Source: Candidatus Omnitrophota bacterium (GTDB taxonomy: Bacteria; Omnitrophota; Gorgyraeia; JABMRJ01). Taken from it: DNA of 35,771 nt. Within the stretch, counting starts at the first letter, position 1, and every line of letters starts with the position of its first letter. The DNA lies in assembly GCA_016783555.1 (NCBI GenBank), contig JADHWH010000016.1, positions 1 through 35,771 of the forward strand, read 5' to 3'. Positions 1-35,771 of the stretch are shown here, in pieces. A program made the translations under genes and the position numbers. The notes below the pieces were generated by a model. It did not search any database. It was given only the letters and a program-made list of their open reading frames with translations, and had not been told where the DNA came from.

Positions 1-2
1 TG

Positions 3-98
3 GACCTCTTTGACGAACAAGGTGGATACAAAGAGTCTCTGATCCGCTGGATCAAAATGATAAAATTGGATGATCTTAAAAAGACCTTAATTGATTGA
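3..98 (+). CDS. C-terminal tail of an unidentified protein (partial)
   Basis: An open frame enters from the left edge and stops with TGA at 96-98, giving about 31 residues (DLFDEQGGYKESL then IRWIKMIKLDDLKKTLID). The tail is too short to assign to a family. Its stop codon lies inside the perfect inverted repeat at 91-115, which suits a real gene end converging on the minus-strand gene that stops at 112. The call rests on open frame, a charged amphipathic composition and terminator placement only. Confidence 0.5.
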   Translation, partial: DLFDEQGGYKESLIRWIKMIKLDDLKKTLID

Positions 99-115
99 AG
101 TCCGACTTCAATCAA
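91..115. terminator. Perfect 12-bp inverted repeat, bidirectional terminator candidate
   Basis: TTGATTGAAGTC (91-102) and its exact complement GACTTCAATCAA (104-115) flank one central base. The stop codons of both convergent genes (TGA at 96-98 on plus, TGA at 114-112 on minus) lie inside the stem. T-rich sequence follows on the plus strand and an A-run precedes it (T-run for the minus strand). The stem is AT-rich, so termination strength is uncertain. Confidence 0.55.
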
Positions 116-1107
116 TTTGCTTGTCTCTGTTTTTGCAGGGATTTGAATAGCCTTATTATCTTCTCACGCAGCTGGGAATATTCTCTCTCTTTTAATATGA
201 GGTCGGCCAGATCCTTATTCTCGAACATGCCTACTTGGCCTTTATTGTTACGCAGGGCAAAGATATAGCGCCCGGCATATTTATGGCGGTGGGTGGCGGT
301 AAGCGCTAATGCAAAATTATTCTTATCAAAGAGACCGTCATTGTCCTCAACAACTATGCTTAACAGGAAATGCTTCCTGATTAACATCGGGATGGCATTG
401 TTAACCAAGAAAGTTGAGTTGGGATTTTGCTCATCTATAAACGGCAGGTTTTTCATCTTCTCAAAAAAGTGGTAGTCCTCAAAATGTTCAATGCTTCCAT
501 ATCTACGGAGTGAAGGATCCAGAATATATATCTCATTAATACGGGGAAAACGGCCGGTGATGCGCAGGATAAAGTGTGACGATCGAGGACCTAAAAAATA
601 ACCGGATTCGGCAGCGCGGACAAATTCGACCAGATACCCATCACCAAATAGAGGTTGAATCTCTTGATACACATAGGCGGCCAATTGGCCGCATAAGCCG
701 TAGCGCCCTTCCGCTAAAATAATGCTTCCCTTTTCATTAAATCGGTGAATATTGTGCAGGCACCAGCTCCTTTTGTCGAAATCTAAGCTTATCCACACCT
801 CCGGCCGCACAAAATCAGAAATAGCAGAATAGCGTAGAGGCTTTATAATTCTCTTCACCTCTTTATAGTAAGGGGCTGTGCTCTCAATCTTGGAGATGCC
901 TAAGCCCAAAGTATCTCTAAACAAGCGCCAGCCAACAAAAGAGATCGCTACTATTAATATAATTAAAACAAAAGTAGTGCGACGATAAAAACGCAGCCTA
1001 CTTCTTAAATTTGCAAGCCGCTCAACAATTTTTATTTTAGGCTTCTGTGGCTGTTCCTGGGGTTTCTGTGGCTCTTCCTGCGGTTTTACACTAGGCGTTT
1101 CTTCCAT
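112..1107 (-). CDS. Membrane-anchored protein with a transglutaminase-like Cys-His-Asp set
   Basis: 331 residues. The N-terminus is a Pro/Gln/Glu/Lys-rich cytoplasmic stretch (residues 5-25), followed by a basic segment and one membrane span at about 45-63. The large remainder is probably outside the inner membrane. Three islands look like a papain/transglutaminase-type catalytic set in the right order: GLCGQLA with Cys139, SSHFIL with His178 and YILDPS with Asp197. This is my motif reading, not a family match I can confirm; it could equally be a non-catalytic relative. It is divergent from the secreted plus-strand pair at 1236-2595. The ATG at 1107 has AGGA about 9 bases upstream and a good sigma-70 promoter 54-82 bases upstream. 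Confidence 0.75.
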   Translation of the reverse strand: MEETPSVKPQEEPQKPQEQPQKPKIKIVERLANLRSRLRFYRRTTFVLIILIVAISFVGWRLFRDTLGLGISKIESTAPYYKEVKRIIKPLRYSAISDFVRPEVWISLDFDKRSWCLHNIHRFNEKGSIILAEGRYGLCGQLAAYVYQEIQPLFGDGYLVEFVRAAESGYFLGPRSSHFILRITGRFPRINEIYILDPSLRRYGSIEHFEDYHFFEKMKNLPFIDEQNPNSTFLVNNAIPMLIRKHFLLSIVVEDNDGLFDKNNFALALTATHRHKYAGRYIFALRNNKGQVGMFENKDLADLILKEREYSQLREKIIRLFKSLQKQRQAN

Positions 1108-1160
1108 TTGTGTAAATCCTATTTCTTCTCCTTTTTACCCTATTCTTCCCATCTGATTAA

Positions 1161-1189
1161 AGAATATACTACTCCGCTCCTTTTGTCAA
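1161..1189 (-). promoter_or_regulatory. Sigma-70 type promoter for the 112-1107 gene
   Basis: On the minus strand a perfect -35 TTGACA (1189-1184) is followed after exactly 17 bases by TATTCT (1166-1161), matching four of six -10 positions. Initiation near 1154 would leave a leader of about 47 bases. The rest of the divergent gap 1108-1235 shows no other strong structure. Confidence 0.6.
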
Positions 1190-1200
1190 GTGGGTATGAC

Positions 1201-1228
1201 TTGCATTTAGGGGAAAATGAGGTATACT
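1201..1228 (+). promoter_or_regulatory. Weak sigma-70 promoter candidate for the secreted gene pair
   Basis: TTGCAT (1201-1206, three of six matches to TTGACA) lies 16 bases before TATACT (1223-1228, five of six matches to TATAAT). Initiation would fall at about 1235, almost on the GTG at 1236, which would make that start leaderless or shift translation to the ATG at 1242. The -35 match is poor. Confidence 0.3.
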
Positions 1229-1235
1229 TCTTTTT

Positions 1236-1856
1236 GTGAATATGGCAAGGATTATACTCATCTTATTAACTATTATATCGATATCCCTTATAGGATCCCG
1301 GCAGGTATCCGCCCAGGACAGCGAACAGAAGCTGCCGCCCGGTATAAGCGAGTTGCCCCCCGGCATGGAGGTCATAAACATAGGGAGCGCCAACGTCATA
1401 GCGCCAATAGGCAGCAAGGTAAATAAGGAGGGTACCGTAATAATCGTTGAGCCCATTGAGCAATACGCCGGGAGGAGGTTCCTTGATATGGAGGGCCGAT
1501 TATCCAGCATAGACTTAAGGCTCAATGAGCTTGCCGACAATTTAGAGAAGCTTAGAAAATCTATGGAAAGACTCGATAGTGAGAAGGCGTCGAAAGCAGA
1601 GCTAAAAAAAGAGATATTAAGCGAGGCGCAAAAAAAAGAGATAGCGCAAGGGGCCGCTGAAAACCGTCTTGCCGCGTTGGAGACAAGACAGAGGAGTATA
1701 GGCAAAGAATTAAACAACTTGAAAGACGTCGTTTCGAAAACTCTCGAGATACTTGCGGCGGACTTGGAAGAGGTTAAGGAGGATGATAAAAAGAAAGAGG
1801 ATGTCGAGTCTATCTTCTATTACGAATATAAAAACAAGCCTGAATCGGAAGAATAG
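1236..1856 (+). CDS. Secreted or periplasmic coiled-coil protein
   Basis: 206 residues from GTG 1236. An in-frame ATG at 1242 is the alternative start; GAGG at 1219-1222 is 13 bases from the GTG. Residues 1-26 form a signal peptide with a hydrophobic core (ARIILILLTIISISLIG) and a VSA-Q cleavage site. A Pro-rich segment (LPPGISELPPGMEV) and a small beta-rich region follow, with a long heptad-type coiled coil at about 85-175. The C-terminus is very acidic (EEVKEDDKKKEDVES). No PEP-CTERM tail is present. It resembles many periplasmic coiled-coil proteins without matching one I can name. It probably forms an operon with the repeat protein that starts 28 bases downstream. Confidence 0.75.
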   Translation: MNMARIILILLTIISISLIGSRQVSAQDSEQKLPPGISELPPGMEVINIGSANVIAPIGSKVNKEGTVIIVEPIEQYAGRRFLDMEGRLSSIDLRLNELADNLEKLRKSMERLDSEKASKAELKKEILSEAQKKEIAQGAAENRLAALETRQRSIGKELNNLKDVVSKTLEILAADLEEVKEDDKKKEDVESIFYYEYKNKPESEE

Positions 1857-1884
1857 TGCGATATTAAAAAAAGGAGGCAGCTCT

Positions 1885-2595
1885 ATGAGAAAGATTATAG
1901 CATTACTACTGGTCTTCTTTATAGCCCTTATGTATGTGTCGCCCGGCGCGTATGCGCAAGAGGATAAAAAGGGGCACTTGAGAGGTGAGATCAAAAGACA
2001 TAGAAGGGCGATAGAGGACCTCAAAGCCCAATTAAAGGCTATGGGTGAATATGCCCCTCCCGAGGCAGAAGGTTATGACGAAGGCTATGCTGACGAGGGA
2101 ACCTACTCTGACGAAGGCTATGCTGACGAGGGATCCTATGGAGAAGCTTATGACACATCTGCTCCCGAAGTCGTATCCGGAGGAGATGCTACTTTACAGC
2201 CTCCACCCCTTCCAGGAAAACGTCCGCATATAGGCAAAGGTCCGCGTCCAGGAAAAGGTCCGCGTCCGGGAAAACGTCCGCATATAGGCAAAGGTCCGCG
2301 TCCGGGAAAAGGTCCACACCTAGGCAAAGGTAAACGTCCAGGTAAAGGTCCGCATGTAGGCAAAGGTAAACGTCCGGGAAAAGGTCCGCATGCCGGTAAA
2401 GGTCCGCATATAGGCAAAGGGCGCGGTCCCGCTAAAGGAAAAGGCGCTGCCATCGGTCCGAAGAAAGGTCCAGGCCCGGGTAAGGGCAAGGGTAAGGGCG
2501 TAAAAAAAGGTGGGGCTAAGAAAGCCGGCGGAAGAAAAGGCGGCGCTAAAAAAGGCGGCGGTGGCAAACGCGGAGGCGGCGGCAGAAGAAGATAA
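1885..2595 (+). CDS. Secreted charge-segregated repeat protein (acidic Tyr repeats, then PGKGP repeats)
   Basis: 236 residues. I place the start at ATG 1885 because AAGGAGG at 1871-1877 sits 7 bases upstream and the protein then opens with a clean signal peptide (MRKIIALLLVFFIALMYVSP, AYA-Q site). The open frame extends back to 1753 but that part overlaps the previous gene and has no signal. After a short basic helix come acidic Tyr/Gly repeats at residues 64-90 (DEGYADEGTYSDEGYADEG). From 110 to the end the chain is Lys/Arg/Gly/Pro-rich with tandem PGKGPR, PGKRPHIGKG and PGKGPHVGKG units, finishing as GGGGKRGGGGRRR. The basic half resembles histone-H1-like or silaffin-like low-complexity chains in composition only. 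A likely role is binding an anionic polymer such as EPS or DNA outside the cell (inference). Confidence 0.75.
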   Translation: MRKIIALLLVFFIALMYVSPGAYAQEDKKGHLRGEIKRHRRAIEDLKAQLKAMGEYAPPEAEGYDEGYADEGTYSDEGYADEGSYGEAYDTSAPEVVSGGDATLQPPPLPGKRPHIGKGPRPGKGPRPGKRPHIGKGPRPGKGPHLGKGKRPGKGPHVGKGKRPGKGPHAGKGPHIGKGRGPAKGKGAAIGPKKGPGPGKGKGKGVKKGGAKKAGGRKGGAKKGGGGKRGGGGRRR

Positions 2596-2600
2596 GATTT

Positions 2601-3221
2601 TTATACTAAGCGCTTCTTTCTCCTTAAAAATGCTCCAAATGCCAGCCCTGAGCCGAATAATAGTGTTGTCACCGGCTCTGGTATAACATCTCCTCCATTA
2701 GTGTGATCACCGGTCAATTTAAAATCATCCAGGTGGACATAGTCTTTTGAAGTGCCACAAGAATTATTATAGAGAGAAAATTTTACATCTACCGAGCTAT
2801 TGTTGGCCGATGAGGGCAACACCCAATTCTTAAACTCCCAGCTGCTGCCATAGTTGAGCGTCTCAAGAATATTCCAGGCGGGATCCCCTGTCTTTCTCCA
2901 TGCCATCGTAAAGATATCACCGCTGCTGTCCCCAAAACTCTCTGGCCTCCGATATACTGAAAAACCTATATTATTATAGCCTACGGTCGATATCGACCTC
3001 CATATTGACGCAACTATCTTTGGATTCGCCTTTAACGTAGCTGCCGGGTCGCCGCTTGGCGCAGGACTGCTTTCATTATTATTGGTAAAAACTTCGCCTT
3101 CCGTGCCCCAGCCGGATATCGCGTTGAACTCGTCAAGGAATATGGTAACCGACGCCTCGGCCTGTGTTGCATATAGGGCCGCGAATAGAATAATTGACGC
3201 ACACATAACCTTTCTTAACAC
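2601..3221 (-). CDS. PEP-CTERM sorting-domain protein, paralogue 1
   Basis: 206 residues from GTG 3221, with GGGAG 7 bases upstream. The signal peptide covers about residues 1-23 (cleavage near QAEA-S). The body is beta-rich and contains one domain of about 150 residues with no motif I can name. The C-terminus is a standard PEP-CTERM signal: IPEPVTT, a hydrophobic span (LLFGSGLAFGAFL) and RRKKR. Exosortase is expected to cut near PEP after secretion and transfer the protein to an unknown acceptor. It is a tandem paralogue of the gene at 3263-3886; 83 bases coding the sorting region (2647-2729) differ from the copy at 3309-3391 at a single base. It is probably co-transcribed with that gene from the sigma-54 promoter at 3974-3956. 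It ends 5 bases from the convergent plus-strand gene. Confidence 0.9.
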   Translation of the reverse strand: MLRKVMCASIILFAALYATQAEASVTIFLDEFNAISGWGTEGEVFTNNNESSPAPSGDPAATLKANPKIVASIWRSISTVGYNNIGFSVYRRPESFGDSSGDIFTMAWRKTGDPAWNILETLNYGSSWEFKNWVLPSSANNSSVDVKFSLYNNSCGTSKDYVHLDDFKLTGDHTNGGDVIPEPVTTLLFGSGLAFGAFLRRKKRLV

Positions 3222-3262
3222 TTCTTTTCTCCCTACTTTTTTACTAACTTTACGATTCTTTT

Positions 3263-3886
3263 CTAGACTATGGTTTTCTTTCTCCTCAGATATCCCGCGA
3301 ATATAAGACCTGAGCCGAATAATAGTGTTGTCACCGGCTCTGGTATAACATCTCCCCCATTAGTGTGATCACCGGTCAATTTAAAATCATCTATATAGGC
3401 ATAATCTTTTGAGGAGTGACAGCCATCGTCGCCATTATATAGAGAGAATTTTACATCTACCGAACCATTGCTGGCCGCTGACGGTAATACCCAATTCTTA
3501 TACTGCCAGGAACTATTATAGTCGAGCGTCTCAAGAATATTCCAGGCGGTCTCTCCTGTCTTTTTCCATGCTATAGTAAAAAGATCGTTGTTGTCATCCC
3601 CCAAGCTCTTCGTCTTTCGATACAGAGATAAACCTATATTATTATAGCCGGCTGTCGATATCGTCCTCCACATGGATGAAGTTGCTTCATTGTATGACTT
3701 CAATTTAGCCACATCGTCGCCGCTTGGGGCCGGGCTGCTTTGGTCATCAGCTGAAACATTGCCCTGTGTAGACCAGCCGGATATTGTGTTGAACTCGTCA
3801 AGGAATATGGTAACCGACGCCTCGGCCTGGGCTGCATATAAGCACGCAAACACAAAAATTGACACACAGATTAACTTTCTTAACAT
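3263..3886 (-). CDS. PEP-CTERM sorting-domain protein, paralogue 2
   Basis: 207 residues from ATG 3886 with a strong AGGAGGGG 8 bases upstream. The signal peptide is at about 1-23 (MLRKLICVSIFVFACLYAAQ). The extracellular domain shares its order of motifs with the downstream paralogue (SVTIFLDEFNTISGW near the N-terminus, TGETAWNILETLDY, DVKFSLYN, DDFKLTGDHTNGGD). The sorting tail is IPEPVTT, then LLFGSGLIFAGYL and RRKK. It is the first gene after the sigma-54 promoter, with a leader of about 60 bases. The function of the domain is unknown; by family it is an exported protein that is processed by exosortase and accompanies EPS. Confidence 0.9.
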   Translation of the reverse strand: MLRKLICVSIFVFACLYAAQAEASVTIFLDEFNTISGWSTQGNVSADDQSSPAPSGDDVAKLKSYNEATSSMWRTISTAGYNNIGLSLYRKTKSLGDDNNDLFTIAWKKTGETAWNILETLDYNSSWQYKNWVLPSAASNGSVDVKFSLYNGDDGCHSSKDYAYIDDFKLTGDHTNGGDVIPEPVTTLLFGSGLIFAGYLRRKKTIV

Positions 3887-3955
3887 CTTCTTTTCCCCTC
3901 CTAATTTTTAAAACCTTGCAGTTTTTGTCTTTGATTTATCTTACTATATTATATT

Positions 3956-3974
3956 AAAGCAAAATGTGTGCCAA
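3956..3974 (-). promoter_or_regulatory. Sigma-54 (-24/-12) promoter for the PEP-CTERM pair
   Basis: On the minus strand the sequence reads TTGGCACACATTTTGCTTT (3974-3956). This matches TGGCAC-N5-TTGC fully, with GG at 3972-3971 and GC at 3960-3959 at the required 11-base offset. Initiation would be near 3947, about 61 bases before the ATG at 3886. The gap 3887-4152 holds this promoter, an AT-rich leader and the upstream element at 4030-4138. Confidence 0.85.
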
Positions 3975-4029
3975 TATAGAAAATTTTGTATCTTTTTTCA
4001 AGAACTACGGCGCATAACACCTTTTTATT

Positions 4030-4138
4030 AAAGAGGTTACGGGAGGAAATTTTTACATTACCATGACATACCAGGAAAGAGTATGACAAGCAGTGATAGG
4101 TGATATTAAAAAATAGACATTTCTTGCGGGGTGTTGAA
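4030..4138. promoter_or_regulatory. Upstream element copy A (candidate activator site or dispersed repeat)
   Basis: This stretch aligns with 10625-10734. The strongest part is TATGACAAGCAGTGATAGG at 4082-4100 against TATGACAATCACTGTTAGG at 10677-10695 (16 of 19 identical), followed by TAGACATT, CTTG and GGGTG...TTGAAA blocks. The outer block AAG..GTTACG at the far end is also shared at the same distance. It ends about 55 bases upstream of the sigma-54 promoter at 3974, within the range used by enhancer-binding activators. Whether it binds the NtrC-type protein is inference. Confidence 0.5.
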
Positions 4139-4152
4139 ACATGTGGACATTT

Positions 4153-5169
4153 TTATTTTACAGGGGCGAGGGCAACGCTGGCAAAGTTGACAAGCTTCTT
4201 GATAAGCGCTATATCTCTTTTGGAAAATTCCTTCTCTTTCCTGACCATGTTTAAGTTTATAACGCCATAGACATCTTGATCATCGGCTTTATTAAAAGGG
4301 ACTATCATCGAGGCCTTGATGTATTTTCGCATCATCTTATTAGCAAGGCCGTTTTTGTTTCTGTCTTTGGGAAGTATTATAGGCTCGGCCATCGCCGCCG
4401 CCACGCCGGCTATCCCCTCCCCCATCTTAACGTTCGCGTTGTTTACTATTCTTTCATCCAATTTGGATGCCGCCTTTATGTGGAGCTCTCTGGTCGCCTT
4501 ATCTACCGTCATAACAGACCCTGAATCCGCCTCAAGCGCTATGATACACGTATTAAGAAGAGAACTCAAAATCTTTTCCTCGTAAACTTTGGAAAAAAGC
4601 GGGTCTATCTCCACCACATCGCGGCCGATCTCCCCAAGCCTCCTTTTGTGGTATTCCGTCTGCACCATCCGCGCGAAGACATGACGGAGCAGTTTTATAA
4701 CGGCGCGTATCCTGTTATATGAGAAGACGTTTATCTCTATAAGGGCGTCTATAAGCTCTTCGGGTTTTAATCCTGCCTTGATCGCTTCTTTTTCGTATAC
4801 AGACTCTTCTTTTCTCTTGTTCAGGATCACCGGCCCTATACATATATAGGCGGCTACCCTGCTGCCGAATATCCTTATAGGAAGCACAAATAGATCGAGC
4901 CCGAAGACACATTTAAAATTGGCTTCTTCTTTTACATCGAGTTTATTATGAAAATCCGGAAGACAATCTCCGCAATGCACGGATTTTTTGGAGGGATTGG
5001 GGCAGGTATTGGAACAGAGCCCTGAAGGGCCGCTTATCCGCGTAAGCTTTTTGCCGTCAGGGTCTATTGTGCAGAGCGTTACGCCTACAATCTCCGAAAA
5101 AGAATCTTGAATCCATTGCCACTCATCAAGATTAACTAGGTTATTTAAGTCGAGCCCATTTCGATACAT
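4153..5169 (-). CDS. PocR-type sensor domain plus GAF domain protein
   Basis: 338 residues, cytosolic, with no membrane span and no DNA-binding or catalytic output domain. Residues about 8-180 match the PocR ligand-binding domain: WQWIQDSFSEIVGVTLCTIDPDG at the front, the cysteine-rich block with Cys52, Cys56, Cys66 and Cys69, then FKCVFGLDLFVLPI and a helical end with HVFARMVQTEYHKR. Residues about 200-336 form a GAF domain (SGSVMTVD, GEGIAGVAA, SMIVPF, YGVINLNMVR). The gene lies 36 bases downstream of the NtrC-type regulator and is probably co-transcribed. A likely role is to sense a small molecule or redox/metal state and modulate the activator by contact (inference). The lack of an output domain is unusual for PocR-GAF proteins, which are often fused to kinases or AraC domains. 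Confidence 0.8.
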   Translation of the reverse strand: MYRNGLDLNNLVNLDEWQWIQDSFSEIVGVTLCTIDPDGKKLTRISGPSGLCSNTCPNPSKKSVHCGDCLPDFHNKLDVKEEANFKCVFGLDLFVLPIRIFGSRVAAYICIGPVILNKRKEESVYEKEAIKAGLKPEELIDALIEINVFSYNRIRAVIKLLRHVFARMVQTEYHKRRLGEIGRDVVEIDPLFSKVYEEKILSSLLNTCIIALEADSGSVMTVDKATRELHIKAASKLDERIVNNANVKMGEGIAGVAAAMAEPIILPKDRNKNGLANKMMRKYIKASMIVPFNKADDQDVYGVINLNMVRKEKEFSKRDIALIKKLVNFASVALAPVK

Positions 5170-5205
5170 GAAATATATATTAATCCTTAATTAAATTATT
5201 GACCG

Positions 5206-6576
5206 CTAACCCTGCGAGATTAGATTGTACTTACGCAATTTATTATAAAGTGTCGTCCTGTTTATGCCCAGTTTCTTAGCGGCCTTCTTCTTATTCCAAC
5301 CAACCTCCTTCAAGATTCTAAGTATATGGCCCTTCTCCGGCTCTCTTAAGATATCCTTCAATAAATTTAAAGCGCTTGCGGAGACATTCGCCATGGTCTT
5401 ACTTATGAGTATCTCGGGAAGATCGTCTTTATTTATCACGCCGTCTGTATCCAATATGACGGCGCGTTCTATAATATTCTCAAGCTCCCTTATATTGCCG
5501 GGCCAATGGTAGTTCTTAAGGACTTCGATGACGCCTCCGTCCATGCCCTTTAACTTCTTATGGTTCTCTTTAGAGTATAGATTTACAAAATGCTCCAAAA
5601 GAGACGGCAGGTCTTCTTTTCTCTCTCTTAAGGGCGGCAGGACAATCGATATAACATTGAGCCTGTAGTAAAGGTCTTCCCTGAACTTTTTTTCGCTAAC
5701 GAGCTTCTCTAAGTCCTGGTTCGTCGCCGCTACAATGCGCGCGTCTACCTTTACGGTTCTATGATCCCCCACCCTCTCAAACTCTTTCTGCTGGATTATC
5801 CTTAAAAGCTTCACCTGCAGATCAGGCGTCAGCGAGTCGATATCATCAAGCAGTATAGTGCCTCCGTGCGCCAGCTCGAACCGCCCCTTCCTGTCGGCTA
5901 TGGCGCCCGTAAAAGCGCCTTTGGTATGGCCGAATAGTTCGCTCTCCACAATATCCCGCGGAAGCGCCCCGCAGGAGACCTCCACAAAAGGCTTGTTGCA
6001 CCTCTTCTTATCCGCCTTATGTATGGAATGGGCCAGGAGCCTCTTTCCCGTTCCGCTCTCTCCCCGTATCAATATGGTCGTCTTCGCGTTTGCTATGCGT
6101 TCAACGACCGAATAAATCTCGTTTAACTTGTCGCTCTTTCCTATAATACCGTGGAATGAATCATCGCTCTTTTTAGAAAGCTTCTTAAAAGGACCGCCAT
6201 GCGTCTTCTTCCGCGGCAGGTTCAGAAGCGCCCTCTCTATAACGGAGATGATCTTTTCGTCCTCAACGGGCCTTACAAGATAATCAAAGGCCCCGAGCTT
6301 TATGGACCTTACCGCAAAATCAAGGTTCCCGTAAGAAGTGAGTATAATAACCTCGCCCGAGTCCAGCTTATCTTTTAAGTCCTTTACAAGCTCAACATCA
6401 TCCTCTTTGTTTAAATCTGTAAGGACAATCTGGTAGGGTTTTTCAGATATGCATTCCAAGGCTTCTTCTGTCTCGCTGGCTATATCTACCTTGTAACCCG
6501 CGCGGCAGAGTATTTCGTAAAGGGATTTCTGTACAAGCAGCTCAAAGTTTACCAGTAGAATCTGTGAACCATCCAT
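5206..6576 (-). CDS. NtrC-family sigma-54 activator with a degenerate receiver
   Basis: 456 residues from ATG 6576. An open frame reaches back to TTG 6600, but AAGGAG (6592-6587) lies inside that extension 10 bases before the ATG, so 6576 is the better start. Order of domains: receiver (1-120), AAA+ sigma-54 interaction domain (about 143-370) and Fis-type HTH (about 415-452). Visible motifs are Walker A GESGTGK (172-178), GAFTGA (220-225) which contacts sigma-54, and Walker B ILLDDID (241-247). The receiver keeps Asp54 and Thr80, but the Mg-binding acidic pair is Asn10-Phe11 and the conserved Lys is Arg102. The family remodels the sigma-54 holoenzyme by ATP hydrolysis. Exosortase loci often carry the PrsR response regulator; this protein may fill that role. 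Candidate targets are the promoters at 3974 and 10567. It has its own promoter and an attenuator-like leader. Confidence 0.93.
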   Translation of the reverse strand: MDGSQILLVNFELLVQKSLYEILCRAGYKVDIASETEEALECISEKPYQIVLTDLNKEDDVELVKDLKDKLDSGEVIILTSYGNLDFAVRSIKLGAFDYLVRPVEDEKIISVIERALLNLPRKKTHGGPFKKLSKKSDDSFHGIIGKSDKLNEIYSVVERIANAKTTILIRGESGTGKRLLAHSIHKADKKRCNKPFVEVSCGALPRDIVESELFGHTKGAFTGAIADRKGRFELAHGGTILLDDIDSLTPDLQVKLLRIIQQKEFERVGDHRTVKVDARIVAATNQDLEKLVSEKKFREDLYYRLNVISIVLPPLRERKEDLPSLLEHFVNLYSKENHKKLKGMDGGVIEVLKNYHWPGNIRELENIIERAVILDTDGVINKDDLPEILISKTMANVSASALNLLKDILREPEKGHILRILKEVGWNKKKAAKKLGINRTTLYNKLRKYNLISQG

Positions 6577-6598
6577 GCTATTGACTCTCCTTAAAGCC

Positions 6599-6640
6599 AA
6601 AAAAACGCTCTATCTTGCTGTCTTTTAACAGGATAGAACG
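6599..6640 (-). terminator. Intrinsic terminator in the leader of the sigma-54 activator gene
   Basis: On the minus strand, CGTTCTATC (6640-6632) pairs with GATAGAGCG (6614-6606), with one G-T pair. An inner CTGT/ACAG stem (6631-6628 with 6621-6618) closes a short loop. Seven Ts follow at once (6605-6599). It lies between the promoter at 6706-6678 and the activator start at 6576, so it would also end transcripts of the upstream gene group. Confidence 0.75.
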
Positions 6641-6677
6641 CCCCACCCCCAATCTTCCTGCAGTTACTGTAGCTATT

Positions 6678-6706
6678 AGTATATAATAATATCATATGAA
6701 TGTCAA
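6678..6706 (-). promoter_or_regulatory. Near-consensus sigma-70 promoter for the activator gene
   Basis: A perfect -35 TTGACA (6706-6701) and TATACT (6683-6678) are separated by exactly 17 bases on the minus strand. The -35 begins 6 bases after the stop codon of the HisKA-like gene. Initiation near 6671 would give a leader of about 95 bases that contains the terminator at 6640-6599 and a G-rich stretch (GGGGGTGGGG). Confidence 0.75.
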
Positions 6707-6711
6707 CTGAT

Positions 6712-7047
6712 TTATTCAATCTCTTCCTGTGTAATCCTGGCAAATTCTGTCTCCATCTTTTTGGCGTATCTGTTCAGCTGGCATAGGAGCGAGGAGAGTT
6801 TTCTTATGCCTGACTTCGATTCCAGCAAAAACTGCCTGTGCTGAGAATCCTCCTCAACATGCTGCAGCGACAAATTTATAAAGCGGTTTACGGCGTCCAG
6901 CGGGTCATAAAGCCTGTTTAAGATAGTCATAGACAACCTGCCCATAGAGGCAAACCGGCTATACTTACCTGCCGACCCCCTGGGCCGGCTATTCTTAAAA
7001 CCCTTCTTTCTCTTTTTGTTATTGCGTGGTCTGCTGTTTGGCTTCAT
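6712..7047 (-). CDS. Free-standing HisKA-like (DHp) protein lacking the phosphoacceptor histidine
   Basis: 111 residues, soluble. The first 30 residues are very basic (RPRNNKKRKKG) and could bind nucleic acid or phosphates. Residues 32-98 read like the dimerisation helices of a histidine kinase: ASMGRLSMTILNRLYDPLD corresponds to the usual SxGxxxxxIAHEINNPLD. The histidine position is Asn44 and the next acidic residue is Arg45. NRFINLSL and LLESKSGIRKLSSLL match the remainder of the hairpin. There is no ATP-binding domain here or nearby. By position it may be a phosphorylation-independent partner of the NtrC-type protein just downstream (inference). It overlaps the TPR gene by 29 bases, so the pair is probably translationally linked. 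An internal ATG at codon 35 is a less likely start because it would remove the beginning of the domain. Confidence 0.65.
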   Translation of the reverse strand: MKPNSRPRNNKKRKKGFKNSRPRGSAGKYSRFASMGRLSMTILNRLYDPLDAVNRFINLSLQHVEEDSQHRQFLLESKSGIRKLSSLLCQLNRYAKKMETEFARITQEEIE

Positions 7048-7891
7048 TTGCTCTCTTTATCTTGTTGTGTAATAACTTCTTAAATTCGGCGTCCTCGGTA
7101 TTTTTTATTAAATACTCATATATCTTTACGGCCTTGTCTGCGTCCTTCAGCTTCTTTACAAATATCAGCTCTATAAGGGGTATCTGCTGCGCCTGTACCA
7201 GCGGCGTAGGATAGTCGTATATATTGGCCTCCACGATACTGCCGGCCTCTTCATACTTTTCTGTTTCTATGTATGAGCGTATAAGGTAGGTTGAGGAACT
7301 ATATCCGAGCATTGTGCCTCTGTTCTCTTCGCACAATCTCTTATAAAGGGCTATCGCGTCTTCGTATTTCTTTAGGGTCTCCGCCATATTGCCGTAACCC
7401 TTGCACCGCTGGGCTATATAGAGCGCTGACTGAAGGCCTATGGGTGTATGGTGATATTCATCCCGCAGGATCTCATACTCTTTTACCGCGTTATGCCATT
7501 CTCCCTTCTTCTCATATGCCATGCCCTTTAAAAAGTAGGCCTTGCTCAAAAGCGATACCCCGCTAGCCTCATGCTCCGACAAAAAAGCACCAATAATCGC
7601 TACGGCATCCTCGTATCTTTTTTCCGTGATGTAGAATTCCGCGAGCGCCATATATGAATGTCTTGCGAGCTCCGAATCCGGGTGCCCCCGCATTATCTTC
7701 TGCAAATCGCGCTCCACGGAGACGGACATAGCAGGAGGGGTGGCATCAGGGTTTTTCATTATCTCGCTATGTGTACTCTTTGCCCGGTAAAATAACTTCT
7801 CCGCCATATAATCCTTATCCGTAAAGAGGAAGAAGAGAACGAGGAAAGATATCAATATAGCCGATGCGAGATAAAGCGCAAATCGTTTCAT
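7019..7891 (-). CDS. Membrane-anchored TPR protein, copy 1
   Basis: 290 residues. One N-terminal membrane anchor (about 5-24) is followed by a short linker and helical repeats from about 60 on. TPR-like units are visible at SELARHSYMALAEFYITEKRYEDAVAI, SKAYFLKGMAYEKKGEWHNAVKEY and MLGYSSSTYLIRSYIETEKYEEAGSI. The repeats are probably periplasmic and serve as a protein-protein scaffold. The gene starts 2 bases after the stop of the membrane protein at 7894-8784. The same membrane-then-TPR order recurs at 12526-10809 with clear sequence similarity, so the two genes appear to be a functional module. No specific function can be assigned. Confidence 0.8.
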   Translation of the reverse strand: MKRFALYLASAILISFLVLFFLFTDKDYMAEKLFYRAKSTHSEIMKNPDATPPAMSVSVERDLQKIMRGHPDSELARHSYMALAEFYITEKRYEDAVAIIGAFLSEHEASGVSLLSKAYFLKGMAYEKKGEWHNAVKEYEILRDEYHHTPIGLQSALYIAQRCKGYGNMAETLKKYEDAIALYKRLCEENRGTMLGYSSSTYLIRSYIETEKYEEAGSIVEANIYDYPTPLVQAQQIPLIELIFVKKLKDADKAVKIYEYLIKNTEDAEFKKLLHNKIKRANEAKQQTTQ

Positions 7892-7893
7892 CC

Positions 7894-8784
7894 TTAACTA
7901 TCCTTCTTTGTTGTCTTTAATAAAAACTCTGTCGCGCATATAACCACAAAACAATCTACAAACATAGATACTATTATGCCGGCGGCGGTTATTATGAGTA
8001 TGACCTCCGGGAATACCAGCTTGGCCAGCCTGGCCGAATTGGCCTTCATGATAAAGACAGGCAGGTATACCAGATACGGCACAATTATAAGCGGAAATAT
8101 ATAGGAAAAATTGCGCAGGCCCATGGAAACGCTCTTAACAATCGCCTTCCACAACGTACCTCCCCGAATAACTATAATAGGAATAACAAGCAGTAAGAAG
8201 ACATGCAAAACCACAATCGTCAAAAATAGCGCCATCGGCATAAAGAAAGTCGTGGCGGCAGGCACTGTCCCGGGAACCGCCTCCGGCAGGCGGCTCGCAA
8301 GCAGCTTATAAAATAGAGAGAATACAAATGCATTGCCTCTCTTCGCCAGATAGACAGCCAGAGTGGCTATAACGCCGTATATAAGAAACGTGGTATACCG
8401 CTTGCCGTTATCTCTTATTATATCCCCTGTATCGAAAGATGAGTCTTCTTTAGCGCGCTTAATGATCTCTACACAGACCGCCGTAAGAAAGATGCCCGCT
8501 GTGATATAAATCAGCGTGCTCGCGTAAGCGAAGAGCTTCGGTAGCAGGATGAGCTCCGCCGGATAGTGAGTAAATCCGGCCCCGAAGAACTTCCTGATGA
8601 GGGGATCAGCGATAAATGAAAGCGGCCTCCTTGAAGAAAAGTAGAGCAATTCAAGGAATAGCCCCTGTATAAGGGCGAGGACCAAAAAAGGCATTAAGAC
8701 AATAGGTCTTGCGGCAAGAAGCTCAAGCGCCGCAGACCAGTTTGACTTAAGGCCGAATCTGGGTTCTTTATTGATAGATATCAT
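7894..8784 (-). CDS. Polytopic inner-membrane protein, copy 1
   Basis: 296 residues with about six hydrophobic spans (roughly 28-50, 88-112, 131-150, 182-208, 228-252 and 260-285). The most conserved part against the paralogue at 11663-12526 is DPLIRKFFGAGFTHYPAELI, followed by a span, where the other copy has NPLIKKFFGEVFLHYPANLF. No catalytic motif is seen. It resembles the general class of six-span envelope proteins of unknown function. It is the first gene of a short operon (membrane protein, TPR, HisKA-like) behind the promoter at 8885-8857. The ATG at 8784 has an AT-rich upstream region with no obvious Shine-Dalgarno sequence. Confidence 0.8.
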   Translation of the reverse strand: MISINKEPRFGLKSNWSAALELLAARPIVLMPFLVLALIQGLFLELLYFSSRRPLSFIADPLIRKFFGAGFTHYPAELILLPKLFAYASTLIYITAGIFLTAVCVEIIKRAKEDSSFDTGDIIRDNGKRYTTFLIYGVIATLAVYLAKRGNAFVFSLFYKLLASRLPEAVPGTVPAATTFFMPMALFLTIVVLHVFLLLVIPIIVIRGGTLWKAIVKSVSMGLRNFSYIFPLIIVPYLVYLPVFIMKANSARLAKLVFPEVILIITAAGIIVSMFVDCFVVICATEFLLKTTKKDS

Positions 8785-8856
8785 TATATTATAATTTTGA
8801 TATAGAACAGAAAAATCATAATACTGCCGGTCTAATCCTCTTTAATAAGTAGGCAT

Positions 8857-8885
8857 ATTATATCACCCAGCGAGGAAAAAGACAA
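8857..8885 (-). promoter_or_regulatory. Extended -10 sigma-70 promoter for the membrane/TPR operon
   Basis: On the minus strand TTGTCT (8885-8880) lies 17 bases before a perfect TATAAT (8862-8857), which is preceded by TGA giving the extended -10 TGn motif (8865-8863). Initiation near 8850 leaves a leader of about 66 bases before the ATG at 8784. Confidence 0.65.
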
Positions 8886-8956
8886 ATAACAATTTCCTGT
8901 CTTCCCCATAACAATCATGATATGAGCAATACGAGCATACTCCGGCAGTTAAGATA

Positions 8957-8993
8957 TAGCCCTTCTCCTATTATAGGATAAGACAAAGGGCTA
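8957..8993 (-). terminator. Hairpin just after the PEP-CTERM gene, terminator-like
   Basis: TAGCCCTT (8957-8964) pairs with AAGGGCTA (8986-8993), and an inner CCTA/TAGG stem (8967-8970, 8974-8977) caps it. It starts 5 bases after the stop of the 8998-9660 gene. There is no clean T-run, so it may instead protect the mRNA 3-prime end. Farther out, ACTGCCGG (8823-8830) and CCGGCAGT (8942-8949) form a wide inverted repeat of unknown meaning. Confidence 0.5.
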
Positions 8994-8997
8994 CACC

Positions 8998-9660
8998 CTA
9001 AACCTTAAACTTCTTGACCATCCTGCCGGCAAAACCGATCAGGCCTATGCCCAAAAGCAGCATGCTGGATGGTTCCGGGATAGTCGTGTTCCATCCGCTA
9101 TCCGGCACCAAATCCTCTGCGGCAATCGCTCCGTTATCCATCTTCGTCCATGTCTGAAAGCCTCCCACAGGAAAGCTTGAGAACATGCTGGCCGGGATAA
9201 ACCACTCTATCACAGACCCCATTGCCCATTGCGGAGTACCCGCTACAGGGTTTCCTGCCCCATCGAGGACAGTAAGAGTATTTACTCCACCCACCTTCTT
9301 GAAGAATATCTCCCTGTCATTACCATCGATTATACCGTTCATGTTGATATCGATTAATGTCTGGTAAAACGGAGTGGTGGATCCCGCCTCAGGATAATTA
9401 CCGAGAGTCGGGGTACCAAAGAGGTCGATACCTATGTAAAGACCGTCATTGGCGTCACCGTTATTCTCAAGTATCATACCGAGCTTAAAGATATCATAGT
9501 TGTCGTTAAGGCCGGCTTCGTTAGGATCGGTCGCCGATATTATAAGGCTAGTCCACTCTCCGGTATCCGCGCCGTCAATATTGGCCGTCGTGATAGCGAA
9601 CGCGTTTCCAGCTAACAATATGGCTGACACAACCATCGCCATTAAATACAATTTCTTCAA
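8998..9660 (-). CDS. PEP-CTERM sorting-domain protein with a calcium-loop-like motif
   Basis: 220 residues, started at TTG 9660. A GTG at 9669 is in frame, but it overlaps the AAGGAGG Shine-Dalgarno sequence itself; that sequence sits 8 bases before the TTG, so TTG is the likely start. The signal peptide is about 20 residues (AMVVSAILLAGNAFA-ITTA). The body is a secreted beta-rich domain with DINMNGIIDGNDREIF near the middle, which looks like an EF-hand or dockerin-type calcium loop. The tail is IPEPSSM, a hydrophobic span (LLLGIGLIGFAG) and RMVKKFKV. It lies 40 bases downstream of the sugar transferase and is probably expressed with it from the sigma-54 promoter at 10567-10551. It is unrelated in its body to the PEP-CTERM pair at 2601-3886. 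Confidence 0.88.
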   Translation of the reverse strand: MKKLYLMAMVVSAILLAGNAFAITTANIDGADTGEWTSLIISATDPNEAGLNDNYDIFKLGMILENNGDANDGLYIGIDLFGTPTLGNYPEAGSTTPFYQTLIDINMNGIIDGNDREIFFKKVGGVNTLTVLDGAGNPVAGTPQWAMGSVIEWFIPASMFSSFPVGGFQTWTKMDNGAIAAEDLVPDSGWNTTIPEPSSMLLLGIGLIGFAGRMVKKFKV

Positions 9661-9700
9661 ATTATTCACCTCCTTCCATTATATATTTTATTCATCAAAA

Positions 9701-10522
9701 CTATCTTGCGCCCTTGCCCATAGCCGCTACGACTATGGTCCTTAAGAGTATGCGCAAGTCTACCATAAGGCACATCTTCCTTATATATAAGAGATCGTAT
9801 TTGATCTTCTTTTTGACATCCTCGATCGTCTCGTCATACTTATGCCATACCTGGGCCAGGCCGGTAATGCCCGGCTTTACATCAAGCCTTTTACTATAAT
9901 CTTTGATATCCTCGCTGAGCCTTTCCGCGAAAACAGGCCTCTCGGGCCTCGGGCCCACAATACTCATCTCTCCTTTTAGCACGTTGATTAACTGAGGGAG
10001 CTCGTCAATATGGAGCCTGCGTATGATCTTCCCGAATTTAATCAGCCGCGGGTCGTTCTCTTTTGCCCAGACAGGGCCGGTCTCTCTCTCCGCGTCCAGC
10101 TGCATGGTCCTGAGCTTATACATAACAAAGACGTTTCCGCCCCATCCTACTCTCTCCTGCTTAAAAAGCGCCGGTCCCGGAGAGACTATCTTTATAAAAA
10201 CCATGGCAAGGAGAATAACGGGAAACGATATTATAAGGCCGAACGTGCTTACCGCAATGTCAAAAATCCTCTTAAATTCCTGAAATCTCCTCCTCGCGAA
10301 TCTGACTATCCATCCGCACAGGCCCGTAGAGACTATGGCCATGCTGCTTGCCTCTGGGGCATCGATATGGTGCCCTGAATCGCCCTGGGCGTAACAGAAG
10401 CCTATCAGGAATAATACCATCAATACCGTAAAGACAAAGAGCCCCAAAAAGTATGTCGCGCTCTTTATCTCTACTTTTCTTAAACTGTCCTTAATTGTCT
10501 TTTTTATTAATCTCTTCTGCAT
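9701..10522 (-). CDS. Undecaprenyl-phosphate sugar-1-phosphate transferase with an internal PEP-CTERM-like segment
   Basis: 273 residues. The C-terminal 190 residues are a bacterial sugar transferase domain: KRIFDI (84-89) with its membrane helix, YKLRTM (135-140), NDPRLIKFGKIIRRLHIDELPQ starting at 156, GEMSIVGPRPE (184-194) and KPGITGLAQV (216-225). The family moves a sugar-1-phosphate from a UDP-sugar to undecaprenyl phosphate, the first step of repeat-unit synthesis at the inner membrane. The front is unusual: a signal-like span at 22-43 ending CYAQ, then APEASSM (55-61), a span (61-75) and RRRF, which has the layout of a PEP-CTERM tail and shares PE-SSM with the neighbouring PEP-CTERM protein. 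Most short-form sugar transferases have a single front helix. The gene follows a sigma-54 promoter with a short leader of about 19 bases. Confidence 0.92.
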   Translation of the reverse strand: MQKRLIKKTIKDSLRKVEIKSATYFLGLFVFTVLMVLFLIGFCYAQGDSGHHIDAPEASSMAIVSTGLCGWIVRFARRRFQEFKRIFDIAVSTFGLIISFPVILLAMVFIKIVSPGPALFKQERVGWGGNVFVMYKLRTMQLDAERETGPVWAKENDPRLIKFGKIIRRLHIDELPQLINVLKGEMSIVGPRPERPVFAERLSEDIKDYSKRLDVKPGITGLAQVWHKYDETIEDVKKKIKYDLLYIRKMCLMVDLRILLRTIVVAAMGKGAR

Positions 10523-10550
10523 CGTCTTTTATCTTCTATACAATATATAT

Positions 10551-10567
10551 AAGCAGAAGTTATGCCA
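10551..10567 (-). promoter_or_regulatory. Sigma-54 (-24/-12) promoter for the sugar transferase gene
   Basis: On the minus strand TGGCATAACTTCTGCTT (10567-10551) carries GG at 10566-10565 and GC at 10554-10553 with the correct 11-base offset. It matches TGGCA fully and CTGC against TTGC. Initiation would be near 10541. The gap 10523-10808 contains this promoter, upstream element copy B and the 21-bp hairpin. Confidence 0.72.
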
Positions 10568-10624
10568 GAAGGCGGGATAACTGGAAAAATTTAAAAATTT
10601 CGTTATTTTTATCTTATTATAAAT

Positions 10625-10734
10625 AAAGGAGTTACGAAAAGGAAGATGACTTAAGGCGTGATTGTCTATGTCTCACTATGACAATCACTGTTAGGCGATT
10701 TTTATTATTTAGACATTACTTGAAGGGTGTGTTG
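10625..10734. promoter_or_regulatory. Upstream element copy B (candidate activator site or dispersed repeat)
   Basis: This is the second copy of the element at 4030-4138, about 58 bases upstream of the sigma-54 promoter at 10567. Copy B also contains a perfect 9-base inverted repeat, GTGATTGTC and GACAATCAC, separated by 13 bases (about 10658-10688), a plausible protein-binding dyad. The repeat is not preserved in copy A outside its right half. Confidence 0.5.
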
Positions 10735-10790
10735 AAAAATAGGGACAGGTCCCTCAATTGCAATCTATCGAGGGACCTGTCCCTATTTTT
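10735..10790. terminator. Perfect 21-bp hairpin with A/T-run ends, bidirectional terminator or REP-like element
   Basis: Positions 10735-10755 and 10770-10790 are exact reverse complements around a 14-base loop. Each arm carries a further palindrome (AGGGACAGGTCCCT on the left). Five As start it and five Ts end it, so it can terminate both strands, including the long minus-strand operon that ends at 10809. A third half-copy, GTCCCTATTTT, follows at about 10793-10803, which points to a repeat-family origin. Confidence 0.75.
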
Positions 10791-10808
10791 TTGTCCCTAT
10801 TTTCATTA

Positions 10809-11657
10809 TCACATGTTGTTTATTCTGCTTATAAGGAAATTCTTAAGGGCCTTGTTTTCGGTCTTTGCGATAATATTTTTAAAGATCCTCACCGTCTCAT
10901 GCGGTCTATTGAGCTTCTCGGTAAATACAAGCTCTATACGCGATATCTGCTGCGGCTCAAAATGCGTGGGGTAATTAAGGATCACATTCTTTATAATGCG
11001 CCCTGCGTTTTCGTACTCTTCAAGGAGGATATATGTCATCACAAGGAGATCGGAGGCCATATATCCAATCCAGGTATTCTCGTTTTTTTCTCTTTTATCT
11101 TTGTAAAACCCTACGGCCTTTCTGCATAGTTCCTGCGCCTCCGCTTCGTTTCCGGCATTTTTGTTATACTGCGCGATATAGAGCGGCACTTGAAGCCCGA
11201 GGTATGTATCGCCATAATTATACTGAAGGTATTCCAGCTCCCTAAATGCCTTATCCCATCTCTCTTTTAACTCGTAGCTCTTTGCCTTGATAAAACGCGC
11301 CTTGCTGACCAGGCCCCTATCTTTTTTGTATCTTTTTACAATCTTATCCGAAACCGCTGCCGCGTCGCTGTATCTTTCATTCTGCATGTACATGGCCGCG
11401 AGGCTTATGTGCGCCTGCTTGGCGGACTCGCCGCCGGGGAAGCGCCTTATTATCTCCTTTAATTTACTCTCGACCTGCCTCTGCGTGCCCAGCACGGTCT
11501 CGGTAGGGTTAAGAGGGACGCCTTGATTGACTGTAGTCGCGTCGAAGAGCATCCTCTCGGCCGTAAACTCACTTCCGATATTAAGAAACGAGAGCATCGC
11601 GAATATCGAAAAGAGCGTGACAATACTTAAGAATATTATCTTTCTTGTAGAGTACAT
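10809..11657 (-). CDS. Membrane-anchored TPR protein, copy 2
   Basis: 282 residues from ATG 11657. The frame extends three codons to GTG 11666, but AGAGGGG lies 8 bases before the ATG. One N-terminal anchor (about residues 5-24) and helical repeats follow, including SAKQAHISLAAMYMQNERYSDAAAVSDKIV, SKARFIKAKSYELKERWDKAFREL and a C-terminal YPTHFEPQQISRIELVF segment. The copy at 7019-7891 has the same layout, with YPTPLVQAQQIPLIELIF at the matching place. It is the last gene of the long operon, and the hairpin at 10735-10790 follows. Its role is probably a periplasmic scaffold for the membrane protein encoded just upstream (inference). Confidence 0.8.
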   Translation of the reverse strand: MYSTRKIIFLSIVTLFSIFAMLSFLNIGSEFTAERMLFDATTVNQGVPLNPTETVLGTQRQVESKLKEIIRRFPGGESAKQAHISLAAMYMQNERYSDAAAVSDKIVKRYKKDRGLVSKARFIKAKSYELKERWDKAFRELEYLQYNYGDTYLGLQVPLYIAQYNKNAGNEAEAQELCRKAVGFYKDKREKNENTWIGYMASDLLVMTYILLEEYENAGRIIKNVILNYPTHFEPQQISRIELVFTEKLNRPHETVRIFKNIIAKTENKALKNFLISRINNM

Positions 11658-11662
11658 CTTAA

Positions 11663-12526
11663 TCACCCCTCTTTAGTTAGTCTCTCTTTGTCCAATAAAA
11701 ACCGCGTAATACAAATAGTGGTATAGCACTCAACGAGCTTTATGATGACTATGCCGCCGAGAGTGACGAAAAACACCATCTCTACAAACGTCGCCTCCAT
11801 CAGCTCTTTGTAAAATATCTTTACCAAAAGTACCGGCGAGCATATTAGATACGGCACCAAGAGCAGCGTGAATATCGCAAAGAAGTTTAACAATCCTTTA
11901 AAAGCGCTCTCCCCAAGGGCCTTTATAAACGGCTTCTTCTTGATCACTATTATAGGTATCGTCAATATCAAAAATGCGTAAAAAGCTATGCGCAGTACAA
12001 GAAGCGACAGCGCTGAAATAAAAGGCATCATATCCCACGCTATCTGGGGAAGATGCCTTGAAAAATACCTTAGGACCTTACCAAACCCAAAGGCATGAAG
12101 ATTCCTCACCAGGACACCTACCAGCACTATCAGTATAGCGTAAACGAGACAGGGCCCGTACCTGCGAAGCGCCTCTTCGAGCATACTCCTCGTCTTTAAC
12201 GGCGTTTGAGCGTCTACCTTGCCGACAAGATCAATAGTGACGGCGGATAGAAAGACGCCTATCGCGGCAAATATAAGAAGGTTCGCGTAGTAGTAAAGCG
12301 TGGGCATGATAAAGAGATTCGCGGGGTAATGTAGAAATACCTCGCCGAAAAACTTCTTTATAAGCGGATTGGTGATGTGCATAAAAGGCGTACCCGTCGA
12401 AAAATATATAAATATCAGCGCTAGTATCTCAAGGAAGCCCCAGATGATAAACGGGACCGTAACAAAAGATTTTTTTGTCATCAAGTCGAATGAATCTATC
12501 CAGTTTCTTACGATATTGTATCTCAT
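11663..12526 (-). CDS. Polytopic inner-membrane protein, copy 2
   Basis: 287 residues with about six membrane spans, paralogous to the 7894-8784 protein. The shared signature is NPLIKKFFGEVFLHYPANLF near residue 55, preceded by a span and followed by a span (LLIFAAIGVFLSAVTIDLV). A basic loop (VIKKKPFIKALGESAFKGLLNF) resembles VIRGGTLWKAIVKSVSMGLRNF in the other copy. No enzyme motif is visible. It lies between epsI (3 bases away) and the TPR gene, so it belongs to the exosortase end of the operon. A role in export or anchoring of PEP-CTERM proteins or EPS is possible but unproven. Confidence 0.8.
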   Translation of the reverse strand: MRYNIVRNWIDSFDLMTKKSFVTVPFIIWGFLEILALIFIYFSTGTPFMHITNPLIKKFFGEVFLHYPANLFIMPTLYYYANLLIFAAIGVFLSAVTIDLVGKVDAQTPLKTRSMLEEALRRYGPCLVYAILIVLVGVLVRNLHAFGFGKVLRYFSRHLPQIAWDMMPFISALSLLVLRIAFYAFLILTIPIIVIKKKPFIKALGESAFKGLLNFFAIFTLLLVPYLICSPVLLVKIFYKELMEATFVEMVFFVTLGGIVIIKLVECYTTICITRFLLDKERLTKEG

Positions 12527-12529
12527 GCG

Positions 12530-13174
12530 TTAACCCTTTCTCATATTTTCCATTATCACAATAACCTCTTCCATAAAAGACTTGAGAGTCTCGAGCGTCT
12601 CTTCCTCATTATCCGAAACCCGCGTCGATACCTTGATTGTGGCGCCGCCCTTATTCTTCGCGAAAAGCTGGTTTATGGTAAAGAGCGCCTGCTGGAGATA
12701 GTAATTAAAGGTATAGGTCCTTCCGGTCTTGTAGCAGTAAAGCGAGATATCCCTCGCGCCTTTTTTCTCAAGATATAATTTATTGCATTTAAAGACGCCG
12801 TAAGGCGACTTTATATCCTCGTATATCTTCTCCACCATATTTACACCGCTTCCGATAAGGCAGACTTCCGGGGGATGAAAGACGGATCTGTTTGTCTCGG
12901 AGTATATTATAAAAAGATATATCTTCTCATCCCTGTCGTTTTTGTATTCTCTTACGATTAAATTCCGGGTCTCAAGGATGCGGTATTCGTTTTCCGTGAT
13001 ATCCAGGTCCTCGCCTTCCCAGTCTCTTATCGTGTGCGGGAAATCTTTTATCTCTACCGAATCCACGGCCTCTCTCTGCCTGGAATAGAGCCCAAACGAA
13101 AAGACGCTTGTGATAGACAAAGCGGCGACAACTGCGATGTATCCTACCGTAGACTTATTTACCGATCTCACCAT
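12530..13174 (-). CDS. epsI: EpsI-family exosortase-associated protein
   Basis: 214 residues. One N-terminal membrane anchor (about 11-30) precedes a periplasmic domain of the EpsI type. The family hallmark is seen as FHPPEVCLIGSGV, with His100, Pro101-Pro102 and Cys105, preceded by a conserved entry (FPHTIRDWEGEDL) and followed by SLYCYKTGRTYTFNYYLQQ. EpsI proteins are encoded next to exosortases or fused to their C-termini in EPS loci; their exact reaction is not established. The start ATG 13174 overlaps the end of the exosortase gene by 20 bases, consistent with coupled translation. The order exosortase then EpsI is the classical one. Confidence 0.9.
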   Translation of the reverse strand: MVRSVNKSTVGYIAVVAALSITSVFSFGLYSRQREAVDSVEIKDFPHTIRDWEGEDLDITENEYRILETRNLIVREYKNDRDEKIYLFIIYSETNRSVFHPPEVCLIGSGVNMVEKIYEDIKSPYGVFKCNKLYLEKKGARDISLYCYKTGRTYTFNYYLQQALFTINQLFAKNKGGATIKVSTRVSDNEEETLETLKSFMEEVIVIMENMRKG

Positions 13175-14003
13175 CTTTTATTCCCTTCTCAAGAACCCTG
13201 CTTACCGCGTAAAGGCCCGCAAAGGCGATGCCGAACATCATAAACCCGGAGAAATCATGGAAAAACCCCATAGCGATCTTCTCTCCGTAAAGGTCATTTA
13301 CGGTAGCGAGCATCGTGACCCTTACAATGTTCGTCAGAATCGCTATCGGCACCGATGACATAAAAAGAAGTGTCTTTCTTAAGTAAGAGACCTTTACGGC
13401 AAATGAAAAGAGCGCGCCAAGGGTCAAAAGCGATATAAGCGAACGCAGGCCGCTGCACGGCGCCTCAATGGCTACATGCGAACTGGGCATTATTATGAGA
13501 TTGCCGTCCCTGGCCGAAGGAAAACCTATCCTGTTAAGGACAAACGTCGCCGCCTCGGCCACTATCAGCTTTAGTTTGACGGTGATGTTGCTCACAAGCA
13601 CGAGAGGAAGCGGTATCATAGCCAAGAGAAATAAAAGCGGAAAGACCAGATTGCGCACCATATCTTTTCCGAAGAAGAAGAGCAGCAGTCCGTATAATAC
13701 GAATATAAATGAAAACCCGGATAAAAAGTAGAGTTTTATGGCCGCGCAGACTATATGTATAAAAAGTCCTGCCGCGATAACCGCTAAACCCCTCATATCA
13801 GTCGAAACCCTGGAAGCCTTTATAGCCCCCCTTCTCTGCCACGCGACGAATATCGACACAAACGGTATAAGAAACCCGTGCCCGTAATAAGACTCCGCCG
13901 CGAGCCACCTGTCTACCATCCACTTAAAAGTGGGGATGTAGGCTACGATTAACAACGCGAAACATATCAGAAACTTAAGTATCAGACCCTTGCTTTTTTC
14001 CAT
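13155..14003 (-). CDS. Exosortase (EpsH/Xrt family)
   Basis: 282 residues with about eight membrane spans. The family signatures are complete: YYGHGFLIPFVS near the front (39-50), the active-site block EAPCSGLRSLI with Cys183, NIVRVT with Arg228 and FFHDFSG with His249, which together give the Cys-Arg-His set proposed for transpeptidation. The enzyme is expected to cut PEP-CTERM proteins at the periplasmic face and join them to a still unknown acceptor. Its likely substrates in this window are at 2601, 3263, 8998 and 32325. The subtype cannot be fixed by eye. It sits between the membrane GT2 (overlap 22 bases) and epsI (overlap 20 bases). Confidence 0.95.
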   Translation of the reverse strand: MEKSKGLILKFLICFALLIVAYIPTFKWMVDRWLAAESYYGHGFLIPFVSIFVAWQRRGAIKASRVSTDMRGLAVIAAGLFIHIVCAAIKLYFLSGFSFIFVLYGLLLFFFGKDMVRNLVFPLLFLLAMIPLPLVLVSNITVKLKLIVAEAATFVLNRIGFPSARDGNLIIMPSSHVAIEAPCSGLRSLISLLTLGALFSFAVKVSYLRKTLLFMSSVPIAILTNIVRVTMLATVNDLYGEKIAMGFFHDFSGFMMFGIAFAGLYAVSRVLEKGIKDGEIGK

Positions 14004-15250
14004 GTCACATTCGTCCTTTTAAACAAAAAAGTTAAAAGCCCCATCAGCGCGCTGAAGTTCATAAGGCAGAAAAGGTACGGCAGGCCGAATATCTTCTTTA
14101 TGCGCCTCCTAAAGAGCGCCTCCAGAACGGCCGTCGCGTAAAATATTATCTGCGCCACAAAGACCACGCCGTAAAACGGCTCACCCAAGAGCGCCGCGTT
14201 ACTTAAAAAAAGCGCTACCATAAAAAACGGCACAAATAGGCGCAGCGCCTTATGTGATATTATCTGTAAGGCGAGCCTGCTTCTAAATGGATTTATCATC
14301 TGAGGCATCTTAAAAAATAACTGGTAATTGCCGCTCAATGTGCGGATCTTTCTTCTGTGTTCATCGCGCGGCGTCTCTCCTACCACATCATATGCCCTTG
14401 CGTCCCTATCAAATATAGCCCTATATCCTTTTTTAACTATCTGCATTGGTGTATAAATATCATCCAGTATAATATCATCCGGCAGCTCTTCAAAGAGGCT
14501 CCTCCTGCACGCGTAGATAGCGCCGGTAGCCCCTATCATAGAATGTATATCGCTCTCCTTCTCCCTTAAGTATTTTTCGTATCTCCAATACGCTCCAACC
14601 CCCCTGCCTGTTATGCTCGAGCTTCTTTTATATAAGAGCTCTCCGCTTACGCAGCCTATATTTTTATCGTTAAAATTCCACACAAGCGCTTTGAGGGCAT
14701 TCTCCTCCATCTCTTGCCTTGCGTCCGTAAAGAAGAGTATCTCGCTTTTAGCGGCCTCTACGAGCCTATTTATTATAAACGGCTTTCCCCGCCGCTCCTC
14801 GACGTAGATAGTCTTTATTCCTTTATCGCGGTAACGGCCTATAATCTCATTGGTCCTGTCTGTCGAACCGTCAGAACCGATGAGTATCTCTAACTTATCT
14901 TTCGGATAGTCTACCTTCAGGCAGTTCTCTATCTTCTCTTCTATAATACCCTCTTCATTAAAGACCGACATTATCATGCTTACAAACGGAAGCTCATCTT
15001 TCTCTGCCACTGCGAGTGAGCCTCCTCCTTCCCTCATTAGGAGCCACCTATCTTCGTCATTGCGAAAAGAAGCCAACCGCTCTATTCTGTCATTGCGAGT
15101 CACGTTGGACATTTTACGTCTAACGCGGCGAGGAAGCGGAAAGCGTCGACGAAGCAATCTCATACATCCCGCCAGAACGCTTATCGCCGCAGGATACCCC
15201 ACATACGTGTAAAATATAACCGCGAATGACACCCAAAACAATATCTTCAC
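13982..15250 (-). CDS. Membrane-integrated family 2 glycosyltransferase carrying a repeat-derived insertion
   Basis: 422 residues from GTG 15250. An N-terminal span (2-28) is followed by a basic stretch (30-68), the GT2 catalytic domain (about 88-320) and two to three C-terminal spans. Catalytic signatures are SVFNEE (95-100), SDGSTD (126-131), TDARQ as the metal-binding DxD-type site, DDIYTPM and RRKIRTLSGNYQLFF. Such enzymes add a sugar to a lipid-linked or growing glycan at the cytoplasmic face. Residues 30-68 (MRLLRRRFPLPRR, then SNVTRNDRIERLASFRND) come from a palindromic genomic repeat and sit between the first span and the catalytic domain, where related proteins have a short linker. 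The Shine-Dalgarno AGGAGG is 9 bases before the GTG and belongs to the repeat at 15250-15263. Confidence 0.9.
   Translation of the reverse strand: MKILFWVSFAVIFYTYVGYPAAISVLAGCMRLLRRRFPLPRRVRRKMSNVTRNDRIERLASFRNDEDRWLLMREGGGSLAVAEKDELPFVSMIMSVFNEEGIIEEKIENCLKVDYPKDKLEILIGSDGSTDRTNEIIGRYRDKGIKTIYVEERRGKPFIINRLVEAAKSEILFFTDARQEMEENALKALVWNFNDKNIGCVSGELLYKRSSSITGRGVGAYWRYEKYLREKESDIHSMIGATGAIYACRRSLFEELPDDIILDDIYTPMQIVKKGYRAIFDRDARAYDVVGETPRDEHRRKIRTLSGNYQLFFKMPQMINPFRSRLALQIISHKALRLFVPFFMVALFLSNAALLGEPFYGVVFVAQIIFYATAVLEALFRRRIKKIFGLPYLFCLMNFSALMGLLTFLFKRTNVTWKKARV
15056..15161. repeat. GTCATTGCGA...GAAGCAATCTC repeat inside the GT2 coding sequence
   Basis: GTCATTGCGA occurs at 15056-15065 and again at 15089-15098, and CGACGAAGCAATCTC ends the element at 15147-15161. 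The same two end sequences bracket the intergenic copy at 15400-15447. Similar TTGCGAG/GCAATCTC repeats are widespread dispersed elements in bacteria (general knowledge). Here it is translated in frame. Confidence 0.7.
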
Positions 15251-15365
15251 CCCGTTAGACCTCCTATCTATTAGAGCTCGTGAGTTTTACTTCCTGCTAG
15301 AGGTCTAACGGGGATCACCCCGTTAGACCTCCAATTGCCCCGTTAGATATTTAGGTCTAACGGGG
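15250..15365. repeat. Cluster of CCCCGTTAGACCTC palindromic repeats
   Basis: The unit CCCCGTTAGACCTC occurs at 15250-15263, inverted at 15300-15313, forward again at 15318-15331, and as a shorter hairpin pair at 15338-15348 and 15353-15365. The middle pair forms a perfect 14-bp stem with a 4-base loop. Together they can fold into two or three hairpins between the deacetylase and GT2 genes. They look like short palindromic mobile repeats, not CRISPR. Confidence 0.85.
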
Positions 15366-15399
15366 TTCATCTCAATATTATTCTTTCATGCCCCCAACC

Positions 15400-15447
15400 G
15401 TCATTGCGAGGAGGCCTTGTTTGCATACTGGCCGACGAAGCAATCTC
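15400..15447. repeat. Intergenic copy of the TTGCGAG/GCAATCTC repeat
   Basis: The stretch begins GTCATTGCGAG (15400-15410) and ends CGACGAAGCAATCTC (15433-15447). It is the compact form of the element seen inside the GT2 gene at 15056-15161. No promoter is evident in the rest of the gap 15251-15472. Confidence 0.75.
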
Positions 15448-15472
15448 AAAACACGCAATTGGGTTTTTCTTT

Positions 15473-16189
15473 CTATTTCCCATTAAGCACCGACGTCCTC
15501 ACCTTATCATACACCCTTGTCCCTAATATCTTTTTTGCTGTATCTATGATCGCCCTCTCACCTTTGTCTACTAGAGGTATCTTATTATTGACCACCTTAT
15601 CAAAATAGTCGATATCCCAATCCCCCTTTACGGCGATCCTGCCGTATCTAAAGATGCCCCTATCCTTCGGGTCAGACGTAAAGACAATCCTATACCCCGC
15701 CTCAAGCGCCCTATTTATCACCCTCTTATTATAAAACCCGCGGGGAATAGAGAAGTAGCTGATATTATGCCCAAGATTATCCTCCAGCATATTCTTTGAT
15801 TCCCTAAGCTCATAATCAAGCTCGCCATTCCTAAGCGGCGTCAATATGCGGTGCGTCATGCCGTGCGAACCGATTGTCATGCCCGCATCCCGCATCTCTC
15901 TTACCTCGGCCCACGTCATATAACCGGGAGTCCCTATCTTAGAAGGGATAATAAAAAAGTACGCTTTAATGCCCGTCTTCTGAAGAATAGGCAAAGCGAC
16001 AGTATAGTTATCCTCATAACCGTCATCAAACGTAATAACACTGCCGGGCTTCTGGAAGAAGAGATACCCTATCTGCTCCTTGAATCTCTCTTCAGAAACA
16101 GAGTATAATTCCGCCCCGGCCTCGTCTTGCGGCCGCTGGCCGATCGAATGATACATCAATATAGGCTCCGGCTTAAATATTTTAGGCAT
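15473..16189 (-). CDS. Polysaccharide deacetylase (NodB/CE4 type), soluble
   Basis: 238 residues from ATG 16189. The open frame reaches back to 16228, but that part overlaps the previous gene; 16189 lies 4 bases after its stop, and the protein then begins MPKIFKPEPILMYHSIG, a usual CE4 opening. Motif 1 is TFDDGYEDN (53-61, catalytic base and metal Asp), motif 2 is SHGMTH with His109 and His113 as metal ligands, and RGFYN is motif 3. The family removes N-acetyl (or O-acetyl) groups from polysaccharides. No signal peptide is visible, which is odd for an EPS deacetylase and suggests action on lipid-linked intermediates in the cytoplasm or a different substrate. A second deacetylase lies at 23849-24736. 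Confidence 0.88.
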   Translation of the reverse strand: MPKIFKPEPILMYHSIGQRPQDEAGAELYSVSEERFKEQIGYLFFQKPGSVITFDDGYEDNYTVALPILQKTGIKAYFFIIPSKIGTPGYMTWAEVREMRDAGMTIGSHGMTHRILTPLRNGELDYELRESKNMLEDNLGHNISYFSIPRGFYNKRVINRALEAGYRIVFTSDPKDRGIFRYGRIAVKGDWDIDYFDKVVNNKIPLVDKGERAIIDTAKKILGTRVYDKVRTSVLNGK

Positions 16190-16193
16190 AATT

Positions 16194-19100
16194 TTAACTT
16201 CCCCCTTCCGCCAACGCTTCAAACGCAAAAGGGACCTTATAGAGATACTCCATTGGCCTTGAATAATAGCCCTTTTGGTAAATCATGCCGTCCCACAAGG
16301 GGTCGCCGTTTCTATTCTGATGGCCAATAGTAAAGTCCAGTCTTTTTCTTATGTTCTCTAAATACTTAGTATCGCCAGTCAACCAATAACAATAGGCCGA
16401 GCTGTCAAAATAAGCAGCATAACCTTCTGTCTCAATCACAAAATCCGTGCCGTCAATAATACAAGAGGCTATGGCCTTGTTTCCTGTAAGCTGGTGATAA
16501 GCAATAAGAGCGGGCAGGGTATAATCTTCCATAAAACTCTTGCAAGGTTTGCCTTCCCATTGCCTCTTTACCGGATTATAACTTTCAGCCCAGGCGCCAT
16601 TGCCCTTCTGGCCTATATAAAAAAGCTCAGCCCATTTGTCAGCCGCTTTCTTGTAACGACTTTCCTGCGTAATCTCATACAAAAGCAGATCCCCCCAAAA
16701 TACATTCGCAATTGTCCTTTGCGGAGAAATATCAGGATGGCCATAATAGGTCATGGGTTCACTTAAGAAAAATTGTCCGATTTCTTCTATGACATCCTTT
16801 GCGCGCAGATCGCCTGTTACGTAGTAATAAAGCGCGAGTCCATAAACATTTGTGTGCGAGGCCTCCTCATTTCTGCCGCCCCAGTGGTCCCCATTATGCC
16901 TATGCATAGAACCTATGCGGCTGTAGTCATCAGGAATCCTTTTCTTTAACCGCCGGTCATTTGCCACAGTATTATAATGGCACGTGTCTATATCCATCAT
17001 GTGCCTGGAAAGATTACCTCCGAAATAGAAATATTTGTAATCGCCGGTTCTTAAAAACTGCACCAAAGCGCCGGTATGCGTCCCTACCGCCTCGCAATTA
17101 AACCAGCCCCATCTTCCTTCAGGATGCCAGCCCCAGTCGCTGTATGATTTGTCATACCCGTCTTTTCTGTACCAACTTAGCGTGTCTCCAAAATCTATCA
17201 TGCCATACCAGTCAAAAGCGTCACACTGCCGTAGTGACCAGTTAAATATTCGCTCTAAAAATTCTTCAGCCGGTTTTATCCTGTTATCATACTCCCTGAC
17301 CTTACCTAAGACCTTGGTTGCCGCAGTCCATTTTGGATGAGGCGTTACAAAGATATCAGCGGCAAGTGTAATAACGGCGTCTTTCGCATCTGAGTTACTG
17401 AAATCTCCATTATGAAAATGATAAAAAAGTTCATGTGTCTTGGCTATCCCAAAAGCGCTGCCTCTTGCTACGGCATTTGGCCCCTCTGCCGCCTGCGTTG
17501 TCTTAAAATCGAGCTCCCCCGCCTCTTTTGGCCAGATATATGTTATTAATTGGCGGGCCTCTTTATCTATGCTGAACATCTTGGGAAACTGCTGCCAGAA
17601 GTTCTTTATGCCCAAAGAAACTCCTTCATTGGTTCCGCTTATATCAACCCAACCTTGCATCCTGCCGCCTTCGTGGACGCTGCGGTTGTCCTCTTTCACG
17701 GAGTATCTCTTAGAGCCAGACTGATATAGGTCTACCGTCTTTTTTAAGTCTGACTGCATGAGCTTGTCATCTGCGACAAACGAAACCTGCCAGGGTCCTT
17801 TCACATCTATAGGAGTAGTTATATAAATAGCATCTATTGTCTCATTCTTAGGTAATCTTTTACCTTTATACAAGTAGTGATACTTATTCTCGGGATAACC
17901 CGTATAGACAAATGTATGCTGCATCTTAATAGAGCTTGAGCCTTCTTTAGCATATATGCGCACTATAAACTGACAAAATTTCTTTCCGCGTTTTGAGGTA
18001 AACCAGCCTTTGGCCTTCAAAGATATTTTAAGAGGGCCTTCTTCTTCAATTTTAAGTTCATAATTAGGATCCAGTGAACTAAAATACTCTCTGCCTCTAT
18101 GGACGAGCACCATATCTCCCTTTTCGGAGATAATTTCGCCTCTGTCGAATTTTCCATCTCTGTTTTTATCCATCCAGATTTTTTCAAACGGGTAAAAATT
18201 CTTTTTATTTACTATAAAACGCATGGGGCCTGTGTTTACTATTACCTCTGAGCGGCTCTCTTTGACCGTAAGGCGCGAGTTCTGTTTTCTCTTCTTTGTC
18301 TCTTCTTTGTATTTAAACCAGTAAAGAGGCCTGTCCGTGGCATCAACGGTGGTCTTCATATCTATTAATGCCCATTTAATACTTTTGTCCGGCCATCTTG
18401 AAAGAACCCTCGCTTGAAAAGGTATTTCATTGCCGGCCCTGTCCAGCAATATCGCATTGTCTAAATTTTTAAGCTCGCCAAAGCCAAAAGGCACCCCTCC
18501 GCTGAAGGTAAAGTCTTTGAATTGAACGGGCAGATAATTATTAATAATTATAGGTGCGCCTTTATTCCATTTGGTCTTGTCAAAAGCGAAATAATCGCCG
18601 GTTTTATATATAACTTCGCCTTTTTTTGGCAGAAATTCATCTTTTGTAATATCTATACCGCGTTTACCCATGCTCGCCTGCGGAAGAAGCCGGAGGTTAT
18701 CAAGATAAAATTCTTTTTCAGACTCATTATTCCAGATAAAAAGATTGAATTGATCGATTTTAGCGACATTAATCTTATCCCATAAACCCCTTATATCGAT
18801 CTCAATCGTATTGTTTCTATTCGGCTTTAAGTAAATATCGTGTTTGACCTTATATTCCTTTATGTCCTTTATCTGGAGTATCATCCGTTCGCTTGCGTTC
18901 GAAGGATTAAATATATCAAAGGCAAGCAGTTCATACTGCGCCCAGTTCCGCAGCCTTCTGTTTTTATCAAAGTAGTTTTCAATCCTCGCCGATGCCGCGC
19001 CTTTCAAAGGCTTATATATAAGCCTGAGAGAGCTCTTGCCTTCAGTAACATGGTCGCGCGAAAGGTGCGCTTCGACGGCCTTAAAATCCCACTTTTCGAT

Positions 19101-19301
19101 CTCTCTCTTGCTTTCAAAATCCGATATTATTAAGGGTCTTTTCGCCTTGGGAATATTGGCAATGTATCTTTGCTTAAGCTTCTGCTTTATCTTGACAATA
19201 ATAGGCATGCCCTTCTTTACCACAACAGCGCTGCTGCCTACAAATAGGATGCCGCATATAAAGCCAATCAGCAGTATTACAAGAATCTCTTTTCTTTTCA
19301 T
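16194..19301 (-). CDS. Membrane-anchored YetA/exo-rhamnogalacturonan-lyase-like protein with an N-terminal carbohydrate-binding domain
   Basis: 1035 residues. An N-terminal anchor (5-27) places the rest outside the inner membrane. Residues about 56-207 form a jelly-roll domain of galactose-binding type (ISDFE, VTEGKSSLRLIY, YELLAFDIFNPS, FYLDNLRLLP). From about 235 the chain follows the three-part PcRGLX/YetA plan: a RIFT-barrel part with PFGFGEL and SRWPDKSIKWALID (301-314), a central beta-sandwich, and from about 640 an alpha/alpha toroid (WYGMIDFGDTLSWY, HPEGRWGWFNCE, HMMDIDTCHYN, GSMHRHNGDHWGG). Known members act on rhamnogalacturonan-type uronic-acid glycans. Inside an EPS operon it probably trims or degrades the polymer made here. 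The family assignment is from motif reading. It overlaps the triple-GT gene by 4 bases (ATGA). Confidence 0.78.
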   Translation of the reverse strand: MKRKEILVILLIGFICGILFVGSSAVVVKKGMPIIVKIKQKLKQRYIANIPKAKRPLIISDFESKREIEKWDFKAVEAHLSRDHVTEGKSSLRLIYKPLKGAASARIENYFDKNRRLRNWAQYELLAFDIFNPSNASERMILQIKDIKEYKVKHDIYLKPNRNNTIEIDIRGLWDKINVAKIDQFNLFIWNNESEKEFYLDNLRLLPQASMGKRGIDITKDEFLPKKGEVIYKTGDYFAFDKTKWNKGAPIIINNYLPVQFKDFTFSGGVPFGFGELKNLDNAILLDRAGNEIPFQARVLSRWPDKSIKWALIDMKTTVDATDRPLYWFKYKEETKKRKQNSRLTVKESRSEVIVNTGPMRFIVNKKNFYPFEKIWMDKNRDGKFDRGEIISEKGDMVLVHRGREYFSSLDPNYELKIEEEGPLKISLKAKGWFTSKRGKKFCQFIVRIYAKEGSSSIKMQHTFVYTGYPENKYHYLYKGKRLPKNETIDAIYITTPIDVKGPWQVSFVADDKLMQSDLKKTVDLYQSGSKRYSVKEDNRSVHEGGRMQGWVDISGTNEGVSLGIKNFWQQFPKMFSIDKEARQLITYIWPKEAGELDFKTTQAAEGPNAVARGSAFGIAKTHELFYHFHNGDFSNSDAKDAVITLAADIFVTPHPKWTAATKVLGKVREYDNRIKPAEEFLERIFNWSLRQCDAFDWYGMIDFGDTLSWYRKDGYDKSYSDWGWHPEGRWGWFNCEAVGTHTGALVQFLRTGDYKYFYFGGNLSRHMMDIDTCHYNTVANDRRLKKRIPDDYSRIGSMHRHNGDHWGGRNEEASHTNVYGLALYYYVTGDLRAKDVIEEIGQFFLSEPMTYYGHPDISPQRTIANVFWGDLLLYEITQESRYKKAADKWAELFYIGQKGNGAWAESYNPVKRQWEGKPCKSFMEDYTLPALIAYHQLTGNKAIASCIIDGTDFVIETEGYAAYFDSSAYCYWLTGDTKYLENIRKRLDFTIGHQNRNGDPLWDGMIYQKGYYSRPMEYLYKVPFAFEALAEGGS

Positions 19302-22300
19302 AACAGCCCTTTGCCCAAAATCTCTTCATAGACGTTTTCATGCGTCTTTATCATGCTATCTACCGTAAAACGTGACTTAAATAACTTCTTTGCCCTATTA
19401 CCCATCGCTGTTAATATCTTCTTATCGCTTACAGCCTTTAGTATAGCTCTCCCCAGCGCCTCAGGGGCTTCCGAAGGCACAAGAAAACCCGTCTTGCCGT
19501 TTATAACACACTCTGAATTCCCTCCAACATCAGTCGCTATGACCGGCACGCCCATTGACATTGCCTCCAGTATTGTGAGTGATAAACCTTCTCTCTTTGA
19601 CGGCACAACCAAAATGTCTATCGCGTTTAGAATATTGCCGATGTCACTGCGCACGCCCAGAAATTTAACAGTTCCTGACAGGCCTAGATTATCACGCATG
19701 CGTACAAGGTCTTCTCTTTCCGGACCGTCTCCCACAATTACAGTCTCAACACCGTCTTTTATTTTAGATAATGCCTTCAGAAGATTCTGAAAATTCTTGG
19801 GGGCCGCCAGCCTGCCTACAGCGCCTATCAGAAACGAGTCCATGCTAATCCCAAGGCTGTCTCTTACTTCTTTTCTGGTGTTTGTAATTCTAAGCCTGGA
19901 GGTATCTACCCCGTTGTTACATACGAAACTCATCTTCTCCGGTATGTGGATTTTCTCTTTATAAAACTCTAGCACCTTTTCGGTGACAAATATTGCCTTC
20001 TTGGTAAGTGGAAGAAGCGCTCTGTCAATAAGGAAGTGATATGCCCTCTTCCATTCTTCCGTGCTGTGTTCTGTAATAATTACAAACTTTTTAGACGCGA
20101 AGAAACCTGCCAACCTGCCCCACAGATTGGATGTAAACATATGGGTGTGGATCATATCAAAATCATATCTTCGCATTATGGATATAAGCCGCAAAAGCGC
20201 TAATGGGTCAACCTTTGTTTTTTTGTCAAGGTGCAGAACCGGTATTCCTATACTTGTAAGTTCGCATGAAAGGCTGCCGGGTTTGTTAATACAGCATACA
20301 TAAGGTTCAAAGTGTTTTCTGTTTATGTTTCTGGCAAGATCAATAACAACTCTCTCAGCGCCGCCCGGTTCTAGCGACCATATAAGATAGAGTATTTTTA
20401 TCCGCCTTTCAGCCGCATTTGACTCAAATATATTAACAAGTTTCCCTGCGTTTATGCTTAAATCGAAATTTCTTCTTATATAATCTTTGGCTTGCCTTCC
20501 AAGCCTTTTCCTAATTTCTGTATTTTTGATTAACCTCTCTATTGCCTTATTGAGCGCCTCGGGATTGCGCTCAGGCACAACAAGGCCGGTCTTATTATTT
20601 ACAAGCACTTCCGGAAGACCTGAAACATCTGTCCCGATTACGGGAAGCCCCATCGCCATCGCCTCTAATATCACATTAGGTATACCGTCTCTATCATTAT
20701 TCGCGGCAATAACTGACGGCGCTATGAATATGTCGGCCTCTCTATAAAGCCTCTTTATCTCATCCAGGCCTCTTAACCCCAAAAACTCTATCCTCTCTTC
20801 AAGCGCCAGGCTTCTCACGCGCAGCTTAAGCCTACCCCCGAGAGGACCCTCTCCTACTATGCGCAGTTTAAACTCGTATCCTTTGTTTCTAAGCTTGGCG
20901 CAGGCCTCTATAAGATATTCAAACCCCTTCTGCTCAACCAGCCTCCCTATCACAAGCAGTTCTATATTCCCTCTCCCCCGAAGGGGGAGAGGGATAGGGT
21001 GAGGGGCATTAAACCACTCATCCTCCAACCCATGATAATTCCTATAAATCTTACCGGCGCAACCCTCACCCGCCAACTCCGCCAAATATCTCCTGTTATA
21101 CTCCGTGCACGTCACAACAAATCCGGCCTTTTCAATCTTCTCCTTAAGTCCATATTGTGATACAAATATATCCCACGCGTGTGCAGTAAAACTGAAGGGA
21201 ATACCTGTTAATTTCGAGATGATAACCGCCGAGGTAGTCGGCATTGTGGCCCAGTGGCTGTGTATATGACTTATCTTCTCTTTCTTAATAATCCCCGCGA
21301 AATAGAAACATTCGGATAAAACATATAACGCTTTTAAAAACTCTTTGGGCGCTTTATAATATGTCCTTATTAAATATACAAGAGCTGACAGGACCCTAAA
21401 AGGATTAAATATAAAGCCCAGCCTCCCGTATATAGTTTCTTCCATAAGCTCTTTTGCCTCCGGATGGACAACCTTATCCCTGCACAGCTTTAACGAGAAT
21501 ATCCTAAATTTCATCCCCACATCTTTCATCGCCTTAAACTCCCGCAGTATAAAAGTCTCGTGTGTCTCCGGAAATTGTGAAAGGATAAAGCCGATTTTAG
21601 GGCTTAGAAGTTCGTTGTATAAACTTTTAACCCTGTCAACCATGCTCGTGAAATTGAACTTCTCCTGAACAAGTTTCCTTGCATTACAGCCCATATAAGC
21701 GGCGAGTTCTTTATCCTCAAGCAGTTTTATAATCGCTTCTGCCATCTTATGCGGTGATTTTGGCGTCACCAAATAGCCTGTCTGGCCATCGATGATTGTC
21801 TCTAAATTACCGTCAACAGCTGTCGCCACAACAGGCACCCCTGCAGCCATCGACTCCAGAATCGAATTTGACATCCCCTCTGAATAAGATGCGTTTACCG
21901 AAACGTCCATCAGCGACAGTAATTCCCGCACGTCCTTCCTCTTTCCAAGAAATATAACCCTCTCTTTTAACTGTCGGCTTTGTGACGTTATGGCTTTGTA
22001 AGTTTGAAGTAGCGGTCCATCGCCTATTAATAGGAATTTCACATTCGGAATCTCTTTCAGGATCAACCGCGCTGCTTCTACAAAATCTTTATGTCCTTTT
22101 ATCCAGCTAAAATTAGCCACCATCCCAACTACAGATTCATGCTCTTTTATCCCCATAGACTCTCTAAGAAGCGACTTGTTGACATACAAGCAGGATAATT
22201 TATTCACATCAATTCCGTTATAGATTGTCACTAGCCTATCATCTGAAACCCCTTCTTTTTTCCTGGTAACTTCGCGAACGGCATTGCTCACGCATACAAT

Positions 22301-22720
22301 TTTATCTACCCATCTGTTAGTAATATTATACGCCATTACATGCTGCCATTTACCTTCACGCAACATGCCTGTATCTCGCCTGCTTGTAATATTAACTTTT
22401 ACACCCGCAATCTTGCCGGCAATCGAGCCTAAGATATTTTCGCTAAAAAGCAGACTATGAATTATATCAACCTTGTTTCTCTTGCTTAATCTTACAAGCT
22501 TAAATAATCCTACCAGTCCGCTAATTCCATAAATTCTCCCTATGTTTAGAAAGCGGATATCTATGCCTTTTTCGGCAATCTCATTGAAAAAATCGCCTTT
22601 ATAAAACATACAGCATATAATCGGGCGGTATTTTTCTCTATCTAACGCGCCGACAACGCTCATCAGGTATTGCTGCGCGCCGCCAAAGTCCAATCCGCTT
22701 ATCAAATAGAGAATTTTCAT
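19298..22720 (-). CDS. Triple GT4 glycosyltransferase fusion
   Basis: 1140 residues made of three consecutive GT-B (family 4) enzymes. Domain 1 spans about 1-371 (LDFGGAQQYL, NGIDVNKL, ANFSWIKGHKDF, EGMSNSILES, GQTGYLV). Domain 2 spans about 374-766 (SQFPETHETFILREF, HSHWAT, GRLVEQKGFEYL, DGIPNVILEAMAMGLPVIGTD). Domain 3 spans about 773-1140 (LEPGGAERVVIDLA, HTHMF, NGVDTSRL, EGLSLTILEAMSMG). Each has its own E-x7-E type donor-site motif, so all three may be active, adding three sugars in turn. Domain 2 contains a repeat-derived insert (APHPIPLPLRGRG, 572-584). No frameshift or internal stop is seen, so it is one polypeptide. The gene begins 1 base after the GNAT-type gene. Confidence 0.93.
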   Translation of the reverse strand: MKILYLISGLDFGGAQQYLMSVVGALDREKYRPIICCMFYKGDFFNEIAEKGIDIRFLNIGRIYGISGLVGLFKLVRLSKRNKVDIIHSLLFSENILGSIAGKIAGVKVNITSRRDTGMLREGKWQHVMAYNITNRWVDKIVCVSNAVREVTRKKEGVSDDRLVTIYNGIDVNKLSCLYVNKSLLRESMGIKEHESVVGMVANFSWIKGHKDFVEAARLILKEIPNVKFLLIGDGPLLQTYKAITSQSRQLKERVIFLGKRKDVRELLSLMDVSVNASYSEGMSNSILESMAAGVPVVATAVDGNLETIIDGQTGYLVTPKSPHKMAEAIIKLLEDKELAAYMGCNARKLVQEKFNFTSMVDRVKSLYNELLSPKIGFILSQFPETHETFILREFKAMKDVGMKFRIFSLKLCRDKVVHPEAKELMEETIYGRLGFIFNPFRVLSALVYLIRTYYKAPKEFLKALYVLSECFYFAGIIKKEKISHIHSHWATMPTTSAVIISKLTGIPFSFTAHAWDIFVSQYGLKEKIEKAGFVVTCTEYNRRYLAELAGEGCAGKIYRNYHGLEDEWFNAPHPIPLPLRGRGNIELLVIGRLVEQKGFEYLIEACAKLRNKGYEFKLRIVGEGPLGGRLKLRVRSLALEERIEFLGLRGLDEIKRLYREADIFIAPSVIAANNDRDGIPNVILEAMAMGLPVIGTDVSGLPEVLVNNKTGLVVPERNPEALNKAIERLIKNTEIRKRLGRQAKDYIRRNFDLSINAGKLVNIFESNAAERRIKILYLIWSLEPGGAERVVIDLARNINRKHFEPYVCCINKPGSLSCELTSIGIPVLHLDKKTKVDPLALLRLISIMRRYDFDMIHTHMFTSNLWGRLAGFFASKKFVIITEHSTEEWKRAYHFLIDRALLPLTKKAIFVTEKVLEFYKEKIHIPEKMSFVCNNGVDTSRLRITNTRKEVRDSLGISMDSFLIGAVGRLAAPKNFQNLLKALSKIKDGVETVIVGDGPEREDLVRMRDNLGLSGTVKFLGVRSDIGNILNAIDILVVPSKREGLSLTILEAMSMGVPVIATDVGGNSECVINGKTGFLVPSEAPEALGRAILKAVSDKKILTAMGNRAKKLFKSRFTVDSMIKTHENVYEEILGKGLL
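20969..21006. repeat. CCCTCTCCCCC-GAA-GGGGGAGAGGG palindrome inside the triple GT gene
   Basis: CCCTCTCCCCC (20969-20979) and GGGGGAGAGGG (20983-20993) form a perfect 11-bp stem with a GAA loop, followed by ATAGGGTGAGGGG. This is the form of a repeat seen dispersed in many bacterial genomes. It is translated on the minus strand as PHPIPLPLRGRG. Confidence 0.8.
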
Positions 22721-22721
22721 T

Positions 22722-23852
22722 TTAGTTAGCCTTTTTTAAAAAATACTTTACTCGCTCCGGCAGAACCTTCTTAATCAGACTTTTCACCGTTCCTGCCGAA
22801 TTGCGCAACGCAAATAATGCATATCCTTTAAGGTTATTATTAAACGCTTGAATTCTGAAGTCTTTCCTTCTTTTTTTTGCCCAGATATCTTTATAAGCAT
22901 CGTCGCCCCTAAGCATGTCGTATTCGCTGCATTGAGAATCTATGGCCTGTTTTATGCTTTGTGACATAATTACGCTGCCCACGCTGTATTTATTCCATCT
23001 TTCGTCAAAACCGGACTGATAAAAATATATCTTGCCGTTTCTCCGAAACCCATACAAGGCTGCAACAACTTCTTCTTTGACCTTTAAAAAATTGAGTATC
23101 AGGCTATTACTTTGAGCTAATATGCGGGATATAGCCTTGTGGAATTCCGTAAATCTCTTACTCGAGAAACAGCCTCCGCGCAGATCCCTGTCGTTCCAGC
23201 GTGATTGATGTAAATAAACCAAGTGCCTGTGCGCGTCTTCTATGCTTCCCATATCCTTATGTGTCAAAAAAGAACCTTCCAAATCCTTAAGTAAAACCCT
23301 GGTCCGACGCCTTATCCAGCTTGAGCGATTAGAGCTGAAAGTCCTTAGATAATCATCCCACTTACCGGGTAGTTCAACATAAGGACAAACCGTATATGGT
23401 TTTCCTTGCGCTATCAGGCCGGCCATTTTGAATCTTTTTTTAATCGTCTCTTCCTCTTCCTCTCTTATTCCAATAAAGTCTATAACATCCCATTCGCCCG
23501 CATTGGACTTCAAATAGTCTACTACCCCCTGAACCACTATCTCTTTATGTTTCTCTTCCCATATAAACCCTAAATGGTCAGGGCATATTTCGATGTCCCC
23601 TAAGAATCTCAATTCTTTAAAACCCTGTGGAGCCAATTTTACATACAACGGCGCTATGCCGATTAGTCTTGAGTCTTTTTCTATCGTTATTACAAATAAT
23701 TTTTTACCCTCGCCGTAAATCCCCCACCATGTGATTACCCAGTCAAAGGTCAGGAAAATGTTATCCTTAATAGCGCTCTTATCGAAAAGGGCGTCCCATT
23801 TTTCTCTTAATCCTTTTATGTCTCTCTCATCTATCCGCGAAACTTTTATCAT
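22722..23852 (-). CDS. GNAT-type acyltransferase of the CelD/BcsL group
   Basis: 376 residues, cytosolic. Two GNAT-like halves are suggested: an N-terminal half (FDKSAIKDNIFLTFDWVITWWGIYG, then LFVITIEKDSRLIGIAPLYV) and a C-terminal half with FLKVKEEVVAALYGFRRNGKIYFYQSGFDERWNKYSVGSVIM, the hallmark of the CelD/BcsL acetyltransferase family. Members in EPS loci are thought to acylate sugars or sugar nucleotides. The ending YDMLRGDDAYKDIWAKKRRKDFRIQAF is also typical. It overlaps the deacetylase gene by 4 bases (ATGA) and precedes the triple GT by 1 base, so it is well embedded in the operon. Confidence 0.88.
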   Translation of the reverse strand: MIKVSRIDERDIKGLREKWDALFDKSAIKDNIFLTFDWVITWWGIYGEGKKLFVITIEKDSRLIGIAPLYVKLAPQGFKELRFLGDIEICPDHLGFIWEEKHKEIVVQGVVDYLKSNAGEWDVIDFIGIREEEEETIKKRFKMAGLIAQGKPYTVCPYVELPGKWDDYLRTFSSNRSSWIRRRTRVLLKDLEGSFLTHKDMGSIEDAHRHLVYLHQSRWNDRDLRGGCFSSKRFTEFHKAISRILAQSNSLILNFLKVKEEVVAALYGFRRNGKIYFYQSGFDERWNKYSVGSVIMSQSIKQAIDSQCSEYDMLRGDDAYKDIWAKKRRKDFRIQAFNNNLKGYALFALRNSAGTVKSLIKKVLPERVKYFLKKAN

Positions 23853-24736
23853 AGATAGCTCCTACTCGGCAATAATAGGTCCATGAGCCCTTCTATTTCG
23901 AGCGCAAAAAGGCTCTTTGAAAAACGGCCAAATGGGTTCTTAACTAAATTCTCGTGTATTGCCTTCCTTTTTATAAGGAATAAATCATTAACCCTTTTAC
24001 AAAAGCCGTCGCGAGTCGTAAAGGCTGCCTTATAACCGGCTCTCTTTACGCAATCCTTAGTCTGCTCATTAAAATCTCCGAAAGGATAGCTGAATAGATC
24101 TACGTAATTAGTCACTGCCCCGGAAAGCACCCGGCGCGATCCAACAAGTTCATCATAAACCTTCTCTGCGCTTGTGCTGCTTAGCTTGGGATGGGATATC
24201 GTATGAGATCCGAATGAGATTAAATCGTCGTTCATCTTGTATATATCATCCCATGATAGTATTGCAATATCTTCAGCGTCACTATTGGCGGTCTCCGGCG
24301 CATCCCATGGAAAGGGTATATTATTGTCAATATGACCGACTGTTAAAAATATGGTGGCAGGGGCATTATACTTTTTCAGAAGAGGAAAAGCGCATATATA
24401 GTTATCTTTGTAGCCGTCGTCAAATGTTATTCCCACGGTGGGTTTTGAAAATATGTGATTCCTGGATAGACCTTCAACTATGCGGGGTATACTCATAATA
24501 TTAAAAAACCTCTTCATGTAAAGAAGCTGTTTTTCAAGGCTTCTCATGTGCACGCTTATATTGATGGCGTCTTTTTTCTCATTATTCAGCACTCTGTGAT
24601 AACGTAGAATAATAATGTTGTTCGGCACAAACCATTTTTTGAAAAACCTTCTATACAGAGACAGTGCTCCGCTGTAATATATACTAACCGCGATTATCCA
24701 TTTGATAATCTTTTTTATTTTGTCTTTTTGCGGCAT
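23849..24736 (-). CDS. Polysaccharide deacetylase (NodB/CE4 type) with an N-terminal hydrophobic segment
   Basis: 295 residues. A hydrophobic segment at about 10-26 may anchor the protein, followed by the CE4 domain: ILRYHRVL (43-50), TFDDGYKDN (104-112, catalytic and metal Asp) and SHTISHPKL with His178 and His182 as metal ligands, then a YPFGDFNEQT motif. The spacing is that of a complete, probably active enzyme. Expected reaction: removal of acetyl groups from the EPS or its intermediate. It differs from the 15473-16189 deacetylase in having the front hydrophobic segment, so the two may act in different compartments. It overlaps the ligase gene by 22 bases. Confidence 0.9.
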   Translation of the reverse strand: MPQKDKIKKIIKWIIAVSIYYSGALSLYRRFFKKWFVPNNIIILRYHRVLNNEKKDAINISVHMRSLEKQLLYMKRFFNIMSIPRIVEGLSRNHIFSKPTVGITFDDGYKDNYICAFPLLKKYNAPATIFLTVGHIDNNIPFPWDAPETANSDAEDIAILSWDDIYKMNDDLISFGSHTISHPKLSSTSAEKVYDELVGSRRVLSGAVTNYVDLFSYPFGDFNEQTKDCVKRAGYKAAFTTRDGFCKRVNDLFLIKRKAIHENLVKNPFGRFSKSLFALEIEGLMDLLLPSRSYL

Positions 24737-26181
24737 GCCTTACCTCTATTTTCCCGGCGCTCAATATATAATGCCCTCATTACCAATGCGGAGATAATCC
24801 AAAAATAACTGCTCATCTCTTGCGAGTCGAGTCTTCCGCCAAAAATGTTGGCCACAAAGACTCCGCCGAGGCATCCAAGAAAGCCCAATGCCAGGGCTTT
24901 AAAAAATTTGTCTTTTGTCATTTTGTGAAGCTTGCGGGTATTAAACAACATTATTATTAAAACTACAAAAAATGTTACAAGTGCCGGCAGGCCCATCTCT
25001 GCGCCGATTAGTATATACATATTGTGCGCATCCATACTACGAACAGGGGCATAATTAGAAATCAAATACGGAAAGAGACCGTACCCTATACCGAATAACG
25101 GACTCTGCTTCATCATTTCAATCCCGCCCTTCCATGCCTCTATCCTCCTTTGGGAGCTCTTATCCACCACATCCTCTACAGACTGGGCGAAAACGGCACG
25201 GTTCCTGAATGTAGACTCCATCCTGTAACGTATTCCGTCCGGTAGAAATCGCGGATTAACAAGAGCAAAGAGTAAAAGGAGTGTCGCTAATACAAAGAGG
25301 ATTTTATTTCTGAAGAAGATAAAGATAAGTGCGGCCCCCGCGAATGCTATATAACCACCCCTTGAGAATGTAACCTGGATACCGCGAAAACACGCAAGAA
25401 ACGGTAAGAATAAACACCAGCTCTTCACATTCCTCCAGTAGACAAACAAAAAACCCGCGAATAAGAACATATAGTATACAAAAAATGCCGCAAGCACATT
25501 AGGCTGGTCGGCGATTCCACCGACCCTGGCTTTATCAAGGCACGAGGCATTGCACACATCCATATAATCTTTTATCGCCATTAATGCCACCGCAAATGTC
25601 ACAATCATTATTATTATTGAAAGGTTCTTTACCTCTTCTTTCGTTTTTACAGCATTAAATGCGATAAAGAAAAAGATCATCGGCGTAAGCCATCTCTTAA
25701 GCGGTATAATAACCATGGCGCCGTATTCTGTCCCGAAATAAAAAGTCCCTCTCAAGACCGATAAGCACCCAAGGAGCATAAAGACTAACAGAGGTATATC
25801 AAGAGAGGTCCTGGTATAAAATCTTTGATTCGTCAGCGCCGCATTGATAACCCATCCCAGGATAGCTATAATCGTAAGGACATTGGTAAAATTGAGGGCC
25901 GTTACATTGCCGCCAAAATCGCCCACAAGTATCCTGCTGAACGGTATATAGATAGCCAATGCGTATATAGCTATTGCCGGTTTAGACGAGCTCTTGAAAA
26001 TCAAAAACACCAAAGCCAGCACGCTGAGCGAATAAAGAAGAGAGGGCGGCAGTTCCACGTTAAATTCAACTATAAAGGCGAAGAAGATAGTAATGATGAT
26101 AGCCGCAAAACAGAGCCACCTCCGCCCTCTGGCCTCCATAATATTATCTAACGCTATCGACCTATTTGCTAATTCAGGCAC
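24715..26181 (-). CDS. O-antigen ligase/polymerase (Wzy/WaaL superfamily)
   Basis: 488 residues when started at GTG 26181, which has AAGGA 7 bases upstream; a longer form from GTG 26199 (494 residues) is possible. About 11-12 membrane spans are present, with the large periplasmic loop of the family in the second half (WKGGIEMMKQSPLFGIGYGLFPYL, then SMDAHNMYILIGAEMGLPAL). The DAHNMYI block is the usual H-N motif before the last spans. The protein either polymerises repeat units (Wzy role) or ligates the finished chain; no separate polymerase is seen in the window, so the polymerase role is more likely. It overlaps the GT4 gene at 26169 by 13 bases. Confidence 0.88.
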   Translation of the reverse strand: MPELANRSIALDNIMEARGRRWLCFAAIIITIFFAFIVEFNVELPPSLLYSLSVLALVFLIFKSSSKPAIAIYALAIYIPFSRILVGDFGGNVTALNFTNVLTIIAILGWVINAALTNQRFYTRTSLDIPLLVFMLLGCLSVLRGTFYFGTEYGAMVIIPLKRWLTPMIFFFIAFNAVKTKEEVKNLSIIIMIVTFAVALMAIKDYMDVCNASCLDKARVGGIADQPNVLAAFFVYYMFLFAGFLFVYWRNVKSWCLFLPFLACFRGIQVTFSRGGYIAFAGAALIFIFFRNKILFVLATLLLLFALVNPRFLPDGIRYRMESTFRNRAVFAQSVEDVVDKSSQRRIEAWKGGIEMMKQSPLFGIGYGLFPYLISNYAPVRSMDAHNMYILIGAEMGLPALVTFFVVLIIMLFNTRKLHKMTKDKFFKALALGFLGCLGGVFVANIFGGRLDSQEMSSYFWIISALVMRALYIERRENRGKACRKKTK

Positions 26182-27275
26182 GCGACTGTCCTTTCGCACA
26201 TATCTTTAACCTTATTAAGATTGTTCTCAGAAGTAAAATATCCCAGCTTCGAAACATGTTCAAAATTCATCATTCCCATCTTTTTAGCAAGTTCAGAATC
26301 GCTTAAGAGGGAGATTATCCTCTCCCCAAATGCAACATGGTCTTTTATATCAACTACATACCCCGTCTGGCCATCTATCACAAGTTCTTCTGCGCCTACT
26401 GTCTTCGTTGTAACAACAGGCTTATTAGACGCGGCCGCCTCGATAATCACAACTCCCAGGCTCTCTCTGACAGATGATAAAGCAAATAGATCCGCGGCTG
26501 CGTAATATTTCGGCAAATCCTGGTTTGGAATTGCGTCAATTATTTTTACATTAGTATCTATGCCTAGTTCTTTGGCCAACAGCAATATATCATCTACCTC
26601 AGGGCCACTTCCTATCATCACGCATAATATGTCATTAAACCTGCTTTTGACATAACGCAGGCTCTTCATCAAAGTAGAAAGATCCTTTTGTCTCACAAAC
26701 CTACCCACAAAGAGAATTACATGAGAAAACCCATTATAACTACTGCGCGCCGATTCTTTATTATCTACAAAGTGACTTATCTTATATCCGGGAGGGCATA
26801 CAAAAATTCTCTCTTCCTTCAAACCAGCTTTTTCAACAAGCATCTTTTTATGCTTCGGACACATAGCCCGCACGCTGTCCGCGAAACTCAAGAGATATTT
26901 AGCAACAGGCGTAAGCAATATCATCTTCAAACTCTCATCATAAAGATTCTCAAAAATAGTAGCATACACAAAGACGCTAAGCGGCACCTTGTGTCTCATC
27001 TTAAGCAGACACCCCACAAAGAGCCCGGCAAACGGCTCATCTACGCATATGATATCTATCTTCTCTTCTTTTATAAGCCTCGATGTCGCGATAATGAGTT
27101 TAATATATTTACCGATGATGTTCCTATAACCCACAACTTGAGTTACTATATTACCTTCCCGCTTAAACTCATTTTTGCCTCTTACTGAGACAACAAAGAC
27201 AAGTTTATCGGCAATGTCGGAATATCCTTTATGGTTTGCCCGTTTTTCGTCTGTGCTTATCATAAGTATGTTCAT
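26169..27275 (-). CDS. Family 4 glycosyltransferase
   Basis: 368 residues, GT-B fold. The N-terminal half lacks the usual glycine-rich GG loop (it reads MNILMISTDEKRANHKGYSD), with CVDEPFAGLFVG as acceptor-side elements. The donor-binding half is standard: FVGRFVRQKDLSTLM (189-203), IGSGPEVDDI, and ESLGVVIIEAAASNKPVV with the E-x7-E pair Glu271 and Glu279, then GQTGYVV. It is expected to retain anomeric configuration and transfer a sugar from a nucleotide donor to the lipid-linked repeat unit. It is cytosolic and probably membrane associated. The specific sugar is not predictable. It starts 25 bases after the stop of the disrupted GT4 gene. Confidence 0.9.
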   Translation of the reverse strand: MNILMISTDEKRANHKGYSDIADKLVFVVSVRGKNEFKREGNIVTQVVGYRNIIGKYIKLIIATSRLIKEEKIDIICVDEPFAGLFVGCLLKMRHKVPLSVFVYATIFENLYDESLKMILLTPVAKYLLSFADSVRAMCPKHKKMLVEKAGLKEERIFVCPPGYKISHFVDNKESARSSYNGFSHVILFVGRFVRQKDLSTLMKSLRYVKSRFNDILCVMIGSGPEVDDILLLAKELGIDTNVKIIDAIPNQDLPKYYAAADLFALSSVRESLGVVIIEAAASNKPVVTTKTVGAEELVIDGQTGYVVDIKDHVAFGERIISLLSDSELAKKMGMMNFEHVSKLGYFTSENNLNKVKDMCERTVACLN

Positions 27276-27300
27276 TTAAGCCTATTTCCCTATCTCTTTG

Positions 27301-28467
27301 CTAACCCTGCTTAATCTCTTTAAATAACAAACCGCTATAAATTTCTTCGATCTGCTTAATATTCTTTTTTATATCAAACAAGCTTTCAACCCTTCTTCTA
27401 CCATTCTCGCCCATTGTCTTAGCAATATTTGGATTGTCTAAAAGATAGATTATTTTCTCTGCTAATCTTTGGACATCGCCGGGCGGCACTAAAAAACCTG
27501 TTTTGCCGCTGATAACTATGTCTGTCGGACCAGAAATATTAGTTGATATAACTGGTTTGTTAAATGCCATTGCTTCTAACAAAATATTCGGCAGGCCTTC
27601 TGGGGAGGTATACGGTTGAACAATTAAATCAACATCCGCTATTATACTTTTAAGGTCGTTTCTCCAACCGGTAAAAATTATATTTTTTGTCAAGTCTTCC
27701 CTTTTTGCAAATTCTTTTACCTCTTTATAATATCCGCCATTTCCGCCTTTTGCACCACCTATAATCAAAAATTTAACGTCCGGCATACGCTTCTTGACTT
27801 CTTTGGACGCCATAAGAAATTCTTTGTGTCCCTTACCTTCAACAATTCTACCTATCAATCCTACTAACGACGATGAATTTAGCTTGTATTCGTTTATAAA
27901 ATTAACTTTTCTGGTATGATTACCTTTATCTAATTCGACCCCATCATAGATAATATGCACTTTCTTCTCTGGGATACACTGCTTTAACATCTTAAAAACA
28001 TCCTTATTTAAAACGATGAATTCGTCCACCCACTGGGCAAATAACCTCTCCCTCTTTATCAATCTCCTTGTCTGCCGGATATGGCAAATGCAGGGGATAC
28101 CTAAAATTTTCCCTGCTATGATAGCCGGGATTCCAGAGATAATATTTGTGTTTACATGTACCAAATTGATCTCATATTTTTTTATTATATATGCAATAAA
28201 AAAAGATGACGGTAAGATACGTATTAAAAAATCGCATACAACCGTTAAAAAAGAAATCACTCCCTTGCGACAGGTTGACTTAATTTCCCGCAGGTTGTTT
28301 TTTATAACTGTAATACCTAGCTTTTTTATCCTCTCAAATTACGGGCCACTATGGCAGATAATTACAATAGGATTAAATCTATTTCTATTTATCGTTTTTA
28401 GCAAATTATATAATGCGTTGCCAGAACCACCAAATCCGGAAGAGGGCTCAATAAAAATTATATTCAT
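27301..28467 (-). pseudogene. Family 4 glycosyltransferase interrupted by an in-frame TAA
   Basis: The frame opens at ATG 28467, which overlaps the stop of the GT2 gene as ATGA, and reads MNIIFIEPSSGFGGSGNALY, a perfect GT4 beginning. It meets TAA at 28341-28339 (codon 43), right after ICHSGP. The same frame then continues with FERIKKLGITVIKNN and on through VHVNTNIISG, GLIGRIVEGKGHKEF and EGLPNILLEAMAFNKPVIST to the stop at 27301, giving 388 codons with one nonsense codon and no frameshift. A shorter product could restart at GTG 28260, but AAGGGA is directly against that GTG and the acceptor-side Rossmann start would be lost. It could be a pseudogene, a polymorphism or base error, or a read-through gene. 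Confidence 0.8.
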
Positions 28468-29438
28468 GTTGTGCTATCCTTCCACATAGCCATAAAAAAA
28501 GAGAGGAAACACATACCATATGGATTTAATGTTTTTTTTACCCTTACCAAGAACGTGTCACCGTTTTGCATGAATTTCTTCCATACGAAGAAATCCATTT
28601 TTAGAGCTGTTAACGAGCTCTTTAAAGCCAGATCAAAGTTTCTATCATCTTTATAGTGAATTACGGCTTTTAAATAATAATTTTGGGCCAATAGGCGTTT
28701 AAGAAATTTCTTAGAAAATTTATTTGGCACTTCTTCTTTGATTAATTTCTCTATAATCTTTATGTGTCCGGCATACATTTCCTTGGTATCGTTGGAAATA
28801 TTACCATCGTGGCTTCTCATAATTGCAAGGATCTTGTTTAAAAAAACTATTTTATATTTGAATGCCAAGCGGAGCCACATATCAGTATCAACTCCAACCT
28901 TGAGTTTCTTATCAAACAAACCTATGTGAGAAAAACACTTTTTATGAACCATCACAGTCATCATCGTTAGTCTTTTTCCTTGCAAAAAGTGGATTGCTTT
29001 GATAGCAGGCTGGGTTGGCTTCATATCCAGGTATTCGCCTTTTTCGTTCACCCTTTTTGCGCGGCCGTACGTTAATCCGACATCCGGATTATCAGCCAAA
29101 AGACGTACCTGGATTTCTAACTTATCCTGCACCCAGATATCATCGCTATCCAGAAATGCTATATATTCCCCTCTCGACTCTTTTATTCCCCTATTTCTCG
29201 CTCCTGCTTCTCCCTGGTTTTCCTGGTAAAAATACCTAACCTTACTCGTATATTTCTTTACATATTCAGCCATAATCTCCTTCGTATTATCGGTAGAACC
29301 GTCATCGACAACAACTATCTCAAAATTGCGATATGTCTGTATTATGACGCTATCAATCGCCTCAGGCAAGAATCTCGCCCTATTGTAGCTTGGGATGACA
29401 ATGCTGACTTTTGGCTTATGTGATGAAAAGGTAATCAT
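28464..29438 (-). CDS. Family 2 glycosyltransferase
   Basis: 324 residues, GT-A fold, no membrane span of note. Signatures are VSIVIPSYNR (11-20), DDGSTD (45-50), NQGEAGARNRGI and the metal-binding LDSDD (96-100), then VDTDMWLRL where a catalytic acid is expected. The C-terminal third is basic and helical (KKFLKRLLAQNYYLKAVIHY), probably for membrane association. The enzyme would invert configuration and add one sugar to the repeat unit. The next gene start overlaps its stop by 4 bases (ATGA at 28467-28464). The 62-base gap before it (29439-29500) shows no clear signal. Confidence 0.92.
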   Translation of the reverse strand: MITFSSHKPKVSIVIPSYNRARFLPEAIDSVIIQTYRNFEIVVVDDGSTDNTKEIMAEYVKKYTSKVRYFYQENQGEAGARNRGIKESRGEYIAFLDSDDIWVQDKLEIQVRLLADNPDVGLTYGRAKRVNEKGEYLDMKPTQPAIKAIHFLQGKRLTMMTVMVHKKCFSHIGLFDKKLKVGVDTDMWLRLAFKYKIVFLNKILAIMRSHDGNISNDTKEMYAGHIKIIEKLIKEEVPNKFSKKFLKRLLAQNYYLKAVIHYKDDRNFDLALKSSLTALKMDFFVWKKFMQNGDTFLVRVKKTLNPYGMCFLSFFMAMWKDSTT

Positions 29439-29500
29439 GCTATATACTAAAATTCCCTTCCTTTAGTCGAGGCACCTGCAAGCAAGGCTTTGTGTTTCTG

Positions 29501-30802
29501 CTAATTTTTATTCAGAGTATCCCCTGTGAAAATACCCTTTATTTGATTGTCAAATATCTCCTGCCAGCGTATTTTTTTCTGCAGAGATTGCAGTCGTAAT
29601 TTGCCTCTTAAAGAGCCGTCTTTTAAAACATATTCGATATGCTCGGCAATAGAGTCGACATTGAGTTTTTCCAAAGAAACGGCCAACCGTTCATCTTCCC
29701 AGAAGAGGCACAGTCCCCGTGCCTTTTGTCCGTAATATCTGCCGCTATAAGTACATATAGCCGGGATGCCAGAGCTCAAGGCAAACGTGCAAAAATGGTA
29801 CGAGACACCGAATGCGCCAAATGCCTTGCCAAGAATGCCCTTGATTAAACCTGAAGTCGGATGGGGATGCCTAAACATTCTTATATCGGCGTGCTTTACC
29901 AAATCATTTATTCTCTTTCCCGCGGCAATATCGCTGTCTGAAATATTAAAAGCTATGGGTACAACCAATATGGGCATCTTGAATTTATGTGCCAATTTAT
30001 CTATTACAGCCGCCATTTTGTCAAGATATCGCATATTTTCCTTTGAATAAGGGGCAATGCGAAAATTGACCGATAAGAATTCATTTGCGCGGAGGCCATT
30101 CTCGGCAAGAAAATTTGTTACGGAGGACTCATCGGCTAGTGTCATACCAAAAGAATCGTCGCCCATTAAGACAAAACGGTCTGGTTTTATTTGGGCTTCT
30201 TTGCAGAATGTAAGCGATCCACCACATTCCCGCAGGCCGATAAAATCGACTTTCTGGAGAATCTTGGATAAATTCTTTTTCCATAAACGAGAGGCAAATG
30301 GACCTATTTGCTGACCCGTTAGTATTACCGGTTTACCTTGCTCGACAAAGGCCTGCATAAGACAGCATTTTTGGAAGAGGCTTGCATAAAATGTATCGGT
30401 AAGATTTCCGCCTCCTACGATAAAAAGTGCATCAAACAGCTTACATATCTCCTTAAGGGTTTTTGACTCTGCATTTATTTTGCTAGAAACAGACAGCGAT
30501 TCAGCTCGAAAAAAGATCCCCAGGCACGACAGCGCTATATTAAATACAAATCTCTGCCAATTGTTATGGTAGCGCCATAAAAACGGTGCGCTTTCCAGCA
30601 TATTGCCTACAACGCTCCTTACTCTATACTCCCTTTGTTTTGTAACACGGGGAAAGCGCCAGAGCATTGTTTTTAATCTCGGCCTTTCTATTATAAACAT
30701 TTCGACATCGGGCATTATATGCGTCAGTCTGCATACGGCGCCCTCCAACATAGCCGTGTCGCCTAGGTTATAACTTGATGCGGGGTCAACAAGAATCTTC
30801 AT
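29501..30802 (-). CDS. Polysaccharide pyruvyl transferase family protein
   Basis: 433 residues. The family start is clear (ILVDPASSYNLGDTAMLEGAV, where NxGD and the following helix are typical), as are LFIVGGGNLTDTF, ILTGQQIGPFAS, FIGLRECGGSLTFC and the C-terminal SYHFCTFALSSGIPAICTYSG, which carries the conserved His of this fold. Members move a pyruvyl group from phosphoenolpyruvate to a sugar, forming a ketal that adds negative charge to the polymer; some members of the fold do other sugar chemistry. No membrane span is present. A 46-base gap separates it from the flippase gene. Confidence 0.88.
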   Translation of the reverse strand: MKILVDPASSYNLGDTAMLEGAVCRLTHIMPDVEMFIIERPRLKTMLWRFPRVTKQREYRVRSVVGNMLESAPFLWRYHNNWQRFVFNIALSCLGIFFRAESLSVSSKINAESKTLKEICKLFDALFIVGGGNLTDTFYASLFQKCCLMQAFVEQGKPVILTGQQIGPFASRLWKKNLSKILQKVDFIGLRECGGSLTFCKEAQIKPDRFVLMGDDSFGMTLADESSVTNFLAENGLRANEFLSVNFRIAPYSKENMRYLDKMAAVIDKLAHKFKMPILVVPIAFNISDSDIAAGKRINDLVKHADIRMFRHPHPTSGLIKGILGKAFGAFGVSYHFCTFALSSGIPAICTYSGRYYGQKARGLCLFWEDERLAVSLEKLNVDSIAEHIEYVLKDGSLRGKLRLQSLQKKIRWQEIFDNQIKGIFTGDTLNKN

Positions 30803-30848
30803 TGTATGGTTCTGTGTCCTTAAAAAATTGATAAGCTCCTGTGTCCTC

Positions 30849-32300
30849 TTATGCTCCTATCAGCATTGTTTTAATCTTCATTACAAACTGCCTATCGAAT
30901 TTAACCATGAAAAATATATAACTGGCTAACGCCGATAATAGGATTATTAATAAACTTGTGTTGGTGCCTTTAGTTAAAAAAATATTTGCGAGAAGGAATC
31001 TTGCCAATAGTACGACAAACGACATCATGAGGGTCGCAAGAAAAGGCACTTTTATTCTCAAAAACATCTCAGTAATTCTCATCGAGATCAATCGTTTTAA
31101 TAAAAACATAATAAGGAACACATGTATTAACGCTGCCAATGTAACTACGATGGCAACGCCTTTTATACCAAACAGTTTAGAAAATGGAGCAATTAATATC
31201 AGAAAAATAAGGACCTGTAAACTAGACAGCCAGAATCCGTATCGTGGTTTGCCTTTGGCCATAAAAAGAGCACCGGCAGACGTTGTAAATATCCTGAACA
31301 ATCCAGACCAGATCAGAATCTGAATGACAGGAATGACATCAATCCATTTATGCCCGTAAATTGTTTGGACCAGCTCGGTTCTCAAAAGATATACGCAAAA
31401 AGTCAGGGGTAACGCTATAAAGGATACCGTTTTCAATATATCCAAATAAGATCTTTTCAGAGCGTTGTCGTCATTTTGCTTTTTTGAATATGCAGGAAAA
31501 ATAACCTGATCAATCTTATTGCTAAAATATTCAACCAAGATATTGCTTATGTTAAAAGCAAGAGCATAAATGCCCAGAACGGCTACTCCTAACAGCCTTC
31601 CTATAAATATTTTATCTAAGTTCATACGTAAGAAAAACGCTAAAGAGCCAAGGAATACAAATTTGCCGAAATGAAACATTTGTCGAGCAATTTTTATATT
31701 AAATCGCCAATTAGGTCTCCACTTTGAGAAATACCATATAGCACATGTAAGTATTAATGTTTTAAACAAATAACCGCCAACCAGTGACCACACGCCATAT
31801 CCGCCTAATGCTAAAAAAATAGCCACAACTGAAAATCCCAGCGCTCCAATCAATTCTGAAAAAGCAACCTTTGCAAATCGCATCTCCTTTTTTAGGAGAG
31901 CTTTCGGTACCAAACCAATACAATTAATTATAAAAATTAAGCCTAAGGCACGTAATACCGGTACAACATCATGATTATTAAAAAACTTGCCAATAAACGG
32001 TGTGGTTATATATAAAATTAAAAACAAGATACAGCCAAGTAGTGGAATTATAAAAAAAGCTGTATTCGCTGCTTTATCAATATCGTCCTTACGTTGTATT
32101 AATGCTGAATCGAAGCCCATGCTTTTAAATAAATTCAGTCCATTAATCGCCACAAACGCCAGAGCGAATAGTCCGAATATAGAAGGGCTTAATATGCGGG
32201 CAAGGATAACCGTAGTCCCGAGAGAGAGCGTCTTCTCAATAAAACTCGCCCCCACCAGCCATTTTACGCCTCGCGCTGTCTGTTGTTTTAACGTGTCCAT
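30849..32300 (-). CDS. Wzx-type polysaccharide flippase
   Basis: 483 residues with about 12-14 membrane spans, in the MOP (MATE/Wzx) superfamily. The front reads LKQQTARGVKWLVGASFIEKTLSLGTTVILARILSP, the typical start of this family, followed by FGLFALAFVAINGLNLFKSMGFDSALIQRK. The central GIYALAFNISNILVEYFSNKIDQVIFPAYSK block is also diagnostic. The protein moves undecaprenyl-linked repeat units across the inner membrane. It fits the Wzx/Wzy pathway implied by the Wzz, kinase and ligase genes in this operon. Confidence 0.92.
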   Translation of the reverse strand: MDTLKQQTARGVKWLVGASFIEKTLSLGTTVILARILSPSIFGLFALAFVAINGLNLFKSMGFDSALIQRKDDIDKAANTAFFIIPLLGCILFLILYITTPFIGKFFNNHDVVPVLRALGLIFIINCIGLVPKALLKKEMRFAKVAFSELIGALGFSVVAIFLALGGYGVWSLVGGYLFKTLILTCAIWYFSKWRPNWRFNIKIARQMFHFGKFVFLGSLAFFLRMNLDKIFIGRLLGVAVLGIYALAFNISNILVEYFSNKIDQVIFPAYSKKQNDDNALKRSYLDILKTVSFIALPLTFCVYLLRTELVQTIYGHKWIDVIPVIQILIWSGLFRIFTTSAGALFMAKGKPRYGFWLSSLQVLIFLILIAPFSKLFGIKGVAIVVTLAALIHVFLIMFLLKRLISMRITEMFLRIKVPFLATLMMSFVVLLARFLLANIFLTKGTNTSLLIILLSALASYIFFMVKFDRQFVMKIKTMLIGA

Positions 32301-32324
32301 ATATTTAAAATACTAGGCAAGGTG

Positions 32325-32588
32325 TTATTTCTTCTTCCTTCGCCTTAGTAGCGCGTATGCGGCCAGGCCGCCTCCAAGGAGGGCTACGGTCGTGGGTTCA
32401 GGCGTGTGTGAAGTCTTTATCGGGGGGTCGTCTCCGCCGCCACCGGCGCCTCCGCCACCACCGCCACCGCCGTTACCGCCTCCGCCGCCTCCACCGAAAA
32501 GGCCTGCCATTCCGCCTGAGCCGCTACAGCCAGTCAGTATGAATGTCACGGCTACACAGCATGCGAAGATTAAAAGCTTCTTAATCAT
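32325..32588 (-). CDS. Small Gly-rich lipoprotein with a C-terminal PEP-CTERM signal
   Basis: 87 residues. The N-terminus is a lipoprotein signal peptide with lipobox LTGC and Cys21 as the lipidated residue. Residues 31-52 are almost all glycine. The C-terminus is TPEPTT (62-67), a hydrophobic span VALLGGGLAAYAL (68-80) and RRRKKK, a full PEP-CTERM signal. The protein thus has signals for both lipidation and exosortase processing with only a flexible linker between them. Its start overlaps the kinase gene stop by 4 bases (ATGA), so it is a true operon member between the kinase and Wzx. It may be a minimal exosortase substrate or a carrier on which EPS is anchored (inference). Confidence 0.85.
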   Translation of the reverse strand: MIKKLLIFACCVAVTFILTGCSGSGGMAGLFGGGGGGGNGGGGGGGGAGGGGDDPPIKTSHTPEPTTVALLGGGLAAYALLRRRKKK

Positions 32589-33421
32589 GCCTCACCACCT
32601 CCAGCACCAACTGTCTGGTACTTGTAATAATGATAGTTATCGTACTTGTGTATGTACCTGTACAGATAATTAGGCAGATAATACTCTACACCGGTCATGA
32701 CATAACCGAGGAGCTTCGCGCGGGACTGGATAAGGCGGTTCTCCGCCTCTCTTATGGCTTCGCGCTGTGTCCTTCCCGCCTGGAAGACGAATAAAACGCC
32801 GTCTGTCATAGGGCCGAGTATGCAGGCGTCTGTCAGGTTCATTACAGGGGGTGTGTCTATGAATATGTAATCAAACCTGTCCTTAAGGAGCGCCAGGAAG
32901 CTCTCCATCTTCTTAAGGTTCAAAAGCTCCGAGGGGTTCTTCGGCTTCCTTCCCGCGAGTATCACCGTAAGGTTGGCTATATCCGGCTTTATGAATATGC
33001 TGTCTAAGTCTGCCCTATCCTGCAGGAATTCTGATAGGCCGGCGTGTTTCTCCATGCCCAGGTACTTGGCTATCTTGCCCTTCCTTAAGTCGCCGTCTAT
33101 TAAGAGGATAGACTTGTCATTTAAGTCCTGCGCCATGCTTATGGCCAGATTAAGTGACGTGACGGTCTTTCCTTCCGCGTCTATTGAGCTTGTAATAACG
33201 AAGGTCTTATAGTTCTTGGTGGCCTTAAAATTCTGTATGTCTGTGCGCAGTATCTTATACTGCTCAGCTATGGGCGAAGTGGAGTCGTGAAACGCCACGA
33301 TATGCTGGTCTATGGAAGTGCCCTCCACCTTCTTTACCACATACTGTATTTGGTGCTTTTTGTGTATGGTTGCGCCTCTGTCTTTTGATACTTTTTTTAA
33401 TGCCTCTGTAATCTTTCCCAT
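32585..33421 (-). CDS. CpsD/CapB-type tyrosine autokinase of the EPS system
   Basis: 278 residues, cytosolic BY-kinase half without its own membrane domain. Walker A is SSIDAEGKT (78-86), where the more usual form is SSxPGEGKT; Walker A-prime is LLIDGDLRKG (106-115) and Walker B is DYIFIDTPP. The C-terminus is a tyrosine cluster with ten Tyr in 23 residues (YYLPNYLYRYIHKYDNYHYY), the expected autophosphorylation site. The partner is the Wzz protein at 34333-35643, with which it should control chain length through cycles of phosphorylation. PEP-CTERM loci commonly carry such a kinase together with the ExeA-like ATPase, as here. Confidence 0.92.
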   Translation of the reverse strand: MGKITEALKKVSKDRGATIHKKHQIQYVVKKVEGTSIDQHIVAFHDSTSPIAEQYKILRTDIQNFKATKNYKTFVITSSIDAEGKTVTSLNLAISMAQDLNDKSILLIDGDLRKGKIAKYLGMEKHAGLSEFLQDRADLDSIFIKPDIANLTVILAGRKPKNPSELLNLKKMESFLALLKDRFDYIFIDTPPVMNLTDACILGPMTDGVLFVFQAGRTQREAIREAENRLIQSRAKLLGYVMTGVEYYLPNYLYRYIHKYDNYHYYKYQTVGAGGGEA

Positions 33422-33439
33422 ATTTTTTTTCTCCCTTTT

Positions 33440-34330
33440 TTATACCGCTGCGCCAATCTCTTTGGCCAGCATCAGTTTATCGTATGCCTTCTGTAATGTC
33501 TCAAATCTCCTGTTATGCTGAATTCTGTCATGCATAAGTTCATCTATTGATTCACCGGCTATCTCTTTAGTAATCTTCTTTGTATCATAGACCACACCGC
33601 TTATAAGCGCGTTGTGGCAGGCGAGGTTTATAAGCCTCGGGACGCCGTTTGAGTATCTGTATATCTCCTCTATTGCGCCGTCCGTGAAGATATCGCCGTC
33701 TTCATTTCCTCCCTTTTTTAATCTGTGTCTTATATACTCATCAGTCTCTCTTTTGTCCAGTGACTCCAGATGGTAATAGATGACCACCCTCTGGCTGAAC
33801 TGCTCAAGCCTCGGGTGCGCGAGCTTCTTGCGCAATTCGGGCTGGCCTATAAGTATAATCTGTATGAGCTTCTCTTTTTCAGTCTCCAGGTTTGAGAGCA
33901 TCCTTACCTCTTCAAGGACCGAAGGCGTAAGGTTCTGCGCCTCGTCTATTATAACGACCACGTTGTTCTGCTTTGAGGTCTCCTCCAAAAGATATTTGTT
34001 TAAAGCCGAGATAAGGTGCGTCTTTGAGGTCGATCTGTACGTAACACCCAGATCCTCAAGTATGGTCGTAAGGAGCTCTTTCTTGCCGAGGTGCGTGTTT
34101 AAGACAAGGGCTACCTTTGTGAGCGGGTCCAACTTCCCGAGAAGCGCCCTGCAGACTGTGGTCTTGCCGGAGCCTATATCGCCTGTTACCACGGCGAAGC
34201 CGTTTCGTTCGCTTATGGCAAGAAGCAGGCGGTTCATGGCTTCTTCATGTTTAGAAGTGGCCAGGAAGAAGTCAGGGTCGGGTGTAAGATTAAAAGGCTT
34301 GGCCGTAAAACCGTAATATTTCTCGTACAT
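33440..34330 (-). CDS. ExeA-like AAA ATPase of exosortase/EPS loci
   Basis: 296 residues from ATG 34330, which lies 2 bases after the stop of the Wzz gene and begins MYEKYYGFTAKPFNLTPDP, the standard start of this family. The longer open frame to 34567 only overlaps the Wzz gene. Walker A is GDIGSGKTT (50-58), Walker B is VVVIIDEAQ (124-132), and LSNLETEKEKLIQIILIGQPEL is the sensor region. Related ATPases are GspA/ExeA-like and one subfamily is specific to PEP-CTERM systems. It probably supplies energy or assembly function for the export complex. The C-terminal end (MHDRIQHNRRFETLQKAYDK) is helical and short, without the peptidoglycan-binding domain found in ExeA. Confidence 0.9.
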   Translation of the reverse strand: MYEKYYGFTAKPFNLTPDPDFFLATSKHEEAMNRLLLAISERNGFAVVTGDIGSGKTTVCRALLGKLDPLTKVALVLNTHLGKKELLTTILEDLGVTYRSTSKTHLISALNKYLLEETSKQNNVVVIIDEAQNLTPSVLEEVRMLSNLETEKEKLIQIILIGQPELRKKLAHPRLEQFSQRVVIYYHLESLDKRETDEYIRHRLKKGGNEDGDIFTDGAIEEIYRYSNGVPRLINLACHNALISGVVYDTKKITKEIAGESIDELMHDRIQHNRRFETLQKAYDKLMLAKEIGAAV

Positions 34331-34332
34331 GA

Positions 34333-35643
34333 TTAATTCCCCAGTAGAACGTTGAATATTATGACGACCATCAATACCGCGCCTGTAAGTATCGATATGC
34401 CCGTGATCTTTATATTGCGTATCTTCTGCGCCCTCACGTCTAATTCCGTGATTATCTTTGATGTCATGCCTAATATAGGAAGGTCGAGGTGCATTTTGGC
34501 CTCCTGGGCGTCCATGAATGAGTGGTCGAATATCTCCGACATCACGACAAGGGCGCATCCCCCGCACATGCCTAAGAACATACCCATAAGAAGCACTATA
34601 ATCTTATTCGGCTTTACCGGCTTAAGCGGCAGCCTGGCCGGATCGAGTATAGTGTAACGGGTGCCGTCCCGTGAGGCCTCGAGCCTCTGCGTAAGCTTGG
34701 CGGTCTCAAGGCGCTTTAAAAGCTCGTTGTAAAGCCCTTCGTTTACGCCGGCATCGCGCTGGGTGATATTATCTATCTTCTCAAGCAATAGAAGCTTATA
34801 GAGCCTTTCGTCCGTGGTCGTTGTGAGTCTCGTCCTGTTTCCTTCGGATTTTTCAACCTCAAAGTTAGACCCCATCTCCGACTTAAGCGACTTCAGCTCT
34901 CCCCTAAGAGTCGCGAGCTCCGCGTCAGAGTCAGCCAGGGAAGCAGCACTTACCTCATAGTTGCCCTGGTCTATCTCCGCCCGCTCCGCCTCTATCTCTT
35001 TTCTAAGCTGAATGACCATGGGGTGCTTATTCGTGGAATCAAGAAGCAGGCTATCGAGCTTCTCCTGCATAGCGGCAATCTCGGTCTGCTTGAGCTTCTT
35101 CTTGTAAAGGTCCAGCTGGTCATTTATGAAGTCGATGGCATTCTCCGTCTCCATTGTCTGCTGTCTTATGTTCTCCTGAATGAATATATCCGTTATCGTC
35201 TTTACTATATTCATGGCCTCTCTAGAGTCGCTGCCCTGATAAGAGATGCTTATTATATTGCGTCCACGCAGCCTTACCCTTATGCTGCGCCTCAATTCTT
35301 TGACCAACCCCTCAAATTCCTCTTGAGTCTTCACATCTTTAGCAAGCCCGAGCTTCTTTATAAGCTGGTTTACCCTGTCCCATCCCAGTATCTGCTCGCG
35401 CAGTATAGCGAGCCTCTGGGCGACGCTCGTTGATACAGCGAGGCCCTGTATAAGCGGATTTATCACCCTGCCCTCTTCCACCAGTATGAGCGTGGAGGAC
35501 TGGTATATCTTCGGCAGGGCATTCACGGCTATGATACCCATTACTATGCCTATCACAGTCGGTATAATAATAAGCCATTTTCTCCTGAATAGTATATTGA
35601 GGTAATCCAGGGGTTTCTTAAATATTATGTTTTCGCCTTCCAT
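34333..35643 (-). CDS. Wzz-type chain-length determinant of the PEP-CTERM EPS system
   Basis: 436 residues. Two membrane regions bracket a periplasmic domain: a front span at about 22-41 and two spans near the end (IIVLLMGMFLGMCGGCALVV and the last 25 residues). The entry segment ILVEEGRVINPLIQGLAVS and a coiled coil at about 165-270 (AIDFINDQLDLYKKKLKQTE) are typical for the PCP-2a class. The tyrosine kinase domain is a separate gene (32585), as in exosortase loci. The Shine-Dalgarno AAGGAG is 7 bases before ATG 35643. The protein sets polymer length and organises the export complex. Confidence 0.92.
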   Translation of the reverse strand: MEGENIIFKKPLDYLNILFRRKWLIIIPTVIGIVMGIIAVNALPKIYQSSTLILVEEGRVINPLIQGLAVSTSVAQRLAILREQILGWDRVNQLIKKLGLAKDVKTQEEFEGLVKELRRSIRVRLRGRNIISISYQGSDSREAMNIVKTITDIFIQENIRQQTMETENAIDFINDQLDLYKKKLKQTEIAAMQEKLDSLLLDSTNKHPMVIQLRKEIEAERAEIDQGNYEVSAASLADSDAELATLRGELKSLKSEMGSNFEVEKSEGNRTRLTTTTDERLYKLLLLEKIDNITQRDAGVNEGLYNELLKRLETAKLTQRLEASRDGTRYTILDPARLPLKPVKPNKIIVLLMGMFLGMCGGCALVVMSEIFDHSFMDAQEAKMHLDLPILGMTSKIITELDVRAQKIRNIKITGISILTGAVLMVVIIFNVLLGN

Positions 35644-35660
35644 ATTCTTTCTCCTTTACT

Positions 35661-35771
35661 TTATAATGCCGTAATTGCCGCCGCCTTAACCGCCGCGCCG
35701 GCCGCCGTGCCGGCCACCTGGGCCGAGGCGTTGGTTACGGGGGAGATTACACGTATAGCCTTTGCCACGAC
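35661..35771 (-). CDS. C-terminal end of an Ala/Gly-rich protein (partial)
   Basis: The frame enters from the right edge and stops with TAA at 35663-35661, leaving 36 residues: VVAKAIRVISPVTNASAQ, then VAGTAAGAAVKAAAITAL. It is GC-rich low-complexity sequence with no motif. It lies 17 bases before the Wzz gene. In exosortase EPS loci the gene before Wzz is often the outer-membrane export protein (Wza type), but nothing in this short tail shows that. Confidence 0.7.
   Translation of the reverse strand, partial: VVAKAIRVISPVTNASAQVAGTAAGAAVKAAAITAL

Follow-up and report, generated by a model that had tools for sequence, protein, structure and literature searches.

The window analysed here is the whole of a 35,771-nucleotide stretch (contig JADHWH010000016.1) of a Candidatus Omnitrophota genome. 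A first-pass annotation had pointed to two similar non-coding elements in it, at 4030-4138 and 10625-10734, hereafter E1 and E2. E1 lies between a PocR-GAF gene and a pair of PEP-CTERM genes, and E2 between a TPR gene and a sugar transferase gene. The genes of the region are all on the minus strand:

2601..3221, minus strand, PEP-CTERM protein, second gene behind E1 (TIGR02595 above cut-off)
3263..3886, minus strand, PEP-CTERM protein, first gene behind E1 (TIGR02595 above cut-off)
4153..5169, minus strand, PocR and GAF sensor protein (Pfam PF10114 8.2e-26, GAF_2 7e-11)
5206..6600, minus strand, NtrC-type sigma-54 activator with a pseudo-receiver, an intact AAA+ domain and a Fis-type HTH (Pfam PF00158 9.3e-67, PF02954 4.3e-14, PF00072 1.2e-14)
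6712..7047, minus strand, 111-aa remnant of a histidine kinase DHp domain, without catalytic His and without ATPase domain
8998..9669, minus strand, PEP-CTERM protein behind E2, after the sugar transferase (TIGR02595 above cut-off)
9701..10522, minus strand, sugar transferase, first gene behind E2, with an internal PEP-CTERM-like segment
10809-11666, minus strand, TPR gene on the far side of E2 from the sugar transferase
12530-13174, minus strand, EpsI, before the E2 region
13155-14003, minus strand, exosortase, before the E2 region

As the annotation proposed, the PEP-CTERM pair follows E1, and the sugar transferase with a further PEP-CTERM gene follows E2, the operons being judged from gene spacing. 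Four PEP-CTERM matches were found in the genome, all inside the window. The suggestion to look upstream of other PEP-CTERM genes was borne out in part: on the same judgement of operons, three of the four stand behind E1 or E2, and the fourth (32325-32588, minus strand) has no module. This fourth gene overlaps the gene before it. The PEP-CTERM-like segment of the sugar transferase, PEASSMAIVSTGLCGWIVRFARRR, follows the N-terminal membrane segment and precedes the catalytic domain. All 10 aligned relatives keep its Pro-Glu, and 8 of them were weakly matched by TIGR02595. A membrane-protein/TPR gene pair occurs twice in the window (7019-8784 and 10809-12526, minus strand), and mostly once in the relatives' loci examined.

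The likeness claimed for E1 and E2 is real. Their local alignment scored 44, as compared to a mean of 15.5 and a maximum of 30 in 2000 shuffles. Pieces of the relatives' loci (n=5290) reached a maximum of 31, none attaining 44, and the window itself, in pieces not overlapping E1 or E2, reached 25 at most. The proposed core (TATGACAAGCAGTGATAGG / TATGACAATCACTGTTAGG) is indeed identical at 16 of 19 positions, and at 19 of 23 when lengthened through GAT. Equal spacing of the outer and core blocks had also been proposed; it is exact from GTTACG to the core (46 bp in both) and nearly equal from the core to TAGACA (32 versus 33 bp). A genome-wide search for the core returned E1 and E2 only: with up to three mismatches allowed, two sites were found in 1.77 Mb, both exact, and the control gave one. 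BLAST of the whole genome revealed no further copy of E2. A dispersed repeat at sites unrelated to sigma-54 promoters or PEP-CTERM genes, an objection that the annotation had raised against itself, is rejected, since the genome has just two copies, both sigma-54-linked. Finally, a profile trained without the window recovered E1 (E=9.3e-12) and E2 (E=1.3e-11), the next hit in the window being not below 0.39.

The conserved module is longer than first drawn. It covers ~200 bp, about 3958-4154 in E1 and 10552-10751 in E2, and comprises, in the sense of transcription, outer blocks, D1 half-sites, a D2 dyad and the -24/-12 site. D1 corresponds to the core mentioned above and is made of 10-bp-phased TGTCATAG half-sites that build a degenerate 21-bp dyad. 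D2 is a second dyad, TAACTC-N13-GAGTTA. Of the "defined enhancer" first proposed, the shared sigma-54- and exosortase-linked cis-element stands; its core is just one of two dyads, and D2 (4015-4039 and 10610-10634), present in nearly all promoters examined, lies mostly outside the bounds first given. Two models with rough E-values were used: R1, which describes the distal element from sequence alone, and R2, which describes the dyad and sigma-54 site. The sites are as follows:

3958..3973, minus strand, sigma-54 -24/-12 promoter of E1, TGGCACACATTTTGCT (within an R2 match, E=2.2e-13)
4015..4039, minus strand, E1 proximal dyad D2, TAACCTCTTTAATAAAAAGGTGTTA (p<0.005 versus shuffles), 66 bp upstream of -24
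4055..4154, minus strand, E1 distal element with TGTCC / TCAACAC / AATGTCTA / TATCACC blocks and phased TGTCAT half-sites (R1, E=1.3e-19)
4061-4068, minus strand, additional half-site of E1, TGTCATGG
4068..4088, minus strand, D1 position of E1, TGTCATACTCTTTCCTGGTAT, a weak dyad (11 matches, descriptive p=0.245 alone)
10552..10567, minus strand, sigma-54 -24/-12 promoter of E2, TGGCATAACTTCTGCT (R2 match, E=3.5e-11)
10610..10634, minus strand, E2 proximal dyad D2, TAACTCCTTTATTTATAATAAGATA (p<0.005), 67 bp upstream of -24
10652..10751, minus strand, E2 distal element, with blocks as in E1 (R1, E=1.2e-21)
10663..10683, minus strand, D1 dyad of E2, TGTCATAG-TGAGA-CATAGACA (descriptive p=0.005)

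Both -24/-12 sites are TGGCAC-N5-TTGCW-like, their GG and GC doublets keeping the fixed spacing, and they score 19.4 and 18.2 of 19.9. They are found 57 and 58 bp from the bounds first given to the elements, in agreement with the ~55 bases claimed. The generic sigma-54 consensus was not enriched genome-wide (13 matches versus 12 in the control), which counts against the main explanation, namely that the module is a sigma-54 enhancer-promoter.

A long inverted repeat around GGGACAGGTCCC, at 10741-10797, adjoins E2 and is possibly the terminator of the preceding operon. Among the fetched loci, the palindrome was found in copies of the same place and in one unrelated Spirochaetes contig.

Gene order is widely kept in other families of the class: exosortase, EpsI, the gap, sugar transferase, (PEP-CTERM), membrane protein, TPR, kinase or its remnant, activator, PocR-GAF. 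In the sole same-family genome among the relatives searched, no match to the exosortase was obtained. Every sugar-transferase gap examined contains a strong sigma-54 site, with scores of 18.2-19.9 of 19.9 for the upstream regions of the window and of 16 relatives' loci, and likewise for the PEP-CTERM pair. The aligned relatives have the distal blocks TGTCCATA, TCAACAC, AATGTCTAAA and TATCGCC, followed by TGTCATAG half-sites every 10 bp and, proximally, by TAACTC-N13-GAGTTA, an A/T-rich spacer and TGGCACG-N4-TTGCT. The distance from the phased array to -24 is 84-86 bp in E1, E2 and five relatives. R1 and R2 were then searched in 384 genomes of the class with strict filters. R1 matched 11 of the 384 at a rough E<1e-10, each match adjoining an R2 match. 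Five of these 11 genomes were outside the training set (G212, G249, G113, G194, G242), and in all four that were readable (G212, G249, G194, G242) the sugar transferase comes next. Weaker R1 matches, G144:C11 and G242:C55, lie upstream of PEP-CTERM genes. R2 gave two strong matches in the window's own genome, E1 and E2, the next being at 1e-3. Overall, the module is conserved in distant relatives before the same sugar-transferase gene and some PEP-CTERM genes, and E1 and E2 are real, conserved control regions.

Two other origins of the likeness were considered. E1 and E2 might result from a recent local duplication or be a functionless mobile repeat, as the doubling of the nearby TPR/membrane gene pair could suggest. 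However, the element is kept at the same gene in other families of the class, the genes before E1 and before E2 differ and there are two genome copies only; we hold this origin to be very improbable. Being conserved, non-coding and 3′ to the genes before it, the sequence might also be an RNA element, riboswitch or leader. Yet E1 and E2 are upstream of the promoter, and strict 10-bp phasing with a fixed distance to -24 suits DNA. Rfam contained no match for the element, and RNAalifold predicted no pair in a seven-sequence alignment. With no Rfam match and no consensus structure, the RNA element was rejected and seems scarcely credible.

The NtrC-type gene said to be encoded between the two elements is present at 5206-6600, with AAA+, Fis-type HTH and a receiver-like N-terminal domain. 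It is the sole clear sigma-54 activator found in the genome (a MAG that is 93% complete): Sigma54_activat (PF00158) scores it at 227 bits and the other four matches at 31 bits or less. At 93% completeness the MAG could have missed a second activator, which counts against the main explanation. The presence of an rpoN-like sequence (G000:C19:29487-30750; L005:33-1344, minus strand) speaks for that explanation and its state against it: a frameshift close to a homopolymer run breaks this sequence into two overlapping frames, so that either the assembly is wrong here or the sigma-54 gene is damaged.

Judging by its residues, the activator seems to have lost the usual phosphate switch. In its receiver the acidic pair is replaced (VNFE) and Lys is changed to Arg, Asp being kept, and the domain classifies as a pseudo-receiver. 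All distal-element genomes with a readable activator have a receiver without catalytic residues: the normal acidic pair is missing in G015, G249, G020, G057 and G212, Thr and Lys in G194 and most of the phosphorylation site in G144. In contrast, canonical receivers were found in ten relatives without the element, which also have, at the gene position of the remnant, a full-length kinase with HE-x-NNPLD (GAF-HisKA-HATPase read in some). Six element-bearing relatives have a kinase piece of 100-119 aa without ATPase domain, His being absent where the motif was readable; no kinase piece was found nearby in G144. The pseudo-receiver/element clade is one branch of the activator tree (support 100/99). 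Because this clade has a single origin, the association of element and pseudo-receiver amounts to one event. The link of the full element with a pseudo-receiver and a cut kinase, which is not statistically independent, is suggestive.

The distribution of the two dyads was compared among promoters. Nineteen promoters served to define D2, 14 of them reaching p<=0.05 singly; it was then found in 9 of 9 promoters outside this set (p<=0.01), starting 49-69 bp before -24. The D1 consensus, TGTCMTRG-N5-CYAKGACA, was written after the promoters were seen, and its p-values are descriptive. D1 starts 114-118 bp before -24 in most D1-bearing sugar-transferase promoters. It was undetected at the sugar-transferase promoter of several relatives, where D2 is retained, sometimes twice. 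The second D2 is 192-196 bp before -24 in the D1-less loci L030, L031 and L072 (p<=0.02) and farther off in L038, also D1-less; in some D1-less promoters the extra D2 is about 130 bp upstream of the first. This fits what would be expected for the tandem site of an activator. Phasing is strict: in 20 promoters, 26 GTCH pairs are spaced by exactly 10 bp and 12 by 20 bp, where 0.1 would be expected at each distance. The D1 dyad alone is unspecific, with five window matches at up to three mismatches, of which the four outside E2 rank at or above E2 by mismatch count. Specificity belongs to the whole module only, not to the D1 dyad. Since the activator HTH is nearly invariant across the genomes compared, with or without D1, and since D2 is near-universal and doubled in some promoters where D1 is missing, D2 was assigned to the activator. 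On this comparison D2 is the putative activator site, an assignment that we believe with some reserve. D1 would more likely be the site of a second factor or an extension of the activator site.

A third sigma-54 site, TGGCACAAATATTGCT at G000:C19:30946, was found on another contig. It is divergent from rpoN and precedes an HTH/export gene:

G000:C19:31068-32069 (L005:1623-2627), plus strand, protein in which a MerR-type HTH is fused to a polysaccharide-export/SLBB domain, with a likely transmembrane segment (MerR_1 6.6e-11, Poly_export 3.4e-18)

The HTH is N-terminal and the polysaccharide-export domain C-terminal. At this promoter D1 is just downstream and D2 is absent. Therefore, if D2 is the sole activator site, the export promoter has none, which counts against the main explanation. 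Among ten export loci, drawn from the window's genome and the relatives nearest to it, seven have the start of D1 at +36 from -24 and the others at +26, +46 or +56, with a descriptive p<=0.025 in 8 of 10; these nearest relatives, like the window's genome, have D1 without D2 here. In more distant relatives the export promoter often has D2 too, and D1-like repeats follow the promoter or, in some families, precede it by 136-160 bp; in these relatives the HTH is a separate small reading frame. Relatives of the export protein were found in 91 of 384 genomes. Our literature search found no precedent on point for the HTH/export fusion or for exosortase systems in Omnitrophota. Given this third sigma-54 site with D1 on another contig, the "local regulon" first proposed holds for E1 and E2 with their nearby activator and is probably not purely local.

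D1 could itself bind the activator through its TGTCATAG core, D2 being an architectural or other site. D1 is indeed present at all three sigma-54 promoters of the genome, including the D2-less export promoter (the dyad is weak in E1), and it is upstream or downstream depending on the promoter, in 10-bp steps when downstream (+26, +36, +46, +56 from -24), as an enhancer would be. However, relatives with a near-identical activator HTH have D2, some of them doubled, without a detectable sugar-transferase D1. We consider this assignment possible, though it has less than an even chance. Alternatively, D1 may be the operator of the MerR-type HTH of the export protein, fused or adjacent, giving self-feedback together with co-control of the PEP-CTERM and sugar-transferase promoters. 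That D1 follows the HTH/export sigma-54 site in the genome and most close relatives (8/10, descriptive p<=0.025) agrees with this, as do the MerR_1 domain of the export protein (6.6e-11) and its kin in 91 of 384 genomes. Against it, D1 in a 5′ region could suit any repressor, and we infer the pairing of this HTH with the motif. This operator is a tentative proposal, likewise with less than an even chance; it concerns D1 alone and is compatible with the main explanation.

From the computed anatomy, conservation, geometry, uniqueness, single clear activator and gene context, we infer the pairing of protein and site, the direction of control and the operons as follows. It is highly probable, from sequence comparison, that a composite sigma-54 enhancer-promoter is present twice, as E1 and E2, and is driven by the 5206-6600 protein, most likely via D2, with D1 as a distinct second site. 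The protein would bind upstream of the promoter, most likely at TAACTC-N13-GAGTTA, and touch the sigma-54 RNA polymerase at -24/-12; this contact would activate transcription of the PEP-CTERM genes and of the sugar transferase. The phased TGTCATAG half-sites of D1, ~115 bp upstream of -24, would either extend the activator's binding region in the clade or be an operator for another regulator, the best candidate for which would be the MerR-type HTH of the export protein, whose own sigma-54 promoter carries D1. Most likely, E1 and E2 let one regulator switch on genes for surface-anchored proteins and a sugar coat. A more speculative extension, which we consider unlikely, is that the clade's activator has left two-component control, with its pseudo-receiver, a DHp-only partner and a phased enhancer read together with an export-fused DNA-binding domain, and that the state of export would feed into transcription of exosortase substrates. 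The conservation of the module suffices for a reporter assay.

Regulation of exosortase/PEP-CTERM systems has so far been known chiefly via the 2006 proteobacterial PrsK/PrsR prediction. In that study, 99 of 167 proteobacterial PEP-CTERM genes were preceded by motif 1 (17 nt, ending TTTACA) and a sigma-54 motif (motif 2), on average 63 bp apart, and were linked to PrsK, PrsR and PrsT; many PEP-CTERM genes had other kinds of upstream region (Haft et al. 2006; PMC1569441). The Omnitrophota module works like this PEP-CTERM box/PrsR system and is not a member of it. The first-pass suggestion of an equivalent to the PEP-CTERM box therefore holds for function and not for membership. Similarly to the box, the module is a conserved non-coding site before the -24/-12 of PEP-CTERM genes, at similar distances, and precedes most PEP-CTERM genes of the genome (3/4, with operons taken from spacing). 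As in the PrsR system, an NtrC-like activator is encoded near exosortase and EPS genes. In contrast to the box, the sites are TAACTC-N13-GAGTTA and TGTCMTRG-N5-CYAKGACA, and E2 is followed first by a sugar transferase gene instead of a plain PEP-CTERM gene. TTTACA, the only part of published motif 1 compared, is absent at the proximal dyad of E1 and E2 and present there in a few relatives (L026, L040). PrsR (TIGR02915) was rejected for the activator, which scores 366.8 bits versus a cut-off of 502.6; orthologues of two relatives score 424.5 and 419.2. PrsK (TIGR02916) was rejected as well, kinases of two relatives scoring 97.7 and 70.6 versus 300 and the window copy being the His-less remnant. 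The locus genes scanned included neither PrsK nor PrsT. The module would be a second, separately defined regulon, having its own sites and apparently one activator.

In Aquincola tertiaricarbonis, primer extension together with an rpoN mutant demonstrated that pepA needs sigma-54, and an enhancer was predicted upstream (PMC9850573). This PEP-CTERM gene has a sigma-54 dependence that is experimental there and predicted here, which we count in support of the main explanation; the organism is another one, and the experiments there addressed sigma-54 rather than the activator or the enhancer. DctD in its dephosphorylated form works with dephospho-IIAGlc and needs an extended upstream activator sequence (PMC11077940). 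By analogy, a phosphorylation-free NtrC-family activator with a partner and an extended site parallels the pseudo-receiver clade with its long element. DctD differs in being an ordinary phosphorylatable activator, and its partner is IIAGlc, not a kinase remnant. Response regulators with pseudo-receivers are common and their mode of control is unknown (PMC12632262). The set of a full kinase and receiver without the long element versus a remnant and pseudo-receiver with it makes such control testable. The Omnitrophota activator shares with these regulators a receiver-like domain without catalytic residues; it differs from them in that the kinase at the same position is also cut, to a short DHp piece, both being intact in relatives.

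Follow-up and report, generated by a model that had tools for sequence, protein, structure and literature searches.

The transferase with a PEP-CTERM-like segment and its locus

The window (the whole 35,771-nucleotide stretch of Candidatus Omnitrophota DNA that was analysed) contains the gene of a sugar transferase with a PEP-CTERM-like segment inside the protein (Table 1). An exosortase and its EpsI-type partner are encoded upstream of this gene in the same orientation, and the gene directly downstream is that of a PEP-CTERM protein. Five PEP-CTERM matches were identified in this genome, all inside the window, and one of the five is the transferase itself.

Table 1. Features of the transferase and of the genes associated with it in the window.
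Feature	Coordinates	Strand	Evidence or remarks
Monotopic phosphoglycosyl transferase with internal PEP-CTERM-like segment	9701..10522	-	273 aa ORF, ATG start; PF02397 and PF07589; 54 distinct homologues
Residues 1-46: signal-like helix preceded by a basic N-terminus, CYAQ at 43-46	10385..10522	-	Sequence
Residues 47-54: 8-residue linker, predicted to be outside and unstructured	10361..10384	-	Model; linker unconserved
Residues 55-80: PEP-CTERM-like segment APEASSMAIVSTGLCGWIVRFARRRF	10283..10360	-	PF07589; columns of 53 homologues; genome match G000:C12:10289-10360
Residues 84-273: Bac_transf catalytic domain, re-entrant helix (P101), Asp173-Glu174 dyad	9704..10273	-	PF02397; PglC/WbaP matches
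Exosortase (PF09721), putative signal reader; Cys183, Arg228 and His249 present	13155..14003	-	
EpsI-type exosortase partner (TIGR02914 / PF11984)	12530..13174	-	
Ordinary C-terminal PEP-CTERM protein, tail IPEPSSM...FAGRMVKKFKV	8998..9669	-	PF07589 E 9e-8
C-terminal PEP-CTERM protein	2601..3221	-	PF07589 above cut-off
C-terminal PEP-CTERM protein, paralogue of 2601..3221	3263..3886	-	PF07589 just below cut-off
87-aa Gly-rich lipoprotein-like PEP-CTERM protein	32325..32588	-	Apparent lipobox LTGC and PEP-CTERM tail

The Bac_transf domain (PF02397) was matched over residues 84-265 of the transferase (E 5.7e-64; 215.4 bits against a cut-off of 27). Judged by this match, the protein is an intact monotopic phosphoglycosyl transferase. 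Since the Asp-Glu dyad (D173, E174) and the re-entrant proline (P101) are invariant in the 54 transferase sequences, the enzyme is predicted to be active. The catalytic domain, the dyad and the re-entrant helix proline are common to PglC (8e37/8g1n), which represents the small form of these enzymes, and to WbaP (8t53), which represents the large form. Unlike the bare PglC form, or WbaP with its helix bundle and DUF, the window transferase has a signal helix, a linker and a PEP-CTERM-like helix ahead of the catalytic domain. The XrtA/PEP-CTERM glycosyltransferase family TIGR03013 (EpsB_2) has a homologous catalytic domain and is also associated with exosortase loci. Identity with that family was rejected, as the 255.9 bits of the window protein fall short of the 393.35-bit cut-off; the protein also lacks the long N-terminal region.

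The N-terminal elements described in the sequence-only reading were all located as claimed, namely a signal-like span ending in CYAQ, then APEASSM, a hydrophobic span and RRRF, ahead of the sugar transferase domain. The first hydrophobic span covers approximately residues 22-42. APEASSM corresponds to residues 55-61, with P56-E57 as its core and an Ala, not a Pro, as the third residue of the motif. The second hydrophobic helix (residues 61-76) is followed by the basic cluster R77-R79, within FARRRF (75-80). The pattern PE-SSM had also been read in the adjacent PEP-CTERM protein, and the tail of that protein does carry it.

PF07589 (PEP-CTERM motif) matched transferase residues 55-78 with an E-value of 0.039 when the whole protein was searched. 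The likeness of the first 85 residues to PEP-CTERM profiles held in part: these residues matched PF07589 with an E-value of 0.0061, whereas the 26-residue segment alone scored 20.5 bits against a cut-off of 20.7, such that the window motif is sub-threshold when taken by itself. In addition, the window segment was not recovered by a stricter profile of 172 local C-terminal PEP-CTERM tails, which indicated that it is a diverged member of its family. The Ala in place of the third Pro (PEA) is common to the window transferase and its homologue L007.

An AlphaFold model of the transferase (mean pLDDT 76.7; 15 sequences) was disordered at residues 46-57 and had a single helix at residues 58-113, which extends from the motif into the catalytic domain and takes in the Arg cluster on the way. 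The modeled linker and long helix agree with the topology that we propose below, although they are not proof of it.

Conservation of the segment among Omnitrophota homologues

A first scan of bacterial and archaeal genomes identified 14 close homologues, all from Omnitrophota. The second search, of 384 Omnitrophota genomes, placed 53 genomes in the group, which was set apart by a gap in score (at least 376 bits versus at most 327 bits). The resulting homologue set comprised 54 distinct sequences, and motif columns were counted over the 53 with the motif. PF07589 matched 48 of the 54 members of the PEP clade (E <= 0.1), and most of the 54 homologues share the consensus APEPSTxALFGSGxxGMIxxFxRRxY.

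The sequence-only reading had turned on whether relatives keep the Pro-Glu residues and the Arg cluster, and they do. Glu was present in 53/53, Pro in 52/53 (the other has Ser) and the third Pro in 49/53, while Leu at +7 and Gly at +11 were almost or fully invariant and Arg at +21 was found in 48 of 51 homologues. The spacing between the motif and the catalytic domain (KRxxD) was 28-29 in all 53. Column entropy was 0.14 bits for the Pro and 0.00 bits for the Glu, and 3.2-3.5 bits in the linker at positions -15 to -5. The Glu codons differed synonymously (GAA in 31, GAG in 22) and those of the Pro varied likewise, which indicated that the protein sequence is what is conserved. As the homologues preserve the motif, its presence in the window is more than chance.

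The hydrophobic N-terminal span was also widespread (52 of the 53 PEP-bearing homologues). By a crude pattern rule, [AVS]xA followed the first helix in 42 of 52 homologues, and the window copy (CYAQ) was among those without it. One homologue, L006, has no first helix; a small ORF and a stop are followed there by MPEPQT without a signal helix. Small ORFs (IDVYLTIRRYARxxKK) were observed directly upstream of the transferase in both L005 (~5805-6000) and L006 (~1900-2002), and PEP-less transferases in L118, L120, L018 and L126 start with what reads like the same RRYxK module.

Specificity of the segment for the transferases

The short PEP-less transferases of the f34 and f36 clades, which come from other exosortase loci in Omnitrophota, resemble the PEP clade in having two N-terminal helices and, often, the same operon type. 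They differ from it in that PF07589 was identified in 0 of 18 of these sister transferases. As a further control, a profile made from C-terminal PEP-CTERM tails only (the 172 tails, from transferase loci) was run on 14,233 ORFs. Internal matches of at least 8 bits numbered 60 in transferase ORFs (some loci being represented twice), and none was identified in any non-transferase protein among the 14,233 ORFs. Chance resemblance was ruled out by these two controls together with the conservation among homologues. An assembly or frame artefact was likewise ruled out, as the same architecture occurs across dozens of separate genomes.

These data bear on the proposal that the segment is part of an ordinary pair of membrane helices, with its Pro-Glu-Arg likeness due to chance or a functionless relic. 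Helix pairs without the Pro-Glu, which the sequence-only reading had regarded as the telling counter-example, do exist in the sister clades, yet these clades branch off separately or to the side, and in the closest relatives the motif is retained. The absence of the motif from f34 and from the homologue L107, and the sub-threshold score of the window copy, also fit an ordinary helix pair. However, the retention of Pro and Glu next to a random linker and variable codons, and the absence of the motif from the sisters and, at 8 bits or more, from internal positions in all other ORFs, make this explanation very improbable.

The PEP-CTERM sorting domain (PF07589 / TIGR02595) and the transferase segment are alike in the order and spacing of motif, helix and basic cluster, and a signal-like N-terminus and an exosortase in the genome are likewise features of both PEP-CTERM proteins and the transferase. 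The segment is unlike the domain in being internal, with ~193 residues of enzyme after the motif. Because its position is not C-terminal, we describe it as an internal PEP-CTERM-like segment and do not call the transferase a PEP-CTERM protein.

The core consensus of the transferase segments is that of the 172 C-terminal tails from the same loci. The transferase segments are set apart from the tails by Ala at -1 together with a basic residue at -4 (44/52 versus 8/172) and another at -2 (39/52 versus 23/172). This [RK]x[RH]A signature is mostly missing in the window's own subclade. The basic residues of the signature are predicted to be outside the membrane, adjoining the motif. As the signature is rare in C-terminal tails, the fate of the transferase segments may differ from that of the tails.

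A role for the motif within the transferase itself, as a helix cap or in substrate access, with the likeness to PEP-CTERM arising by convergence, would account for the fixed spacing to the catalytic domain and for the one long helix predicted between the two. We consider this improbable, if somewhat less so than an ordinary helix pair, because phosphoglycosyl transferases of the same topology work without the motif, the consensus is identical to that of tails from the same loci, and an exosortase adjoins.

In genomes sampled from three other phyla, those of L036 (a Verrucomicrobia locus; 241 genomes), L031 (a Deltaproteobacteria locus; 247 genomes) and L024 (Pyrinomonas; 199 genomes), the best matches included no N-terminally extended form; this search used profile A1 with a strict E-value, which a fusion of separate origin could escape if its catalytic domain were distant. 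Among open-licence papers, we found no report of a sugar transferase with an internal exosortase signal of this kind.

Relationships of the PEP and PEP-less transferases

The PEP transferases formed one clade in the catalytic-domain tree (100/98). This clade includes seven PEP-less f34 sequences and L107, a PEP-less second copy in the genome G358. The simplest reading of the tree is that the motif was lost twice, in f34 and in L107. A PEP clade without f34 was not rejected (p 0.29), based on which f34 may be a sister group rather than a case of loss.

A single clade of all two-helix transferases, with the PEP-less f36 group among them, was likewise not rejected (AU p 0.54). If they are one clade, the motif could have arisen, or been lost, on a second helix that was already there. 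With respect to the sequence-only reading, the exosortase-signal segment itself stood, whereas fusion of a small PEP-CTERM gene to the transferase as the only origin was unsupported, given the p-value of 0.54 for the two-helix clade. Fusion with such a gene, the rise of the motif on a helix already present and its disappearance from side branches are each compatible with these results.

The C-terminal tails at f34 loci are still PEP, which indicated that the exosortase target there is unchanged. In a co-evolution test in f34, the absence of the motif from the transferase therefore does not track a changed signal, and the claim of recognition gained nothing from this test. The absence of the motif from f34 and L107, with the f34-locus tails still PEP, shows that the link to exosortase does not require the motif. 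As f34 lacks the motif, the locus can work without it, and any coupling through the motif would be an addition, not a necessity.

Association with exosortase and proposed role of the segment

An exosortase was identified in 51 of the 53 genomes with the transferase versus 74 of the 331 others (Fisher p 2e-26, uncorrected for shared ancestry). In 50 of 53 cases its gene is no more than 8 kb upstream of the transferase and in the same orientation, at a median distance of 1.8 kb, and in most loci EpsI stands between exosortase and transferase. The recurrent order in homologues was deacetylase, GT2, exosortase, EpsI, transferase, (PEP-CTERM proteins), membrane protein, TPR protein and sigma-54 regulator. 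The claim that an exosortase-type signal stands ahead of the catalytic domain gained strong support from the PF07589 matches (48/54 versus 0/18), the fixed spacing, the conserved Pro-Glu, Leu, Gly and Arg, and the upstream exosortase gene.

In the survey of Haft et al. 2006 (PMC1569441), fewer than 10 residues followed the PEP-CTERM motif in 87% of cases, and the very few long-tailed motifs were more variable in sequence and hence possibly non-functional. Judged from the alignments, the transferase family is a conserved exception to this pattern, and to the view that PEP-CTERM motifs work only at the C-terminus, as its motif is internal yet highly conserved. Annotation rules that demand a terminal position will therefore miss the family.

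We think it probable that the segment is a genuine exosortase recognition segment placed internally, and that the priming enzyme is an exosortase client that is docked and probably also cut. The transferase would be the priming enzyme of an exopolysaccharide locus, moving a sugar-phosphate from a nucleotide sugar to polyprenyl phosphate. The first helix would insert the chain, and signal peptidase would probably remove this helix in most members. Based on the positive-inside rule and on analogy with PEP-CTERM proteins, the Pro-Glu motif would then lie on the outer side of the membrane, which is also the proposed location of the exosortase active site (Haft et al. 2006, PMC1569441). Helix 2 would span the membrane, with the Arg cluster on the inner side and, after it, the catalytic domain at the cytoplasmic face. 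The exosortase encoded upstream would bind the transferase segment as it binds PEP-CTERM tails. Most likely it would also cleave the chain at the motif, so that the short external peptide is trimmed off while helix 2 still holds the enzyme in the membrane. Polysaccharide priming would in this way be linked, spatially or temporally, to protein sorting.

Several observations tell against the transferase being an exosortase client. The window copy is weak (PEA, below the Pfam cut-off and not recovered with the local-tail profile), f34 and L107 lack the motif, and the ~193 residues after the motif are unlike known substrates. In addition, the [RK]x[RH]A signature lies upstream of the motif, L006 is without the first helix, and the co-occurrence with exosortase is uncorrected for ancestry.

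The main rival is docking without cutting, in which the segment, as a pseudosubstrate, would tether the priming enzyme to the exosortase. The distinct [RK]x[RH]A residues and the Ala that replaces the third Pro in both L007 and the window copy are in keeping with it, and since a functional enzyme follows the motif, loss of the linker would have no obvious use. However, the segment agrees with ordinary tails in its core motif, its helix and its Arg cluster, and nothing observed distinguishes binding from cutting. We regard docking alone as possible but unlikely.

More doubtful still is an extension of the client proposal, in which cutting at the internal PEP would switch or time priming, or the polyprenyl-linked sugar of the docked transferase would be the acceptor for PEP-CTERM proteins. 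If that sugar were the acceptor, sorted proteins would join the glycan pathway.

The association of exosortases with exopolysaccharide is based mainly on gene neighbourhood. To our knowledge, the action of exosortase on PEP-CTERM proteins, and what, if anything, they are joined to, is unsettled. A priming enzyme bearing an exosortase signal in dozens of Omnitrophota genera links the two pathways in the manner of a Rosetta stone, and points to a physical coupling of protein sorting with sugar synthesis. The transferase family also offers a small, defined test protein.

Other features of the locus

The tandem PEP-CTERM paralogues in the window end in IPEPVTTLLFGSGL...RRKK. Proteins resembling the 87-residue lipoprotein-like protein were observed in L062, L080, L013, L010, L145, L094 and L056; this lipoprotein-plus-PEP-CTERM family recurs in these loci.

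Two paralogous pairs of membrane-protein and TPR-protein genes (10809-12526 and 7019-8784, both on the minus strand) flank the transferase and its PEP-CTERM neighbour, and most related loci retain one pair of this kind. At ~10740-10800, in the interval that separates the transferase from the TPR gene upstream of it, there is a long inverted repeat (atagggacaggtccctc ... gagggacctgtccctat) that is perfect or nearly so. Further along the window, 19298-22720 (minus strand) encodes a 1140-residue protein that reads as three tandem glycosyltransferase-like units.
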